Origin: Polynucleobacter ibericus
GTDB lineage: Bacteria; Pseudomonadota; Gammaproteobacteria; Burkholderiales; Burkholderiaceae
Direction: 5' to 3'
Length of the DNA: 64,000 nucleotides
NCBI RefSeq assembly: GCF_018687955.1
Contig: NZ_CP061309.1
Location: forward strand, 1,173,564 to 1,237,563
The translations under genes were made by a program, and so were the position numbers. This document shows positions 1-64,000 of this stretch, one piece after another. Numbering within the stretch: the stretch's first letter is position 1; each line of letters opens with the position of its first letter. The notes below the pieces were generated by a model, which was not told the DNA's origin, searched no databases, and was given only the letters and a program-made list of their open reading frames with translations.

Positions 1-911
1 GCTTTTTTAAACCAAGAAACTGACTCTGAACTTGGATAAGCAACGGACAACTCTTCCGTTTTTAACAGCACTGGGGCCAAAGGCATGAGTGGCGCTAAGT
101 CACGCACAGGCTCACTGTTGACCAAAGCGCGCGTATAGGGATCTTCAGGATGTTCAAATACTTGCTTAGTTGGTCCAGACTCCAATAGGTTGCCTTGATT
201 CAGGACCGCTACACGTTGTGCAAAATGTTTCACCATATTGAGATCATGCGTAATCAGCAGGATTCCCATGCCGCCATGATCTTTAGATTCTTCTTGGAGC
301 TCCTTTAATAAATCCAAGATTTGCAAACGCAAGCTCACATCCAAAGCAGTGGTTGGCTCATCCGCAATCAGTAGGCGCGGCTTGCATGCCAATGCCATTG
401 CAATCATGGCGCGCTGTCGTTGACCACCAGAGAGTTGATGGGGGTAAGAATGAAAGCGACGCTCAGGCTCGGGAATACCGGTTTTTCTGAGTAAGTCGAT
501 AGCAGCATCAATCGAATCCGCCTTGGAGATCAAGGGTTGGTAGATTTGTACTGCTTCAATAATTTGGTTGCCAACTGTAAACAGAGGATTGAGTGCAGTC
601 ATTGGCTCCTGAAAGACCATGGCAATTTCGCGGCCACGAACCTCACGAATATCTTGCATAGACATCGAGAGTAAATCTACTGTGCCCTTCCCGTCTTTTT
701 TATTCCACAGAATCTTTCCGGAAACTTTGGCGCCTTCTGGCTCGAGTCGTAATGGTGCCAAGGCAGTCAAGGTCTTACCTGAGCCTGATTCACCCACCAG
801 AGCCACACGCTCACCGATACCAATTTCTAAATTGAGGTGATTAACGGCAAACTTTTCACGGCGGCCTGAACCAAAAGAGATGCAAAGGTCTTCGTAGCGT
901 AGCAAACTCAT
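1..911 (-). CDS. yejF: Peptide ABC transporter ATPase YejF (3' end outside window)
   Basis: ATPase of a Yej-type peptide importer, powering YejB/YejE at the cytoplasmic membrane. The gene reads leftwards and leaves the window, so only about 303 N-terminal residues are present; family members are about 530 residues with two ABC modules. The first module is complete: Walker A GESGSGKT at residues 40-47, signature LSGGQRQR, Walker B LLIADEPT and H-loop ITHD. A second module begins near residue 285. The start is set by the ATGA overlap with the yejE stop codon, which suggests coupled translation. The family assignment rests on the whole yejABEF order; the transported peptide cannot be read from sequence. 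Confidence 0.93.
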   Translation of the reverse strand, partial: MSLLRYEDLCISFGSGRREKFAVNHLNLEIGIGERVALVGESGSGKTLTALAPLRLEPEGAKVSGKILWNKKDGKGTVDLLSMSMQDIREVRGREIAMVFQEPMTALNPLFTVGNQIIEAVQIYQPLISKADSIDAAIDLLRKTGIPEPERRFHSYPHQLSGGQRQRAMIAMALACKPRLLIADEPTTALDVSLRLQILDLLKELQEESKDHGGMGILLITHDLNMVKHFAQRVAVLNQGNLLESGPTKQVFEHPEDPYTRALVNSEPVRDLAPLMPLAPVLLKTEELSVAYPSSESVSWFKK

Positions 912-1933
912 GAGCGGCCTCCACTCATCAAGCCAGCTTTACGAGAATCAAAGGCATTGCGCAAGGCCTCACCCATAAAAGTCAATAACAGCAAAGTGGC
1001 AACCAAGACTACAAAGGTAGATAAAGAAATCCACCAAGCATCTAAATTACTTTTGCCTTGGGAGAGTAATTCACCCAGGCTTGGTGTTCCTGGAGGAACG
1101 CCTAATCCCAAAAAGTCCAGGCTTGTTAGAGACAAGATGGCAGCGCTCATGCGAAATGGCAAAAAAGTAATTACTGGTGTCAAGCTATTGGGCAGAATGT
1201 GACGCCACATGATTTGCACATTGGTCAAACCCAATGCGCGTGCTGCACGAACATACTCCAAGGCACGGTTGCGGAAAAATTCTGCGCGGACATAATCCGA
1301 TAAACCCATCCAACCGAAAGCGGCCAACAAAATAATCAGCAATGAAACGCTGGGATTAAAGATAGAAGCAAAAATAATTAACAAGTACAGCTCGGGCATA
1401 GCAGACCATATTTCAATCAGTCGTTGCGAGACCAAGTCAAACTTACCGCCAAAGAATCCCATCAGAGATCCCGTGATGATGCCCACAGTCACCCCAACAA
1501 AGGTAAGTGCTAGACCAAAGAGAATAGACAAGCGAAAGCCATAAATCAGACGGGCAAGCACATCACGACCACGATCATCAGTACCTAACCAGTTCTCCAA
1601 GGAAGGTGGCGCTGGATTAGGAACTTTAGAGAAGTAGTTCAGCGTCTCATAGCTATAGTGAATCGGTGGGTAGATTGCCCAATTGCCATTGCTAGTGATG
1701 TTCTGACGAATATCAGGATCCAAGAAATCTGTAGGTGTAGCAAAGTCGCCGCCAAAAACAGTTTCAGGTTGACTCTTCACAATCGGGAAATAAAAACGCC
1801 CCTCATAACGAACTACCAAAGGTTTATCATTTGCAATGAACTCTGCGCACATGGATAAACCAAACAGGATCATGAAAATCCATAGGCTTGCATATCCCAT
1901 CCGGCTATTCTTAAAGCGCTGCCAACGACTCAT
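908..1933 (-). CDS. yejE: Peptide ABC transporter permease YejE
   Basis: Inner-membrane permease of the Yej peptide importer. A longer reading frame begins at 1984, but the ATG at 1931-1933 overlaps the yejB stop as ATGA and gives 341 residues, the length of E. coli YejE, so I chose it. There is one N-terminal membrane segment (about residues 12-30), a periplasmic stretch, then a five-helix BPD_transp domain carrying the EAA loop (EYVRAARALGLTNVQIMWRH), which contacts the ATPase. It sits between yejB and yejF, overlapping both by 4 bases. Confidence 0.93.
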   Translation of the reverse strand: MSRWQRFKNSRMGYASLWIFMILFGLSMCAEFIANDKPLVVRYEGRFYFPIVKSQPETVFGGDFATPTDFLDPDIRQNITSNGNWAIYPPIHYSYETLNYFSKVPNPAPPSLENWLGTDDRGRDVLARLIYGFRLSILFGLALTFVGVTVGIITGSLMGFFGGKFDLVSQRLIEIWSAMPELYLLIIFASIFNPSVSLLIILLAAFGWMGLSDYVRAEFFRNRALEYVRAARALGLTNVQIMWRHILPNSLTPVITFLPFRMSAAILSLTSLDFLGLGVPPGTPSLGELLSQGKSNLDAWWISLSTFVVLVATLLLLTFMGEALRNAFDSRKAGLMSGGRS

Positions 1934-3006
1934 GAACCGCCTCCCGCACCAAACTGAATGCGTGGGTCTACATAAACATAGCAAAGGTCAGAAATTAACT
2001 TGGTAAATAAGCCAATCAGCGTAAACAAATATAAAGTGCCAAACACTACTGGGTAATCACGACGCATAACTGACTCGTATGACAACAAGCCTAGTCCATC
2101 TAATGAAAATAGAGTCTCAATTAACAGGGATCCGGTAAAGAAAGCGCCAATAAATGCGGCTGGGAAACCGGTCACAAGCGGTAAGAGTGCATTGCGGAAT
2201 ACGTGTTTCCACAGCACTTGTTTCTCAGTGAGGCCTTTCGCACGAGCCGTTAACACATATTGCTTGCGAATCTCTTCCAAGAAAGAGTTCTTCGTCAACA
2301 TGGTGACCACTGCAAAACTACCGAGAACTGAAGCGGTAATTGGTAATACCAAATGCCACAGATAATCCATGACCTTACCGATCAAACTCAGATCACTCCA
2401 GTTGTCTGAAGTCAGCCCGCGTAGCGGGAATAGCTGCAAGAAACTTCCACCCCCAAAGAGCACCAGCAACAAAACACCTAAAACAAATCCAGGAATCGCA
2501 TAACCTACCAGAATCATGCTGCTAGTAATCGCATCAAAACGTGAGCCATCGCGTACTGCTTTAGCAATACCCAGCGGGATGGATACTAAATAGGTAATGA
2601 AGAAGGTCCATAGACCAATGCTGATAGACACTGGTAATTTAGAGACCACTAAAGTCCAAACGCTTTGGTGCTGGTAATAGCTTTGTCCCAAATCAAATCT
2701 TGCAAAACGACCTAACATCATGAAGTATCGCTCGAGCGGTGGCTTATCAAAACCATATAAAGCTTTAACCTCTTCCAAGCGCTGAGCATCAACACCTTGA
2801 CGACCGCGATACGTTGCGCCAGAGCCCGAAGACTCAGAACCGCCAGTAGCAGCGCCGCCCTTCCCTTTTAACTCCAAAACCATCTGCTCTACGGGGCCAC
2901 CAGGGACAAATTGCACAACTGCAAAGGTAAGTGTTAGTACCCCCAAGATGGTTGGAATCATCAAGAGCAAGCGTTTAAAAATATAGGCGCGCATTTGACC
3001 TTGCAT
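1930..3006 (-). CDS. yejB: Peptide ABC transporter permease YejB
   Basis: First permease of the Yej importer, DppB/OppB-like. It has an N-terminal helix (RLLLMIPTILGVLTLTFAVV), a glycine/serine-rich periplasmic insert near residues 45-70 and a C-terminal permease core with the EAA loop around YVLTARAKGLTEKQVLWKHV. At 358 residues it is close to E. coli YejB. The ATG at 3006 shares one base with the yejA stop (TAATG); an internal Met five codons on (2994) would also fit. It is part of a tightly overlapping yejA-B-E-F operon. Confidence 0.93.
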   Translation of the reverse strand: MQGQMRAYIFKRLLLMIPTILGVLTLTFAVVQFVPGGPVEQMVLELKGKGGAATGGSESSGSGATYRGRQGVDAQRLEEVKALYGFDKPPLERYFMMLGRFARFDLGQSYYQHQSVWTLVVSKLPVSISIGLWTFFITYLVSIPLGIAKAVRDGSRFDAITSSMILVGYAIPGFVLGVLLLVLFGGGSFLQLFPLRGLTSDNWSDLSLIGKVMDYLWHLVLPITASVLGSFAVVTMLTKNSFLEEIRKQYVLTARAKGLTEKQVLWKHVFRNALLPLVTGFPAAFIGAFFTGSLLIETLFSLDGLGLLSYESVMRRDYPVVFGTLYLFTLIGLFTKLISDLCYVYVDPRIQFGAGGGS

Positions 3007-4874
3007 TATTTAGTCTCTTCTTTCCACCAATTTTGCATGATCCAGAGCTCAGCCGAGTAATACAAAGGAGGCTCCGGGTAGCGCATCTCATGACGGAATG
3101 CAACACGATGTGTTGGGTTGTACCACTGAGGGACTACGTAATAACTATTCCATAAGACTCGATCCAGCGCTCTTGTTGCGGTTGTCAACTGTTCACGATT
3201 TTGGGCTTTAGTAATTTCTTCGATTAGAGCATCAACCACTGGCGATTGAACACCAATGACATTATCGGAGCCCTTTTCTTTGGCAGCTTGACTGCCAAAA
3301 CGATCCCAAAGTTCATTCCCTGGATTCTGCGAGTCCTGAAAACGCACGGTCGTCATATCAAAGTCATATTCATTCATACGCTTTTGATGCAAGGCAAAGT
3401 CGCTAGTCCGAATATCCACCTGCACCCCTAATTTCTCGAGGTTACGCACATATGCAGAAATCACTCTTAGGAAGAATCCACCATCTTCCACAATCTCAAA
3501 GCGAAACGGCTCGCCCTTTTCATTTCGCAAAGCGCCGTCACGATATTGCCAACCAGCATGCATGAGAAGTTCACGCGCTTTCTTCAAATTCTGACGCAGG
3601 CTACCTGGAGGCTTGGTAGATGGCGCTGCTGGCATAGGCCCAAAGACGGCATCCGGAACCCACTGGGGATATTTTGCTTTTAAGGGCTTGAGCAATCTCA
3701 GCTCAGCCTCCGTTGGCTTACGGGGGCCATCAAAGTTGGCGCTTAAATCACTATTAGTGAAGTAACTATTGATACGACCGTACTGATCAAAAAAGATTTG
3801 GCGATTGAGCCATTCAAAATCAAGTGCATACCCCAAAGCTTCACGCACGCGCGCATCTTTGAAGATGGGTCGACGTACATTCATAGCAAAGCCTTGCATG
3901 CCAGCACCGTTGTGATTCAGGAATGCTTTCTTGAGAAGAATGCCTTTATCAAATTTAGAACCCACATATCCTTTGGCCCAGATCTTGGCGCGATACTCCA
4001 CCAGGGCATCAAACTCCCCTGCCTTAAAGGCTTCGAGCCTGACAGCATCGTCGCTATAGAGCTTATAGAGCACGTGATCAAAGTTATAAAAGCCAACGCG
4101 GATATTCAGCGGTTTACTTAATTGATCGGCCCAATAATTCGGATTTTTTTTGTAGACAATCGATTTGCCCGCTTTGAAGGATTCAATCAAGTAAGGGCCG
4201 CTACTTAATGGCGCATTAAAGGCTAACTTTTCAAACGGGATAATCGATCCGTCTGGCTGCTTACCCCAATTACGCGAAAAGACTGGAAAAGTTCCTGCCA
4301 AGATGGGAAGCTCGGCATTGTCATTCTTAAAATCAAAACGAATAGATCGATCCGACAAAATAACTGCTTCTTTTATATCTGCAAAAGTTGTTTTGTAACG
4401 CGGGTGTGCTTTCCCACTCATCAAAGTATCAAAGCTATGTTTAACGTCAGCAGCCAGCACGGGGCTACCGTCCGAAAATTTGGCTTCTGCACGAATATGG
4501 AAAGTGACGGACTTGCGATCTTTGGCTACCTGAATATCGTCCGCCAGTAATCCATAAATACTGGAAACTTCATCCGCACTTCCTTCTGCCAGAGATTCAA
4601 ACATCAAATCAATCCCTGGGGCGGTGATACCTCTGAGAGTAAATGGATTGAATTTATCGAAACTGGTTCTTTGACCGGGATTTGGCAAAACCAGGGTTCC
4701 GCCTCGAGGTGCATTGGGGTTTACATAATCAAAATGGGCAAATCCCTCGGGATACTTAGGTTTGCCGTATTGCGAAATACCTTGCCCTGCCTGAACTACA
4801 TTGGCTCCAAGCCCTACTAGCAGGGCTAGCAGCAAGAAATGGGCAATTTGGTGAATGGGTCTTAAGGTAGGCAT
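3006..4874 (-). CDS. yejA: Peptide-binding protein YejA, ABC importer
   Basis: Periplasmic solute-binding protein (SBP_bac_5 family) that delivers peptides to YejBEF. At 622 residues it matches the long YejA type. It has a signal peptide of about 29 residues with a leucine/alanine core ending VVQAG, then the family motif GGTLVLPNPG near residue 60 and the typical block with FKNDNAELPILAGTFPVFS. It is first in the operon and diverges from fabI across only 50 bp, so both promoters must lie in that short gap. Confidence 0.93.
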   Translation of the reverse strand: MPTLRPIHQIAHFLLLALLVGLGANVVQAGQGISQYGKPKYPEGFAHFDYVNPNAPRGGTLVLPNPGQRTSFDKFNPFTLRGITAPGIDLMFESLAEGSADEVSSIYGLLADDIQVAKDRKSVTFHIRAEAKFSDGSPVLAADVKHSFDTLMSGKAHPRYKTTFADIKEAVILSDRSIRFDFKNDNAELPILAGTFPVFSRNWGKQPDGSIIPFEKLAFNAPLSSGPYLIESFKAGKSIVYKKNPNYWADQLSKPLNIRVGFYNFDHVLYKLYSDDAVRLEAFKAGEFDALVEYRAKIWAKGYVGSKFDKGILLKKAFLNHNGAGMQGFAMNVRRPIFKDARVREALGYALDFEWLNRQIFFDQYGRINSYFTNSDLSANFDGPRKPTEAELRLLKPLKAKYPQWVPDAVFGPMPAAPSTKPPGSLRQNLKKARELLMHAGWQYRDGALRNEKGEPFRFEIVEDGGFFLRVISAYVRNLEKLGVQVDIRTSDFALHQKRMNEYDFDMTTVRFQDSQNPGNELWDRFGSQAAKEKGSDNVIGVQSPVVDALIEEITKAQNREQLTTATRALDRVLWNSYYVVPQWYNPTHRVAFRHEMRYPEPPLYYSAELWIMQNWWKEETK

Positions 4875-4924
4875 ATATGCAACAATTGTAGATAGCTAAT
4901 CATATTTGAAGCAAAGGACACAAC

Positions 4925-5710
4925 ATGGGCTTTCTCACCGGCAAAAAAATCCTCATCACCGGACTCCTCTCCAACCGCTCTATCGCCTATGGCATTGCCA
5001 AGGCCTGCCACCGCGAAGGTGCTGAATTAGCCTTTACCTATGTGGGTGAGCGCTTTAAGGACCGCATTGTTGATTTTGCTAAAGAATTCAATACCGAACT
5101 GATTTTTGATTGTGACGTAGGCAGTGATGAGCAAATCAGCGCTCTTTTTAAGGATTTAGCCAAATCTTGGCCCCAGTTTGATGGTTTTGTCCATGCGATT
5201 GGTTTTGCCCCACGTGAAGCGATTGCGGGTGATTTTCTAGAAGGTCTTTCTCGCGAAGGCTTCAAGATTGCGCATGACATTTCTGCTTACAGCTTCCCTG
5301 CAATGGCAAAAGAAGCGCTCCCAATGTTGCGTGACAAATCTTCATTACTCACTTTGACGTATTTGGGATCGATGAAGAATGTTCCTAACTACAACACCAT
5401 GGGCTTAGCAAAAGCTTCACTTGAGGCTTCCGTTCGCTACCTCGCTGGCTCAGTAGGTCCTAAAGGTATTCGTGCTAACGGCATCTCTGCTGGCCCGATT
5501 AAAACCCTGGCAGCTTCAGGTATCAAAGGCTTCGGAAAAATTTTGCAAGCCGTTGAAGAAACAGCGCCACTCCGTCGCAACGTCACGATTGATGATGTGG
5601 GTAACACTGCCGCATTCTTATTGTCTGACTTAGCAAACGGCATTACCGCTGAAATCATTTATGTTGATAACGGCTTTAGCCAAGTAGTCGGCGGAATGGA
5701 TGAAGTTTGA
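4925..5710 (+). CDS. fabI: Enoyl-[acyl-carrier-protein] reductase FabI
   Basis: NADH-dependent enoyl-ACP reductase, the last step of each fatty-acid elongation cycle, cytoplasmic. The 261 residues match the family. The SDR-like NAD site is near the N terminus (GLLSNRSIAYGIA). The catalytic pair falls at Tyr156 and Lys163 (YNTMGLAK) with Tyr146 also present, the same numbering as E. coli FabI. An AAAGGA ribosome site lies 8-13 bp upstream of the ATG. The stop codon overlaps the TTG start of the chromate transporter. Confidence 0.97.
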   Translation: MGFLTGKKILITGLLSNRSIAYGIAKACHREGAELAFTYVGERFKDRIVDFAKEFNTELIFDCDVGSDEQISALFKDLAKSWPQFDGFVHAIGFAPREAIAGDFLEGLSREGFKIAHDISAYSFPAMAKEALPMLRDKSSLLTLTYLGSMKNVPNYNTMGLAKASLEASVRYLAGSVGPKGIRANGISAGPIKTLAASGIKGFGKILQAVEETAPLRRNVTIDDVGNTAAFLLSDLANGITAEIIYVDNGFSQVVGGMDEV

Positions 5711-7035
5711 GTATTCCACTACGCGAAGCCCTGAAGTTTTGGGCCAAGCTAGGCTTCATTAGTTTTGGTGGACCTGCAGGACAAATAGCCGTCCTGCATC
5801 AAGAGTTAGTCGAGAAGCGTCGCTGGATTTCTGAGCGGCGCTTTTTACATGCGCTCAACTACTGCATGCTGCTTCCAGGTCCAGAAGCCCAGCAACTAGT
5901 AACTTATATTGGCTGGCTTATGCACCGCAGCTGGGGTGGCATTTTGGCAGGCACACTTTTTGTACTTCCTTCCTTGTTCATCTTGATCGGTTTGTCTTGG
6001 ATATATCTCACCTTTGGACAGGTGCCTTGGATTGCAGCGATCTTTTTTGGTATTAAGCCTGCAGTGGTTGCCATTGTTTTGCATGCAGCCGTGCGCATTG
6101 GTAAACGCACCCTTCATAACCAAGCATTAAAGTGGATTGCGTTAGGATCTTTTCTGGCGATCTTTGTTTTGAATCTCGCCTTTCCAATTATTGTTGCCAT
6201 CGCTGCTGCTATTGGTTACTGGGGAGGCAAACGCTACCCGGAATATTTCCAGCAAGGCAGTGGGCACGGCGCAAAAGAATTAAAACAATATGGCAGCGCC
6301 ATCATTGATGATCACACACCCACTCCTGAACATGCGAGATTTTCTTATGTAAAAACGATACGCCATAGCCTAGTAGCGTTTACTTGCTGGCTAGTTCCTA
6401 TTGGCGCTTTAGTAGCCATCTTTGGCTGGAAGACTTTGTATGTGAACATCGCCTGGTTCTTTACTAAGGCCGCCTTTCTAACTTTTGGCGGTGCCTATGC
6501 CGTACTTCCATACGTCTACCAAGGCGCAGTCGAGCAGTTTCATTGGCTCAGTGCTAACCAAATGATTGATGGCTTAGCCCTTGGTGAAACTACACCTGGT
6601 CCACTGATCATGGTGGTTGCATTTGTGGGCTATCTTGCTGGACATATTCAATATCTCATTGGCAATAGCAATCCATTTTGGTTTGGTGTGATTGGTGCCT
6701 GCGTAGCCACTTGGTTTACTTTCTTGCCCTCCTTCTTTTTTATCTTAGTAGGTGGGCCTCTTATTGAATCAACCCACGGCAAGGTCAGCTTTACCACCCC
6801 ACTCACAGCAATCACAGCTGCTGTTGTAGGCGTCATTGCCAACCTGGGACTATTTTTTGCTTATTACGTCTTTTTACCCAGAGGCTTTAGTGGCTCTATT
6901 TCTTGGATCTCTGTCCTGATCTGCGCTCTAGCTGGTTTGGCCTTATTTAAGTTTCAAAAAGGTGTTCTATCGGTATTAGGCGGCTCAGCCCTAGCTGGAT
7001 TGCTCTTTCATTACACCTCTATTTTGCTGGGGTGA
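5707..7035 (+). CDS. chrA: Chromate transporter ChrA, two-domain
   Basis: Membrane protein of the CHR family, which exports chromate. At 442 residues it is the long form with two homologous halves. Each half opens with the family signature: KLGFISFGGPAGQIAVLH with LLPGPEAQQL in the first (residues about 14-65) and AAFLTFGGAYAVLPYVYQ with LGETTPGPL in the second (about residues 255-305). A TTG start overlaps the fabI TGA (TTGA), so it is probably cotranslated with fabI, with which it has no known functional link. Real substrate specificity is unproven. Confidence 0.9.
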   Translation: MSIPLREALKFWAKLGFISFGGPAGQIAVLHQELVEKRRWISERRFLHALNYCMLLPGPEAQQLVTYIGWLMHRSWGGILAGTLFVLPSLFILIGLSWIYLTFGQVPWIAAIFFGIKPAVVAIVLHAAVRIGKRTLHNQALKWIALGSFLAIFVLNLAFPIIVAIAAAIGYWGGKRYPEYFQQGSGHGAKELKQYGSAIIDDHTPTPEHARFSYVKTIRHSLVAFTCWLVPIGALVAIFGWKTLYVNIAWFFTKAAFLTFGGAYAVLPYVYQGAVEQFHWLSANQMIDGLALGETTPGPLIMVVAFVGYLAGHIQYLIGNSNPFWFGVIGACVATWFTFLPSFFFILVGGPLIESTHGKVSFTTPLTAITAAVVGVIANLGLFFAYYVFLPRGFSGSISWISVLICALAGLALFKFQKGVLSVLGGSALAGLLFHYTSILLG

Positions 7036-7056
7036 GTTTTTCACAAGATTGGCATA

Positions 7057-7941
7057 ATGGAAGTTATGCGAATCGAACCTCAAACCATCACCCACCTGCA
7101 AGAATGGCTTGGTAAAACCGAGTCACTTCAAGACACCGTCACAGCAGCGCCCGTACGTGCACTATCAGCCACATTGGATCGCGAAGATCCCGCGCCAAGT
7201 CCGGGTACTTTTTTGCCTGAACTATGGCACTGGTTGTATTTTTTACCGCACGCTCGTGAATCTGAAATTGGGCCCGACGGCCATCCCAAACGCGGTGGAT
7301 TTTTACCACCAGTGCCACTACCGCGTCGCATGTGGGCAGGCAGTCGTATCCAATGGTTACAGCCACTGAGTGTTGGCGATGAGATTGAGCGTGTATCTAC
7401 GATTGAGTCAGTCACCCATAAAGCAGGTCGTACTGGTGATCTGATTTTTGTCTTGGTCAATCACAAGATCTCTAATCAAAAAGGTCTAGCCATTATTGAA
7501 GAACACGATATCGTGTATCGCGATGCGCCAGGACCAGATGACAAACCCGTTACCCCTACCCCGGCACCTACTGATGCCCAGTGGAGCAAAACCATTACTC
7601 CTGATGATGTATTGCTGTTTCGTTATTCAGCACTGACATTTAATGGCCATCGTATTCATTACGACCGCAAATACGTCACTGAAGTAGAAGGCTACCCAGG
7701 CTTAATTGTTCATGGTCCATTGATTGCTACCTTGTTAGTGGATTTAGTGCGTCAAAGTATTCCGAGGTGCAAACTGAAGAGTTTTGAGTTCCGCGCAATT
7801 CGGCCTACTTTTGATATCAATATCTTCAAAGTCAATGCCAAGCCTGATCTAGAAAAAGATCCTAGTGGCAAAACGATTTCCATTTGGGCGCAAGATCATG
7901 AAGGCTGGCTCACCATGCAAGCTACCGCTGTTTTAGCCTAA
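7057..7941 (+). CDS. MaoC/HTD2-type acyl-CoA hydratase (mesaconyl-CoA hydratase-like)
   Basis: Double hot-dog hydratase of the group that includes mesaconyl-C4-CoA hydratase and related 3-methylfumaryl-CoA hydratases. Visible marks are the N-terminal half with LPELWHWLYFLPH and GFLPPVPLPRRMWAGSR, and the C-terminal hydratase motif RYSALTFNGHRIHYDR (about residues 189-204) followed by GLIVHGPL. The substrate is inferred from family and from neighbours: an MmgE/PrpD protein, a CitE-like lyase and a Bug binding protein. A second Met three codons in is an alternative start; neither has a clear ribosome site. Confidence 0.82.
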   Translation: MEVMRIEPQTITHLQEWLGKTESLQDTVTAAPVRALSATLDREDPAPSPGTFLPELWHWLYFLPHARESEIGPDGHPKRGGFLPPVPLPRRMWAGSRIQWLQPLSVGDEIERVSTIESVTHKAGRTGDLIFVLVNHKISNQKGLAIIEEHDIVYRDAPGPDDKPVTPTPAPTDAQWSKTITPDDVLLFRYSALTFNGHRIHYDRKYVTEVEGYPGLIVHGPLIATLLVDLVRQSIPRCKLKSFEFRAIRPTFDINIFKVNAKPDLEKDPSGKTISIWAQDHEGWLTMQATAVLA

Positions 7942-7958
7942 GAAGGATAAATCAACAG

Positions 7959-9335
7959 ATGAGCACACAAGATCTCTCTCGTGAACTAGCTAGCTTTGCA
8001 GCGAATTTAAAGGCTACGGATATTCCTGCGGATGTGATGAACCGTGCCGAAGATTTATTGGTCGATTGGTTTGGTTCAGCCATTGCAGGCAAAGGATCTC
8101 GTCCTGTAGAACTCATTACCCAATTTGCGCAGAATATGGGCGGCTTTGATGCGTCACATATTGGCCCTTCTGAGATTCTCGTTTCCCGCAAAACCTCCAG
8201 CCCTTTTTTAGCAGCCATGGCTAATGCAGCAGCGTCACACGTTGCTGAGCAAGATGATGTGCACAATGGCTCCGTGTTTCATCCGGCTACAGTGGTATTT
8301 CCTCCGGTGTTGGCATGCGCACAAGCTATTGGTTCATCCGGTGAAGAATTATTGGTTGCCGCAGTGGCGGGTTACGAAGTCGGTATTCGAGTTGGTGAAT
8401 TTTTAGGTCGCTCACATTACAAAGTGTTTCATACAACAGGTACAGCTGGAACCATAGCTGCTGCTGCAGCAGTTGGACGCTTGCTTAAACTGAACCCAGA
8501 GCAAATGCTTAATGCCTTTGGTTCTGCAGGCACACAATCAGCCGGCCTCTGGGAGTTTCTCCGGGATGCCGCAGATTCCAAGCAACTGCATACCGCGCAT
8601 GCTGCTTCAACAGGCTTAATGTCTGCTTATATTGCGCAAGCTGGTTTTACCGGCGCCGAGCATATCCTCGAAGGCAAGCAAGGTTTAGCGGCAGGCATGT
8701 CTAGCGATAGTGATCCGAGCAAACTAGTAGATCGCTTAGGAAGTCGCTGGGCTTTAGCGGAGACCAGCTTTAAGTATTACGCCTCCTGCCGTCATACACA
8801 CCCTGCAGCAGATGCCCTGCTACAAGTGATGCTGGCTAATAAGCTCTCACCTAGTGATATTGCCAAAGTAGAAACTTTAGTTCACCAAGGCGCCATTGAT
8901 GTTTTGGGCCCTGTCACCGATCCAGCAACTGTGCATCAATCAAAGTTCTCGATGGGTACTGTGCTGGCCTTAGTTGCCTATTATCAATTTGCCGGTTTAC
9001 AGGAATTTGATCAGCACTTTCATGACGCTGAGATCTGCGCATTCCGTGAACGGGTTTCGATGATCTTAGATCCTGAGGTAGATGGCGCTTACCCACAACG
9101 TTGGATTGGTAAAGTCAAAGTCCATCTGAATAATGGTCAAGTTCTCGATGGGCGCGTTGATGAACCAAAAGGCGATCCCGGCAATACCCTAACTCGCGCA
9201 GAAATTACCGATAAAGCGATGCGCCTGGCTGCATTTAGCGGCGGCGCTAGTCCAGCAGAAATGAGTAAGGCAATTGACCGCTTGTGGAATATCCGCAATC
9301 AAGCCAAGATAGGCTCCTTACTTCCTTCGGCATAA
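7959..9335 (+). CDS. MmgE/PrpD family protein
   Basis: Member of the family that contains 2-methylcitrate dehydratase and cis-aconitate decarboxylase. Its 458 residues cover the full all-alpha N-terminal domain and the smaller C-terminal domain. Family landmarks include VDWFGSAIAGKG near residue 30, the HVAEQDDVHNGSVFHPATVV active-site region near residues 87-107, and FKYYASCRHTHPAADALL. AAGGAT precedes the ATG by about 10 bases. It lies 17 bp after the hydratase gene and before a CitE-like lyase, so a role in C5/C6 tricarboxylate or dicarboxylate use is likely; the exact reaction is unknown. Confidence 0.85.
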   Translation: MSTQDLSRELASFAANLKATDIPADVMNRAEDLLVDWFGSAIAGKGSRPVELITQFAQNMGGFDASHIGPSEILVSRKTSSPFLAAMANAAASHVAEQDDVHNGSVFHPATVVFPPVLACAQAIGSSGEELLVAAVAGYEVGIRVGEFLGRSHYKVFHTTGTAGTIAAAAAVGRLLKLNPEQMLNAFGSAGTQSAGLWEFLRDAADSKQLHTAHAASTGLMSAYIAQAGFTGAEHILEGKQGLAAGMSSDSDPSKLVDRLGSRWALAETSFKYYASCRHTHPAADALLQVMLANKLSPSDIAKVETLVHQGAIDVLGPVTDPATVHQSKFSMGTVLALVAYYQFAGLQEFDQHFHDAEICAFRERVSMILDPEVDGAYPQRWIGKVKVHLNNGQVLDGRVDEPKGDPGNTLTRAEITDKAMRLAAFSGGASPAEMSKAIDRLWNIRNQAKIGSLLPSA

Positions 9336-9366
9336 GCTGCCTAACTATCCCTTTTTTTAAGTTGAT

Positions 9367-10212
9367 ATGAACCCACTCGACACACCTCTCGGCTTTAGTA
9401 CCAACTTTCTATTTGTGCCAGGGACTCGTCCTGAGCGTTTTGTGAAAGCCCTTGAAAGTGGCGCTAGTGGTGTAGTACTAGATCTTGAGGATGCTGTTGC
9501 CGAAGAAGATAAAGAGAGTGCTCGCAATGCCATTCGCAGTGCTTGGCCTCACTTTAGTTCGGAGCAAAAGAAACGCTTAGTCATGCGCACGAACTCCCCT
9601 GGTAGCAAGTTTTACGCAGCCGATCTCATCTTGGCACAAGAACTCCAGGTTACTTGCCTACTCATTCCTAAAAGCGAATCACGCGACCAAATTAATGGTG
9701 TTGCATTGATATTACCGAATACCGCAATCATTCCCATGATTGAGACTGCGATCGGCTTGGATCAATTAAAAGAAATCGCCAATTCCAATCAAGTGATTCG
9801 CCTTGCTTTGGGTAACCTTGATTTACAAGCCGACCTAGGCATGGTCTGCGATCGTCAAGAAACTGAATTGCAGACCGCGCGCTATCAAATCGTCCTAGCA
9901 TCGCGCCTTGCGCAGATTGCCCCTCCTATAGATGGGGTTACACCATCGACAGATGACATTGAGCGCATCACTGATGACGCACAACGCGCTAAACGGATGG
10001 GATTTGGAGGCAAACTATGTATTCATCCCAAGCAGGTTTCCATTGTTATGAAGGCATTCACTCCTACAGACGAAGAACTGGTCTGGGCTCAGCGAGTAAT
10101 TGAGGCGGATAAGGCCTCCAAGGGGGGTGCGATAAAGCTAGATGGCCGGATGATCGACAGACCGGTGGTGCTATTAGCCCAGAGAACCATGGCAATTACT
10201 GGTAAACACTAG
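9367..10212 (+). CDS. CitE-like acyl-CoA lyase (HpcH/HpaI aldolase family)
   Basis: TIM-barrel lyase of the CitE/HpcH family; relatives cleave citramalyl-CoA, malyl-CoA or beta-methylmalyl-CoA. It shows FVPGTRPERF at residues 16-25, the Mg-binding DLEDAVAEE, MIETAIGLDQL, GNLDLQADLG and the C-terminal CIHPKQV. The length of 281 fits the stand-alone CitE-like type rather than a citrate lyase complex subunit, and no citDF genes are nearby. With the upstream hydratase it could split (S)-citramalyl-CoA into pyruvate and acetyl-CoA (inference). Confidence 0.85.
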   Translation: MNPLDTPLGFSTNFLFVPGTRPERFVKALESGASGVVLDLEDAVAEEDKESARNAIRSAWPHFSSEQKKRLVMRTNSPGSKFYAADLILAQELQVTCLLIPKSESRDQINGVALILPNTAIIPMIETAIGLDQLKEIANSNQVIRLALGNLDLQADLGMVCDRQETELQTARYQIVLASRLAQIAPPIDGVTPSTDDIERITDDAQRAKRMGFGGKLCIHPKQVSIVMKAFTPTDEELVWAQRVIEADKASKGGAIKLDGRMIDRPVVLLAQRTMAITGKH

Positions 10213-10281
10213 GGTCTTTGATTACAAAAAAGCAATAAAACTGGCAAAATTGGCTCACATAACAACAATATGGAGATCAAT

Positions 10282-11271
10282 ATGAAAATGAAGAAGTTCT
10301 TATTTTCTGGAATTGCCGCAGCATTAACCGCTGGTGCATTCCTCAGTACTAGCGTCCAAGCTCAAAAAGATTGGCCAACTAAATCAATTCAGCTGATAGT
10401 TCCCTTTGCTGCCGGAGGTCCAACTGACTCCATCGCTCGTTTAATCGCAGTGCCGATGGGTCAAGCCCTAGGCCAAACTGTTGTGGTTGAGAACGTCCCT
10501 GGCGCTGGCGGCACAATCGCTTCTACTAAAGTAGCGCGTGCTGCACCAGATGGTTACACCATTTATATCCACCATATGGGTATGGCTACAGCACAAGCTT
10601 TGTATGACAAGCTCCCATACGATCCAATGACTAGCTTTGAATACATCGGCCAAGTTGCTGACGTACCAATGGTGTTATTGGGTAAAAAAGATTTGCCAGC
10701 AAACAACTTTAAAGAGCTTGAAGCCTACATCCGCGCTAATGGCTCTAAAGTCACTATGGCAAATGCTGGTCCAGGTGCCGTGTCACAACTTTGCGGCCTC
10801 TTATTCCAAAGCCGTTTGGGTGTGAAGCTCACCAACATTCCTTACAAAGGAACTGGCCCTGCTTTAACAGACCTTTTGGGCGGTCAGGTTGACCTCTTGT
10901 GCGACCAGACTACACAAACCATTCCTTACATCAAGGATGGCCGTGTAAAAGCATTTGGTACAACTACCATGAAGCGTTTGCCAGCTATTCCGAATGTTCC
11001 AACTTTGAACGAACAAGGCCTCAAAGGCTTCGAAGTTAAGGTTTGGCACGGTGTATATGCACCAAAAGGTACTCCACAACCAATCTTGGACAAGATCAAT
11101 GCAGCTTTGAAGAAAGCTTTGAACACTCCTGACGTGAAGAAGCGTTTAGAAGATGCCAACATTGATATCGTCCCAGCAGAAAAGATGTCTGCTAAAGGAT
11201 TGAAAGATCATCTTGATAAAGAGATCAACGTTTGGGGTCCTGTGATCCGTAAAGCAAATATTCCAGACTAA
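10282..11271 (+). CDS. Bug/TctC family tripartite tricarboxylate binding protein
   Basis: Periplasmic solute-binding protein of the large Bug family of Burkholderiales. The ATG at 10282 is preferred over an in-frame start at 10270 because GGAG lies 6 bases before it. A signal peptide of about 27 residues ends VQAQ. The family signature follows: WPTKSIQLIVPFAAGGPTDS, then IPYKGTGPALTDLLGGQVDL. TctA/TctB membrane partners are absent here, as is usual for this family. It is last in the hydratase/lyase set and is followed by a strong terminator. Confidence 0.93.
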   Translation: MKMKKFLFSGIAAALTAGAFLSTSVQAQKDWPTKSIQLIVPFAAGGPTDSIARLIAVPMGQALGQTVVVENVPGAGGTIASTKVARAAPDGYTIYIHHMGMATAQALYDKLPYDPMTSFEYIGQVADVPMVLLGKKDLPANNFKELEAYIRANGSKVTMANAGPGAVSQLCGLLFQSRLGVKLTNIPYKGTGPALTDLLGGQVDLLCDQTTQTIPYIKDGRVKAFGTTTMKRLPAIPNVPTLNEQGLKGFEVKVWHGVYAPKGTPQPILDKINAALKKALNTPDVKKRLEDANIDIVPAEKMSAKGLKDHLDKEINVWGPVIRKANIPD

Positions 11272-11288
11272 GCATTACAGTACTAAAC

Positions 11289-11318
11289 AAAAAAGCCAGC
11301 GCAACGCTGGCTTTTTTG
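11289..11318 (+). terminator. Rho-independent terminator after tctC-like gene
   Basis: Perfect 11-bp stem AAAAGCCAGCG / CGCTGGCTTTT with a CAA loop (11291-11315), ending in a T-run. It lies 20 bases beyond the stop codon. Confidence 0.93.
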
Positions 11319-11357
11319 TTTCTATCACTTCCATGGCCTAGGTAATTAAATGAGCTT

Positions 11358-11972
11358 TTAACCTGGTCTGAATAAATAACCGGAGCGAGCCTTATCTTTA
11401 CGTCTTCTGTAAATCATGGCAATAAAGGCAGTCATTGCCCAGATGGCTAGGAATGGATCTAATAAATAATCCCAAAGATTGGCTGACTCATGCCAATGGG
11501 CTGCCCAAGCAATAATGGCAATCGCAATAATCCAAACACCCCTTGTCCAATTAGCTAATCCGCAAACTACAGCAAAAAATAGCACTGCCACCAGAAACAG
11601 AATCGATCCATAGCCCCATGCATAAGGATCAATCATCCCCAAACCTAAAGCGAATGGATAAAAACATAAGGAAATAATTGCGGCCGCAAATTTAAAAGTG
11701 ATTGGTATAGGTTTAATGGCGGGAAGTAATGAACTCCACAGCAATAGCGTCAAGACAATGCTGAGGTCACCAGTTGCACCACGAACATAAGCAACCAAAG
11801 GCAAATTCATACCGAACGGCCAATATAAGCAGTTTCCAATCAAAATCACCAAGAATGCTTTTACGGCAAACGGCAAAGTATTAGGGGAAAACTTTTGCAA
11901 TATCCAAATACAAACTATTGCACAGGTAATGGATAGCTCAATCAAGGCGAAAGTTTGCATGAATGAATTCAT
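11358..11972 (-). CDS. Uncharacterised multi-pass membrane protein
   Basis: I do not recognise a family. The 204 residues are very hydrophobic with about six predicted membrane helices, and the C terminus is basic (YRRRKDKARSG). The start codon shares a base with the stop of the sialidase-like gene (TAATG), so it is the third gene of an operon with that gene and a GT39 glycosyltransferase. Context suggests a role in cell-surface glycan or lipid modification, but nothing in the sequence shows a reaction. Confidence 0.75.
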   Translation of the reverse strand: MNSFMQTFALIELSITCAIVCIWILQKFSPNTLPFAVKAFLVILIGNCLYWPFGMNLPLVAYVRGATGDLSIVLTLLLWSSLLPAIKPIPITFKFAAAIISLCFYPFALGLGMIDPYAWGYGSILFLVAVLFFAVVCGLANWTRGVWIIAIAIIAWAAHWHESANLWDYLLDPFLAIWAMTAFIAMIYRRRKDKARSGYLFRPG

Positions 11973-13207
11973 TATTGAGTCTCCTGACGTTGCTCATCTG
12001 CAGCTTGCGACTGCATCTTACTGAAAGCCTGCTTTATCCAAGCGCCAGAGAAATAATGATGCCGGATTCTCTTACGATCCCAGGTGTATACCAAATGCAC
12101 ATCATTGCCATCAACAGTAATTAAGTATGGATATGAAAATTCCTTACGTTGAGCATCTGGTAATGCTTCATCATCCTCAAGCACTTCAACCGTTTGCCAT
12201 TTTCCAGATTTGGCATCGCTCATGAGTAAGGCTAATCGATAGCGACCATTTTCAATATTATTTAAAACCAAAATACGCATACCATTTTTCATAACCAGTC
12301 CAGCAACTGCAGAATTCGGATTGGCAATCACCAAATCCTCCGACTGCTGCCAACTCTGACCTGCATTTTGAGTATGGCTTACAGGAATTTGTTTTGGTAG
12401 GCCTGCACTCCGTGTCTGCCGAAAATATGCGTTTGCATCCTGAGCATCATTCACAAATACAAGCGGCTGAATCGCACTCCGGCCAGAACTCATACGACGT
12501 TTATCAATGACTTGCCCTGCATCTACTCTTAAGAACTCTCCAAACCGTCCAATCCACTCATGATAGGCAGGCACGCCTAAGAGTCCATCTGTAAATACAA
12601 TGCTGGGAGATTTGACAAGCGTACTTAAGTTCACTAAGGGAGAGCTAATCAGGCGCTGTGGATTGCTCCAAGTCAAACCTTCGTCATTCGATGTGAGCGA
12701 AGAGATTGAGCTTCCCGCCCAACCTCCAACAGAAACCGTCACAAAAAATAATTGCAGTCGTCCGTCAGGCAATCTAGCGGGAACAGGATTACCCAGCTTA
12801 GCGATGTATCTTGAAAGCCCCTGCTCTGCGCTAATGCGATCGATGGCAACAGTAGGTGTACTCCATAAAGCAGACTTTGGGTCATACACGGAGCTATAGA
12901 TCGACACATCTGCAGCACCCTCGCGGCTACCAGCAAACCAAAATGCCCGAACTGCACCATCTTTTAGAGCAATCATTGATGCAGCATGTACCGAAGGGGC
13001 GCCTGTATCGGGCAACCAATTGGCTTGGGGCGCAGGAATGCTCGCTTTAATTGAGCCTTTTGACTTGGTCCCTACCGGCTCTTCAAGCTCCTCATCGACT
13101 TGGTAAGGAGAAATAGCAAATGGCGTCCAAGCTGGACGACTATCGATATGCAGAAAACCAATCACTGCAGCAAGCAATAAGAAACACAGGGCAATGACAC
13201 GACTCAT
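11972..13207 (-). CDS. Sialidase-fold (BNR/Asp-box) exported protein
   Basis: A 411-residue protein with an N-terminal hydrophobic segment (ALCFLLLAAVIGFLHI), so exported or membrane-anchored. It carries Asp-box motifs of the six-bladed sialidase propeller: SNDEGLTW near residue 180 and the weaker TQNAGQSW near residue 285. An early block fits the family (HAASMIALKDGAVRAFWFAG). Similar proteins are annotated as exo-alpha-sialidases, but the substrate need not be sialic acid. It overlaps the upstream GT39 gene by ATGA and the downstream membrane gene by one base. Confidence 0.78.
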   Translation of the reverse strand: MSRVIALCFLLLAAVIGFLHIDSRPAWTPFAISPYQVDEELEEPVGTKSKGSIKASIPAPQANWLPDTGAPSVHAASMIALKDGAVRAFWFAGSREGAADVSIYSSVYDPKSALWSTPTVAIDRISAEQGLSRYIAKLGNPVPARLPDGRLQLFFVTVSVGGWAGSSISSLTSNDEGLTWSNPQRLISSPLVNLSTLVKSPSIVFTDGLLGVPAYHEWIGRFGEFLRVDAGQVIDKRRMSSGRSAIQPLVFVNDAQDANAYFRQTRSAGLPKQIPVSHTQNAGQSWQQSEDLVIANPNSAVAGLVMKNGMRILVLNNIENGRYRLALLMSDAKSGKWQTVEVLEDDEALPDAQRKEFSYPYLITVDGNDVHLVYTWDRKRIRHHYFSGAWIKQAFSKMQSQAADEQRQETQ

Positions 13208-14925
13208 CTACAAACATCCTTCACATTTGTTAAATCTGGATTACTAGCTGGAGTGGAGATGAGGTACTCCGTAACAAATAAATGTTTACCAATCTGCCCC
13301 ATTAACATCTCAGTAATTTCCTCATTGGAGTGACGCGCCTTCATCTCCATTCTTTGTCCAACAATCTGACAAGATTCACAAAGTATAGGCTGTGCACCTA
13401 AAGGTGCATGTACCGCCACCAAGGGATAGGCTGAAGTTAAACCAGCAATATCACCTGCCTCTTTAGCTAAAAAGCCATGGAGTTTTGCACCCGGTATTAA
13501 CAAGCGATATTCTTCATCTTTGGCACGATAGTCACAAGGAACCCAAACATCCTTACCTTGCAGCTGAGAAATGGTTTCTGTTGAGTAGCGCCCTAAGCGG
13601 CCTTCTAAGGGAGTAAGGCTACTTGTTAAAGCGCAGTAGACCAGAAAGCAAGCTGCTAAGGAACAGGTTTTGGTAAAGCCACTCTTAAATAATCCAAGCA
13701 AGACTAACAATATCCCCGCCGCCATAAGAACCCAATGGCAATAGGAATATGTCCATATACCCGCATCGCCCATCCATTGCGAGAACTGGAGGTTAATGCC
13801 AATCCATAACAACAGAGAGAGCACTAAGAGCTGCAAAAGTAATGCAATCCGAAATCCCCATAAGGGCAATCTATCCCAATACAAAGCAATGAGTGCTGCA
13901 AATGCTGGCATTACCGGCAAAAGGTAGCGACCTGAACGTTGACTCGGCAAACTGAACACAATAAAGAATGCAGCAATCAACAGTAGAAGCAATACCTCCT
14001 CTAGACTGAGAAAACGACGTGTACGCCAACTCTGTATCAAACTAGAAATCAATACAAAACTAAACAAACCGGCATTGGCTATCGTTGTCAATATTAAGAG
14101 CCATATGCTGTCACCACCCCGAACTAGATCCATTAAATAACTAGACTGACGTGCCGCAAACTTTCCGGCATTCTCACCCAATACAAACTCTTTCCAAACG
14201 GCTTCTGGATAAGGATCTAGGGCAAACCATAGGGCAAATACGCCAAGAGCCAAGGCCGCAATAAAAATGAGTTTATACAAATCCCGAATAAGTACCTGTG
14301 GAATACTCCACTGCCGCCAGCGCCAGTAATACAAGCCCAAGGCAAAAGAAGCGGGAACAATATAGGCAAACGATTTAGCAAATAAAGCCAAACCAAAACA
14401 AAGACCGGCTAAGAGTGGAAAAAAGAATTTGGATTCAAACGCACTCTTTCCCCAATACAAGATAGCGAAAAATGGTAGTGATATCCAGAACACTTCCGGA
14501 GGATCCGCCAAGAATGGGCGCCCATAGCGATAGGTCGCAAAAAACGAGAGCCAAACCAAGGCGGCTAATATGCCAGTTTGTGTTTTGCCACTAAAGCGGC
14601 GCACTGCTAGAAATAATAAAAATGCTGTAAGTGCGGTATATAAAACACTAGGCCAACGTAAATTAGCCAAGGTCCATTCACTTGCCCAATGGGTGCTCGC
14701 AATTCCCTGCCAAAAAATGAGTGGTGGCTTAGTGTTTTTAATGCCATCCATCTCCGACTGGAGAGGTAGCCAATGACCTGAGTCTGCCGTCATCCGCACA
14801 ATATGCATGTACGGGTACTCATCACCGTTTTTAGGGGCAAATCGACTATCTAAGCCATAAAGATAGGTAAATACACCTAAAAGAAGGATTAATACGGCAG
14901 AACGGTAAGAAAATGAGCCACGCAT
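13204..14925 (-). CDS. GT39/ArnT-like membrane glycosyltransferase
   Basis: Polytopic glycosyltransferase of the GT-C, dolichyl-phosphate-mannose/ArnT type, using a lipid-linked sugar donor at the outer face of the inner membrane. The N-terminal helix is followed by the acidic loop motif DSRFAPKNGDEYPYMHI (about residues 26-42) and the loop with NTKPPLIFWQG, both typical of ArnT/PMT relatives. About ten to twelve membrane helices follow and a soluble C-terminal domain starts near residue 450. It is first in a three-gene overlapping operon. The acceptor (lipid A, glycan or protein) is not known. Confidence 0.85.
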   Translation of the reverse strand: MRGSFSYRSAVLILLLGVFTYLYGLDSRFAPKNGDEYPYMHIVRMTADSGHWLPLQSEMDGIKNTKPPLIFWQGIASTHWASEWTLANLRWPSVLYTALTAFLLFLAVRRFSGKTQTGILAALVWLSFFATYRYGRPFLADPPEVFWISLPFFAILYWGKSAFESKFFFPLLAGLCFGLALFAKSFAYIVPASFALGLYYWRWRQWSIPQVLIRDLYKLIFIAALALGVFALWFALDPYPEAVWKEFVLGENAGKFAARQSSYLMDLVRGGDSIWLLILTTIANAGLFSFVLISSLIQSWRTRRFLSLEEVLLLLLIAAFFIVFSLPSQRSGRYLLPVMPAFAALIALYWDRLPLWGFRIALLLQLLVLSLLLWIGINLQFSQWMGDAGIWTYSYCHWVLMAAGILLVLLGLFKSGFTKTCSLAACFLVYCALTSSLTPLEGRLGRYSTETISQLQGKDVWVPCDYRAKDEEYRLLIPGAKLHGFLAKEAGDIAGLTSAYPLVAVHAPLGAQPILCESCQIVGQRMEMKARHSNEEITEMLMGQIGKHLFVTEYLISTPASNPDLTNVKDVCR

Positions 14926-15106
14926 AGCGATAGTTTATAGGGCTTATCGGAATTTCCAATAAAACGGAGACCCCCTGTATTTTTGAATGAGCTTATGAAA
15001 AACGAATCTGAAGTGCACGTCACTTTTTAGGCGCTTCTTGATTAAGATATTAACAATGCAATTTGTAGCTAATTACCCAGAAATACCCCGAATGGAGACC
15101 AACCCA

Positions 15107-15442
15107 ATGCGAGCAAAGTATTTAAAACCCGCAATCCTAGCAGCACTATGTATTGGTATCAGTCAGTGGAGTGGCACTGCCCTTGCACAAAACGCTGATG
15201 CTAGCAATCTATATAAACGCGGCCTTGCTGCCACCTGTGCTAATTGTCATGGAACTGATGGCAAAGGTGTTGTTGACGGCGGCATGCCATTAATCAACAA
15301 CCTCACTAGCGAACAGATTCTGACTCAAATGAAAGCATTTAAGTCTGGCGCCCGTGAAGGCACCATCATGCCGCAGTTAGCTAAAGGCTATACCGACGAG
15401 CAACTCGAAACCATCGCCAATCAACTTGGCAAGAAACAATAA
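15107..15442 (+). CDS. fccA: Cytochrome c subunit of sulfide dehydrogenase (FccA-like)
   Basis: Periplasmic class I cytochrome c, electron acceptor for the flavoprotein encoded next. I take the ATG at 15107 because GGAGA lies 8 bases before it; this gives 111 residues starting with a standard signal peptide (core AILAALCIGIS, cleavage near ALAQ). The haem site CANCH is at residues 44-48 and a likely axial methionine lies in TIMPQL. It is a monohaem form. It ends 11 bp before fccB, a typical two-gene sulfide dehydrogenase operon. Confidence 0.87.
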   Translation: MRAKYLKPAILAALCIGISQWSGTALAQNADASNLYKRGLAATCANCHGTDGKGVVDGGMPLINNLTSEQILTQMKAFKSGAREGTIMPQLAKGYTDEQLETIANQLGKKQ

Positions 15443-15453
15443 GGAAGCACATC

Positions 15454-16728
15454 ATGGATCGTCGACACTTTATTGGGAACAGCGCAGCTGCTCTCGGCTT
15501 ACTAGCAGGCTTTTCGGGTCAGGCTCGTGCTAACTTACAAAAAGCAGAAATTCTGGTGATTGGTGGCGGATATGGCGGTGCTACTGCCGCAAAATATCTG
15601 CGCTTATTTTCAAATAACACCGCAAAGGTAACTTTAATTGAGCCTAATACCTCTTTTATTTCTTGCCCAATGTCTAACTTAGTCATTGGTGGTTCACGCA
15701 CCTTAGCTGAAATCACTTCACCCTATGACACACTCAGCAAGCGTCATGGCATCAAAATTATTCAAGATAGCGTAGCTAGTATTGATCCAGATAAAAAGAT
15801 TGTGAAACTGGCATCTGGAAAAACTTTACGATATGACAAGGCCGTTGTATCTCCAGGAGTATCTCTAAACTTCAAGAGCATTGAAGGTCTTGCTCAAGCC
15901 AATAAAGATGGTGTAACCCTCCAGGCTTGGAAAGCCGGTCCAGAGACAATCGCACTGCATAAACAAATTGCCGCCATGCGTGAAGGCGGGACTTTTGCAA
16001 TCACCATTCCAGAGGCACCATACCGCTGCCCTCCTGGCCCATACGAACGTGCATGCCAAGTAGCCAATTACCTTAAGCAAAATAATCCTAAAGGCAAGGT
16101 TCTCATTTTGGATGCCAACCAGGATGTCACATCTAAGGGTGCTTTGTTTAAAAAGGTTTGGGCTGAGCAGTACGCCGGAATTATTGAGTACCGACCAAAA
16201 AGCAATGTCGTTGGCGTTGATGCTAAAACTAAAACACTTAAACTCGAAGTTGAAGATGATGTGAAGGCGGATGTACTCAATGTCCTGCCACAAATGGCCG
16301 CTGGTGAAATTGCTATTAAGACTGGCTTAGCAAATTCAAATGGTCGCTGGGCGAATGTCAACTTCCTCAACTTTGAATCAACTGCACGTAAGGACATTCA
16401 CGTACTAGGTGATGCCATTCAGATTGCGCCAGCGATGCCAAAATCTGGACACATGGCCAATCAACACGCCAAAGTAGCTGCTGCTGCTATCGTTGCAGAG
16501 CTCAGTGGCTGGGAAGTAAATCCAGCGCCGGTATTAACCAATACCTGCTATAGCTTTGTTAACTCCAAGGAAGTAGTTCACGTTGCCAGCGTTCATCAAT
16601 ACAACGCAGCTGAGAAAACCTTTAAAACAGTTCCTGGCTCTGGTGGCCTATCCCCTGCTCCATCAACCCTAGAAGGGGTTTATGCCTGGGGTTGGGCTCA
16701 CAATATCTGGGCTGATAGCTTAGGTTGA
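15454..16728 (+). CDS. fccB: Sulfide dehydrogenase flavoprotein subunit FccB
   Basis: FAD subunit of flavocytochrome c sulfide dehydrogenase, which oxidises sulfide to sulfur in the periplasm. A twin-arginine signal (RRHFIGN at residues 3-9) fits folded export with FAD. The FAD-binding GGGYGG is at residues 37-42. A cysteine in SFISCPMSN and another in NTCYSFVNSKE are candidates for the redox disulfide, and the C-terminal FCSD block is present. At 424 residues it is full length. Together with the 5' cytochrome gene it suggests use of reduced sulfur as an extra electron source; no sox genes are visible in the window. Confidence 0.92.
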   Translation: MDRRHFIGNSAAALGLLAGFSGQARANLQKAEILVIGGGYGGATAAKYLRLFSNNTAKVTLIEPNTSFISCPMSNLVIGGSRTLAEITSPYDTLSKRHGIKIIQDSVASIDPDKKIVKLASGKTLRYDKAVVSPGVSLNFKSIEGLAQANKDGVTLQAWKAGPETIALHKQIAAMREGGTFAITIPEAPYRCPPGPYERACQVANYLKQNNPKGKVLILDANQDVTSKGALFKKVWAEQYAGIIEYRPKSNVVGVDAKTKTLKLEVEDDVKADVLNVLPQMAAGEIAIKTGLANSNGRWANVNFLNFESTARKDIHVLGDAIQIAPAMPKSGHMANQHAKVAAAAIVAELSGWEVNPAPVLTNTCYSFVNSKEVVHVASVHQYNAAEKTFKTVPGSGGLSPAPSTLEGVYAWGWAHNIWADSLG

Positions 16729-16745
16729 CCAAAGTCAACACTTCC

Positions 16746-16776
16746 AAAAAAAGAGGCCTTAGCGCCTCTTTTTTTG
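16746..16776 (+). terminator. Terminator after fccAB
   Basis: Inverted repeat AAAAAAAGAGGC / GCCTCTTTTTTT around a 6-base loop (16746-16775) with a long T-run, 18 bases after the fccB stop. Confidence 0.9.
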
Positions 16777-16835
16777 TTTACATACTCCGATAGATACCTA
16801 TACTGGGGAAAACATATTCACTATTTGGAGATTTG

Positions 16836-17294
16836 ATGAACATGCCCCCAACTTCACCGAAAGACGCATCTAGCATTGAAGATGCTATTGAAAAGTGGAC
16901 TGTACCCATTGGAAATTTATTCGTTTCCTTATTTCATCGAATTGCGCTATTTGGAATCGGTGCGGCTACCGTATGGTCTGCAGCTGTAGCATTTTTAGGA
17001 ATGGTGCACAAGGGATCGGCTTCCATTGAAGACCTGCTATTACTTTTCATCTACCTAGAAATTGGTGCGATGGTGGGTATTTATTTCAAGACCAATCACA
17101 TGCCTGTTCGCTTTTTGATCTATGTTGCAATCACTGCTGTTACGCGCCTCATTATTGACCTAGTAAATACTAAGCATGAGGCGGATCTACCCATTCTTTA
17201 TATGGGATTAACCATCCTCATTTTGGCTCTAGCCAATGCTGTAGTTCGCTATGCATCCTTTAAATTCCCCAGTAGGTCAGGAGATGGCGAATGA
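16836..17294 (+). CDS. psiE: PsiE-family phosphate-starvation-inducible membrane protein
   Basis: Small inner-membrane protein of the PsiE family (DUF2498-independent, four helices). After a short hydrophilic N terminus come helices near residues 32-55, 65-85, 92-110 and 118-138, with the conserved LLLLFIYLEIGAMVGIYF and HMPVRFLIYVAITAVTR. The ATG at 16836 is preceded by GGAG at 5 bases; a TTG one codon earlier is less likely. No PhoB box was found upstream, unlike the phosphate genes further right. Its 3' end overlaps the convergent TAXI gene by 46 bases. Confidence 0.88.
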   Translation: MNMPPTSPKDASSIEDAIEKWTVPIGNLFVSLFHRIALFGIGAATVWSAAVAFLGMVHKGSASIEDLLLLFIYLEIGAMVGIYFKTNHMPVRFLIYVAITAVTRLIIDLVNTKHEADLPILYMGLTILILALANAVVRYASFKFPSRSGDGE

Positions 17295-18706
17295 GTACTT
17301 AAATTGGGATCCAGATCATCGCCGACTTTGTAAGGATGTACACCCCGATTTAAGCATTTGCGTACGTAATCGATACTGGTTCGCAAGCCATAGTAATCGC
17401 TCGACAGGCGCATCGAGATAGTGATTTTTAAGGCTTGGTATTCCAGCAAATCTAGCCTTCTTAGATACTCATCGCGCTGCTCATCATCAAAGCCATTCAG
17501 CAGCTCTTGCTCTAAAGATTTTAATGCGCCGTACAAGCGATTAATCTTATTTTGCATGCGCTTGGCGCGAAAGCTCGGCAAAGCCTGCAAAATTGGATAG
17601 CCCAATACGCAAAATGGGAGCAAGATGAAAACGAGGCGGCTAATCAGTTCTGCCATCCAAAAAGGGAAATAGGCAGCCAATAAAGGATAGTTATTTTTTT
17701 CGTAGTGAACCGCAACCGGACTTTCAATTAGTGCTGAATCCTTGAAAGACGGAAACTCTCCTCGCTTAGAAAAGAAGGATTCCTTGCCGTTGATATTTCT
17801 TGCGGCCTCAAGAAATAAAAATTGAATAGCTGGATGCATACGATCATCAATCAATAGATTGGTTGTCGTAGCAAGTAATTTCATATCCTTTGGGGGAGTG
17901 TTCCTCGCTAAATTAAACGAACCCTGAGGCACCTCCAAAATGTGTAGGTAAGGGATCAATTTAGCAAAGGCAGCTGAACGTTTAAAGGTGACCAAATGCA
18001 TGGCTGGATCATTTAGCAAAGCTTGTACATTAGGAGCCTCATACGCGTCTACGATAAATGCTCCATCGATCTCCCCGCTTTGCAGCGCCTTGACAGCATC
18101 GTGTCCAGGAAGACCAATAAATCGAGCCCCTTTTTCATAGCCCGCAGCCTGGAGTATTTTTATCGCCTGAGTATGCGTGCCACTACCTTCAACGCCAATA
18201 GAAATCTTTCTACCCAAAAAATACTTTAGGCCGCCATCTACAGCTTCAAGATTCGCATCCTTTATTTCTGAGCCACGATAAAAAAACCATATTGGGTCAT
18301 AGTCAACAGCCCCCAAAGACTGGATTCCTTTGGACTCTTTCGCATAATCTACACCGGCCTGAACAAAAGCCGCCTGCAAAGGATCATTACGATCAGCTAG
18401 TCGATCAATATTTTCTTGCGCACCCTTGGTCTGGACAAGCTCTAAGGTAATGCCCTTCTCTTTGAAAAATTCTGCATACTTTTTCCCAAGAGCCTCATAT
18501 GAGCCGCCAGGCGATCCCGTTGCCAAGAGTACATGTCTTGGCGGAGGGGGGTCCGCATACCACCAGATGCCAATCAAGATGCATAACAAGAGAATCAGAA
18601 TAGGCCAAGTCTCTCGCAGGAATTGAGTAAAGTCATCCCATTGCTGAGAAATACTCTCAGAAAGACCTAAGAATGTTTCTTGAATATCTTGTTTAAAACT
18701 TCCCAT
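17249..18706 (-). CDS. TAXI-family solute-binding protein, membrane-anchored
   Basis: Binding protein of the TAXI type used by TRAP transporters, here in a long membrane-tethered form. There is one helix near residues 33-50 (WPILILLLCILIGIWWYA), then the TAXI domain opening with LLATGSPGGSYEALGKKYA. A second hydrophobic segment near residue 345 (FWMAELISRLVFILLPFCV) precedes a charged, helical C-terminal tail of about 110 residues. No TRAP permease gene is nearby. The two helices and tail suggest a sensing or recruiting function rather than a free periplasmic carrier (inference). Confidence 0.85.
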   Translation of the reverse strand: MGSFKQDIQETFLGLSESISQQWDDFTQFLRETWPILILLLCILIGIWWYADPPPPRHVLLATGSPGGSYEALGKKYAEFFKEKGITLELVQTKGAQENIDRLADRNDPLQAAFVQAGVDYAKESKGIQSLGAVDYDPIWFFYRGSEIKDANLEAVDGGLKYFLGRKISIGVEGSGTHTQAIKILQAAGYEKGARFIGLPGHDAVKALQSGEIDGAFIVDAYEAPNVQALLNDPAMHLVTFKRSAAFAKLIPYLHILEVPQGSFNLARNTPPKDMKLLATTTNLLIDDRMHPAIQFLFLEAARNINGKESFFSKRGEFPSFKDSALIESPVAVHYEKNNYPLLAAYFPFWMAELISRLVFILLPFCVLGYPILQALPSFRAKRMQNKINRLYGALKSLEQELLNGFDDEQRDEYLRRLDLLEYQALKITISMRLSSDYYGLRTSIDYVRKCLNRGVHPYKVGDDLDPNLSTHSPSPDLLGNLKDA

Positions 18707-18793
18707 TCGTTACCGATCTGCAAATTTCGTTAAAGCTAATGATAATGGGCTTATTCTGATTCATTCAACTGATCTTTATGAGCCCTTTAAACC

Positions 18794-19495
18794 ATGATAA
18801 TTCTTAGAAAATCCCAAGATCGAGGCTATGCCGACCATGGCTGGCTGAAAAGCTTCCACTCCTTTTCTTTCGCAGGCTACCATGACCCCGACTTCATGGG
18901 CTGGGGGAACCTCCGCGTTATTAATGAGGATCGTGTAGCCGCAGGAATGGGGTTTGGCAAACATAGCCATCGCAATATGGAGATCATTAGCTACGTTCTG
19001 TCAGGAGAATTGGCGCACGAAGATAGTATGGGAAATATCAAAGGCATTCCACCGGGCGATGTTCAGCGCATGAGTGCAGGTAGCGGAGTAAGCCATAGCG
19101 AGTTCAATCACGCCAAAGATCAAACAACCCATTTTTTACAAATTTGGATTGAGCCTAATGTCTTAGAGATTGAACCAAGTTACGAACAGCAAGCAATCCC
19201 GACAATTGAAAAAGAGGGAAAGCTGCGTCTTATTGCCTCTCCTTCTGGAGAAAATGGCTCAGTCAAAATACATGCTGATGCGAAGATATATGCGGGACTT
19301 TTTAATGGCGCTCAATCAGCCAAATTAGAACTAAATCCTAAACGCAAAAGCTATGTGCACCTCATTCGTGGAGCACTGGTGATTAATGGCCAACAACTGT
19401 CTGGCGGAGATGCTCTTTTCATTGAGAATGAATCCTCTCTTGAAATTAGTGCCGGGGTAGATGCAGAAGTGTTGATTTTTGACTTGAGTCATTAA
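18794..19495 (+). CDS. Pirin-family bicupin protein
   Basis: Cytoplasmic bicupin of the pirin/YhaK group; some members have quercetinase activity and others act as redox sensors. The N-terminal cupin holds the metal ligand motif GKHSHRNMEIISYVLSG near residues 55-71 and the HSEFNHA histidines near residue 100, so metal binding looks intact. The C-terminal cupin follows to residue 233. It is a single-gene unit between the divergent TAXI gene and a UxaA-family gene. Substrate unknown. Confidence 0.88.
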   Translation: MIILRKSQDRGYADHGWLKSFHSFSFAGYHDPDFMGWGNLRVINEDRVAAGMGFGKHSHRNMEIISYVLSGELAHEDSMGNIKGIPPGDVQRMSAGSGVSHSEFNHAKDQTTHFLQIWIEPNVLEIEPSYEQQAIPTIEKEGKLRLIASPSGENGSVKIHADAKIYAGLFNGAQSAKLELNPKRKSYVHLIRGALVINGQQLSGGDALFIENESSLEISAGVDAEVLIFDLSH

Positions 19496-19547
19496 ATTTT
19501 TCATTAGTTCAGCATACGATCAGTTATCACCATTAAACCTCAAGATC

Positions 19548-21095
19548 ATGATTGAAACCTCTGGAAAAAAACTGGCTGGCTCGATTATTCGGCTGCATCC
19601 CAATGACAACATCGTGGTTGCTCGGGTAGATATTGGTATTGGCACTAAAGTACCTAGCGAAAATTTTACAAGTCGCAGTCAGGTACCCGCAGGTTATAAG
19701 ATTGCCGCCAAGGATATTCTCAAGGGCGAGCCTATTCTGAAGTACAACGTGACCGTAGGCTTTGCTAACACCGATATTGAAGCTGGCACCATGGTGCATA
19801 GTCACAACACTGAGTTTCGTGAGTTTGATCGTGACTATGCTTATGCAAGCGAATATAAGCCAACTGATCTTCTACCTGAATCAGAGCGGGCAAGCTTTCA
19901 AGGATATGTCAGGGCGAATGGAAAAGTGGGGACACGGAATTTCATTGGCATACTTTCCACCGTTAACTGTTCAGCAACGGTAGTAAATAAAATTGCCGAC
20001 TGGTTCACACCAGAGCGCCTCAAAGACTTCCCCAATGTCGATGGTGTCGTGGCGTTTAGTCACGACATTGGCTGCGGTATGGAAATGAGTGGTGAGCCCA
20101 TGGAGTTGCTGCGTCGGACGATGGCTGGCTATGCGCGTCACCCCAACCTAGCAGCCGCTCTGATTGTTGGGCTTGGCTGTGAACGCAATCAACTGAAAGG
20201 GTTGATGGAGCAAGAGGATCTCGTCGCAGGTAGCAATCTGCATACCTTCATCATGCAAGAAACCGGTGGGACACGCAAAACCATTGAAGCAGGGATTGAA
20301 GCAGTTAAAGCATTGCTACCGGAAGCCAATAAAGCAAAACGCGAAACAGTTTCTGCCAGCCACTTATGTGTTGGTTTGCAATGCGGTGGCTCGGACGGTT
20401 TCTCCTCCATTACAGCCAATCCCGCCTTAGGCGCAGCAATTGATATTTTGTCTCGTCATGGTGGCACAGGTATTCTCTCGGAAACCCCAGAGATCTATGG
20501 TGTTGAACACACACTTACCCGCCGTGCTGTTAGTAAAGCTGTTGGCGAAAAACTCATTCAACGGATACGCTGGTGGAAAGATGAATACTCCGTTGGCAGG
20601 GATGTACAAATTAATGGTCAAGTTAGCCCTGGAAATCAAATTGGCGGCCTAGCCAATATTTTTGAGAAATCCCTCGGATCTTCCATGAAAGGCGGCACTG
20701 GCCCCTTGATGGAGGTCTACAAATACGCTGAGCCAGTGACTACCAAGGGCTTTGTATTTATGGATACCCCTGGCTTTGACCCTGTCTCTGCCACAGGACA
20801 GATTGCAGGAGGCGCCAACCTGATCGCCTTTACTACTGGCCGCGGATCCATGTTTGGCTCTAAACCAGCCCCCTGCATCAAGTTAGCCACCAATACGCCA
20901 ATGTATCAGCGCCTCACCGAAGATATGGACATCAATTGCGGAGAGATCTTGGATGGCACAGTCTCCGTTCAAGAGATGGGACAGCAGATCTTTGAGTTAT
21001 TTCTACGCACTGCCTCTGGCGAGCCTTCCAAAAGCGAACTCCTGGGGCTAGGAGACTATGAATTTGTTCCATGGCAAATTGGGGTAATGAGCTAA
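19548..21095 (+). CDS. UxaA-family sugar-acid dehydratase (altronate/galactarate)
   Basis: Full-length UxaA/GarD family dehydratase with both parts: an N-terminal SAF domain (residues about 10-95) and the large catalytic domain. Landmarks are GTRNFIGILSTVNCSATV near residues 128-145, VAFSHDIGCGM, LGCERNQ and LQCGGSDGFSSITANPALG near residues 275-295, which contribute Fe-binding residues. The reaction would be removal of water from altronate, galactarate or a related acid to a 2-keto-3-deoxy product. No sugar-acid transporter or aldolase is adjacent, so the substrate stays open. Confidence 0.88.
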   Translation: MIETSGKKLAGSIIRLHPNDNIVVARVDIGIGTKVPSENFTSRSQVPAGYKIAAKDILKGEPILKYNVTVGFANTDIEAGTMVHSHNTEFREFDRDYAYASEYKPTDLLPESERASFQGYVRANGKVGTRNFIGILSTVNCSATVVNKIADWFTPERLKDFPNVDGVVAFSHDIGCGMEMSGEPMELLRRTMAGYARHPNLAAALIVGLGCERNQLKGLMEQEDLVAGSNLHTFIMQETGGTRKTIEAGIEAVKALLPEANKAKRETVSASHLCVGLQCGGSDGFSSITANPALGAAIDILSRHGGTGILSETPEIYGVEHTLTRRAVSKAVGEKLIQRIRWWKDEYSVGRDVQINGQVSPGNQIGGLANIFEKSLGSSMKGGTGPLMEVYKYAEPVTTKGFVFMDTPGFDPVSATGQIAGGANLIAFTTGRGSMFGSKPAPCIKLATNTPMYQRLTEDMDINCGEILDGTVSVQEMGQQIFELFLRTASGEPSKSELLGLGDYEFVPWQIGVMS

Positions 21096-21155
21096 GACAA
21101 CTGTAGAATTAATCCTATTAGCTCAACCCAGATAGAAACGAACTGAAACAGGCTT

Positions 21156-22136
21156 ATGAAATTTAGGGATTACTACGAAACACTCGGCGTTGCTCGCGGC
21201 GCTACTGAAGCTGAAATTAAAGCAGCCTATCGCAAACTGGCTCGCAAATATCATCCAGATGTCAATAAAGAGGCTGGCGCTGAAGAACAGTTCAAACAAA
21301 TCGGTGAAGCATATGCCGTTTTAAAAGATACTGAAAAACGAGCCGCTTACGATCGCTTTGGCGAAAACTGGAAGAACGGTCAAGACTTTACCCCTCCCCC
21401 AAATTGGAATGAAGGCTTTGAATATTCTGATGCCGGATTTGGTGGTAGTCACCCAGGTTATGGCGGAGGCTTTGAAGGCGATCAAAGTGAATTCTTTGAA
21501 TCTCTTTTCGGTAGAGGTAAACATCGTCAAGGTGGACGTAGTGGCAATACTCGTCAGGGCATGAACTTCAAAGGCCAAGATCACCACGCCAAAATTTTGA
21601 TTGATCTTGCTGATGCATACAACGGAGCCAAGCGAACGATTGCATTGCATATGCCCGTACAAGATACCAATGGCCATGTCAGCACTCAAGAGCGCAAGCT
21701 CGATGTCAGCATCCCCAAAGGAATTAAAGCCGGACAAAACCTCCGACTCTCTGGCCAAGGTGGGCCTGGCGTTGTTGAAGGCCCCGCCGGTGATCTGTAC
21801 CTCGAGATTGATTTTCACCCTAACCCGATTTACCGCGTTGAAGGAAAAGATGTCTTTGTTGATATTCCCTTGGCGCCCTGGGAGGCTGCCCTGGGAACAA
21901 CAGTTAATGTGCCCACTCCAGCAGGCAGCACACTTGAACTCAAGATTCCAGCAGGAACAGTAGCTGGTCGCAAAATGCGACTTAAGGGTAAAGGTATACC
22001 GAGCGCAGAGCCGGGGGATCTTTATGTAGTGCCTTCAATTGCTTTACCACCAGCTGACACAGATTCTCATAAAGAAGCTTATCAAGCCTTTGAAAAAGCT
22101 TTTGATTTCAATCCTAGAACTCACTTGAAGGGATGA
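21156..22136 (+). CDS. cbpA: Curved-DNA-binding co-chaperone CbpA (DnaJ-like)
   Basis: Hsp40 protein that stimulates DnaK and also binds DNA in E. coli. The J domain occupies residues 1-70 with the essential HPD at 33-35. A Gly/Phe-rich linker lies near residues 85-125, and two C-terminal substrate-binding domains follow; there is no zinc-finger domain, which separates CbpA from DnaJ. At 326 residues it is close to the family norm. The stop overlaps the next gene, the cbpM modulator, as in other proteobacteria. Confidence 0.93.
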
Positions 22137-22141
22137 TCGAC

Positions 22142-22444
22142 ATGACACAGACTAATATCACTTGGATTGAAGGCACGGTTGTGGAGACTGAAGTTAACAT
22201 GACAATTGTGGAGCTCTCACATGCCTCACGCACACCAGAAGATCTCATCATGACCTGGGTTTCAGAGGGAGTGCTGAGTCCTGCAGGATCATCTCCTGAA
22301 GATTGGCGCTTCAGTGGCGACTCTTTGAAAAGAGCGAAAACTGCTGCCCATCTCACACATGACTTAGAGTTAAATGTGCCAGGTGTTGCTTTGGCTCTAG
22401 ACCTGCTAGATGAAATTTCTCAACTACGCGCTCGCTTAAAGTAA
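22142..22444 (+). CDS. cbpM: Chaperone modulator CbpM
   Basis: Small MerR-like helix-turn-helix protein that binds the J domain of CbpA and inhibits it. It has the helical start ELSHASRTPEDLIMTWVSEGVL and the C-terminal LALDLLDEISQLRARL helix of the family. An in-frame ATG at 22133 overlaps the cbpA TGA, but the AAGGGA that could serve as ribosome site is better spaced (8 bases) to the ATG at 22142, so I use that start. Pairing with cbpA makes the call firm. Confidence 0.87.
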   Translation: MTQTNITWIEGTVVETEVNMTIVELSHASRTPEDLIMTWVSEGVLSPAGSSPEDWRFSGDSLKRAKTAAHLTHDLELNVPGVALALDLLDEISQLRARLK

Positions 22445-22459
22445 TTGAGCTACAACGAA

Positions 22460-24394
22460 TTAAGATTCTGAGCGACTCAGGAGTAATTCCCAACGTTGCA
22501 GTTTTAAATCTAGGTCGGCAGTAATTTCACTCAGTCGCGCTTGCATACTGGCAGCTAGCTCTGGCTCATTTTTATAGAGATCCGGATTACTCATCGCAAT
22601 ACCAATATCGGCCTGCTCTGTTTCCAATACCTCGATTTGTAATGGCAAAGCTTCTAGCTCTTGACGCTCCTTACCATTGAGCTTTTGAACGCCACTCTTA
22701 GCCTCTGCCTTTGCTTCCACCTTAGTTTCAGCCTTTACCGCTGCTTTAACTTCTGGCTTAGCCTCTGCCTTATCCCCAGATTTTGCATTCGCGGCTCGAA
22801 TTTTGTCTGAGCGTGCCTTCTGAATTTTCCAATCCTCGTAACCACCCTCATACTCGCGCCAAAAACCATCGCCCTCATTGGCAATGATGCTTGTAACGAC
22901 GTTATCCAAGAAGTAACGGTCATGACTAACCAAGAAGACGGTACCTTTGTAGTCTTGCAAGAGCTGCTCCAGCAAATCTAAGGTATCAATATCTAAGTCA
23001 TTAGTTGGTTCATCGAGGACTAAGACGTTTGCAGGACGAGCAAATAGGCGGGCTAATAACAAACGATTGCGCTCACCACCTGACAAAGTACTTACCGGAG
23101 AATTGGTTCTCTCGGGCGCGAATAAGAAATCACTCAGGTAACTCTTGACGTGCTTTTTATTGCCATTGATTTCAATCCATTCACTTCCTGGACTAATGTA
23201 ATCCTCTAAGGAGGCATTGAGATCCAAACCTTCGCGCATTTGATCAAAGTACGCCACTTCAATTCGTGTACCCATGGTTGCAGTACCAGAGTCTGGTGCG
23301 ATAGTCCCTAGGATTAATTTCAGCAAGGTTGTCTTACCAGCGCCATTAGGTCCTAGAAGGCCCACCTTATCACAACGTAAAATCGTCGCCGTGAAATCTT
23401 TCACAATCGGGCGATCGTAAGTCTTGCTGACATTTTGTAGGTCAGCCACAATCTTGCCACTACGATCACCAGCAGAAACTGCCAGCTTCACCTGTCCCAT
23501 CGCATCTCTGCGCTCAGCACGGCTACTCCGTAACTTTTCTAAGCGAGCAATTCTGGCAACACTGCGGGTACGGCGGGCCTCAACCCCTTTGCGAATCCAC
23601 ACTTCCTCTTGCGCTAATAATTTATCTGCACGAGCATTAGCTAATGACTCAGAGTTCAATTCTTGCTCTTTTAAAACTTCGTACTGAGTAAAGTTTCCAG
23701 GATAGCTACGCAGAATGCCGCGGTCTAATTCCACAATTTGTGTGCAGACGTTATCTAAGAATGCGCGGTCATGGGTGATCAGAATGACAGAACCTTGATA
23801 CTCCTTTAGTAATTCTTCTAACCAGGCAATCGAATCTAAATCCAAATGGTTGGTTGGCTCATCTAGTAATAGTACATCCGGCATCTCGACTAAAGCACGC
23901 GCTAATGCAACTCGCTTTTTTGTACCACCAGAGAGTGTATTAATCTTGAGATCAGCCTCTAGATGTAATCGATCTAAAGTTTCATGAACGCGCTGCTCCC
24001 AATTCCAGCCGCTCAGAGCCTCCAACTGAGACTGCACTTCGTCCAAACGATGATGAGAGGCATCATCCCATTCGCCTACGCTAAGAGCTTCATATTCCTC
24101 ACGGAGCGCTTTTGCTTGTGCCACCCCTTTAGAGACCGCTTCGAAAACAGTTTCTTCCGCCTCGAATACAGGCTCCTGAGGAACATAGGCTATGCGTAAG
24201 CCTTGCTGATACTGCAGCAGGCCATCATCCATTTTTTCTATACCAGCCAAAATCTTCAACAAGGAAGATTTGCCGGTGCCATTACGGCCAATTAAGCCAA
24301 CACGCTCACCCGATTCGAGTGAAAAAGCAGTGTTTGCGAGGAGGTCAACGTGGCCAAAAGCCAGTTTTGCATCAGTAAGTACGATTAAAGCCAT
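22460..24394 (-). CDS. uup: ABC-F ATPase Uup
   Basis: Soluble tandem ATPase of the ABC-F class, which acts on ribosomes or DNA-linked processes rather than transport. It has two nucleotide-binding domains: Walker A GRNGTGKS near residue 36 with LSGGTKKR and LLLDEPTNHLD, and GPNGAGKT near residue 340 with LSGGERNR and LVLDEPTNDLD, separated by the interdomain arm. After residue 520 comes an Ala/Lys/Glu-rich linker and a C-terminal coiled coil, the part that binds DNA in Uup. That extension separates it from EttA. Confidence 0.92.
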   Translation of the reverse strand: MALIVLTDAKLAFGHVDLLANTAFSLESGERVGLIGRNGTGKSSLLKILAGIEKMDDGLLQYQQGLRIAYVPQEPVFEAEETVFEAVSKGVAQAKALREEYEALSVGEWDDASHHRLDEVQSQLEALSGWNWEQRVHETLDRLHLEADLKINTLSGGTKKRVALARALVEMPDVLLLDEPTNHLDLDSIAWLEELLKEYQGSVILITHDRAFLDNVCTQIVELDRGILRSYPGNFTQYEVLKEQELNSESLANARADKLLAQEEVWIRKGVEARRTRSVARIARLEKLRSSRAERRDAMGQVKLAVSAGDRSGKIVADLQNVSKTYDRPIVKDFTATILRCDKVGLLGPNGAGKTTLLKLILGTIAPDSGTATMGTRIEVAYFDQMREGLDLNASLEDYISPGSEWIEINGNKKHVKSYLSDFLFAPERTNSPVSTLSGGERNRLLLARLFARPANVLVLDEPTNDLDIDTLDLLEQLLQDYKGTVFLVSHDRYFLDNVVTSIIANEGDGFWREYEGGYEDWKIQKARSDKIRAANAKSGDKAEAKPEVKAAVKAETKVEAKAEAKSGVQKLNGKERQELEALPLQIEVLETEQADIGIAMSNPDLYKNEPELAASMQARLSEITADLDLKLQRWELLLSRSES

Positions 24395-24461
24395 GGCGAC
24401 ATTATCGTCACTTCCTCAAAACAGGAGATATTTCTGGTGATTTCTGCGAGACTAATGCCAT

Positions 24462-25058
24462 ATGGTTTGCAAGCTTACCCCCTCCGCACCCCGCCTTATC
24501 CTGTTTGCAGGACATGCTGGCACTGGAAAATCGACTCTAGCTAAAAAAGCGCTACCTTTAATTATTGAAAAAACTGGTGAAGATTTTTTCTTTTTAGACA
24601 AAGATACCGTTTATGGTGCCTTTAGCTCTCATGTCATGCAGCTCACTACCCAGAACCCAAATGACCGTGATAGCCCCTTTTACCTAGAAAACCTACGCGA
24701 TTGGGAATACCAGGGCTTAATTGATGTAGCTAGAGAAAACTTACTCCTGGGAGTTAATGTCATCCTAGTCGGTCCATTCTCAAAAGAACTGCAAAGTGGA
24801 AAAATGTTTAACGCCCAAGAATTAGGTGTGCCGCTACAGACTTCTATTCAGATTGCCTGGATTGATCTAGAGGAGATAGAAGCTAAGCAGAGAATGATCA
24901 AGCGCGCCGATCCTAGGGATGAGTGGAAACTAGCTCATTGGGGTCAATACGCTCAGCGCAGAACCGAACCCCCAAGTCATCCTGCATTACATCGCTTTAA
25001 TAACCTCTCCTTTAATGAATCTGCCTTCAAAAAGCTCATAAGCGACTTAGTGAAATAG
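24462..25058 (+). CDS. P-loop kinase-like ATPase
   Basis: A 198-residue P-loop protein of the AAA_33/zeta-toxin-like kinase group. The P-loop FAGHAGTGKSTL is at residues 15-26, followed by FFLDKDTVYG (kinase-like DxD region) and a LID-like segment RMIKRADPRDEWK. Similar stand-alone proteins are annotated simply as ATP-binding proteins or gluconokinase-like. Function unknown. It is divergent from uup and followed by ompW on the other strand. Confidence 0.72.
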   Translation: MVCKLTPSAPRLILFAGHAGTGKSTLAKKALPLIIEKTGEDFFFLDKDTVYGAFSSHVMQLTTQNPNDRDSPFYLENLRDWEYQGLIDVARENLLLGVNVILVGPFSKELQSGKMFNAQELGVPLQTSIQIAWIDLEEIEAKQRMIKRADPRDEWKLAHWGQYAQRRTEPPSHPALHRFNNLSFNESAFKKLISDLVK

Positions 25059-25070
25059 CGGGATTAGCGA

Positions 25071-25102
25071 AAACAAAAAAATAGGGCTCCTCAGGAGCCC
25101 TA
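25071..25102 (-). terminator. Terminator of ompW
   Basis: 9-bp stem TAGGGCTCC / GGAGCCCTA with a TCA loop (25082-25102). The plus-strand A-run at 25071-25081 gives a U-run on the minus strand, so it ends ompW transcription. Confidence 0.88.
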
Positions 25103-25126
25103 CCTCAAGACCTAAGAACTGAATTC

Positions 25127-25753
25127 TTAGAACTTATAAGTTACACCTACAGCAGGCATCCATGGATTCAATGTCAACTTGCCAAGGTTTGCACCGCCAG
25201 AAACTGCCTGCACATTCGTAGCCATCGTTGCGTACTTGACATCAACGTTTAAGCCCCAGTTCTTATCCAACATGTAGTCCATGCCAACTTGACCTACAAA
25301 TCCTACGCTTGATGGCTCAACTTGTAAGCCAGCACCAGGACCATAGAAGTTTTGACGATTGCCAAAAATAGTGTAATTAATACCAGCACCAACGTAAGGC
25401 TTAAAAGCCCCTAAATCAGTGAAATGATATTGCGCTAAGAGTGATGGAGGAAGCGCGCTAATTTTGCCCGCATCAGTACCATTGGCTGTGATATTGACTT
25501 GCTGTGGCCAAGTTAAAACCAACTCGGCCGCAATATTTTTTGTAAAGAAATAGGAAACATCTAATTCAGGTATCCACTGATTTTTTGCCTTAATATTGGC
25601 TGCCTGAGCAATTCCTGACTGACCATTCTGCCAAAGCAAATCCACTGCACGTACACGCACCATCCACGGATTTTCTTCTGCTTGAGCCTGAGCCGCGATT
25701 GGGGCTAAGGATGCTACTGCAGCCATTGCTGCTACGAGTGACTTAATTCGCAT
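25127..25753 (-). CDS. ompW: Outer membrane protein OmpW
   Basis: Eight-stranded outer-membrane beta-barrel of the OmpW family, linked to uptake of small hydrophobic compounds. The ATG at 25753 is chosen because AAGGGA lies 8 bases upstream and the signal peptide (core LVAAMAAVASLAPIAAQA) starts there; a frame running further upstream is probably non-coding. The C terminus AVGVTYKF ends in Phe as required for barrel assembly. Two perfect FNR/Anr boxes upstream point to induction when oxygen is low. Confidence 0.93.
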   Translation of the reverse strand: MRIKSLVAAMAAVASLAPIAAQAQAEENPWMVRVRAVDLLWQNGQSGIAQAANIKAKNQWIPELDVSYFFTKNIAAELVLTWPQQVNITANGTDAGKISALPPSLLAQYHFTDLGAFKPYVGAGINYTIFGNRQNFYGPGAGLQVEPSSVGFVGQVGMDYMLDKNWGLNVDVKYATMATNVQAVSGGANLGKLTLNPWMPAVGVTYKF

Positions 25754-25818
25754 GATGGTTTCCCTTTTTGTTATCAATATCGATGCAATCATTTTCGAAT
25801 TGATACAGACTGGGCAAT

Positions 25819-25832
25819 TTGATGCAAATCAA
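25819..25832. promoter_or_regulatory. FNR/Anr box, proximal to ompW
   Basis: TTGATGCAAATCAA, an exact match to the TTGAT-N4-ATCAA consensus. Its centre lies about 72 bp upstream of the ompW ATG. A GAAAAT hexamer 22 bp further on, read on the minus strand, would be a class II -10 element. Confidence 0.85.
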
Positions 25833-25890
25833 AAGACAAGCATCTGAGAAATTTTTATTGGCTAAAAAGCAACAGAGTTTTTGTGCTTAT

Positions 25891-25904
25891 TTGATCTAGA
25901 TCAA
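25891..25904. promoter_or_regulatory. FNR/Anr box, distal to ompW
   Basis: TTGATCTAGATCAA, a perfect palindrome and exact FNR consensus, 72 bp upstream of the proximal box centre to centre. It begins 19 bases after the hemN stop codon in the direction of transcription. Confidence 0.85.
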
Positions 25905-25922
25905 ATCGCCACTGTTTTAACT

Positions 25923-27338
25923 CTAAAGAACCTTGGAGTAGGATCCTTTTGCTTGAGATTCTCTAAGATGTCGATCAAAGGTCATCGCCACACGTCTTGC
26001 TAAGAGACGGCCTTTAGTGGGAACCAAAATACTTTCACCTTCCCAATCCATCAGCCCAGCATCCTCAAGATTCTTAAGCTCTTCTATCTCGACTTTAAAG
26101 TAGGTCGGGAAATCAATTTGATGTGATGCTGCGAAAACCTTGGTATCCAAAGAAAACTGGCACATCAACTCACCGATGAGTTCGCGGCGCAGAAGATCAT
26201 CTTTATCAAGCTGCAACCCTCTGAGCACTGGCAGGTGATTGCTATCCAATGCCTCGTAGTACTCGTCTAGAGTACGAACATTTTGTGAGTAACAGTCATC
26301 TACTTTGCCAATCGATGAAATTCCAAACGCTAAAAGATCACATTCTGCCTGTGTGGAGTAGCCCTGAAAGTTGCGATGGAGCTTTCCTTCTTTTTGGGCA
26401 ATCGCCAGCTCATCATCCGGCTTAGAAAAATGATCCATGCCAATAAAGACATAACCAGCGTCAGCTAAACGGGCAATCGTATTCGAGAGAATATCCAGCT
26501 TATCAGCAGCAGCTGGTAAGTCAGCTTCAGCAATGCGGCGTTGTGGCTTAAAAATATGGGGTAGATGTGCATAGTTATAGACCGATAAGCGATCTGGATT
26601 CATAGCCAATACTGCGTCTACAGTTTCTTTAAAAGTTTCTGGCGTTTGCTTTGGTAGACCATAGATCAAATCGACACTTCTCGATTTAAATCCATATTTT
26701 CTAGACCAGTCCATGACTGCTTGAGTTTCCTCAATTGTTTGCACACGGTGTACGGCTTCCTGTACAGCCAAGTTGAAGTCCTGTACACCCAAACTGATGC
26801 GGTTAAAGCCTAAATCCGCTAAGAGCGCAATATCTTGCTCAGTCACACGGCGCGGATCAATCTCGATTGAATATTCACCGCCAGGTAACAACTCAAAATG
26901 CTCTCGGGTGTGATGCATTAACTCAGTCATCTCATCATGCGACAGAAATGTCGGCGTACCACCACCCCAATGCAATTGAGTAACTGGAATCCTTTTCTGA
27001 GCACCCATGGCTTGAGTAACCATTGTCATTTCCTTAGCAAGGTACTTGATGTACTTAGCGCTACGTCCATGATCCTTGGTAATAATCTTGTTACAACCAC
27101 AGTAGTAACAAATATTCGGACAGAATGGCAAATGAAAATATAAGGAGAGAGGCTCGTTTGCTTTAGCAACTCGATTGAGGGCGCCTAAATAGTCAGCCTC
27201 AGAAAAATTACTGTGAAAACGATCTGCGCTGGGATAAGAGGTATAGCGCGGTCCATTGATATCAAACTTTTTCAACAACTCTGGATGAAATAAGACTTCT
27301 TTTTCTTCCGCTGCTAAATGGTTGGTTGCTGAGCTCAT
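25923..27338 (-). CDS. hemN: Oxygen-independent coproporphyrinogen III dehydrogenase HemN
   Basis: Radical SAM enzyme that decarboxylates coproporphyrinogen III without oxygen in haem synthesis. The cluster motif is CPNICYYC with Cys73, Cys77 and Cys80, followed by Cys82. The N-terminal GPRYTSYPSADRF, which marks true HemN rather than HemW, is present, and 471 residues fits. It follows the flavoprotein gene by 17 bp, so it is probably cotranscribed with it. The two FNR boxes lie downstream of it, before ompW, not at its own start. Confidence 0.95.
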   Translation of the reverse strand: MSSATNHLAAEEKEVLFHPELLKKFDINGPRYTSYPSADRFHSNFSEADYLGALNRVAKANEPLSLYFHLPFCPNICYYCGCNKIITKDHGRSAKYIKYLAKEMTMVTQAMGAQKRIPVTQLHWGGGTPTFLSHDEMTELMHHTREHFELLPGGEYSIEIDPRRVTEQDIALLADLGFNRISLGVQDFNLAVQEAVHRVQTIEETQAVMDWSRKYGFKSRSVDLIYGLPKQTPETFKETVDAVLAMNPDRLSVYNYAHLPHIFKPQRRIAEADLPAAADKLDILSNTIARLADAGYVFIGMDHFSKPDDELAIAQKEGKLHRNFQGYSTQAECDLLAFGISSIGKVDDCYSQNVRTLDEYYEALDSNHLPVLRGLQLDKDDLLRRELIGELMCQFSLDTKVFAASHQIDFPTYFKVEIEELKNLEDAGLMDWEGESILVPTKGRLLARRVAMTFDRHLRESQAKGSYSKVL

Positions 27339-27355
27339 GAAGTGCTTGTGTGGGT

Positions 27356-28969
27356 TTACTTTGACAAATAGTCGAGCGCTACTGCTTCAGCCACTTTAAT
27401 CCCATCTACACCTGCAGACAAGATTCCACCAGCATAGCCAGCGCCCTCACCCGCTGGATATAGACCTTTGATATTGAGACTTTGGTAATCATTGCCTCGA
27501 GTAATCCGTAATGGAGAGGATGTGCGTGTCTCTACCCCAGTTAGTACGGCGTCTTTCATTGAGAAGCCTTTAATTTGCTTTTCAAAGGCAGGAATCGCCT
27601 CCCGAATCGCCTCAATGGCATACGCTGGCAAGCTATCTGCCAAGTCGGTTAAATGAACGCCAGGTTTGTAAGAAGGCAAAACGCTACCAAATTCTGTCGA
27701 TGGCTTGCCTTCCAGGAAATCACCGATCAGTTGCCCTGGTGCCTCATACGTTCTGCCGCCTAATTCAAATGCCTTGGATTCTATTGCTCGCTGAAACTCG
27801 ATGCCAGCCAGTGGACCCCCTGGGTAATCCTCTGGAGTAATTCCCACAACAATGCCAGCATTAGCATTACGCTCATTACGAGAGTATTGGCTCATGCCAT
27901 TGGTTACAACACGATTGGGTTCGGAGGTGGCAGCCACGACTGTTCCGCCTGGACACATACAAAAGCTATAGACCGAACGGCCATTTTTAGCATGATGAAC
28001 CAGTTTGTAATCTGCTGCACCAATCAGCTCATTGCCAGCATGGGGGCCAAGGCGTGCTTTATCAATTAATGACTGCGGATGCTCAATCCGAAAGCCTACT
28101 GAAAATGGCTTGGATTCCATAAAGACACCTGCTTGATGTAAGACCTCAAAAGTATCGCGCGCACTATGCCCCAGTGCTAGGATGACATGGCTAGCAGGTA
28201 GGTCAGGTTGCCCCTCTATCTTCACCCCAGTGATGTGCTCGTTCTCGATATCAAAGCCGATGACTTTTTGCGAAAAACGAATCTCACCACCAAGGTCAAT
28301 AATTTCTTGGCGCATCTTCTCGACCACGCCTACCAAGCGGAAGGTTCCGATATGGGGTTTGGCTACATAGGTAATTTCTTCTGGTGCACCTGCTTTCACA
28401 AACTCGTGAATAACTTTGCGTCCATAAAACTTCGGATCTTTAATTTGACTCCAAAGCTTACCGTCAGAAAATGTACCAGCCCCACCCTCACCAAACTGCA
28501 CATTGGATTCTGGATTCAGCACATTTTTACGCCACAAGCCCCAAGTATCTTGTGTACGTTCACGTACTTTTTTGCCACGCTCAAGAACGATGGGTTTAAA
28601 GCCCATTTGCGCTAAAACAAGAGCGGCAAAAATTCCGCAGGGCCCAAATCCTACGATCACTGGGCGAAGTGCCTTTCCGTCAGCAATAGATTCAGGTGCT
28701 TTTGCAACAAAGTGATAGCTCGTATCCGGGGATGGTCTTACATGTATATCGCCAGAAAATTGCTTCAGTAGCGCTTCTTCATTTTTGACTGACAAATCCA
28801 CTGTATAAATAAATGACAGCGCCACATTTTTACGAGCGTCGTAGCTACGCTTAAAAACCTGAAATTGAACTAAATCCTTGGCTGCCAAATGGAGGCGCTT
28901 CAGAATGGCCATCTCCAAAGCTTCAGGAGCATGGTCAATTGGCAGGCGCAGTTCAGTAATACGGATCAT
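27356..28969 (-). CDS. FAD-dependent oxidoreductase, COG2509 type
   Basis: A 537-residue flavoprotein of the conserved but poorly understood COG2509 family. It has an N-terminal domain of about 90 residues (ending HFVAKAP), then the FAD-binding motif VIVGFGPCGIFAALVLAQMG near residues 104-123, and the family stretches VQFGEGGAGTFSDGKLW and SFCMCPGGTVV. The C terminus carries YPAGEGAGYAGGI, the second flavin contact. The reaction is not known. It is first in an operon with hemN. Confidence 0.85.
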   Translation of the reverse strand: MIRITELRLPIDHAPEALEMAILKRLHLAAKDLVQFQVFKRSYDARKNVALSFIYTVDLSVKNEEALLKQFSGDIHVRPSPDTSYHFVAKAPESIADGKALRPVIVGFGPCGIFAALVLAQMGFKPIVLERGKKVRERTQDTWGLWRKNVLNPESNVQFGEGGAGTFSDGKLWSQIKDPKFYGRKVIHEFVKAGAPEEITYVAKPHIGTFRLVGVVEKMRQEIIDLGGEIRFSQKVIGFDIENEHITGVKIEGQPDLPASHVILALGHSARDTFEVLHQAGVFMESKPFSVGFRIEHPQSLIDKARLGPHAGNELIGAADYKLVHHAKNGRSVYSFCMCPGGTVVAATSEPNRVVTNGMSQYSRNERNANAGIVVGITPEDYPGGPLAGIEFQRAIESKAFELGGRTYEAPGQLIGDFLEGKPSTEFGSVLPSYKPGVHLTDLADSLPAYAIEAIREAIPAFEKQIKGFSMKDAVLTGVETRTSSPLRITRGNDYQSLNIKGLYPAGEGAGYAGGILSAGVDGIKVAEAVALDYLSK

Positions 28970-29090
28970 GGGTTCTACGATACACAGTAATTTGAGGCTT
29001 TTTCAGGCTCATCAAGAGCCATAAGGCAAATAATACTGGTTGTGGACCCAGGTGATGCTATATGCCCAGTCATAAAGGCGATAATGCGTC

Positions 29091-29636
29091 ATGGCTCTAC
29101 GCGCAACTATTCACAAAGCCGACCTTCACGTCGCAGATTCTGACCGTCATTACTATGGCAGTCACTCCCTAACCATTGCTAAGCACCCCTCAGAAACTGA
29201 GCAACGCATGATGATTCGGATCATCGCCTTTGCATTGCAAGCCCATGAGGATCTGGTATTTACTAAGGGTTTAAGTGATACCGATGAACCCGATCTTTGG
29301 ATTAAGGATCTCACTGACGCCATCAAACTATGGATTGAGATTGGCCAACCAGATGAGCGCCGCATTCTCAAAGCCTGTGGTCGCGCCGATCAGGTCATCG
29401 TCTATTGTTATGGTGGCCACACCAGTAAGATTTGGTGGGATGGCATCGCCAATAAACTGACGCGTGCACGTAACTTACAAGTAGTTTCGATTCCAGCAGA
29501 GCAGGCAGAAGAACTCAATAAGCTAGTTGAACGCAGCATGGTTCTCCATGTCAATATTCAAGATGGTGAAGCATATGTTTCTTCAGATAAAGGGCAAGTC
29601 ACTATTACCCCTGAGATTTGGCGTAACAATCAATAG
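29091..29636 (+). CDS. yaeQ: YaeQ family protein
   Basis: Conserved cytoplasmic protein with a PD-(D/E)xK nuclease-like fold; function unsettled. Family motifs are visible throughout: MALRATIHKADLHVADSDRH at the start, HPSETEQRMMIRIIAFAL near residues 36-53, and the conserved DLWIKDL and IEIGQPDERRILKACGRA blocks. The 181 residues match the family length. It is followed 9 bp later by a PIN-domain gene, probably one transcript. Confidence 0.93.
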   Translation: MALRATIHKADLHVADSDRHYYGSHSLTIAKHPSETEQRMMIRIIAFALQAHEDLVFTKGLSDTDEPDLWIKDLTDAIKLWIEIGQPDERRILKACGRADQVIVYCYGGHTSKIWWDGIANKLTRARNLQVVSIPAEQAEELNKLVERSMVLHVNIQDGEAYVSSDKGQVTITPEIWRNNQ

Positions 29637-29645
29637 ACTTGGAAT

Positions 29646-30062
29646 ATGAAAGTAGTTATTTTTGATACCAATGTCTTATTGGATCTATTTGTCTTCAATG
29701 ACTTTAGGGCGCTTCATTTAAAGCAAGCACTTATCGCAGGAGAAGTGACGGCTCTAGCCACTCAAAGCACTTTGGAGGAGTTCGCAGATGTGATTGCACG
29801 CCCTTTGTTCTCTCTTGATGAAGCACTACAAGAGCAAATACGTCAGCAGTGGCATGGTCTAGCGCAAATACAGGACGATAAAAACTTAAACAAGGCCCCC
29901 TGGGTATGCCACGATCTTGATGATCAGGTTTTCTTAGATCTCGCCTATACAGCTAAGCCTTGCATCTTGATGAGTAAAGACAATGAAGTCCTCCGATTTG
30001 CTAATCCGGCAGCAAAAGAACAAGTAGTAATCACTGCGGACTACTCAGCGCTAGAGTTATAG
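29646..30062 (+). CDS. PIN-domain ribonuclease-like protein
   Basis: PIN-fold protein of the COG1569 group (putative toxin-like). Its 138 residues begin with the acidic metal site [11 protein letters not shown] (Asp7, Asn9), a central Glu in [10 protein letters not shown], and the C-terminal acidic cluster [15 protein letters not shown]. Enough acidic residues are kept for RNase activity. No antitoxin gene is adjacent: the gene upstream is yaeQ and the one downstream is convergent. It overlaps the 3' end of the convergent flavin-monooxygenase gene by 6 bases. Confidence 0.82.
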
Positions 30063-31055
30063 CCCCTGCGCAGCCTGCGCGGCAATCTCAAAAGATTTGA
30101 GGCGCGCCTGATGATCAAAGATTTGACCAGTGAAGATGAGTTCATTCGCACCAGTAAGATCCAACCAACGTCGCATTCCCTTTTGAATAGTTTCTCGTGA
30201 TCCAACAACGGAGACCTGAAGGGTATGATCTGCTGCTGCCTGTTCATGAGGCTCACAAAATTCATTCATGTCAGCGATGGGGGGTGGTAACTGCCCTCTC
30301 GTATTCCTACACATTCTGACGACGTTCTGCTGCAGCGTGGTGAATAGATGTTGAGCCTCTTCATCAGTATCAGCAGCCACGACATTCATTACGAAAGCTG
30401 AATACGGCTTAGCCTGCTGAGCAGACGGCTTAAACAGATCACGATACATTTTCATCGCCTCTAATAATTGCTCTGGCGCAAAGTGGGAAGCAAACGCATA
30501 GGGCAAACCAAAGTGCGCTGCCAGCTGAGCGCCATATAAGCTCGATCCCAAGATCCAGATGGGCACATTGGTATTCAACCCCGGAATCGCCTTCACCGAC
30601 TGCCCTTCTTGCAGGGGGCCAAAGTAATGCTGTAACTCACGGACATCTTGAGAAAAGCGATCATCACTACCCAATAAATCTCGACGCAAAGCCCTGGCAG
30701 TCATTTGATCAGTACCGGGCGCCCTTCCCAATCCAAGTTCAATACGACCAGGATATAAAGACTCTAAGGTGCCAAATTGCTCAGCAATCACCAGGGGAGC
30801 ATGGTTAGGTAACATCACGCCGCCAGAACCCACTCGAATATGATTAGTACCAGCGGCAATGTAGCCGATGAGCACAGCAGTTGCTGAGCTCGCATTACCG
30901 GTCATATTGTGATGCTCTGCCACCCAATAACGGGTATAACCGCATTTTTCAGCATGTCTTGCCACATCCAAAGAGTTCCGCAGCGCATCCGCAGCAGTAA
31001 ATCCTTGTGGGATAGGAGATATATCTAGAATGGAGTATGGGATGGGATTTGCCAT
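30057..31055 (-). CDS. LLM-class flavin-dependent oxidoreductase
   Basis: Luciferase-like monooxygenase (MsnO8 type) that uses reduced flavin; natural substrate unknown. The frame extends to 31154, but the family N terminus is [16 protein letters not shown], so the ATG at 31055 is right; it also avoids overlap with the divergent gene at 31089. The 332 residues include [31 protein letters not shown] and [11 protein letters not shown], typical of the subgroup. Confidence 0.9.
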
Positions 31056-31088
31056 CGCTAGATCATACCGAGAAAGCACAATGTTGAC

Positions 31089-31310
31089 ATGAGTAAACCC
31101 AAAATGGCCGATCCTGATGATGGCCTCTTTAAACCAGGTAGCAAACTTAAGCACATTAAAACTGGCGGCTTTTATAAAGTCATCTTTTTAGCTAACGTAG
31201 AGGCGACATTGGAGCCAGCATATGTTTATGAGTCCATGCAGTCCCATGATTTTTGGATTCGACCTAAAACGGAAATGGAAGATGGGCGCTTTGAGCTCAT
31301 CTCAGAATAA
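31089..31310 (+). CDS. DUF1653-like small protein
   Basis: A 73-residue protein resembling the DUF1653 fold: a [12 protein letters not shown] strand pair, [10 protein letters not shown] and [16 protein letters not shown] at the end, which follows the family pattern of VY-x-alpha and W-x-RP. Function unknown. It lies 15 bp before slyX, probably in one transcript. Confidence 0.75.
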
Positions 31311-31325
31311 GAAAGACAAGCGTAA

Positions 31326-31526
31326 ATGTCAGAAGAACGAATTACTAATCTCGAGATCAAGTTGAGCTTTACTGAAGACCTCATCGAAAAGCTCAATGAG
31401 ACTGTTTACAAACAGCAGCAGCAAATTGAATTTCTGTATCGTGAACTAAAAGCAATCAAAGAGCAGGCTAGCAGTAGTGGCGGCGGGGGTGGTAATCTCA
31501 AAGATGAAATCCCACCCCACTATTAA
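31326..31526 (+). CDS. slyX: SlyX family protein
   Basis: Short coiled-coil protein of the SlyX family, function unknown. It has the usual heptad start (ERITNLEIKLSFTEDLIEKL), then NETVYKQQQQIEFLYRELKAI, a glycine-rich hinge near residue 54 and the conserved tail ending DEIPPHY. At 66 residues it is of normal length. Confidence 0.9.
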   Translation: MSEERITNLEIKLSFTEDLIEKLNETVYKQQQQIEFLYRELKAIKEQASSSGGGGGNLKDEIPPHY

Positions 31527-31585
31527 TCAACTGCTAATATAGTCACAGTGCAAAGGCCGTAAATAACCTATCTGAGGAATTACTC

Positions 31586-31933
31586 ATGAGTAACTTAACG
31601 CTATTTCTAGTCCAATGGGGCTTAACTTCTTTATCCCTTTGGGTTGCTAGCTATATCTTTAGCGGCTTACGTTTTGCAGATGGCGGCTCACTGTTGATCG
31701 CTGCCCTGCTCTTGGGGTTTGCCAATGCCATCGTTAAGCCATTGCTGGTTCTCTTTACACTGCCACTTACGGTAGTAACAATGGGTCTGTTCTTGCTAGT
31801 AATTAATGCCTTGGTATTGATGCTAGTTTCTGCAGTGGTCAGCGGCTTTACGATCTCTAGCTTCTGGACCGCTTTCTTTGCCAGTATCTTTATTTCTTTA
31901 TTCAGCCTCTTTGTGAGTGGCTTGGTTTTCTAA
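31586..31933 (+). CDS. Phage-holin-family 4-TM membrane protein
   Basis: Small membrane protein (115 residues) with four hydrophobic segments. The conserved ANAIVKPLLVLFTLPLTVVTMGLF region in residues 45-70 is typical of the DUF360/phage_holin_4_2 family, which despite its name is common in bacterial chromosomes. No phage genes lie nearby. Function unknown. Confidence 0.85.
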   Translation: MSNLTLFLVQWGLTSLSLWVASYIFSGLRFADGGSLLIAALLLGFANAIVKPLLVLFTLPLTVVTMGLFLLVINALVLMLVSAVVSGFTISSFWTAFFASIFISLFSLFVSGLVF

Positions 31934-31970
31934 GAAATATTGTCCATGGGATGGCTATTACTAGCCGTCC

Positions 31971-33770
31971 TTAGTTGCCTGTAGGATAAATATCAGACCA
32001 AGAATGCAGCGCTGTTTTACAAGGCTGTACTTTGGTCGCTAGTGATTTAGCATTCTCAGCAGCAATGCTAAGGCCGCCAGTTAAAAAGCCTAATCCAATA
32101 GAGACGGCACTATTAACTACCCCAGTCTTATTCACTCCAACTTGTGGGTTTTGCAGAGTTCCCTCAACTTTTACAAGCCCGCCTAGATCAATTCCTGTTG
32201 TTAGGCCAGATTTTTCTGTTGGGCTGATATTGATATCTAGCGCCTCACTGTTGAGATTAATCGAGCCCGATAGAACGATATTCAAACGATCCGTTACAAA
32301 CCCGACCGAATCCTTGATGTTCACTATGCCATTCTTGATTGGTAAATAGGCAACGGCACACTCCAAAGTAGTCTGGGTAGATTTTTTATATAGCGGATTC
32401 ACTGCATCAAACACTGTAATAACGAAGTCCCCGCCCTTGTTGATAAACTTTGCATCTAATGCGCCCTGGCCTACCGAAACCTGAATCGCTCCAGAGGCTC
32501 GACTTACAAATTGATGGGGGCTTATGCCACTCCCTTTCACATTCCAAGCAACCTGCGTAGCGGCACCAGAAACTCTTGCATGCGAATCTGTAAGCGGAAC
32601 GATTTGCTCTAAGCTAAAGTCCTTGGCCATTCCTCTAAAGGAAATTTTAGGTGATGGGCTGCTAAATTCCGATATTGAAAGTTGCCCCTGAGCTTTGCCT
32701 TTACCCACATTGAAACTCAAATCATTTGCGTCAATTCTGTCGTTCTTAAATTGCAAGGTAGTTTTAAAATTCGTAAATGGCGCTTGATCTGGCACACCAA
32801 GTTCAGCAATATCGATCTTGATAGAGCCGTCAGCTAGCGGCAGCATATCAAAGGGTAAGGCATCGTCGGAGAAAAAATACTTGCCCTGCGCCTGATGTGT
32901 AGTAGTGGGACCGGCTTTTCCGGCAGCGCCAGCAACTACAGCCGATCCCGCTAAAGGAGCTAAATCAAAAGATTTGGAATTTAAATTAATTTTAAATTGC
33001 GCCATTGTTTGAGGCTGCTTGTCTACCTCTCCTGTAATCGCGAGCGACTTTCCATTCAAGGTGAGAATGAGGTCTAAATCCATTTTTACTGGAGCCTGGC
33101 CCCAAGCAAAGTAAGTATTGCGAATAGAACCTGACTTCCCTTTGAGATTAAGGGTGTAGTTAGCATACTGCGCATCGATATTGATCGTAGCCTTTCCATA
33201 ACTATTACCTATAGATGCTTTGGGCAAATTAATTACCTTTACTGCTTGATTAACATCTTGATAGCTTATGCGTGCATCCATAACATCTAAAGTCTTTAAT
33301 GCCACAAAGGTGCTGCCAGTAGAGCTGGAATTACTAGCCTGATTTGGAGGGCTACTCGCTGCCAGTGCCGGGGGAGTCAAATTCCAATTTCCCTCACCTG
33401 CTTTATTGGTTTGTAAATTCATCTCTAGGCCAGATACGCCAATTCTATTGATCTCAACATTACCGCTTAAAAGTGGCCATATGCTGATGTCGAGCTCAAT
33501 CTGCTTGAAAGTAAGGAAATTGGGATTGCTTGCCCATGAAGCATTACCAATAGAAATCTGCTCAGCTTTGACGCTGATGGACGGAAAAAGACTCAGACTT
33601 ACCGGTCCGGTGATTTTCAAATCCCGCCCAGTAGATTCTTTGACCGATGAGCTCAGGAGCTTAGTTAATTGCGCGGGGTTAATAAAAGACGCAGCATACC
33701 AAGCACCTAAGGCTGCAATAGCAAGGCATGCCATCAAGGCAATTAGCGAAATTTTGAGTGTTTTATTCAC
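31971..33770 (-). CDS. AsmA family protein
   Basis: Inner-membrane-anchored periplasmic protein of the AsmA family, related to lipid-transfer bridge proteins that help outer-membrane assembly. The N-terminal helix lies at residues 7-30 (ISLIALMACLAIAALGAWYA), followed by the AsmA N domain (STGRDLKITGPVSLSLFPSI) and the C-terminal domain (FVSRASGAIQVSVGQGALDA near residue 425). At 599 residues it is a mid-size member. It is a single-gene unit. Confidence 0.88.
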   Translation of the reverse strand: MNKTLKISLIALMACLAIAALGAWYAASFINPAQLTKLLSSSVKESTGRDLKITGPVSLSLFPSISVKAEQISIGNASWASNPNFLTFKQIELDISIWPLLSGNVEINRIGVSGLEMNLQTNKAGEGNWNLTPPALAASSPPNQASNSSSTGSTFVALKTLDVMDARISYQDVNQAVKVINLPKASIGNSYGKATINIDAQYANYTLNLKGKSGSIRNTYFAWGQAPVKMDLDLILTLNGKSLAITGEVDKQPQTMAQFKINLNSKSFDLAPLAGSAVVAGAAGKAGPTTTHQAQGKYFFSDDALPFDMLPLADGSIKIDIAELGVPDQAPFTNFKTTLQFKNDRIDANDLSFNVGKGKAQGQLSISEFSSPSPKISFRGMAKDFSLEQIVPLTDSHARVSGAATQVAWNVKGSGISPHQFVSRASGAIQVSVGQGALDAKFINKGGDFVITVFDAVNPLYKKSTQTTLECAVAYLPIKNGIVNIKDSVGFVTDRLNIVLSGSINLNSEALDINISPTEKSGLTTGIDLGGLVKVEGTLQNPQVGVNKTGVVNSAVSIGLGFLTGGLSIAAENAKSLATKVQPCKTALHSWSDIYPTGN

Positions 33771-33836
33771 ATGCCCATTCTAAATCTTATAAAGATGAGT
33801 AGTGGAGTCTGGTGGGCCCTAGACTAAAATACGCCA

Positions 33837-34181
33837 ATGAGTACAGATAACTTGCCGAAGTGCCCTGCTTGCCAGGAAGATATGACCTATCCCGATGGGG
33901 AAAATTACGTTTGCGCCCAGTGTGGCCACGAATGGCTAATAGCAGGTGCTGTTGAAGAGGTAGAGACCGGTTTAATCGTCAAAGATGCCAATGGCAATCT
34001 CTTGGCCGACGGTGACACTGTTACCTTGGTTAAAGATCTCAAGGTGAAAGGTTCATCTACCACCCTTAAAGTTGGTACCAAGATTAAAGGGATTCGTTTG
34101 GTGCCTGGAGATCATGAGGTCGATTGCAAAACAGAAGCAGGCAATATGCTGCTCAAGGCCTGCTTTTTGAAAAAAGCCTAG
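33837..34181 (+). CDS. yjdM: YjdM/PhnA-family zinc-ribbon protein
   Basis: Small cytoplasmic protein once called PhnA. The N-terminal zinc ribbon has CPACQEDMTYPDG followed by CAQCGHEW (cysteines near residues 9, 12, 27 and 30). The C-terminal SH3-like domain starts with VKDANGNLLADGDTVTLVKDLKVKGSS, the family hallmark. Phosphonate hydrolysis has been disputed for this family, so no reaction is assigned. Terminated by a hairpin whose left arm covers the stop codon. Confidence 0.92.
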   Translation: MSTDNLPKCPACQEDMTYPDGENYVCAQCGHEWLIAGAVEEVETGLIVKDANGNLLADGDTVTLVKDLKVKGSSTTLKVGTKIKGIRLVPGDHEVDCKTEAGNMLLKACFLKKA

Positions 34182-34204
34182 TTCTTCACGAATCTAGGCT
34201 TTTC
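34172..34204 (+). terminator. Terminator overlapping the yjdM stop
   Basis: 10-bp stem AAAAGCCTAG / CTAGGCTTTT around a 12-base loop. The left arm contains the last codons and the TAG stop of yjdM. Confidence 0.85.
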
Positions 34205-34232
34205 ATATCCGAATGAATGATCACCCCTTGAT

Positions 34233-34448
34233 TTAAGCGCTCGCCTTTTTTAAGACCGCATAAATCTGATCCTTTAGTAAAAGCTTTTCTTTTTTCAAGG
34301 TCTCAATTTCTTCTGGGGTACTTGGCTCGCTATGCGCCTCCATTCTTTGAATCTTGTGATCTAAATTATTGTGCTTATCAAACAAATGAGAAAAGTGCCG
34401 GTCTGAAGTTTTCAACTTAGTAATGAGTTCACGATATTCTGGAAACAT
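34233..34448 (-). CDS. YdcH/DUF465 family small protein
   Basis: A 71-residue helical protein. The DUF465 pattern is clear: FSHLFDKHNNLDHKIQRMEA, then an EEIETLKKEKLLLKDQIYAVL helix. Function unknown. Oriented against yjdM, separated by the yjdM terminator. Confidence 0.85.
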   Translation of the reverse strand: MFPEYRELITKLKTSDRHFSHLFDKHNNLDHKIQRMEAHSEPSTPEEIETLKKEKLLLKDQIYAVLKKASA

Positions 34449-34664
34449 AGATCCTCTGGATATTTAGGTTGTACAAAACTGCCTGTTTTTAGTGTAGCAA
34501 CTGTGCCATCCAAGAACAATGGCAAAGATCATTTTTTTATTCGCCCCCTACTCTTGTAATCCGCAGGAAAAACCCCATATAGGAAAGGCGAATTCCCTTA
34601 GGAATTTGCAGTAATATCAGCTAGTGCATTAGGCACATAACTACCAAAAGAAGGGTAATAAACC
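34449..34664. other. Intergenic region before the histone-tail fusion gene
   Basis: 216 bases between two divergent genes. I see no reading frame. An AATTCC CTTA GGAATT inverted repeat lies near 34592-34607, and AAGGG near 34650 is the ribosome site of the right-hand gene. No recognisable promoter consensus was found. Confidence 0.5.
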
Positions 34665-35543
34665 ATGGCTACAAAGAAGTCTCCAGCAAAAAAGAAAGTA
34701 GCTACCAAGGTGGTAACAAAAGCCCCTGCAAAGAAAGCTGTTAAAAAAGTTGCCGCTAAAAAAGTTGCAAGCAAAAAGACAGCCCAAAAGGTAGTGAAAA
34801 AACCAGTAGCCAAGAAAGTGGCTACAAAGAAGCCTGCCACTAAAAAAGTAGCGGCTAAGAAAACAACGGCAAAGAAACCTGCAGCTAAAAAGCCAGCAGC
34901 GAAGAAAGTTGCCAAGAAGGCTGTTAAATCAACTTCATCTAAAGCAACAAAGGTAGACCAATACGGTCTAGAACAAGATGATGAGTTTTATGGCCTGTAT
35001 TTTGCAAAGTCCACTAACAAAGGATTGGTTGAAGTAAAGCCGTGCACCTTCTCCTTGATGTATTGGTGGAAAGGTCTACTCGGCTATCCTGACATGATCG
35101 AAATCTCTAAAGGAAGCAATACTGCCATGCTGCAGTTTGAATCTACTTTTGGTGGCGGCGATTCTGGCGAGACTGAGTTAACCGAAAAGGATGTGCTGGA
35201 CATCGATCACATCATTGAAGTGGATGAAGAGGAAATGATGATCTCCCTCTACTCCTATGTTCCTATTCCAGTACCAGAGAAGCTGGTAGGAGCCCTGAGC
35301 CTTGCGGTTCTCAATATCAACCCAGAAACTCGCTATGGCAATCTAGAAATCTGCCCTACCGAGAATGAAGAAGGTGTAACAGAGCATTTCTTGCGCTATC
35401 GTGCAGCAACCTATTTGCGCGGGATCAAGTCTGGCAAAGTAGAAGCGATTGAAAGCATGGTAACCAATGGTTCTGAATTCTTTGGCCTTGCTTTAGATGC
35501 AATGTGTGTCAATAAGTCTATTAAGAAGTGGTTGCTGAGCTAA
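34665..35543 (+). CDS. Histone H1-like tail fused to a YbjN-like domain
   Basis: A 292-residue protein in two parts. Residues 1-93 are nearly all Lys, Ala, Val, Thr and Pro in AKK/PAKK repeats, like betaproteobacterial histone H1 homologues and the C-terminal tail of eukaryotic H1, and should bind DNA or polyphosphate. Residues 100-292 form an acidic globular domain (FYGLYFAKSTNKGLVEVKPC to MCVNKSIKKWLL) that resembles YbjN/T3SS-chaperone-like folds; that likeness is my inference. AAGGG precedes the ATG. Stand-alone H1-like proteins lack such a domain. Confidence 0.75.
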   Translation: MATKKSPAKKKVATKVVTKAPAKKAVKKVAAKKVASKKTAQKVVKKPVAKKVATKKPATKKVAAKKTTAKKPAAKKPAAKKVAKKAVKSTSSKATKVDQYGLEQDDEFYGLYFAKSTNKGLVEVKPCTFSLMYWWKGLLGYPDMIEISKGSNTAMLQFESTFGGGDSGETELTEKDVLDIDHIIEVDEEEMMISLYSYVPIPVPEKLVGALSLAVLNINPETRYGNLEICPTENEEGVTEHFLRYRAATYLRGIKSGKVEAIESMVTNGSEFFGLALDAMCVNKSIKKWLLS

Positions 35544-35574
35544 CAAGTTCAAAACTAGCAATCCACATGAGGGC

Positions 35575-35838
35575 TTATCTACACAAGTAGATGTATGTCA
35601 AAGGAAAACGGTCATTGACCGTTTTCCTACTTTCCAGAATTGTCACGGTTCTCTTGCCCTGCTTCTTGCACTCCACTAAAGCAGCTTCCTGAGCTTCAGA
35701 TTCTTTTGCAGCCTTAGGCGCATGTACCCCAATGGTGCCATCAGATTGTTGATAGACGCCAAACTCACTATGTGGGGTTGAGCAGGCGATCAAGCCAAAC
35801 ACTAATCCCAATGCGGCAACGATTTTTACAATTTGCAT
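35575..35838 (-). CDS. Small lipoprotein, unknown function
   Basis: An 87-residue exported lipoprotein. The signal VKIVAALGLVFGLIACS has a clear lipobox LIAC with Cys19, so the mature form is about 69 residues. The rest is short, mixed in charge, with CKKQGKRTVTILESRK and a second Cys near the C terminus. I do not recognise a family. A 27-bp near-perfect palindrome lies in its last codons (35602-35628). Confidence 0.72.
   Translation of the reverse strand: MQIVKIVAALGLVFGLIACSTPHSEFGVYQQSDGTIGVHAPKAAKESEAQEAALVECKKQGKRTVTILESRKTVNDRFPLTYIYLCR
35602..35628. repeat. 27-bp palindrome in the lipoprotein gene end
   Basis: Arms GGAAAACGGTCA (35603-35614) and TGACCGTTTTCC (35616-35627) are perfect complements around one base, with a further A-T pair outside. 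It could fold in RNA from either strand and may limit read-through from the convergent histone-tail gene, but no T-run follows on either side. Confidence 0.6.
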
Positions 35839-35936
35839 TCTGATTCCAGTTCGATAGAGGGCAACCCTTCTGTAATGCCAATCTTAGCATTTTGAAGGAT
35901 ATGCCTATCTCTTCGAACGATATTGCCTGCGGCTGT

Positions 35937-36980
35937 TCAAGCTTTAAAAACCCTATCTTGAATCCACAGTGCAACTGACACCAACCCCACCATAATCGGA
36001 ACCTCTACCAGAGGACCAATAACGGCCGCAAATGCTGCCCCGGAGTTAATGCCAAATACCGCGATCGCTACAGCGATAGCTAATTCAAAGTTATTACTAG
36101 AGGCAGTAAACGACAAAGTACAGCAGCGCTTGTATTCAATACCCATCTTGATGGTAATAAAGAATGTCAGCAAGAACATCACTAGGAAAAAGATGAGCAA
36201 TGGGATGGCGATGGTAATAACATCCATCGGCAGCTGCAAAATCAACTTCCCTTTCAAGCTAAACATGACCACAATGGTAAAGAGTAAAGCTATCAAAGTC
36301 AGCTTACCGATATTAGGCACAAAGACATCCTGGTACCAAGTCCTTGACACAAACTTCAGCATGACATAACGCGTCAAGAACCCAGCTACGCAAGGAACTC
36401 CAAGATAGATAGCCACTGTTTTAGCAATCTCTCCAACAGTGATATTGACAACGGAACCTTCAAACCCAAAGTACGGCGGCAACACAGTCAAGAAAACGTA
36501 AGCGTATAGACTAAAGAACAGCACCTGGAAGACAGCATTAAACGCTACTAGTCCTGCCGCATACTCAGTTGAGCCTTTAGCAATGTCATTCCATACAATC
36601 ACCATGGCAATACAAGGCGCTATTCCAATTAATATCAACCCGGCCATGTACTCTGGCTGATTCGGAACAAAGATCAGAGCCAAGAAAAACATCAAGGTAG
36701 GTGCCACAATCCAATTGAGCAAAAAAGCGATACCAAATATTTTCTTATCCCTAAATACATCGGGCAACTCTTCATACTTCACCTTGGCAAATGGTGGATA
36801 CATCATCAATATCAAACCAATGGCGATCGGAATATTCGTAGTGCCCGATTGAAATGAATTAATGAACCCCTCTACTCCAGGAATAAAGTATCCAAAGCCA
36901 ATACCTACTGCCATGGCAGAAAATATCCACACTGTGAGGTATCTATCTAAAAAGGAAAGCTTACTAGTAACGGTACTCAT
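35937..36980 (-). CDS. acr3: Arsenite efflux permease Acr3
   Basis: Ten-helix arsenite/H+ antiporter of the ACR3 type that removes As(III) across the inner membrane. It starts [25 protein letters not shown], as in the family, and has the functional cysteine in [20 protein letters not shown] (near residue 285) plus the invariant helix 9 Glu (FNFELAIA-like, here NNFELAIA). At 347 residues it is normal. The start overlaps the arsC stop by ATGA. Last gene of the ars operon. Confidence 0.95.
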
Positions 36981-37456
36981 GACTTGGTATGGATTTCTTT
37001 TAGGCTCATTGAGTCTAATTTTTCCAATGGCATTGCAGCAAGAATATCAATACGCTTCTTGAGTCCGTTCATGACTTCAACAAAAGCAGCCTTCTTCTCC
37101 ATATCGGTGCCCTCAACTTTGGATGGATCAGGAAAGCCCCAATGTGCAGTTGCCGGAGTACCAGGCCAAAATGGGCACTGCTCACCAGCTGCGTTATCAC
37201 AAACGGTAATAATGAAATCCATCTTCGGGGCATCAGGGAGACCAAAAACGTCCCAACTCTTAGACTTCAACTTTGCAGGGTCCATACCCATCTCGACAGC
37301 CATTTGCCCTGCAATGGGGTTAATGCTGCTGCCAGGGGTTGAGCCAGCCGAATAACCGACAAACTGACCACTGGGATGAGTAGATGCCAGTGCCTCACCC
37401 AGAATTGAGCGAGCAGAATTATGCGTACATAAAAATAAGATGTTGTATTGCTTCAT
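36977..37456 (-). CDS. arsC: Arsenate reductase ArsC (LMW phosphatase type)
   Basis: Reduces arsenate to arsenite for export by Acr3. It is of the low-molecular-weight tyrosine-phosphatase fold: active-site loop CTHNSARS with Cys10, and the later [14 protein letters not shown] with two more cysteines for the disulfide relay. The 159-residue form fits. It lies 17 bp after arsI and overlaps acr3. A second copy of this fold occurs at 51085 near the phosphate genes. Confidence 0.95.
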
Positions 37457-37473
37457 TACTAGTCCTTAATTAA

Positions 37474-37935
37474 TTAACAGCAAGATTTTTTTGCGATAGA
37501 TGAAACTGCAACAGTAGCTAAGGGTGTCGGCACACAGCATGCCTCATCCTCGCTTGGGGCATTATTAAAAACGGGGATTGTATTTAGAGTGTGAAATGTT
37601 TCCCAAGGAATACCAGCTGGGTCATTTACCCAATACTTATCAGAGTTTGCATAGCAACAGCTTGTCCCAGTCTCCTCTATTACCGCACCATCAATTACAT
37701 CTAGTCGAGCTTTCATCTCCTTGAGCTCAACGTCGCTTTCTACCTGAATACCTAAATGATTAATCCCCACCGAGGCACCACGAGCCGAAATAGCAAAATT
37801 TACCTTAGGATCTTCTAGCTGCCATTTAGCGTAATCACTTTTAACAACGGATGGTACGCAGCCAAACATCTTTTCGTAAAAAGGAATGGAGGATTGGATA
37901 TCGGCTACACCCACATGAATATGAATTCTCTTCAT
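37474..37935 (-). CDS. arsI: ArsI/CadI-family arsenic resistance protein
   Basis: Glyoxalase-fold dioxygenase of the ArsI/CadI family; ArsI cleaves the C-As bond of trivalent organoarsenicals. The N-terminal HIHVGVADIQSSIPFYEKMFG is typical. The vicinal Cys pair in GTSCCYANSDKYWVNDP binds As(III) in characterised members. Extra CC pairs sit in the tail (EACCVPT and the final KSCC). The ATG at 37935 overlaps the arsR TGA; an upstream TTG is not needed. C-As lyase activity, as against a plain metal-binding role, is inferred. Confidence 0.88.
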   Translation of the reverse strand: MKRIHIHVGVADIQSSIPFYEKMFGCVPSVVKSDYAKWQLEDPKVNFAISARGASVGINHLGIQVESDVELKEMKARLDVIDGAVIEETGTSCCYANSDKYWVNDPAGIPWETFHTLNTIPVFNNAPSEDEACCVPTPLATVAVSSIAKKSCC

Positions 37936-38258
37936 TTGCAAATCACTTTCTTTTTATTAGTAGCTTCACAAGAATTTCCACCACAGCAGTTTTCTAGCAA
38001 GAATCCACTCAACTCTTGCACCAAGTTAGCATTTGGACGGTAAATCAGATTACGACTTTGGCGCTCTACCGCTAATAGCTCAGCACCAACCAATTCCTTT
38101 AGATGAAAACTCAGTGTGGCATTCGGAATTCCTAGCTTTTCGATAATTTGGCTAGGCGTTAATCCAATATCACCTCGCTGAACAACCAAGCGAAATATGT
38201 TTAAACGGGTTTCTTGGCCTAAGGCTAGAAAGGCTTTGATGGCATTTGAATTTTTCAT
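37932..38258 (-). CDS. arsR: Arsenic-responsive repressor ArsR
   Basis: Winged-helix ArsR/SmtB repressor, 108 residues. HTH region: TPSQIIEKLGIPNATLSFHLKEL (about residues 33-55), followed by the beta-wing. There is no CVC in the recognition helix; instead cysteines lie at the C terminus (NCCGGNSC), so As(III) probably binds there as in other C-terminal-site ArsRs. It is first in arsR-arsI-arsC-acr3. Its ATG lies inside the promoter palindrome, so the message may lack a leader. Confidence 0.93.
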   Translation of the reverse strand: MKNSNAIKAFLALGQETRLNIFRLVVQRGDIGLTPSQIIEKLGIPNATLSFHLKELVGAELLAVERQSRNLIYRPNANLVQELSGFLLENCCGGNSCEATNKKKVICK

Positions 38259-38280
38259 ATTTCTAATTATATAGAAATAT
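38257..38280 (-). promoter_or_regulatory. ars promoter -10 within ArsR operator
   Basis: Perfect 9-bp inverted repeat ATATTTCTA / TAGAAATAT with a 6-bp spacer that, read on the minus strand, is exactly TATAAT. A further palindrome GAAATATATATTTC (38274-38287) adds a third half-site. The expected transcript start is at or next to the arsR ATG (38256-38258). Bound ArsR would cover the -10. Assignment to ArsR is inferred from position and symmetry. Confidence 0.75.
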
Positions 38281-38282
38281 AT

Positions 38283-38300
38283 ATTTCAGGATTATGACAA
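38283..38300 (-). promoter_or_regulatory. Possible PhoB box upstream of arsR
   Basis: On the minus strand TTGTCATAATCCTGAAAT: two units matching CTGTCAT at 6/7 and 5/7, 11 bp apart. It ends 11 bp before the TATAAT, where PhoB boxes replace a -35. No good -35 is seen at 17 bp. Confidence 0.45.
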
Positions 38301-38314
38301 GCCACCCCATTTAA

Positions 38315-38332
38315 GAGGCATATAACTGTCAT
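38315..38332 (+). promoter_or_regulatory. Possible PhoB box before H1-like/ppk2 operon
   Basis: GAGGCATATAACTGTCAT: a perfect CTGTCAT unit with a weak (4/7) partner 11 bp before it. A second reading pairs the same unit with the sequence to its right, giving a TAAAAC -10 candidate at 38355. Weaker than the boxes at pstS, ppx and the second ppk2. Confidence 0.45.
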
Positions 38333-38420
38333 AAACGCTTGAAAGTGCTGCAAATAAAACGTAGGATTGGCTCAAGGGTTTGTAAATAGCGCAAATCCAT
38401 CAATTTACCCAGGAACCGTC

Positions 38421-38711
38421 ATGAGCCAAAAGAAGTTAGTGAAGCAGTTATTAAAGAAGCTCGATAAATTAGAGTCCGATAGAGAGAAGCTCATCGATAA
38501 GCTTGCAAAAGCATTAGACAAACTGGATAAAAAAGTAGCTGCGAAGAAGGCGCCTGCAAAAAAGGCAGCAGCTAAAAAGGCTCCTGCAAAAAAAGTACCG
38601 GTGAAAAAAGCGGCTGTGAAGAAGGCTCCCGCCAAAAAAGCTCCGGCCAAGAAGGCAGCAGCTAAAAAGACCCCTGCCCCTAAAACGGCAAACACTAGTA
38701 CAGCTAACTAA
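38421..38711 (+). CDS. Histone H1-like Lys/Ala-rich protein
   Basis: A 96-residue protein. The ATG at 38421 has AGGAA 5 bases before it; a frame running back to 38367 is unlikely to be translated. Residues 1-35 form a charged amphipathic helix (LVKQLLKKLDKLESDREKL), and residues 38-85 are AKKAPAKKAAAKK repeats of the bacterial H1 type. It probably binds nucleic acid or polyphosphate. The stop shares a base with the ppk2 start (TAATG), which ties it to polyphosphate metabolism. Confidence 0.78.
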   Translation: MSQKKLVKQLLKKLDKLESDREKLIDKLAKALDKLDKKVAAKKAPAKKAAAKKAPAKKVPVKKAAVKKAPAKKAPAKKAAAKKTPAPKTANTSTAN

Positions 38712-39484
38712 TGGGTCAGAAAGCTAAGGAAAAACAGGAGGAGGCGAGCTATGAGTCGCAGCTCCGTGAGCTCCAGATTCAGTTAGTTAAACTGCAAAAT
38801 AGTCTCATCAGCAATGGCGATCAAATAGTCGTCATTCTGGAGGGTCGTGATACCGCAGGTAAGGATGGCAGCATTAAAGCGATCACTCAAAACTTAAGCC
38901 CACGAGAAACGCGGGTTGTCGCTCTAGGGAAGCCATCCGATACCGAGTCGGCAGAATGGTACTTTCAACGCTACGTATCTCAATTACCTAAAAAGGGAGA
39001 AATCGTTCTCTTCAACCGTAGCTGGTACAACCGCGCCGGGGTTGAGCGTGTCATGAATTTTTGTACAAAAGATCAATACAAAACCTTTATGGATACGGTG
39101 AATGATTTTGAATCCATCTTGGTAAGGTCTGGCATTACTCTGATTAAGTACTATTTAGATATTTCTAAAAAAGAACAGGCGCAACGTCTTAAGGACAGAG
39201 AAGATGATCCACTCAAGCAATGGAAAATTAGCCCGATTGATCAGCAAGCGCAAAAATATTGGAACGCTTACAGTAAATGTCGTAATGAAATGCTAGAAAA
39301 AACTAGTCCTCAGGATGCGCCTTGGACGATAGTGAGAGCTAACGATAAAAAGTTAGCCCATTTGAATTTAATTCGAGATTTACTCTCTAAAGTGACCTAT
39401 CCAGGAAAAGCCAAAGACCTACTCAAAGCCGATAAAGAAATCGCCTTTCAGTGGGACGGCAAGCTAACTAAATTAGAAAAATAA
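38711..39484 (+). CDS. ppk2: Polyphosphate kinase 2, copy 1
   Basis: PPK2-family kinase that transfers phosphate between polyphosphate and nucleotides; the short one-domain class I/III type. The Walker A is GRDTAGKDG at residues 45-53. The Walker-B-like region reads LFNRSWYNRAGVE, with Asn where copy 2 has Asp, and the lid region has LKDREDDPLKQWKISPID. It is 257 residues. Translation is coupled to the H1-like gene upstream. The convergent second copy ends 4 bp away. Confidence 0.92.
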   Translation: MGQKAKEKQEEASYESQLRELQIQLVKLQNSLISNGDQIVVILEGRDTAGKDGSIKAITQNLSPRETRVVALGKPSDTESAEWYFQRYVSQLPKKGEIVLFNRSWYNRAGVERVMNFCTKDQYKTFMDTVNDFESILVRSGITLIKYYLDISKKEQAQRLKDREDDPLKQWKISPIDQQAQKYWNAYSKCRNEMLEKTSPQDAPWTIVRANDKKLAHLNLIRDLLSKVTYPGKAKDLLKADKEIAFQWDGKLTKLEK

Positions 39485-39488
39485 AGTG

Positions 39489-40394
39489 CTAGAACACTTC
39501 CGGAACATACATATCCGGAGGAACCGGTCCACGCAGATAGTCTGGATTATGAACACGCTCCGGTAATGAGATCATTGGATGGTCGATTTCTTGATACGGA
39601 ATCTGACTTAAAAGGTGGCTAATGCAATTTAAGCGTGCTTTTTTCTTGTCATTGGCCGCAACAACCCACCATGGCGCTTCTGGGATGTGAGTACGCTCCA
39701 ACATCGTTTCTTTAGCCTTTGTATAAGCCTCCCACAAGCGACGGGCCTCTAAGTCCATTGGACTGAGCTTCCATTGCTTTAGTGGATCATGAATACGCAT
39801 CATGAAGCGGTTGTATTGTTCATCATCGGAAATAGAGAACCAATACTTAATGAGAATGATCCCTGAGCTAATCATCATGCGCTCAAGATCAGGAACGGTT
39901 CTTAAAAATTCTTCGTATTCGTAATCAGTACAAAAACCCATTACCTTCTCAACGCCTGCACGGTTGTACCAGCTGCGATCAAAGAGAACGATTTCACCGC
40001 CAGCAGGTAGCTGTGAGATGTAGCGCTGAAAATACCACTGGGTCTTTTCGCGCTCGTTAGGCGCTGGTAAAGCGACAACTTTGCAAACGCGGGGATTGAG
40101 TCGTTGGGTGATACGCTTAATTGCCCCACCCTTACCAGCAGAATCACGACCTTCAAATAAAACTGCAACCTTGACCTTATTGGCGACTACCCAATCTTGG
40201 AGTTTTACAAGCTCACCTTGCAATCTAAACAACTCTTTAAAGTAGACGTTGCGGGGGACAGAAGACTCACTATCACCATCTGGAGATAAGCGATCATCAT
40301 CAAGCTCCATTTCAAGCTCTTCGTCCATGCTATCCAGAATTTCTTCTTGAGCACGGCGATACCACTCCGCCATTTCTTTATGCTTCGATGTCAT
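39489..40394 (-). CDS. ppk2: Polyphosphate kinase 2, copy 2
   Basis: A second PPK2, 301 residues, longer at the N terminus by a strongly acidic stretch (SMDEELEMELDDDRLSPDGD, residues 21-40). Walker A GRDSAGKGG and LFDRSWYNRAGVEKVMGFC keep the canonical Asp. The lid reads MRIHDPLKQWKLSPMD. GGAG precedes the ATG. It is convergent with copy 1, and a strong PhoB box with a TATAAG -10 lies upstream. The two copies differ enough to have different preferred directions or nucleotides (inference). Confidence 0.93.
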   Translation of the reverse strand: MTSKHKEMAEWYRRAQEEILDSMDEELEMELDDDRLSPDGDSESSVPRNVYFKELFRLQGELVKLQDWVVANKVKVAVLFEGRDSAGKGGAIKRITQRLNPRVCKVVALPAPNEREKTQWYFQRYISQLPAGGEIVLFDRSWYNRAGVEKVMGFCTDYEYEEFLRTVPDLERMMISSGIILIKYWFSISDDEQYNRFMMRIHDPLKQWKLSPMDLEARRLWEAYTKAKETMLERTHIPEAPWWVVAANDKKKARLNCISHLLSQIPYQEIDHPMISLPERVHNPDYLRGPVPPDMYVPEVF

Positions 40395-40432
40395 TTAGTT
40401 CCGCTCCTTGACAATACTTATAAAGAGGAATG

Positions 40433-40450
40433 ATGACACTTTTATTACAT
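40433..40450 (-). promoter_or_regulatory. PhoB box of ppk2 copy 2
   Basis: Minus strand ATGTAATAAAAGTGTCAT, 15 of 18 matches to the E. coli consensus by eye. Exactly 10 bp later comes TATAAG (40417-40422), a 5/6 -10 hexamer. It overlaps the 3' end of the acyltransferase gene. Confidence 0.75.
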
Positions 40451-41239
40451 AAAGCATTGGTCACCCTTTAAATAGCTTGAAATAGCCTCTTGACTATGTA
40501 AAGCCAGCCATTTTCGATCTTTAGGGGCTTCTGGAGCAGCGCCCGAAGGAGCCAGAAAGACTAGCTCTACGACTTGCTGACGATCACGCAAAATCTGAGC
40601 CATAGACTCTAATAGCCCCATCTCGCCTACAAAAGCCACTACATCACTATTTTTGCCTGTGAGCGAGGATTTATAGGAAATCGCTAGAGAATAGACAGGC
40701 ACCCCCGCGATCACTGCAGATTCAAATAAGTTAGGCTTAAATGGCAGAACGCTCTCCCCTATTGTGGAGGTTCCCTCCGGAAAGATGCACACAGACTGAG
40801 TTTCAAGAACTCTAGCTACCTCGTTAGCAACCTGCTTTCCATGACGAGAGTTATCACGCTTGATAAAGACCGTTCCCAGTTGCTTTGCCATCCAACCAAA
40901 GATGGGCCAACCCTCTACATCAGACTTGGCAACAAATCGCACAGGCTTAAAAGCGTTAATCGCATGGATATCCATCCAAGAGATATGATTCGAGGCCAGT
41001 AGATATGGAGTAGCAGGCAGTATTTCTGGGTTTTTCAACCTTAACTCAATCCCAAAAATACTGAGTAACTTTTTGGACCAATTCTGAATATGCTGATTTT
41101 TAGCTTCCTGATTCGCAAATGGGAACCGAAAAGATAAGGTCAGCAAGCCCGCAACAACATGAACCCATACCCTCACCCATGACCATAGCGCAGCTCTATG
41201 CTGCGATGGGGGAGGTTTTTGAAGGGGAATTTGACTCAT
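40445..41239 (-). CDS. Lysophospholipid/lyso-ornithine-lipid acyltransferase (PlsC/OlsA-like)
   Basis: Membrane-bound acyltransferase of the PlsC family, 264 residues. The catalytic HX4D is NHISWMD with His85 and Asp90, and the acceptor motif is FPEGTSTIG at 153-161, followed by LPFKPNLFE, which resembles OlsA (O-acylation of lyso-ornithine lipid) more than housekeeping PlsC (FPEGTRS). An OlsB-like gene 2.4 kb away supports the OlsA reading. One N-terminal helix (residues 20-38). It diverges from the PhoB-box-controlled lipid operon. Confidence 0.82.
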   Translation of the reverse strand: MSQIPLQKPPPSQHRAALWSWVRVWVHVVAGLLTLSFRFPFANQEAKNQHIQNWSKKLLSIFGIELRLKNPEILPATPYLLASNHISWMDIHAINAFKPVRFVAKSDVEGWPIFGWMAKQLGTVFIKRDNSRHGKQVANEVARVLETQSVCIFPEGTSTIGESVLPFKPNLFESAVIAGVPVYSLAISYKSSLTGKNSDVVAFVGEMGLLESMAQILRDRQQVVELVFLAPSGAAPEAPKDRKWLALHSQEAISSYLKGDQCFM

Positions 41240-41279
41240 ATGGAGTAAGAATATAAATGAAGTTTAAAAAATACTTGCA

Positions 41280-41319
41280 TCGTCATAAAACTGTCTTGTA
41301 ACTGTCATGCTGCTTTCAT
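41280..41319 (+). promoter_or_regulatory. Tandem PhoB boxes of the lipid operon
   Basis: Four CTGTCAT-like units start at 41280, 41291, 41302 and 41313, exactly 11 bp apart, with matches of 5, 6, 7 and 6 out of 7. This is two adjoining Pho boxes. A CTTAAT or TAATAC -10 candidate lies at 41330-41337, leaving little or no leader before the ATG at 41344. Confidence 0.8.
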
Positions 41320-41343
41320 ACTCTGTTGGCTTAATACTGTTTC

Positions 41344-42153
41344 ATGATGCATTACAAAGCGATCTGGATTTCAGACGTACACCTCGGAACATCAGGGTGT
41401 CAGGCAAACTACCTTCTCGATTTCCTAAAGCACAACGAAGCAGAGAAATTCTATCTTGTTGGTGACATCATTGATGGCTGGAGACTGAAAAAGTCCTTCT
41501 ATTGGCCTCAATCTCATAACGATGTGGTGCAAAAACTCCTACGTAAAGCCCGTAAAGGTAGTGAAGTCATCTATGTCCCAGGTAATCATGATGAGAGTGC
41601 CCGTCAATTCTTTGGCCTTTCCTTTGGTGATGTCAAAGTAGTTGAGGAAGTCATTCATACAACCGTAGATGGTAGAAAGCTGTGGGTAACGCATGGCGAT
41701 CAGTTTGATGGCGTGATGCAATATGCCAAGTGGCTTGCCTATGTTGGCGACAACTTGTATTCATTCATTCTCTACATCAATCGTTATTTCAATATGGTTC
41801 GCGCCAGAATGGGACTGCAATATTGGTCACTTTCTCAATACCTCAAGCATCAAGTAAAGAACGCCGTTAGTTATATCGCGGATTTTGAACACATCATGGC
41901 TAGAGAAGCCCGTTTACGTGGTTGTGATGGTGTGGTCTGCGGACATATTCATAAAGCGGAAATTCGTGAGATTGACGGCCTTCTCTATTGCAATGACGGC
42001 GATTGGGTCGAGAGCCTGACTGCCTTAGTTGAAACTCATACAGGTGAACTGAAAATCATTCACTGGACACATATCAAGGGCGAGCCAGTCGAGACGCCAC
42101 AAATTGCTGCTCAACCCACTATCGAATCACTTATTAAAGAGGCTGCACTATGA
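41344..42153 (+). CDS. Metallophosphoesterase, LpxH/PlcP-like
   Basis: Two-metal phosphoesterase of the group annotated as UDP-2,3-diacylglucosamine diphosphatase, which also contains PlcP, the phospholipase C that strips phosphate from phospholipids in phosphate-starved alpha- and marine bacteria. Metal motifs are ISDVHLG (Asp11, His13), GDIIDGW (40-46), GNHDE (80-84), THGDQFDG and CGHIHKAE. PhoB boxes just upstream and the glycosyltransferase directly after favour PlcP over lipid A synthesis. The start has no ribosome site and may be leaderless. Stop overlaps the next gene by ATGA. Confidence 0.85.
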   Translation: MMHYKAIWISDVHLGTSGCQANYLLDFLKHNEAEKFYLVGDIIDGWRLKKSFYWPQSHNDVVQKLLRKARKGSEVIYVPGNHDESARQFFGLSFGDVKVVEEVIHTTVDGRKLWVTHGDQFDGVMQYAKWLAYVGDNLYSFILYINRYFNMVRARMGLQYWSLSQYLKHQVKNAVSYIADFEHIMAREARLRGCDGVVCGHIHKAEIREIDGLLYCNDGDWVESLTALVETHTGELKIIHWTHIKGEPVETPQIAAQPTIESLIKEAAL

Positions 42154-43178
42154 AAATCATGATCATTACCGATGCATGGGATCCACAAGTTAATGGAGTT
42201 GTTCGCACACTAAAACAGACTCGTGCCGAGTTAGTTGCCATGGGTCATGAAGTGGAGATGATCACACCTAACGGCTTTAAATCAATTCCGTGCCCAACCT
42301 ATCCTGATATTGCCCTCTCTTTATTTCCAGGTAAAGAAGTAGCTCGCCGTATTAAAGAATTCGCTCCAGACGCGATGCATATTGCTACTGAAGGTCCACT
42401 AGGCTTATCAGCCCGTGCTTATGCCGTCAAAAACCGTTTACCATTTTCAACCGCTTATCACACACGCTTTCCAGAGTACGTTAAAGCGCGCACCGGTATT
42501 CCACTCGCAATCACTTATGCATTTCTTCGCTGGTTCCATGGGCCATCTATGGCAGTCATGGCGCCAACAATTGTCGTTAAAGATGATCTTGAAAAATATG
42601 GCCTAAAGAATGTGGTGCTCTGGTCAAGAGGCGTGGATTTAGATATTTTCAAGATGCAGGATTCGAAAGCATTAAACACTGCACATCCAATCTTTTTGTA
42701 TGTTGGGCGTGTTGCTGTGGAAAAGAATATCAATGCATTTCTAGAGATTGATTTACCAGGTTCAAAGTGGGTAGTAGGAGATGGTCCAGCGATGGCTGGT
42801 ATCAAAGAAAAATATCCAGAAGTGAACTATCTGGGAGTACTACAGCAGCATGAGTTAGCAAAAGTATATGCGGCCGCAGATGTATTTGTATTTCCAAGTA
42901 AAACAGATACCTTTGGCTTAGTTTTACTGGAAGCAATGGCCTGCGGTACTCCAGTTGCCGCCTATCCAGTTACCGGTCCGATTGATGTGCTGGGCACCTC
43001 TAATTCAGGCGCCATGAATGAAGACTTACGTGAAGCATGCATGCAAGCCCTGAAGATTCCTCGTGAGGTAGCTCGCGCCCATGCCGAGAAGTTTTCGTGG
43101 AGAGCGGCTTCTGAGCAGTTTGCCAACCACCTCAAGCCAGTACCCACTACAGATGTGCATGTTACTGCCCTCGCCTAA
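42150..43178 (+). CDS. GT4 glycosyltransferase (glycolipid synthase candidate)
   Basis: GT-B glycosyltransferase, 342 residues. The N-terminal domain starts IITDAWDPQVNGVVRTLK, the C-terminal domain has FLYVGRVAVEKNINAFLEI, and the donor-binding motif reads FPSKTDTFGLVLLEAMACG, with Asp in place of the usual first Glu of EX7E. It overlaps the phosphoesterase by 4 bases. The pair looks like the PlcP-Agt cassette that replaces phospholipids by diacylglycerol glycolipids under phosphate shortage (inference from order and control). Confidence 0.85.
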   Translation: MKIMIITDAWDPQVNGVVRTLKQTRAELVAMGHEVEMITPNGFKSIPCPTYPDIALSLFPGKEVARRIKEFAPDAMHIATEGPLGLSARAYAVKNRLPFSTAYHTRFPEYVKARTGIPLAITYAFLRWFHGPSMAVMAPTIVVKDDLEKYGLKNVVLWSRGVDLDIFKMQDSKALNTAHPIFLYVGRVAVEKNINAFLEIDLPGSKWVVGDGPAMAGIKEKYPEVNYLGVLQQHELAKVYAAADVFVFPSKTDTFGLVLLEAMACGTPVAAYPVTGPIDVLGTSNSGAMNEDLREACMQALKIPREVARAHAEKFSWRAASEQFANHLKPVPTTDVHVTALA

Positions 43179-43189
43179 GCAAAGAAATA

Positions 43190-43594
43190 ATGAACTCTCC
43201 CTATCACATAGACCAAAATCCCCATAAGGGCAATCGCGGTCTTGCAAGAGCATGGCATGCAGCCAAAAACTCTTGGTGTGGCCTTGTATACGCATTTATG
43301 GAAGAAAGTGCTTTTAGACAAGAGCTCACCCTGTTTGCCATACTCACGCCGATTGCTATTGCATTACCTATCAATCTGCTTGAAAAGTCCCTGCTGATTT
43401 CTTCGCTCATGATGGTACTCGTCATCGAACTCTTGAACTCTAGCGTTGAAGCAGCCATTGATCGCATTTCCTTTGATCACCACGATCTATCCAAGCGGGC
43501 AAAAGATTTTGGCAGCGCCGCTGTCATGCTCGCCCTCTTTGTCGCAGCGCTGTTATGGGCTGCAGTATGTATTCCACTGATCTTTCAGGTCTAA
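43190..43594 (+). CDS. dgkA: Diacylglycerol kinase DgkA
   Basis: Small three-helix inner-membrane kinase that turns diacylglycerol into phosphatidic acid. The signature ELLNSSVEAAIDR is at residues 80-92, with the E-rich cytosolic helix ESAFRQELTLF before it; 134 residues is normal. It starts 11 bp after the glycosyltransferase. In this context it would recycle diacylglycerol released by the phosphoesterase, in balance with glycolipid formation. Confidence 0.93.
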   Translation: MNSPYHIDQNPHKGNRGLARAWHAAKNSWCGLVYAFMEESAFRQELTLFAILTPIAIALPINLLEKSLLISSLMMVLVIELLNSSVEAAIDRISFDHHDLSKRAKDFGSAAVMLALFVAALLWAAVCIPLIFQV

Positions 43595-43627
43595 CAATTT
43601 TAATACTGTCATCAACTAAGGCTAACT

Positions 43628-44563
43628 ATGTCTGATATCCCTAATCCAATCGGCTCATTTGAGATTTTCACACCCAAGAAAGTAAAAGCTTTCAAGCGAA
43701 GCATGCCAAATGCTTTCCAGAAACTCTCAAAAAAGTTTGCTAAGAAATTGGCGAAGAAGCTCTTTGGGAAGAAGTTCGTCACCAAGACAAGAGCCGAGAT
43801 GAGAGAAGCAGATATTGCTCCTATCGTCCAGATAGATAAACCGAAAAAGCCTGCGTTCAAAATCGTCTGGGCTACTACCCCGGGTGAAGTCAAAGAAGCG
43901 CAAAGACTCCGCTATAAGGTATTTGCTGAGGAAATGGGTGCTAACCTGCCCCGCAATGCAGATGGCCTAGATGTGGATGAATTTGACTCCTATTGCGATC
44001 ATTTATTGATTCGTGATCAAGACAGTCTTAAGGTTGTTGGTACCTATCGTGTATTGCCTCCACATAAAGCACAAGAAATCGGTCGCCTCTATTCTGATTC
44101 CGAGTTTGATCTTTCCCGCATCGATCATCTCCGACCAAAATTGGTAGAACTGGGTAGATCATGCGTCCATCAAGACTATCGCTCCGGTGCAGTCATCATG
44201 GCGTTATGGAGTGGCTTAGCTCAGTACATGCAAAAGAATGGTTACGAAATCATGTTGGGATGCGCGAGTATTCCGATGGCTGATGGCGGCCACTTTGCTG
44301 CGAGTCTCTATAACTCCCTAGGCAATGATCAAATGGCTCCAACTGAGTTCCACGCCTTCCCACGTTTGCCATTGCCATTAGACAAGCTCAATGGCGGCTT
44401 AGATGTGCAACCCCCACCCTTGATCAAAGGTTACCTGAAGCTTGGAGCAAAAATTTGTAGTGCTCCAGCCTGGGATCCAGACTTCAACACTGCAGACCTA
44501 CTGACGATGCTCCGCCTCTCAGAGATTAATCCGCGTTACGCAAAGCATTTCTTAGGTTTATAA
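43628..44563 (+). CDS. OlsB-like N-acyltransferase (ornithine lipid synthesis)
   Basis: GNAT-fold acyltransferase of the Acetyltransf_5/OlsB family, which attaches a 3-hydroxyacyl chain from ACP to ornithine. A basic N-terminal extension of about 65 residues (KKFAKKLAKKLFGKKF) precedes the domain: RLRYKVFAEEMGA near residue 95, DEFDSYCDHLLI, VELGRSCVHQDYR and LLGCAS-type MLGCASIPMADGG. It is the last gene of the lipid operon and complements the OlsA-like gene at 40445. A lone perfect CTGTCAT lies at 43606-43612 but is too close to the ATG to serve as a standard box. Confidence 0.8.
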   Translation: MSDIPNPIGSFEIFTPKKVKAFKRSMPNAFQKLSKKFAKKLAKKLFGKKFVTKTRAEMREADIAPIVQIDKPKKPAFKIVWATTPGEVKEAQRLRYKVFAEEMGANLPRNADGLDVDEFDSYCDHLLIRDQDSLKVVGTYRVLPPHKAQEIGRLYSDSEFDLSRIDHLRPKLVELGRSCVHQDYRSGAVIMALWSGLAQYMQKNGYEIMLGCASIPMADGGHFAASLYNSLGNDQMAPTEFHAFPRLPLPLDKLNGGLDVQPPPLIKGYLKLGAKICSAPAWDPDFNTADLLTMLRLSEINPRYAKHFLGL

Positions 44564-44587
44564 CTTGAGAAGTGTTGGTCCCAAATT

Positions 44588-44618
44588 AAAAAGCCACCTT
44601 AAATTGAGGTGGCTTTTT
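44588..44618 (+). terminator. Terminator between lipid operon and ppx
   Basis: 12-bp stem AAAAAGCCACCT / AGGTGGCTTTTT with a 7-base loop. A-runs and T-runs on both sides allow it to work for both converging transcripts. Confidence 0.92.
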
Positions 44619-44623
44619 TAATA

Positions 44624-46198
44624 TTACTTAAAACTCACTTGGTACGATCGACCTACTCGTTCCCATTCAGCTGCTTCCTTAAGTAAACTAAATTCAGTCA
44701 AGGGATGTTCTGCGATCCACTCCTGAGGCAGGCTAACTAGATAGGAGCCATCATGCTCAGACACCTTGACCTTCGGAAATTGCGTATCGTTACGTCCTCG
44801 GCAAAGTACTTGGGCCAATCGTAAGCAAAAGAGCATGCGCCAATCATGAAAGCCAGCATTATTTGCCAACTTACCTAATTTACCGGTGTGCCCAATAAGT
44901 AGTGCCGCAAGTCTTGCTTGATCATTTTTGGAGAAACCTGGCATATCAGCATTGCCTGCAATGTAGGCAGAATGTTTATGGTATCCATTATGAGATATCG
45001 ATAGGCCGATCTCATGTAAATTTGCCGCCCACTGAAGCAAGGCTACATTGTCGGCTCTACTCTCGACTTCAGGCTTAGGTAATTGCTGCAAGAAATCAGC
45101 GGCCAATTGCCCCACTCTAATAGCCTGATCTCGGTCTACTGTATACCGCTGCATAAATTGCTCTACAGTGACATAGCGCATGTCATGATGTTGTGAGCGG
45201 CCCAGTAAGTCATAAATGACACCACTACGTAAAGCGGCATCTGTCACTTCCATCGCTTCAATACCCAACTCATCGAATGCCGCCAACATAATCGCAAGGC
45301 CACCTGGCCATACCGCCCTGCGGTCATCTTTTAATCCAATCAATTCGACTTGATTGACATGCTCGTACTTTAGTAAATGTTTTTTGAGATTCTTTAAGCC
45401 TTCGCGGGTAATGAGTCCACTCCCCTCATTAACGCGCCCCATAGTCAAACCATCACTATGCCCATTCAGATTATTGAGACCAATGAGTTCTGCCAAGGCC
45501 CTGGCCGTACCTGACGAACCAATCACCTGATTCCAGCCACTTTTTAAATAAGCACCCGAGATCACTTGAATTTCTCGGCGGGCAGCCAGTTCAGCCTCTT
45601 TAAATGCATGCGCATCAATATTGCCCTTAGGAAAAAAGCGCAGGCTATGCGAGACGCAACCAATATAGAGACTCTCCATCAGCTTAGGCTCATACCCTTT
45701 GCCAATAATGAACTCGGTTGAACCCCCACCAATATCAATCACGAGCCTATTGCCCTGGACAGCAGGCACCTCATGTGCGGCGCCAATATAGATCAGCCTA
45801 GCCTCTTCTACACCAGCAATGACCTCAATCGGAAATCCCAGAGCCTCTTCTGCATCCCTCACAAATTGCTGGGCATTTTTAGCAACGCGCAAGGTGTTCG
45901 TAGCGACTGCCCTGACATTTTGCGGATCAAATCCACGGATACGCTCACCGAAGCGCCTAATCGCGATGAGTCCCCGCTGATACGCATCATTACCAAGCAG
46001 CTTATTTTCAGTAAGACCGGCAGCAAGACGCACGGTCTCACGCAGAGTATCTATAGGACGTAGTTGGGTGCCAGAAGGTGTATTGACTGCTTGAGCTACT
46101 AGCATCCGAAAACTATTCGACCCCAAATCCACAGCAGCAACGAGGTCTGTGGAATTTACGGAAGGATCTAACGGATTGCTGGCCAAAATGTTCCCCAA
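44624..46198 (-). CDS. ppx: Exopolyphosphatase Ppx/GppA
   Basis: Ppx/GppA phosphohydrolase that shortens polyphosphate from the end or hydrolyses pppGpp. The ASKHA-fold start AAVDLGSNSFRMLVAQ lies near residues 21-36, and VIDIGGGSTEFIIG near residue 148. The C-terminal HD-like domain has LLQWAANLHEIGLSISHNGYHKH. At 524 residues it is the long type. A PhoB box with a TAAAAT -10 lies upstream. Genes for making (two ppk2) and degrading polyphosphate therefore sit within 8 kb. Confidence 0.94.
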   Translation of the reverse strand: MGNILASNPLDPSVNSTDLVAAVDLGSNSFRMLVAQAVNTPSGTQLRPIDTLRETVRLAAGLTENKLLGNDAYQRGLIAIRRFGERIRGFDPQNVRAVATNTLRVAKNAQQFVRDAEEALGFPIEVIAGVEEARLIYIGAAHEVPAVQGNRLVIDIGGGSTEFIIGKGYEPKLMESLYIGCVSHSLRFFPKGNIDAHAFKEAELAARREIQVISGAYLKSGWNQVIGSSGTARALAELIGLNNLNGHSDGLTMGRVNEGSGLITREGLKNLKKHLLKYEHVNQVELIGLKDDRRAVWPGGLAIMLAAFDELGIEAMEVTDAALRSGVIYDLLGRSQHHDMRYVTVEQFMQRYTVDRDQAIRVGQLAADFLQQLPKPEVESRADNVALLQWAANLHEIGLSISHNGYHKHSAYIAGNADMPGFSKNDQARLAALLIGHTGKLGKLANNAGFHDWRMLFCLRLAQVLCRGRNDTQFPKVKVSEHDGSYLVSLPQEWIAEHPLTEFSLLKEAAEWERVGRSYQVSFK

Positions 46199-46241
46199 AA
46201 ATGGAATGCTGCTTCAATTGTGTCTATTTTATGTAAAAACG

Positions 46242-46259
46242 ATGACACATTGATGAAAA
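46242..46259 (-). promoter_or_regulatory. PhoB box of ppx
   Basis: Minus strand TTTTCATCAATGTGTCAT: units of 5/7 and 6/7, 11 bp apart. Exactly 10 bp later is TAAAAT (5/6 -10). Located 44 bp before the ppx ATG. Confidence 0.7.
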
Positions 46260-46298
46260 ACGCAGCAAGCCTATGTGGCTGGGGTGATCGAACCCTTG

Positions 46299-46511
46299 CT
46301 AGGCAGCTAAGTTTTGCTCTGAACTTGAGCAGTCGCGGTTACCAAAGCTGCATAAGATGCAGCAATCACCTGACTTCGGCTTCAGAATCGCGCTACAAGA
46401 GCGGCAGCGGTAAAAATGATGGGAGGTGCCACGCTCAATATGAATGGCCTCTGAAGCATCACAATGCGGGCAAGTTACGATAGATTCAAAATCTTGGATA
46501 GTCTTATTCAC
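46299..46511 (-). CDS. Small zinc-ribbon protein with GDCC motif
   Basis: A 70-residue cysteine-rich protein: CPHCDASEAIH and YRCRSCSAIL form a zinc ribbon, and GDCCILCSFGNRDC near residues 48-61 resembles the short C-terminal motif (GDCCxxCSxGxxxC) of a widespread family of tiny uncharacterised proteins. The region usually reading PCPP is altered here (RDCSSSEQ). No operon partner: ppx diverges in orientation, with its PhoB box just before this gene's 3' end. Confidence 0.72.
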   Translation of the reverse strand: MNKTIQDFESIVTCPHCDASEAIHIERGTSHHFYRCRSCSAILKPKSGDCCILCSFGNRDCSSSEQNLAA

Positions 46512-46566
46512 AATGCAATACTGAAGGATGAATGTTTCAATATTGTGTCAAAAGCAAATTCAGCGC

Positions 46567-47283
46567 TTAATCTGTTGTGCTCGGACTCCAGAAGGCCTGA
46601 GTTACAAATTCCTGATCAGCAATCTTCGCGATGAGCTTGTCCATCTCATCTCCATCTACCGCAGATGCGGTTAATACCGCCTGGATTTCAACATCATCAT
46701 TTCCAAATTGATGGACTTCAATATCTTGGGTTTGGAAGCCTGCATCCTCAAGGGTCTTAATGAATTGTTTCAAAGCATGCTTTTGGGCATGCTTAGGAGT
46801 GATGATGTAGACAGAATTCGTTACTTCAACCGCTTCGGTATCCAACGGCTGACGATTAATCAGACTTACTACCGGACGCAATAAGGTGTTTGCAGCCAAT
46901 ACAAAAACCGTTGCTAGGCAAGCCTCTAGTATTAAATCTGCACCTGCACAAGCACCAACTGCACCCGATGCCCATAGGGTTGCTGCAGTGTTGATACCTC
47001 TAACATTACCCTCTTCCCGCATGATGACGCCAGCACCTAAGAATCCGATACCAGAAACCACATAGGCCATCACATGCACGGCACCCTCATTTCCAGTCAG
47101 ACGATTGGCAGCATCCACAAAAATAGCCGCTCCAATAGCTACCAAAATATTGGTCCGCAAGCCTGCTGTTCGCTGACGGTACTGACGCTCTAAGCCGATT
47201 AATCCACCGAGAATAAAGGCAGCACTCAGACTAACTGCCGTATCGATGAGCGATCCGTAGTTAATGTTGTTGATGAATTCCAT
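46567..47283 (-). CDS. MgtC/SapB family membrane protein (1)
   Basis: Inner-membrane MgtC-like protein: [30 protein letters not shown] in the first half is the family hallmark, then [31 protein letters not shown]. The C-terminal soluble ACT-like domain (residues 155-238) is present. I use the ATG at 47283; a TTG at 47301 would overlap the phoA stop. MgtC proteins affect phosphate and ATP balance in other bacteria, and this one is cotranscribed behind alkaline phosphatase. Confidence 0.88.
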
Positions 47284-47287
47284 GAAA

Positions 47288-49033
47288 TTATTTTGCTCCA
47301 AGGCCTAAGGACTGAACCATCACTTTAAATACTTCAGTATTGTCCATAAATCCTTTGAACTTTTCCGAACCTGGGCCCATCGCATTGAGAACGGCATCAT
47401 CAGCGGTATGAACCCCCACTTCTTGCTTCAATGGCAAATTACCGCCTACATGAATCGCATCTTCTTGCAATTGAATATATTTCGGATTCGCCACGTATTG
47501 ACCCGATGCATCTTTAATAGCAGGAACAAAGGTGCCATCTAATTTAGGGTGCATAGTCTCATAGTGATCAGGATAGTTGCCATAAAAGAATGCAATACGC
47601 TTCGAGACATCAATCTGATTTGGGTAACCTTTGATATCTGCCTTAGGGTAGTTAGGGTATCCAGCTGCTGCATAAACGCCCACTTTTTCACGCAAGGGGC
47701 CAGGTTTATCGTCGTGTACTACCCCACTAATAGAGCCACTATGAGTATGATCAGGGGTCACAATAATTAAAGTATCAGGGTGTGTTTTAGCAAAATCTTT
47801 TGCTATTTGTACTGCGTTACTGAGCATGATGGTATCAAACGCGGCGCGCTCCCAATCTAAAGGGTGATTGAACTTATCAATCAATGCTGCCTCTACCATT
47901 AAGAAAAATCCATTCGGGTTTCTGGACAGTACATCAATCGCTGATTGAGTCATTTCAGTTAAATCAGGCTGGTCTGGATACTGCTCCACAGTATTCTTTT
48001 TCAGATACAAACGATCTAATGAGCCATCCATATTGTCGGGATGAAAAACCCCAAATAGCTTCTTTGTGGATTTGCTTTGCGAAGCAGCCAGCAACTCTTG
48101 CTTTGTAAATGCCAATTGATAGCCATCCGCTTTAAAGCTATCCACTAGATTCTTCTCGTCTTTGCGTTTAGAACCTTTAACCGATTGAGGATAAAAATAA
48201 GCTGAGCCGCCACCCAGAATGACTTCTGCATCACTCGCTTTTAGTTGATCAGCAATATATTGCTTGTCTGCTCTACGTCTAGTATGGGCAACGACTGCAG
48301 CTGGGGTCGCATCCTGTAACTCAGCATCTGAAACAATACCTACGGCCATTTTAGTATTGCGCTTAATAAGCTCTGCAATCGTTTCTACTTTAGGATGCGA
48401 GAGATTATCGGTAGCGCGCGAGACATACACACCCATCGCATTCACAGCGGTCTTATGCCCAGTTGTATAGGCACTCATAGAGTTTGCAGAGTCTGTAATG
48501 AGTGAATCGGAGCCGGATGTACCAATCATGGCGGTACTGGGCATATCATCAAAAGCTAAGCGACCTTGATATTTGCCCTCCGTGATTCCTTTCGATAAAA
48601 CTCTAGCAGTGGTTCTGTTAGCAATTGTCATACCATCGCCCACAAAAAGAATGACATTCTTTACGCGACGTGGCCCGCTTGCATATACCTCCCAGCTGAC
48701 CTGTAATTGCTCTTGTGGTGTACGGGCTTTTATTTCGTATTTACCAGGCTTTGTTATCTGAACGTCACGAAATAAAATTGAACTGCCTTTGCCATTTTCA
48801 TTAGCAATGAATTCCGGTTTACTTCTAATGACTTTATTGATTGGGCTGCCATTGAGATCAATGAGAACATCGCCTTGATTAACAACGGAGTTAAATTCAA
48901 CCTTGATATCAAATTTTGACCCAGCCAAAATAGATGCCTGATCAATGGGATATATCACCCCAGCCTGAACTAGGCTAGCAAAGGCCCCCAAAAGAATAAA
49001 AGTAGCATGCTTGATTAATTGAGAGGCATTCAT
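47288..49033 (-). CDS. phoA: Alkaline phosphatase PhoA
   Basis: Periplasmic alkaline phosphatase that frees phosphate from organic esters. A signal peptide (core [13 protein letters not shown]) is followed by an N-terminal Ig-like domain of about 100 residues not found in E. coli PhoA, then the catalytic domain: [10 protein letters not shown] near residue 128, nucleophile region [16 protein letters not shown], and the metal histidines in [10 protein letters not shown] and TPDHTHSGS. It is 581 residues from the ATG at 49033. No ribosome site is evident. A PhoB box lies 53 bp upstream; mgtC-like gene follows. Confidence 0.93.
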
Positions 49034-49085
49034 AGGAGGCAATTTGGTGGATAAATTGGGTCAAATTAGACTATCTACCAAAATA

Positions 49086-49103
49086 ATGACAAATCAATGA
49101 CTG
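49086..49103 (-). promoter_or_regulatory. PhoB box of phoA
   Basis: Minus strand CAGTCATTGATTTGTCAT: two 6/7 units 11 bp apart. Ten bp later lies GATAGT (4/6 -10). Confidence 0.75.
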
Positions 49104-49129
49104 CAAACTATGCACTCAGGTGCCACTGT

Positions 49130-50560
49130 CTATAACTTAGCCACCTTGAGTCTGCCACTTTTTACAGCCTTGCAGAATTGCCCGTAATCTTGCTCATTCT
49201 GCTTTGCATAGGATTTAGCAAACGAATACATTGCCTCGGTAAATTCTTTTGACTCATCGCAATAACCTGCAATCATGGCGGCATCACCGGAGCGAGCATG
49301 CCCAAGGGCAAGAGCCCAACCATACAGCTTTGAATAATCGGCGAAATTTTTCAGAGAAATTCCCCCTGGACCAATCGAAATTCCACCCTTCATGTCGCGC
49401 AGTTGACGAATATAAAATCCTTCACTTCGATCAATATCAAACTGCATGGAGCCAAAACTGAGGAAAATATCTGGGGCACCTTGCAATAATCTTTGTCCTG
49501 CAACAACACGCTTACCCATGTCACGATAAATAGATTCACCTAAATAAGGACTGAGGACGGATTTTTGCGCTTCTTTATATTGCAGAAAGAGTGGATCGCA
49601 TTCACCATCACCCTCAAAGTAAAGAACCATACAATTTGTTCCCACACTGCCAACACCCACAACCTTGCGGGCAAAGTCTTTTAGGCTATAACGCTCAAAA
49701 AGAATTTTTCGATCAGCAAGCAAAGTACTTGAATAATTTAATAAAGCCTTATCAATCAGTGATTCCAAGGGCATTCCATAGGCATTCTTTTTAAAATGCT
49801 CAATCAAGGGAGGTTTATTGATGATTCTTCTATCCTTACCTACCAGCGTGGTGAGTTTTTGCAAAACCTGAATATTCCCCTGCCCCTTTGTTTGTTTGAG
49901 ATAAGCGTCAAGTACTTTTTGATGCTCCTTACCAAACTGTTTACGAATCTGTTCTTCGCTGATAAATTGCTGCGCCAAATCTAGGTAGGGCATGTTGGCA
50001 TATTCAGTCATGCGTTTTTGATATTCAGTACAAATACGCATCACAATTTTTTTACTGGTAGCTTTATCACCACCATTACTCTCGCAAGCAATCACAGCGC
50101 TTGCCACAAGACGTTTCAGATCCCACTCCCAACTGCCAGGCAAAGTTTCATCAAAATCATTAATGCCAAAAACTAGGCGATGCTCAGCCGTTCCAAATAA
50201 ACCAAAATTGGAGACATGCATATCTCCACAAAGCTGAACGGTAATACCAGTAGTAGGCTGATTAGCGAGATCTTGTGCCATGATGGCTGCGCCACCACGA
50301 TAAAAAGCAAACGGTGACTGCAACATACGCTCATACCGAATGGGAATCAAAGATTCGATACGCTGCTTCGCTTGGGCCTCTAATATGCTTACTGGATCGA
50401 TTCGATGCTTAGGGGGTATGTAGGTACCCTGATCAGAAAAGCTAACTAATTTGCGCAAGGCTTTGCCATCCGCCATGCGTTTTTGAATGCTAGGACGAGG
50501 GTCCTTGAAAGATTCTACTGATCTTAGTACAGCAAATCTTGGCTTTTTCTCAACAGACAT
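49130..50560 (-). CDS. DUF2252 family protein
   Basis: A 476-residue protein of the DUF2252 family, related to kinase-like/APH folds; function unknown. Typical motifs: FAFYRGGAAIMAQDLA near residue 85, LCGDMHVSNFGLFGTAEHRLVFGINDFDETLPG near residues 108-140 and RKVVGVGSVGTNC near residue 290. HVSNFG and NDFDE look like a kinase HxxN and D pair. It has no clear PhoB box and is a single-gene unit. Confidence 0.9.
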   Translation of the reverse strand: MSVEKKPRFAVLRSVESFKDPRPSIQKRMADGKALRKLVSFSDQGTYIPPKHRIDPVSILEAQAKQRIESLIPIRYERMLQSPFAFYRGGAAIMAQDLANQPTTGITVQLCGDMHVSNFGLFGTAEHRLVFGINDFDETLPGSWEWDLKRLVASAVIACESNGGDKATSKKIVMRICTEYQKRMTEYANMPYLDLAQQFISEEQIRKQFGKEHQKVLDAYLKQTKGQGNIQVLQKLTTLVGKDRRIINKPPLIEHFKKNAYGMPLESLIDKALLNYSSTLLADRKILFERYSLKDFARKVVGVGSVGTNCMVLYFEGDGECDPLFLQYKEAQKSVLSPYLGESIYRDMGKRVVAGQRLLQGAPDIFLSFGSMQFDIDRSEGFYIRQLRDMKGGISIGPGGISLKNFADYSKLYGWALALGHARSGDAAMIAGYCDESKEFTEAMYSFAKSYAKQNEQDYGQFCKAVKSGRLKVAKL

Positions 50561-50622
50561 GGGTTAAAGGCGCTCAAATGTTAAGCCCCCATCTTAATAC
50601 CAAGCGCTCAATATGGCGCAGA

Positions 50623-51063
50623 CTAGGAATTTAAGTAATTAAGCTTCTTTTGTATAGTCGCTGGCAGGGTGGAAAACCATATCTTGTCATCCCCTACTGC
50701 AGGCAGAATCTGGCCATATTCAATCATCTGACCCGGGGAAATTTCGTCAATATAGGCCCAAATTTGATGCCCAGCCAATTTACTAGTACTTTGTATAGCA
50801 ATTTCTAATTCAACAAGCAATTGCTTTTTCATCTGCTCGCTTCTACCGAGGCGAATTTGCCCGTTGAGAAAAATATGAGGCTCATCTAGTAGAACGCCTC
50901 CAATAAAGCAATCGTGCAAATCCAATTCTTTAAAGATTACTTGGGCAAAATAAGCCTCTGCTCCAGTAACATCAGCATGAATTCTCGTGATTGCTTGGGC
51001 GATCGTATATTTTTGATGCGTATTTAAAGATAGTCCAGCCGTATAAATACTATAGGTAGCCAT
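50623..51063 (-). CDS. Tautomerase-superfamily protein lacking Pro1
   Basis: A 146-residue protein matching the cis-CaaD/tautomerase group: after the start, a beta strand, then LSLNTHQKYTIAQAITRIHADVTGAEAYFAQVIF. Catalysis in this superfamily needs an N-terminal proline exposed after Met removal; here the chain starts Met-Ala-Thr, so Pro1 is missing. The remaining fold looks intact to IWAYIDEISPGQMIEYG. It lies 21 bp after the second arsC. Possibly inactive as a tautomerase or reassigned. Confidence 0.8.
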   Translation of the reverse strand: MATYSIYTAGLSLNTHQKYTIAQAITRIHADVTGAEAYFAQVIFKELDLHDCFIGGVLLDEPHIFLNGQIRLGRSEQMKKQLLVELEIAIQSTSKLAGHQIWAYIDEISPGQMIEYGQILPAVGDDKIWFSTLPATIQKKLNYLNS

Positions 51064-51084
51064 ACAATCCTCAAAGAAGCAGCA

Positions 51085-51585
51085 TTAGATTTTAAATTGT
51101 TGATGAATCAAAGATAGCTCATCTTTGATTTGTAGATGGTCCAATTTTTCAATTGGTAAATCACTTAATAACTCAATGCGATTACGCAAACCCATTTCTA
51201 CTTTTCTAAATGCAGACCACATATCCGCTTCATTACTATCGATCAGAGCAGGATCAGCAAAGCCCCAATGGGCAGTGGCAGGATGACCAGGCCAATATGG
51301 ACATTCCTCACCCGCAGCCGAATCACATACAGTGATAATAAAATCCATATGCGGTGCATCCTCTCTGCCAAATTCGTCCCAACTCTTACTTCTCAATAAT
51401 TCAAGCGGGTAACCCATCTCCCTGCAAAGCTTCAAGGCAATAGGATGTACATAGGATTTTGGTGTTGAGCCGGCTGAGTAACCAATAAAACGCCCATGAC
51501 TCAGCGTCGTTGCAAGCGCCTCACCTAGAATGGATCGAGCTGAATTACCGGTACAGAGAAATAAAATATTATATGGACGATTCAT
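51085..51585 (-). CDS. arsC: Second arsenate reductase-like LMW phosphatase
   Basis: LMW-phosphatase-fold arsenate reductase, 166 residues from the ATG at 51585 (an upstream in-frame start at 51603 is also possible). The loop CTGNSARS has Cys11, and CDSAAGEECPYWPG supplies the relay cysteines, as in copy 1. It is not beside arsR/acr3 but within a small operon behind a predicted PhoB promoter. Arsenate enters through phosphate transporters, so extra ArsC during phosphate shortage makes sense (inference). Confidence 0.9.
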   Translation of the reverse strand: MNRPYNILFLCTGNSARSILGEALATTLSHGRFIGYSAGSTPKSYVHPIALKLCREMGYPLELLRSKSWDEFGREDAPHMDFIITVCDSAAGEECPYWPGHPATAHWGFADPALIDSNEADMWSAFRKVEMGLRNRIELLSDLPIEKLDHLQIKDELSLIHQQFKI

Positions 51586-51612
51586 ATCTTCAGAACTTAC
51601 CAAGGTCGAACC

Positions 51613-51789
51613 TTAAATGATTTCGTCAAGTCGTAAAGAGTATTTGTTATCTAGCACAAAATGATTTTTGCGCTGATCACGTAAATTATTTTGATATTGA
51701 AATTGTTGTTCTTTGAGATTCGATTGAAGTGGGTCTTTGACTTCCTTGCGAAATACTTCATACAGATATTTATTTAAATTAGAAGTCAT
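51613..51789 (-). CDS. 58-residue hypothetical protein in the arsC2 operon
   Basis: Short, highly charged protein with no recognisable family: LNKYLYEVFRKEVKDPLQ, then Gln/Asn/Arg-rich sequence. AAAAGGG 5 bases before the ATG at 51789 is a good ribosome site and is why I start here rather than at 51813. It ends 27 bp before the arsC2 start and is preceded by a hairpin with a T-run. Confidence 0.6.
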   Translation of the reverse strand: MTSNLNKYLYEVFRKEVKDPLQSNLKEQQFQYQNNLRDQRKNHFVLDNKYSLRLDEII

Positions 51790-51813
51790 GCTAACCCTTT
51801 TCTCTTGATTCAA

Positions 51814-51841
51814 AAATAACCCCTCAATCCTAAGAGGGGTT
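51814..51841 (-). terminator. Hairpin between microprotein and 58-residue gene
   Basis: 8-bp stem AACCCCTC / GAGGGGTT (51818-51841). On the minus strand the stem is followed by TTATTTTTG-like T-rich sequence, so it can end part of the transcription coming from the microprotein gene. Confidence 0.7.
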
Positions 51842-51870
51842 TATTGCACTTTTATTAAAGCGTAAAGCTA

Positions 51871-51963
51871 TTAGCTACCTAACTGATGATGGGAATAGCG
51901 CTTTGTATAAGCTAAGCGTGCTTCACTCCACGATTGCAACATAGCTAAAATTATCTTTTTCAT
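51871..51963 (-). CDS. 30-residue microprotein, first gene of arsC2 operon
   Basis: A 30-codon frame starting MKKIILAMLQSW and ending with a basic, histidine-containing tail (KRYSHHQLGS). An excellent ribosome site, AAAGGAG, lies 5-6 bases before the ATG. The first part could form an amphipathic helix; no signal peptide or membrane segment is convincing. A terminator-like hairpin follows 30 bp after the stop. A PhoB-box-like element and -10 lie 75-120 bp upstream. No family recognised. Confidence 0.68.
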   Translation of the reverse strand: MKKIILAMLQSWSEARLAYTKRYSHHQLGS

Positions 51964-52054
51964 ATCGACTCCTTTGTCTTAAGTAGAAATTGGCGCACCC
52001 TTTTGAGGTAAACCAAGTTAGATATTTGCTGCAGTTGAATTCTTCACTATTGAT

Positions 52055-52083
52055 GTGACAGAGTGATTGCTCTTTTATGACAC
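52055..52083 (-). promoter_or_regulatory. PhoB-box array before the microprotein/arsC2 operon
   Basis: Minus strand units GTGTCAT (52077-52083) and CTGTCAC (52055-52061), each 6/7, are 22 bp apart with a weak unit (3/7) midway. Exactly 10 bp after the last unit is AAGAAT (52039-52044), a 4/6 -10. Confidence 0.55.
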
Positions 52084-52134
52084 TTTTGAAATCACTGAGA
52101 TACACTGAGTCATCAGACTTTTACTGGAGAGCAA

Positions 52135-52614
52135 GTGGGAACCAACTGGGAGCTTTACAGCACAATTGCACTGCGTCTAGGCTTAGCCTTATTTGTCGGC
52201 GCGACGCTTGGCCTTAACCGCTGGCTTCACCATAAGTCAGCAGGTATTCGTACGCATTCACTTGTGGCCATAGGGTCAGCCACTGCCATCATGTTGATCG
52301 CGGACTTTGTACAGGACGATGCCCAGTCTGTCAGCCGGGTACTGCAGGGGTTAATCACTGGTCTGGGCTTTTTGGGTGCTGGGGTGATTATTCACGAACA
52401 AAGGTCCCGGAAAGTGCATGGCCTAACCACGGCCGCCAGCCTCTGGGCATGTGCCCTGATTGGGGCAAGCTTTGGGGCTGGAAAGTACGCCCTCGGGGCT
52501 CTGGCTTTAGGGGCTATATTGCTGACGCTACTGATTGGCGGCCCTCTGGAAAGGCTGATGACCCGCCTCACTGGGGTTAAGCAAGAGTCGGAAATCTCAG
52601 GAAATCCGGACTAA
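52135..52614 (+). CDS. MgtC/SapB family membrane protein (2)
   Basis: Short MgtC-family protein, 159 residues, with GTG start and GGAGAG 5 bases upstream. LGLALFVGATLGLNRWLHHKSAGIRTHSLVAIGSA and [16 protein letters not shown] are family blocks; Glu in the usual GLERE region is replaced by Asn-Arg-Trp. The C-terminal ACT-like domain found in the first copy is absent. Second MgtC-like gene within 6 kb. Confidence 0.85.
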   Translation: MGTNWELYSTIALRLGLALFVGATLGLNRWLHHKSAGIRTHSLVAIGSATAIMLIADFVQDDAQSVSRVLQGLITGLGFLGAGVIIHEQRSRKVHGLTTAASLWACALIGASFGAGKYALGALALGAILLTLLIGGPLERLMTRLTGVKQESEISGNPD

Positions 52615-52696
52615 ACCCCCTTAAAACCCCTAAAAAAGAGGTTTTGTCATATTACTTTGTTAGAGTCTCATTTTTGATCATCTAATAGATAGAAAA

Positions 52697-52897
52697 ATGA
52701 GCAAATATACATATGAAGATGCTGTAAAACAGCTACAAGAATCTGGTGCTATTGGCTTGGTGGACTTAAAGAGTCTCCCGCATGATGATTTAAACGAACT
52801 TTTCGAAGAGATTAAGGTTTGGTGTCTATATGCCAACGGGAAACCTGAAAAGCTTCCTAAAGAATCCAAGAAGAAGAAAAAGAAAAAGAAGGACTAG
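52697..52897 (+). CDS. Small protein with poly-lysine tail
   Basis: A 66-residue protein: a helical part (YEDAVKQLQESGAIGLVDLK, then DDLNELFEEIKVWCLY) and a C-terminal run rich in lysine (eight of the last nine residues). No family recognised. The reading frame overlaps the convergent phoR stop by 4 bases. Ribosome site is weak (AGATAGAAAA). The lysine tail recalls the Lys-rich proteins elsewhere in the window and might bind polyphosphate or nucleic acid (speculative). Confidence 0.6.
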   Translation: MSKYTYEDAVKQLQESGAIGLVDLKSLPHDDLNELFEEIKVWCLYANGKPEKLPKESKKKKKKKKD

Positions 52898-54207
52898 CTC
52901 TTCAGCTCCGCGGCAGTAAGGCGCTCTTTGGGAAAGCGCAACATAAAGGTGCTCCCCCTGCCCGGAGTACTTTCAATAATCAATTGAGCCTGATGGCGAC
53001 TAGCAATATGCTTCACAATCGCTAGACCTAAACCTGTACCACCCGTATCTCGAGAGCGGCTTCGATCTACACGATAGAAGCGCTCTGTTAAACGCGATAG
53101 ATGTTCCGCTGCAATACCAGGGCCGGTATCCGTTACCGAAAACTCTCCCTGACCTTCTGCATTGACATTCCACTTCACATGGATTTCGCCGACATCAGGG
53201 GTATAGCGAATTGCATTTGATACCAGATTACTAAATGCCGACAAAACTTCGCGCTCTTCACCCAATACATCTTGCTTAGATAAGACATCAAAAGAGAAAG
53301 AATGTTTTCCTAGCGAGAGTGCTTCTGCATCATTTTTTAGTAAAGCCATCAAGGTCGGTAACGAAATCGGTTTAGAAACTGCAGGTAATGAATTTGATTC
53401 TAGATTGGCTAAGGTTAGGAGATCCTCAACCAAACTCTTCATGCGCAGTGCTTGCGCCATCATCATTTCAAAATACTGATCTTGCTGTTCTTTTTTAAGA
53501 TCTAAGGTCTGTACAGTTTCCAAAAAACCCATCAAAACCGTAATAGGTGTTCTCATCTCATGTGAGACGTTAGCCACAAAGTCGCGACGCATGGCATCCG
53601 CTTTTTGCAGATCAGTGACGTTTTGAACTAATAGCAAATGACGCTTTTGCCCAAATGGAAAGGCCTGCAACATTAAGCTGATGCTACTACTAGGGCCCAT
53701 TCTCTCCATCAGCAAGGGCTCATCAAAATTTCTTTTGGTGATGTATTGAATAAACTCTGGTCTACGTATTAAAAAATTAATACGCTGCATGACATCACGT
53801 TTATAAGTGAGCCCGAAAAAACTCTCAGCAATGCTATTGCACCACTCAATTTGATCGTTTTCATCCAACATCACAATGCCGTTAGGTGATGCCTGAAAAG
53901 CTTCTATAAAGTGATGATGTTGGCGCTCAATCGTCAGGAGTTTTTGTTTCTGATTTTTAATCAAGCGCTGTAGCCTGAAAAAAACTTCTTCCCAATATCC
54001 ACTTGGTAGCGACATCGATTCTAGAGAATCGTTGAGGATGTATTTTCTGAGGTTTGCTAAATTGATGTATGAGTAAACCAATGGAACGGAGAGTATGAAT
54101 ATTCCCAGCGGAATAGCCCATTGAGCCCCCCAAAATTCTAGGGCAATAAAAGCCGCTATGAGGGCGAGGCAAACTAGAAAGGCGAACCGGGTTAATGCGG
54201 AAATCAT
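52894..54207 (-). CDS. phoR: Phosphate sensor histidine kinase PhoR
   Basis: Membrane histidine kinase that phosphorylates PhoB when phosphate is scarce. Two N-terminal helices lie within residues 5-48, with a PAS domain near 100-190 (AFQASPNGIVMLDENDQIEWCN). The HisKA box FVANVSHEMRTPIT places the phospho-acceptor at His216. ATPase boxes: NLVSNAIRYTP, DTGPGI and GGTGLGLAIVKHI. Its length of 437 is close to E. coli PhoR. It lies last in pstSCAB-phoU-phoB-phoR. Confidence 0.96.
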   Translation of the reverse strand: MISALTRFAFLVCLALIAAFIALEFWGAQWAIPLGIFILSVPLVYSYINLANLRKYILNDSLESMSLPSGYWEEVFFRLQRLIKNQKQKLLTIERQHHHFIEAFQASPNGIVMLDENDQIEWCNSIAESFFGLTYKRDVMQRINFLIRRPEFIQYITKRNFDEPLLMERMGPSSSISLMLQAFPFGQKRHLLLVQNVTDLQKADAMRRDFVANVSHEMRTPITVLMGFLETVQTLDLKKEQQDQYFEMMMAQALRMKSLVEDLLTLANLESNSLPAVSKPISLPTLMALLKNDAEALSLGKHSFSFDVLSKQDVLGEEREVLSAFSNLVSNAIRYTPDVGEIHVKWNVNAEGQGEFSVTDTGPGIAAEHLSRLTERFYRVDRSRSRDTGGTGLGLAIVKHIASRHQAQLIIESTPGRGSTFMLRFPKERLTAAELKS

Positions 54208-54264
54208 GCTGCAATCTTAGTCGATCTGTAAGCCGATCTTTAAGAAATGCAAAAAGTAGTAATT

Positions 54265-54978
54265 TTACGACTCTGTAGGCGTCTTAGTGATACGGTATCC
54301 GCTGCCACGAACTGTTTCAATATATCGGTCGCAATCTACCGGAGCTAAAGCGGCTCTAAGGCGCTTTATATGAACGTCTACTGTGCGCTCTTCGATGTAC
54401 ACCTCATTGCCCCAAACATTGTCTAATAAGCTAGCGCGAGAATGCACACGCTCGGGGTTGGCCATGAAAAACTGTAATAGCCTGTATTCGGTTGGCCCTA
54501 ATGGAATAGGCTTAGGGTCAATATCCGGCCAAATAGCCAGTACACGATGAGAGCTTGGATCCAATTTAATGGGGCCAATACTCAAAGGGCCAGTATCTTC
54601 AATTGGGGACTGTCTACGCAATAAGGCTTTCACCCTCGCTACCAACTCTTTAGGCGAGAAAGGCTTAGTCACATAATCATCCGCCCCAGAATCTAAGCCC
54701 AAGACTTTATCAACCTCTTCACTTTTAGCGGTGAGCATTAAGATAGGCAGACCCCTAGTTCGCTCTTGAGACCTAAGCTCTTTGGCAAATTGAACGCCGG
54801 ATTTACCAGGGAGCATCCAGTCCAAAATCAGCAGGCTCGGCAAGCGATCCTTCATAATCGCTAGCGCTAAATCCGTCTGCATGACTTTCTCAACCTCAAA
54901 ACCAGCGTGAGTCAGATTGATTGCGATTAATTCAGCAATTGATGGCTCATCTTCAACGATTAGGATGCGATGCGTCAT
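54265..54978 (-). CDS. phoB: Response regulator PhoB
   Basis: OmpR-type activator of the phosphate regulon. The receiver has acidic residues near 9-11 (VEDE), phosphorylation site Asp53 (LLILDWMLPGKSG) and Lys in DDYVTKPFSPKEL. The DNA-binding winged helix begins near residue 130 and has the recognition helix region RTVDVHIKRLRAAL. It is 237 residues. It is probably the factor that binds the Pho boxes listed in this window. Confidence 0.97.
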   Translation of the reverse strand: MTHRILIVEDEPSIAELIAINLTHAGFEVEKVMQTDLALAIMKDRLPSLLILDWMLPGKSGVQFAKELRSQERTRGLPILMLTAKSEEVDKVLGLDSGADDYVTKPFSPKELVARVKALLRRQSPIEDTGPLSIGPIKLDPSSHRVLAIWPDIDPKPIPLGPTEYRLLQFFMANPERVHSRASLLDNVWGNEVYIEERTVDVHIKRLRAALAPVDCDRYIETVRGSGYRITKTPTES

Positions 54979-54995
54979 ATCTGATTGCTGGTTAT

Positions 54996-55703
54996 TTATT
55001 GCTTATTAGCTTCACGCACTAAATCTTCATGCGGTATGTGACGGACATCAGAGCCCTTTGCAATATAGATCACAAACTCGGCAATGTTCTTGGCATGATC
55101 ACCAATACGCTCAATCGCCTTAGCAATCGTCAGCATATCTAAGCCTGTACTGATGGTATGCGGATCTTCAGACATATAAGAAATCAATTTACGTACAAAG
55201 CCCCTGAATTCCTCATCAATCTGACGATCTTCAGCTACTACTTCAGCAGCAGCAACCGTATCTAGGCGAGCAAATGCATCCAAGCTACGACGCAATAAGG
55301 TAATGGCCATCTGACCAGACAAGCGAATCTCTGCCACGTTAATCTTGTAAGGAACATTAGACTCAATCAGTCTTTTCGTTCTTTTTGCTACCCTCTCAGC
55401 CTCGTCACCCGCACGCTCAAGATTGGTAATCGCCTTTGAAACAGCCATTACTAAACGCAGATCACGAGCTGTTGGCTGACGACGTGCAATCAGTTCGGTG
55501 CACGCTAAGTCAATTTGAATTTCTAGATCATTAACTAGCTTTTCGTTCTCAATGACCACATTGCAAGTGTCAAGGTCCATTGAAGTAAAAGCACGCATTG
55601 CTGTGGAGATTTGAGACTCGACCAATCCACCCATCTCAAGCAAGCGGCTTGAGAGTGAATTTAAGTCGGCGTCAAATTGTGATGATAGGTGTTTATCTGG
55701 CAT
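54996..55703 (-). CDS. phoU: Phosphate signalling protein PhoU
   Basis: Two three-helix bundles with the metal-binding motifs EXXXD: NLERAGDEAERVAKR near residue 93 and AIERIGDHAKNIAEF near residue 195. PhoU links the Pst transporter to PhoR and lowers signalling when phosphate is ample. Located between pstB (13 bp) and phoB (17 bp), so all are on one transcript. Confidence 0.96.
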   Translation of the reverse strand: MPDKHLSSQFDADLNSLSSRLLEMGGLVESQISTAMRAFTSMDLDTCNVVIENEKLVNDLEIQIDLACTELIARRQPTARDLRLVMAVSKAITNLERAGDEAERVAKRTKRLIESNVPYKINVAEIRLSGQMAITLLRRSLDAFARLDTVAAAEVVAEDRQIDEEFRGFVRKLISYMSEDPHTISTGLDMLTIAKAIERIGDHAKNIAEFVIYIAKGSDVRHIPHEDLVREANKQ

Positions 55704-55716
55704 TTAATGTCTCCAA

Positions 55717-56565
55717 TTAACCGAAGCGGCCGGTAATGTAGTCTTCTGTTTCTTTGCGCTTAGGCTTAATAAATATTTCGTCTGTCTTGCCGTACTCAAT
55801 GAGGCTACCTAAGTACATATAAGCAGTGTAATCGGATACGCGAGCAGCTTGTTGCATATTGTGAGTCACGATTGCAATGGTGTACTCATGCTTCAGCTCA
55901 TTAATCAATTCTTCGATTTTGCCAGTTGAAATAGGATCCAACGCAGAAGTAGGCTCATCCAACAAAATCACGGATGGCTTGACTGCAACGCCTCGGGCAA
56001 TACACAGACGTTGCTGTTGACCGCCGGAGAGAGATAAGCCACTTTGATTGAGCTTATCTTTAGCCTCGTTCCATAATGCCGCCTTGTTCAATGCCCACTC
56101 AACGCGCTCGTCCATTTCAGAGCGAGAAAGCTTTTCATAAAGACGCACACCAAAAGCGATATTTTCATAAATCGACATTGGAAATGGCGTTGGCTTTTGG
56201 AAAACCATACCAATACGGGAACGCAGTAAGTTCAAGTCCTGGCCTGGCTCAAGAATGTTCTGACCATAGAAGTTAATCTCACCTTCAGCACGCTGACCTG
56301 GATACAGATCGTACATACGATTTAAGGTGCGCAATAAAGTAGATTTGCCACAACCAGAGGGGCCAATAAAGGCGGTCACTTTGCCCTGCTCAATATCTAG
56401 ATTGATGTCTTTTAGACCTTGGAACGTGCCGTAGTAAAAGTTTAAGTTTCTGACTTCAAGCGCGTTAATAGCTGCCTGTGCTGGTTGTTGATTTGTTGTA
56501 TCCACTCTACCCCCTTGACTATCGATCTTATTTAAGTCAAACATTGTGTTCATATTGCTCATCAT
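55717..56565 (-). CDS. pstB: Phosphate ABC transporter ATPase PstB
   Basis: ATPase of the high-affinity phosphate importer. Walker [10 protein letters not shown] is at residues 68-76, the signature is [14 protein letters not shown], Walker [14 protein letters not shown] and the H-loop IVTHNMQQA. It is 282 residues, with an N-terminal extension of about 35 residues compared with E. coli. ATGA overlap with pstA. Confidence 0.97.
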
Positions 56566-57428
56566 GCTTGTACCTTCTCACGGAATACCACTCGCGCCAA
56601 AATATTTAGACCAAGAACAGCAAATGTAATTAACAACGCTGCTGCCCATGCTAAATCAACCCAATTGTCATATGGGCTCATCGCAAATTGGAAAATGACC
56701 ACCGGCAAATTCGCCATTGGTGCATTCATATTGGTCGAGAAAAATTGGTTGTTTAGCGCTGTAAACAATAAAGGTGCCGTTTCACCACTAACCCTTGCTA
56801 ATGCAAGCAGGATGCCAGTGATTACGCCACTTTGAGCAGCGCGTAAGGTGATCATAAATGCCACTTTCCACTTTGGTGTCCCAAGAGCATAAGCAGCTTC
56901 ACGCAAACTACCCGGCACTAAGCGCAACATATTCTCAGTAGTTCGAACCACTACAGGGATTGCAATTAGCGCCAAGGCAATAGTACCTGCCCAACCTGAG
57001 AAGTGACGGACCTGAGCCACCACAATTGCATATACGAACAGACCGATCACAATTGAAGGGGCAGAAAGCATGATGTCCGTAACAAAGCGTGTAATAGAAG
57101 CAACTTTACTTCTATCGCCATACTCAGAAAGATACAAGCCAGCTAGTACCCCAATCGGCGTACTAATTAAGGTGCAACTCGCCACAATCATGAGACTGCC
57201 AACGATGGCGTTGGCTAAGCCGCCACCCTCTGAGCCCGGAGCGGGTGTGCTGTTCAGAAATACACCTAAGTTAATTGATGAGAATCCCTTAATAAATAGA
57301 ACGCTCAATATCCATAACAAGAAAATCATGCCAAGAGCCATAGCTCCAGTAGAGAGCACTAGGCCAATCTTATTGGCACGCTTACGTCTAGCAAAAATTG
57401 CGGGATTGATATTTGAAATGCCGTTCAT
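56562..57428 (-). CDS. pstA: Phosphate ABC transporter permease PstA
   Basis: Six-helix permease of the Pst importer, 288 residues. It includes [36 protein letters not shown] and the EAA loop around [19 protein letters not shown]. Overlaps pstC and pstB by ATGA at both ends. Confidence 0.96.
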
Positions 57429-58414
57429 GTTTTAAGTCCTTGCTTTTTCTCCATATTCATTAACATCCACTTAGCAATCGCTAAAACTACGAATGTAATC
57501 ATGAATAGAGCGAGACCGAGAGCAAATAAAGAGGAGTAATGTGGGCCAAGTTCAGCCTCTCCAAACTCGTTTGCCAATGTCGATGCAATTGAATTTCCAG
57601 GGGCAAACAAAGATGCTGAAAGACGATGGGCATTACCAATCACAAATGTAACGGCCATTGTTTCTCCGAGCGCCCTACCTAATCCCAACATCACGCCACC
57701 AATGACACCAGCCTTGGTGTATGGAAGCACAACATTTTTTACGACTTCCCAAGTGGTACAGCCAATTCCGTAAGCCGACTCCTTCAGAACTGGAGGAACG
57801 ATTTCAAATACATCACGCATTACCGACGCAATAAACGGCAGAATCATCATGGCTAGAATCAAACCGGCACACAAGATACCAATACCGTTAAATGCGCCTG
57901 AGAATAAAATTCCCAATCCAGGAATCTGGCCAAGAGTGGCCGCCAAAGCTGGCTGAATATAGTCCCCGAAAAGTGGTGCGAATATAAACAGGCCGAACAT
58001 TCCATAAATAATCGATGGCACGGCAGCGAGTAGCTCAACTGCAGTACCCAGTGGTCTGCGTAATGGGCCTGGGCATAGCTCAGTTAAGAAAACTGCAATG
58101 CCAAAACTCAGCGGAACTGCAATCAATAAAGCTATCAATGAAGTGACTAAGGTGCCATAAATTGCAATTAATCCACCAAATTCACCATTAACAATATCCC
58201 ACTCTTTTGTAAAAAAGAATCCAATACCAAATTTGTCTAAAGCTGGCCAAGCATTAATAATCAGGGAAATGATGATGCCTACCAGAGCAATCAGCACTGA
58301 CAGTGCAAAAAATTGTGTAATCCCGTGAAATAAAAAGTCTTGAATTCGCTGTAACTTAGCAATCCTGAGGGCCTGTGGCGTTGGTGCAGAGTGCGACTGA
58401 GATGATTCAATCAT
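57425..58414 (-). CDS. pstC: Phosphate ABC transporter permease PstC
   Basis: Permease partner of PstA, 329 residues. A hydrophilic N terminus of about 30 residues precedes the membrane core with [32 protein letters not shown] and the EAA loop [20 protein letters not shown]. It starts 81 bp after pstS, with a hairpin in the gap. Confidence 0.96.
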
Positions 58415-58436
58415 ATTTGAGCTTAATTAAATTAAA

Positions 58437-58463
58437 AACAGCCCCACCCTCGGTGGAGCTGTT
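58437..58463 (-). terminator. Attenuator-like hairpin between pstS and pstC
   Basis: Stem AACAGC-C-CCACC / GGTGG-A-GCTGTT with one mismatch and a 3-base loop. On the minus strand it is followed by TTTTTAATTT, so it should end part of the transcripts after pstS and give more PstS than PstC. Confidence 0.8.
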
Positions 58464-58495
58464 GTGTGAGAAACCAAAAAAATCAGTTCCAAATA

Positions 58496-59518
58496 TTACT
58501 TAGTTACAACTTTTGTGAACACATTCTTACGGATGTAGTCCGTAGTGACATCTGGCATTGGAACGTAATCCAACTCTTCAGCCATTTTCTTGCCATCTTT
58601 AAATGCAAAGTCAAAGAATTTGATTACTTCAGCTGCATTAGCCTTGTTCTCAGGATTCTTGTAAAGCAAGATGAAAGATGCACCAGTGATTGGCCAAGAC
58701 TTAGCACCAGAAGCATTGGTAATAAATGTACCCATACCTGGGATCTTTGACCAGTCAGTACCAGCAGCTGCAGCCGCGAAAGTAACATCGTCAGGTTGAA
58801 CAAATTGACCATCTTTATTCTTCAAAGAAACGCTAGTCATTTTGTTTTTCTTGGCATAGGCATACTCAACGTAACCAATTGCACCCTTAACACGTGATAC
58901 GTTGGCAGCAACACCTTCGTTACCCTTGCCGCCAACAGAAGAAGCGGCAGGCCACTTAACTGCAGCACCTTCACCAACAGCATCTTTCCAGTTCTGACTT
59001 ACTTTAGCTAAGTAGTTTGTGAAAATAGCGGTTGTACCAGAGCCATCAGCACGATGAACTACGGTGATTGCCAAGTCAGGCATTTTCATCCCAGGATTAT
59101 TCAAGACAATACGTTTGTCGTTCCAATTAGTGATAACGCCCTGGAAAATATCAGACAAAGTGTCTGGGGATAACTTGAGTTCGTATGGCTTTACACCTTC
59201 TACGTTAATTACTGGAACAACACCACCAATAATTGCTGGGAATTGAACCATGCCGTCTTTTTCTAAATCATCAAATTTCACTGGATTGTCAGTTGCACCG
59301 AAATCAACAGTTTTTGCTTTGATTTGCTTGATGCCACCAGATGAACCAATAGACTGATAATTCAAGTTAGAACCAGTTTTAGCTTTGAACGCTTCTGCCC
59401 ACTTTGCATAAATTGGGTATGGGAATGTTGCACCAGCACCTGTCATATCAACAGCAAATGCAGTTGGAGCAAGCGAAATCGCGCCAATAACGAGCGCTTT
59501 TTTCAAGAATAATTTCAT
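58496..59518 (-). CDS. pstS: Periplasmic phosphate-binding protein PstS
   Basis: High-affinity phosphate-binding protein. Signal peptide with cleavage near AFAVD, then the family start GAGATFPYPIYAKWAEAF. Phosphate-contact stretches include SIGSSGGIKQIK, DFGATDNPV and HRADGSGTTAIFTNYL. At 340 residues it is full length. First gene of the seven-gene pst-pho operon, with a PhoB box upstream. Confidence 0.97.
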   Translation of the reverse strand: MKLFLKKALVIGAISLAPTAFAVDMTGAGATFPYPIYAKWAEAFKAKTGSNLNYQSIGSSGGIKQIKAKTVDFGATDNPVKFDDLEKDGMVQFPAIIGGVVPVINVEGVKPYELKLSPDTLSDIFQGVITNWNDKRIVLNNPGMKMPDLAITVVHRADGSGTTAIFTNYLAKVSQNWKDAVGEGAAVKWPAASSVGGKGNEGVAANVSRVKGAIGYVEYAYAKKNKMTSVSLKNKDGQFVQPDDVTFAAAAAGTDWSKIPGMGTFITNASGAKSWPITGASFILLYKNPENKANAAEVIKFFDFAFKDGKKMAEELDYVPMPDVTTDYIRKNVFTKVVTK

Positions 59519-59580
59519 TTGAACAGTCCTTATTTAGGGAATTACAAAACAATGCAATAGATGGAAGATACGGACTGTGT

Positions 59581-59598
59581 ATGACGCTTTGATGACAT
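59581..59598 (-). promoter_or_regulatory. PhoB box of pstS
   Basis: Minus strand ATGTCATCAAAGCGTCAT: 6/7 and 5/7 units, 11 bp apart. Ten bp later is TATCTT (4/6 -10). It lies 63 bp before the pstS ATG. Confidence 0.8.
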
Positions 59599-59659
59599 TT
59601 CGTCAAAAAAGTATAAATACTTAATAAAATCAGTAGTTTATGAAATTTAACCGTCTAGA

Positions 59660-59685
59660 AAAAACCCATTATTTTGTGGGTCTTT
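59660..59685 (-). terminator. Terminator of the CorA-like gene
   Basis: Minus strand stem ACCCA / TGGGT with an 8-base A-rich loop, followed by six T residues. It separates this gene from pstS. Confidence 0.7.
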
Positions 59686-59700
59686 AGCACTGAGGACGCT

Positions 59701-60714
59701 TTAGATAATTCGCTTGAGCTTAAGCGCACCATAGACTGCACCACCCGCGATGGACATCACAATCATGACTTCATAAAAGGATCCCCTCAATCCAGGGAGG
59801 TCCTCCATATTCATACCCATAATTCCAGATATGAGAGTCATTGGCAAGAAAATGACAGTCATTACAGATAAGACCTGCAAGTTTTTAGCATTGAATTCGG
59901 CCACGTGTGCCGCCTGCTCATCTTGTAGGACCTTAGCGCGGTCGTAAAGACTGGATATGTCCTGTACTAGATAGGAAAGTAAATCCAAGTCATCTGTAAG
60001 TCGACTTTTATTCTCGTCCGAAAACCAATATGGCAGTCGTTTTAAGAGTCGATGCAAGGCAATGAGCTCTGGAGAAAAATGTCTTCGTAAACGGCTGCAC
60101 TGTATTCGAATCCTGCCCAAACTTTCATGCTCAGGAAATTCTTTACCCTTGAGTAAGTTTTCCTCAAGAATATCCATATCTCCTGACAAATGAACCAATA
60201 GCGTTCTCAACTGTTCAGCTCGCAGGTCCAATAATTCATGAAACAACTCAATGGCTGAGCTTGGATTAATGTGACCGCTTCTAAGGTCATAACGCAGTTT
60301 ATCGGTGGTTCTTAAGGGGTTATTTCGTAAAGAAATCATTAGCTTAGGCGTAATAATGGCCCAAAGAGTGCCTAAACTTCCATCTACTTGCTCCTCCCCA
60401 AACTCTTGATGAAAGTCATTCATCACCATCACCAGGCAATCATCTAGCTTCTCAATGCGCTCCATACGGCTCAAGTTCACGCCTTCTTCAATCATCTCTG
60501 TCACACGCTCTGGCACCAAGCTCGTTTTTTCAAGCCAACGTTGTACCTGGGAGTTAGATAGATTTAAGTGAAGCCAAATCGATATGTCTGGGTCTTCAAT
60601 GGATTGCGCAATTTCAAATAATGGAATCTCATAGCCATTACCAGTTTTGGGCATAGCCCATGCAAATACCACTCCAGCAATTGGGAAGAGATTTAGAGTT
60701 GCGTCAGTTTGCAT
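59701..60714 (-). CDS. CorA/ZntB-type metal ion transporter
   Basis: Pentameric CorA-superfamily channel. A large cytoplasmic domain of about 270 residues is followed by two C-terminal helices; the loop motif GMN occurs in ISGIMGMNMEDLPGL. The N-terminal part (VFAWAMPKTG, WLHLNLSNSQVQRWL) is closer to ZntB than to classical CorA, so the ion could be Zn2+ or Mg2+. I use the Met at 60714; an upstream ATG at 60732 lies inside a TTGTCAT element and has no ribosome site. Confidence 0.85.
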   Translation of the reverse strand: MQTDATLNLFPIAGVVFAWAMPKTGNGYEIPLFEIAQSIEDPDISIWLHLNLSNSQVQRWLEKTSLVPERVTEMIEEGVNLSRMERIEKLDDCLVMVMNDFHQEFGEEQVDGSLGTLWAIITPKLMISLRNNPLRTTDKLRYDLRSGHINPSSAIELFHELLDLRAEQLRTLLVHLSGDMDILEENLLKGKEFPEHESLGRIRIQCSRLRRHFSPELIALHRLLKRLPYWFSDENKSRLTDDLDLLSYLVQDISSLYDRAKVLQDEQAAHVAEFNAKNLQVLSVMTVIFLPMTLISGIMGMNMEDLPGLRGSFYEVMIVMSIAGGAVYGALKLKRII

Positions 60715-60756
60715 GCGCAAATTGTATGACAAATGAAATCGATCTTTATATGAGGT

Positions 60757-60774
60757 ATGACATCAATTTGTCAT
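60757..60774 (+). promoter_or_regulatory. PhoB-box-like inverted element
   Basis: ATGACATCAATTTGTCAT. On the plus strand it gives 5/7 and 6/7 units 11 bp apart; it is also a 7-bp inverted repeat TATGACA-N6-TGTCATA, so a box can be read both ways. The plus-strand -10 at 10 bp spacing (TAAACA) is weak. Confidence 0.55.
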
Positions 60775-60813
60775 ATGAATTGGCTAAACAGATTGTTTCG
60801 TTTTCATAGTCAG

Positions 60814-61656
60814 ATGTCTTACTCAATGAAATCATTTCTGCTGGGTTTATTACTGCTGCCCACACTCGCGCTCGCTTTTGAGCCATTAAACACAGATGAC
60901 GCTGGCACAGTTAAGGCTGGCGGCAATCAGATTGAGCAGTACTTTTTCTTCATCAATCGATCTGATGGGCCTCAGTCTGCTGACATTATTACGCCAGGTG
61001 AAGAATATGCTGGCAATGCCGATGCGAGAGCCTTTCCATTTACATACACCAGAGGCCTGAGTGAAACTGTTGAAGCCTCTTTTTCGACCACCTATTACAA
61101 CCAGCCTAGCGGTAACTATTCTCGATTTGCGAACTATGTATTTGCCAGCAAGTGGCGCTTTCACGAGGATACTGAGAATCGGTATGCCTTAGCTATCAAA
61201 CCGACTATTGTTTTACCGGCAAGCACACAACAGCAAGTTAACGGTCTTGGCTTGGCAGCGCTCAATTATGGCGTTAATTTCATAGCCTCCAAATATTGGG
61301 ATGAGATCGAAGTCCACGTCAATGCATCCTATATGCGTGCTCCTTACAACACAAACTACAGCATTGGGCATACAGCAGACAATATCCGCACCAATATATT
61401 TCTGCTTTCCATCGCGCCGGTATGGTCGGTTTATCAAAACCTCAAATTAGCACTTGATCTAGGAGCAACCACCAATCCACCTACCAACTCTCAAAATTTA
61501 AGTTACTACGCCCTAGTTGCCGGCATTTACTCTTTGACTGACAGCCTTGATTTAGGCGTATCTTATATGCGCACCGGCATGAATTATGGTGAAACTTTTG
61601 CAGTGCAACAGGCTGGCGCAAGCAGAAGTGAAGTTGGGCTTACCTGGAGATTTTGA
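60814..61656 (+). CDS. Outer-membrane beta-barrel protein, unknown substrate
   Basis: Exported protein of about 280 residues. A signal peptide starts with MSYSMKSFLLGLLLLPTLAL, so I begin at 60814; earlier in-frame ATGs at 60757 and 60775 fall in or before the promoter element. The mature part has alternating strands (TVEASFSTTYYN, VEVHVNASYM-like, YYALVAGIYSL) and ends SEVGLTWRF with the C-terminal Phe of barrel proteins. I do not recognise the substrate; its place by the pst genes suggests a porin or assembly role under phosphate shortage. Confidence 0.72.
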   Translation: MSYSMKSFLLGLLLLPTLALAFEPLNTDDAGTVKAGGNQIEQYFFFINRSDGPQSADIITPGEEYAGNADARAFPFTYTRGLSETVEASFSTTYYNQPSGNYSRFANYVFASKWRFHEDTENRYALAIKPTIVLPASTQQQVNGLGLAALNYGVNFIASKYWDEIEVHVNASYMRAPYNTNYSIGHTADNIRTNIFLLSIAPVWSVYQNLKLALDLGATTNPPTNSQNLSYYALVAGIYSLTDSLDLGVSYMRTGMNYGETFAVQQAGASRSEVGLTWRF

Positions 61657-61739
61657 GCATCAGTAGCCTATATGTGAAATTGTCATAAACATGGTGGAAA
61701 CTGAGGCCTATCACCTAGCTTTTTTCATTGGAGCGATCT

Positions 61740-62159
61740 ATGCACTATCAAATCATTCCCCTAGAAATGGGCTCCCTAGTAGAGCGCCAAATCTTTCAAC
61801 AGGCTAATAAAGAGATCAAGTGCGGAATGGTGTGGAAACTAGGCTCCGTTCTCACAAGTACCAAGCCTAGCTTTGTCAAAAGCTATGATCCGAATATCGG
61901 TATTTGCATTGAAGACATACCCGGCGCAAAAATTAGCAAAACTTACGGGGGCGAGAAAGTGATTTACTTTTCGGATACGGTTAACGAGGATGAGCAAGAT
62001 GAGTTAACAGACATCTTCTACCAAAGTAATAAAAAATACTCTAAGAATTATGTAGATGTATTTCATGATCTTGGTTGGACAGAGGTCAGCTCTGAATCTT
62101 ATATATTTGGGCAGCTTGAAATTAAGGAGTTAGACAGGACTCCAACTTTGTATAAATAA
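61740..62159 (+). CDS. Hypothetical protein, 139 residues
   Basis: Unrecognised soluble protein. The ATG at 61740 has GGAG 7 bases before it; an upstream TTG frame is less likely. Mixed alpha/beta composition, with DVFHDLGWTEVSSESYIFG near the end and no signal peptide. It ends 2 bp before the phosphoesterase gene, so the two are cotranscribed. Confidence 0.7.
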   Translation: MHYQIIPLEMGSLVERQIFQQANKEIKCGMVWKLGSVLTSTKPSFVKSYDPNIGICIEDIPGAKISKTYGGEKVIYFSDTVNEDEQDELTDIFYQSNKKYSKNYVDVFHDLGWTEVSSESYIFGQLEIKELDRTPTLYK

Positions 62160-62161
62160 AA

Positions 62162-63136
62162 ATGCGCCTTATTAAGACAGTCACCTTCAGCATTCTCTTA
62201 ATTTGCTCTTTTGGAGCTTTAGCTCAACCATCTGAGTCATTTAAGTTCATAGCTCTGGGTGATATGCCCTATAGACTCCCAGATGACTATCTTCGTTACG
62301 AGCGACTAATTTCTGAAATCAACCAGAAAAAACCGAGTTTTAGTATCTTTATTGGTGACACGAAATCAGGATCCACCCCTTGTAGTGATGAATACAATCA
62401 AAAGGTAAAGAGCTACTTTAATCAATTTATTTCACCATTGATCTACAGCGTTGGGGATAACGAATGGACTGATTGCCATAGACCGCTTGCTGGTTCTTAC
62501 GATCCAATTGAGCGATTGAATACTCTTAGAAGCGAATTCTTCAATTCCCAAAAGAGTTTTGGTAAACAAAAGATTAGCCTCACTAGACAATCGGATACCA
62601 ATTCTCGCTATCAGAAGTTTGTTGAAAACGCCTATTGGATAAAGAATCAATTTTTATTTGTGAGCATACATATTCCTGGATCCAACAATAACTTCGAGGC
62701 TGATGAGCGATCAAAAGCAGAATATGAGGAGCGCAACCGAGCTAATTTAGAGTGGATAGAAAATGCTTTTGCACTTGCTTCGAGCAAAGGATACCTCGGA
62801 ATTATCTTTAGTTATCAGGCCGATATGTTTTATACGGCAGCACAGGCAATCAATGCAGATAGCGGTTATCGCGACACATTACATTCTCTCAGTAAGAATG
62901 CACAAGAATTCAAAAAACCCATCCTTTTAATTCATGGTGACAGTCATCGACTTATTCTTGATCAACCATTGAAAACAATTAATCAAAAACAGATACTCGA
63001 GAATGTTCTACGCTTGCAGATTATGGGTGCCGAGCAGGTGCAAGCAGTCGAAATTCAGGTAGACCCAAAGTCTGAGCAGCCCTTCAGTTTTACCCCTATT
63101 TTGCTAAGGCAGAATATGAATCAACCTAAACCGTAA
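62162..63136 (+). CDS. Secreted calcineurin-like phosphoesterase
   Basis: A 324-residue exported protein with a signal peptide (core TFSILLICSFGALAQ). The body has the layout of a metallophosphoesterase: FIALGDMPY near residue 31, IFIGDTKSG, YSVGDNEWTDCH (where GNHD is usual) and HGDSHRL near residue 263. The altered GDNE is shared by a subgroup of extracellular phosphoesterases. Its location in the phosphate region suggests that it frees phosphate from organic sources; this is inferred. Confidence 0.75.
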   Translation: MRLIKTVTFSILLICSFGALAQPSESFKFIALGDMPYRLPDDYLRYERLISEINQKKPSFSIFIGDTKSGSTPCSDEYNQKVKSYFNQFISPLIYSVGDNEWTDCHRPLAGSYDPIERLNTLRSEFFNSQKSFGKQKISLTRQSDTNSRYQKFVENAYWIKNQFLFVSIHIPGSNNNFEADERSKAEYEERNRANLEWIENAFALASSKGYLGIIFSYQADMFYTAAQAINADSGYRDTLHSLSKNAQEFKKPILLIHGDSHRLILDQPLKTINQKQILENVLRLQIMGAEQVQAVEIQVDPKSEQPFSFTPILLRQNMNQPKP

Positions 63137-63207
63137 ATCCACTTACCCGATTAGGACGGTGCCCTTCTGTTAAATGGCACAAATTGAGCTCATTTCAGCC
63201 CATGAAA

Positions 63208-63252
63208 TGTCATGAAACTCACACAAAGGTGTCATATTTCAGCTGTAAAGTA
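63208..63252 (+). promoter_or_regulatory. PhoB-box array and -10 in front of small RNA
   Basis: ATGTCAT at 63208 and GTGTCAT at 63230 (6/7 each) are 22 bp apart with a weaker unit (CTCACAC) at 63219, keeping the 11-bp phase. Exactly 10 bp after the last unit is TAAAGT (63247-63252), a 4/6 -10. Confidence 0.6.
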
Positions 63253-63258
63253 TAGAAA

Positions 63259-63433
63259 TACTTATGGGAGATGAAGTGTAATTCTCTCGCCATTGTTTGC
63301 GAATAGTTTGTGCTAACAGCCCATAGGTAACCAAATCACTCATGATCTTGAGCTTGCTATGAGTCAAGCATGCTGCCTGCGCAATTCCACTCTGCTCTTA
63401 TAAAATTAAAGCCACCCGAGGGTGGCTTTTTGG
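63259..63433 (+). ncRNA. Candidate small RNA, about 175 nt
   Basis: Predicted transcript from the PhoB-type promoter to the terminator at 63408-63433. It contains no coding frame of note and no known RNA motif. Ends are estimates from the -10 and the terminator T-run. It could also be the leader or tail of something else, but both flanking genes face away from or end before it. Confidence 0.45.
63408..63433 (+). terminator. Terminator at the end of the small RNA region
   Basis: Stem AAAGCCACC / GGTGGCTTT with a CGAG tetraloop, then a T-run (63427-63431). Minus-strand sequence after the stem is TTTAATTTTA, so it may also serve the amidohydrolase gene. Confidence 0.9.
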
Positions 63434-63458
63434 GCAACTACTGTCAAACATATAACAA

Positions 63459-64000
63459 CTACTGTCGAACATATAAATCTTTTCCATTCTTGACGGTCTT
63501 CACCACCTGAATATCCTTGATTTCCATGGGATCTACTTTTAATGGATTGCGATCAAGCTGCACCATGTCGGCTAGCTTTCCAGGCGTGAGACTGCCCTTC
63601 GTCGCTTCTTCTTTGTACTGATATGCAGTAACAGAAGTAAAACCACGTAGTGCCGTGTATGGATCAATACGCTGATCAGGACCTAAAGTACCGCCTCCAT
63701 AAGCCTTGCGATTTACAGCCGTCCAAATGGTAAACAAAGCGCTTGGACCTGATGATGGCGTGTCATTATGAAGGCCAAATTGCATACCTTTTGTTTTGAC
63801 TAAATTGAGTGGCACCATATTGCTAGCTCTCTCATCCCCTAGGATCTTTCTGTATATATCGCCGTACATCCAAATGTGGTTAGGCATAAATTGGGGAAGA
63901 ATTTTTTGAGCCTTATATTGATCCAGTTGATCATCGCGAACAAAGAAAGAATGTGAAATAACGGATCTACGATCTTCAGTAACGCCTGTTTGTTGTATTG
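63459..64000 (-). CDS. YtcJ-type amidohydrolase (N terminus outside window)
   Basis: C-terminal about 180 residues of a metal-dependent amidohydrolase of the amidohydrolase_3/YtcJ type. The frame stays open to the window edge (ISHSFFVRDDQLDQYKAQK before the first internal Met). Family marks: a His of the metal site in SHSFF, the GLHNDTPSS block, ALRGFTSVTAYQYKEEA, and the closing GSLTPGKLADMVQLDRNPL. Substrate unknown. Confidence 0.85.
   Translation of the reverse strand, partial: IQQTGVTEDRRSVISHSFFVRDDQLDQYKAQKILPQFMPNHIWMYGDIYRKILGDERASNMVPLNLVKTKGMQFGLHNDTPSSGPSALFTIWTAVNRKAYGGGTLGPDQRIDPYTALRGFTSVTAYQYKEEATKGSLTPGKLADMVQLDRNPLKVDPMEIKDIQVVKTVKNGKDLYVRQ

Follow-up and report, generated by a model that had tools for sequence, protein, structure and literature searches.

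What does a PhoB-type promoter drive if it is followed by a terminator and, apparently, nothing to translate? This question is raised by the gap between two convergent genes of Polynucleobacter ibericus, close to the end of the 64,000-nucleotide stretch of contig NZ_CP061309.1 that we analysed as a whole (hereafter the window), where the first-pass annotation had proposed a gene for a phosphate-regulated small RNA. Polynucleobacter is a widespread freshwater genus, and in fresh water phosphorus often limits growth. The gap had been described as the only large one and as a neighbour of the pst operon. Other stretches of the window, e.g. 51604-52134, are likewise free in a crude list of ORFs of ≥110 aa, and the second description has to be corrected: a pst-phoU-phoB-phoR cluster is indeed found near the element, with PhoB encoded at 54265-54978 and PhoR at 52894-54207, both in the window, but the start of pstS is 3.7 kb away with four genes between, and the element is not part of the operon. 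Hfq is encoded in the same genome. The features of the locus are as follows.

62162 to 63136, plus strand: 324-aa gene, the anchor of the locus, directly upstream of the hairpin unit and co-oriented with it
63208 to 63251, plus strand: PhoB-type promoter (TGTCAT units, weak middle unit, -10-like TAAAGT)
63259 to 63333, plus strand: conserved hairpin of ~75 nt, a predicted RNA (BLAST block, covariance model, covariation)
63359 to 63403, plus strand: 14-codon open frame MSQACCLRNSTLLL, with a residual ATG AGT where relatives start the small ORF C described below (by eye)
63408 to 63433, both strands usable: intrinsic-terminator-like stem with T run (scan and sequence)

The promoter proposed earlier is present in the sequence. 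TGTCATG at 63208 and TGTCATA at 63230 lie 22 bp apart, a weak unit (TCACAC, 4/6 matches) stands between them at 63219, and the hexamer TAAAGT at 63246 begins exactly 10 bp past the second TGTCAT unit, so that TGTCA-type repeats in an 11-bp register, with a weak middle unit, are followed after 10 nt by a -10-like element. The pattern TGTCAY-N16-TGTCAY-N10-TANNNT has a single perfect match in the 64-kb window, namely 63208-63251; with up to two mismatches allowed there are 3 matches versus 0.48 expected from shuffles. A similar geometry is seen at pstS in the genus: among 22 promoters of this gene, one of them from the window's own genome, a count by eye gave a TAT-type hexamer 10 nt past the box in 20; in L196 the hexamer comes after a third unit, and L199 has TAGTCT. 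Judged by eye, the 10-nt spacing is common to five box-bearing sites of the window, its own pstS among them, and is missing at 38316. Further PhoB-like boxes of the window are located at 38316, 40433, 41281-41319, 46231-46258, 49075-49102 and 59581. Some of them precede pstS, a gene resembling exopolyphosphatase genes or the region of a polyphosphate kinase 2 gene, which gives the window the look of a phosphate island; taken together, box pairs of this type do not exceed chance (74 matches in the window, 64.94 in shuffles).

Directly after the promoter lies the main feature of the region, a hairpin which had been overlooked before. A BLAST comparison of the gap with 101 genomes, its own included, picked out, besides the common terminator stem, a block (63259-63333) that recurs in further genomes of the genus; a second copy is present in the window's own genome. 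The block can be drawn as three stacked stems: P1 (UACUUAUGGG/CCCAUAGGUA), an internal loop AGAUGA/AACAG, P2 and an apical P3, followed by ACCA. This fold was drawn after the alignments had been seen, and the alignment holds 46 of the 50 copies described below, with G154, G012, G058 and G111 left out as their hairpins are identical to a kept row. P1, P2 and P3 are paired in 86.3% of cells, compared to 29.3-39.0% with the partners slid. Eleven pairs are changed on both sides (6.5 ± 1.3 in shuffles, 6-8 in the slid versions), and the double-change cells number 54 (14.3 ± 3.2 and 9-17, respectively). These compensatory changes support the fold. P2 and the apical stem supply the covariation evidence, P1 being a nearly invariant 10-bp stem that hardly varies. 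In 20-22 of the 46 rows the apical columns 30-34 do not pair, so that only part of the family has P3. Most conserved positions of the hairpin are paired. Unconstrained RNAalifold predicted 14 pairs, 5 of them with double changes, and single-sequence folding of five copies gave essentially the same fold for the window, G000b, G030 and G048, the inner part folding differently in G034. Folding energies, which we count against our reading, are modest: the window hairpin alone has a z of -2.00 relative to shuffles, and for the 181-nt region as a whole the gain over shuffles is small (z -1.60). One copy, G047b, looks decayed, and G114b scores below most others.

A covariance model built from 15 copies, whose filters may lose weak copies, finds 50 hairpins in 40 of the 186 genomes of the genus; the 146 genomes in which it finds no match count against our reading; among them, G166 carries the 324-aa neighbour gene at 82% identity with no hairpin behind the gene. 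This gene is present in 76/186 genomes of the genus. Its protein has no Pfam or NCBIfam family at cut-off and carries what we take to be phosphoesterase-like motifs, while the convergent gene beyond the terminator is an amidohydrolase according to Pfam. Among 30 fetched loci of the 324-aa gene, a simple pattern located the hairpin within 420 nt downstream in 9 and not in 21, and in five of the latter (G116, G150, G147, G029, G103) a copy followed by ORF C or by no ORF is found 0.7-3.2 kb further on. The covariance model matched only two of 250 genomes of the order, both from the same genus. An exact pattern, which misses variant copies, found 29 stretches in an 84,980-species collection; 23 belong to records under the name Polynucleobacter, the other 6 to MAGs identified no further than beta-proteobacteria or Burkholderiaceae. 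With exact pattern and covariance model, no record named to another genus carried the hairpin in the searched collections, and we dropped the idea of a wider host range. No Rfam family reaches its gathering threshold in the window, where at E ≤5 the terminator stem alone draws matches, two weak ones to Phe_leader that score 19 and 16.6 bits versus a cut-off of 55, and an Rfam scan of 14 related loci returned two tRNAs only. In the open-access library that we searched for RNAs and phosphate starvation in Polynucleobacter we found no earlier report of this hairpin RNA.

What follows the hairpin differs between copies. By tblastn, 32 of the 50 precede a 59-aa ORF (ORF B, MTTFTTEDRE...), 6 precede a basic ORF of ~55 aa (ORF C, ...RLIWQHL...), and 12, including the copy in the window, have neither downstream. 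The arrangement expected of a small-ORF leader, with ORF B or C starting right behind the hairpin, is thus found for 38/50 copies and not for the window copy, which makes the sRNA gene one of two readings. ORF B occurs in 33/186 genomes at 35 places, three of them (G147, G185, G101) without a recognisable hairpin, and by eye some B ORFs are damaged (the frame in G135, the start in G134). Neither small ORF has a Pfam family at E 1, and the one NCBIfam match, to B, is weak (E 0.052) and falls far short of the cut-off.

The second reading, and the strongest rival to a stand-alone RNA, takes the hairpin for a leader that works in cis only, as a 5' stabiliser or translation control of small-ORF mRNAs, and that lost its function in the window when the ORF was deleted. 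We regard this as unlikely. It would account for the B or C ORF behind 38/50 copies, for the residual ATG AGT in the window and for the hairpin's first base lying at the predicted transcription start, a position typical of 5' stabilisers; at one B ORF that lacks the family hairpin (G147, L145 ~375-400) a short, different and unrelated stem-loop was seen by eye to start ~28 nt after TGTCAT. The evidence from the ORF-less copies, presented below, points the other way. A riboswitch-like or protein-bound cis element, controlling whatever follows and in the window the 14-codon frame, appears improbable to us: the conserved internal loop, the nearly invariant P1 sequence and the position before ORFs are what one would expect of it, but 12/50 copies have no B or C ORF to control, and the competing local hairpin that might provide a switch (columns 19-32) was rejected, as it has no covariation beyond shuffles.

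Several other small ORFs and leaders were noted at or near these loci. In L041 (G030) a further 56-aa ORF (..LLKERLTWQH..) is located upstream of ORF B, ~730-600 bases before the hairpin, and weak matches to ORFs of this type occur near the B locus in several genomes. Other Polynucleobacter loci (L220-L238, e.g. L220:1400-1480) carry a second 5'-leader hairpin before another small ORF (..NELVQERLIWQHL..). It is unlike the first in sequence, has 23 predicted pairs of which 10 are changed on both sides (14 rows), also ends in a run like GGCAACCA, and gave no Rfam match in the 5 such loci scanned; its ORF and ORF C share the RLIWQHL motif. On the minus strand of L235:1095-1199, in the same genus, there is a SAM-I/IV riboswitch match of 57.4 bits.

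The promoter is coupled to the hairpin in most of the family. TGTCAY is located 28-30 nt upstream of the hairpin in 44 of the 49 copies with readable upstream DNA, four of the remaining five have a one-base variant, and only the decayed G047b lacks it; for positions drawn at random from the same loci, the corresponding figure is 84 of 20000. As the copies are related by descent, the count reflects constraint on the spacing and not independent events. It suggests that transcription probably starts at the base of the hairpin, and from the position of the -10 element the RNA in the window would begin at about 63257-63259. The full 22-bp PhoB repeat is kept in 9/49 copies, namely in 7/12 ORF-less, 2/6 C and 0/31 B copies. 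That none of the 31 tested B copies has it, and 4/6 C copies lack it as well, counts against our reading, and with their different upstream layout PhoB control of the B copies is uncertain. By eye, an inverted repeat of the type TGTCACATTTGA...CAAATATGACAATTTCACC is conserved in the regions upstream of B copies (e.g. L041 1290-1500) and precedes the B promoters together with a GATAGA block, an arrangement that does not resemble a plain PhoB box.

Two further explanations are touched by this spacing. The hairpin is co-oriented with the 324-aa gene and lies ~120 nt behind it with no terminator reported between, so it might be a 3'-UTR element or terminator-proximal structure of that gene's mRNA; we consider this very improbable, given an own promoter at a near-fixed distance and the other neighbours that B copies have within the 1.5 kb examined. 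Palindromic ends and a patchy distribution could also indicate an element acting as DNA, such as a mobile repeat or recombination site. Here the near-fixed promoter distance is joined by the many G-U pairs kept on the plus strand, e.g. U4-G70 in 40/46 rows, which point to RNA made from that strand. Since viral contigs had no match to the exact hairpin pattern, and plasmids and phages none by BLAST, a mobile or phage element was rejected, and we give the DNA-level explanation hardly any credence.

The choice between a stand-alone RNA and a leftover leader is addressed by the conservation of hairpins that no ORF follows; the comparison covered 7/12 ORF-less copies together with two C copies. The ORF-less hairpins of the window and G052 are identical at 74/77 positions, the four-fold sites of the neighbour gene at 42/88 and the 100 bases downstream at 54/99. 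In the group of G034, G163, G162, G168 and G019 the hairpin agrees at 74-76/77 positions, with fractions of 0.46-0.84 for four-fold sites and 0.42-0.94 downstream; G034 alone, compared with its four ORF-less relatives, has 74-75/77 in the hairpin and 0.46-0.48 at four-fold sites. Within the two ORF-less clades hairpins are therefore 96-99% identical, compared to 46-84% at four-fold sites and 42-94% in the downstream 100 bases, which argues against a functionless remnant. Between the two clades identity is lower (66-70/77, four-fold sites 0.34-0.42), and we count this against our reading. Together with the covariation, these values describe an RNA body conserved without a coding sequence. A lack of conservation beyond the terminator among close relatives had been named as what would disprove an sRNA gene; instead, a structured 75-nt element is strongly conserved, ORF-less relatives included. 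The ORF-less state also appears in three places, G116, G000+G052 and the G034 group, on a tree of the neighbour gene's protein (24 rows; one gene, not a species tree). It requires at least three changes on this tree, two of them forced by well-supported branches, and we count the three places against a leftover leader. We infer repeated loss of the ORF with the hairpin kept, a direction and a number of losses in place of which gains may also have occurred.

Downstream of the hairpin there is a terminator-like stem where a terminator had been proposed. The stem AAAGCCACCC/GGGTGGCTTT occupies 63408-63429 and a T run is present, while the scan calls a terminator on the minus strand only; the plus-strand one went unreported because three T were counted into the stem. 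On the plus strand five T follow GCCACCC/GGGTGGC, so the stem could serve both convergent units, and 63408-63433 is probably the 3' end of the RNA as well as of the amidohydrolase mRNA. Some 24-31 nt of stem and T run match five other places of the own genome at 90-100%. The scan also covered five ORF-less relatives, and in three of these a terminator on the plus strand follows the hairpin after 56-61 nt; it found none close behind the G034 copy and none behind the G052 copy, which we count against our reading.

In agreement with the first-pass annotation, no convincing ORF was found between promoter and terminator. Plus-strand frames of ≥12 aa are 13-26 aa long, apart from a 46-aa frame that crosses the terminator, and on the minus strand there is a 42-aa TTG frame at 63239-63367. 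We also considered a small ORF conserved within the hairpin (ATGGGAGATGA...) and dropped it by eye, as frames and stops vary among copies. Downstream of the window copy tblastn gave no match to the B or C proteins. The 14-codon frame is probably not a gene; it may be what erosion has left of the beginning of the small ORF that trails the hairpin in some relatives.

Since the hairpin is kept in many relatives, some without a protein after it, the locus probably encodes a new small regulatory RNA. We favour, with moderate confidence, a PhoB-activated, ORF-less, structured RNA of ~175 nt (about 63257-63433) with a functional 5' hairpin, derived from a leader and acting in trans. The sRNA gene as first proposed is supported in part: the conservation and the PhoB geometry are established by sequence comparison, and the transcript, its control by PhoB and its regulatory role are predictions. 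Under phosphate starvation, phosphorylated PhoB would occupy the TGTCAT repeat, which would stand in for a -35 element, transcription would start at the hairpin base, and the RNA would end at the shared terminator. Its working part would be the 5'-terminal 75-nt hairpin with the nearly invariant 10-bp stem and the conserved asymmetric internal loop, acting in trans, where its binding partner would most likely be a protein or another RNA. We think it probable that the unit arose from the mRNA leader of a small protein, the small ORF apparently having been lost two or more times at the locus, with promoter and hairpin staying under selection. More speculative, and in our opinion rather doubtful, is the extension that the hairpin is a portable module on its way from mRNA leader to sRNA, heading two small-protein mRNAs or standing alone and acting in trans during phosphate starvation, with the ORFs as dispensable cargo; as such it could, for example, titrate a common RNA-binding protein.

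The E. coli ompA leader is a 5'-terminal stem-loop that stabilises its mRNA. Stabilisers of this type resemble our element in having a hairpin at or next to the 5' end; here, in contrast, the sequence of stem and loop is conserved and the hairpin persists without an ORF. PhoB promoters of E. coli and S. meliloti, as outlined in a part of PMC3616915, are alike in that the PhoB box replaces the -35 element just upstream of the start, stated there for E. coli in particular; the promoter in the window differs by its strong units 22 bp apart, the weak middle unit and the lack of an ORF after it. An sRNA of E. coli that acts on rpoS translation is said to be induced by PhoB and to need Hfq (Ruiz and Silhavy 2003, cited in PMC8829014), and the likeness, known to us through this citation and not by sequence or structure, is the PhoB induction, which is putative here. 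Small RNAs of Sinorhizobium meliloti, from another class of Proteobacteria and likened by description rather than sequence, respond to phosphate limitation (PMC8829014, PMC2573895, in the sections concerned); according to part of PMC2573895, predicted sRNA genes with putative PhoB sites are listed, and the transcripts upregulated by phosphate starvation have no evident PhoB site. Structured RNA candidates from related bacteria include Polynucleobacter-1 RNA (RF01718), described in a portion of PMC2864571 for Burkholderiales and fresh water, whose model has no match in the window or the 14 related loci scanned, and the genus-centred icd-II, carA and HRC-28-1 motifs of Polynucleobacter, set apart by the description in an excerpt of PMC8632094, which locates them beside icd, carA and rpiA.

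If our reading is correct, this structured RNA, centred on one genus and coupled to a promoter of the Pho type, would constitute a new RNA family, and it would offer the unusual case of a change from leader to stand-alone RNA that can be traced in living relatives.
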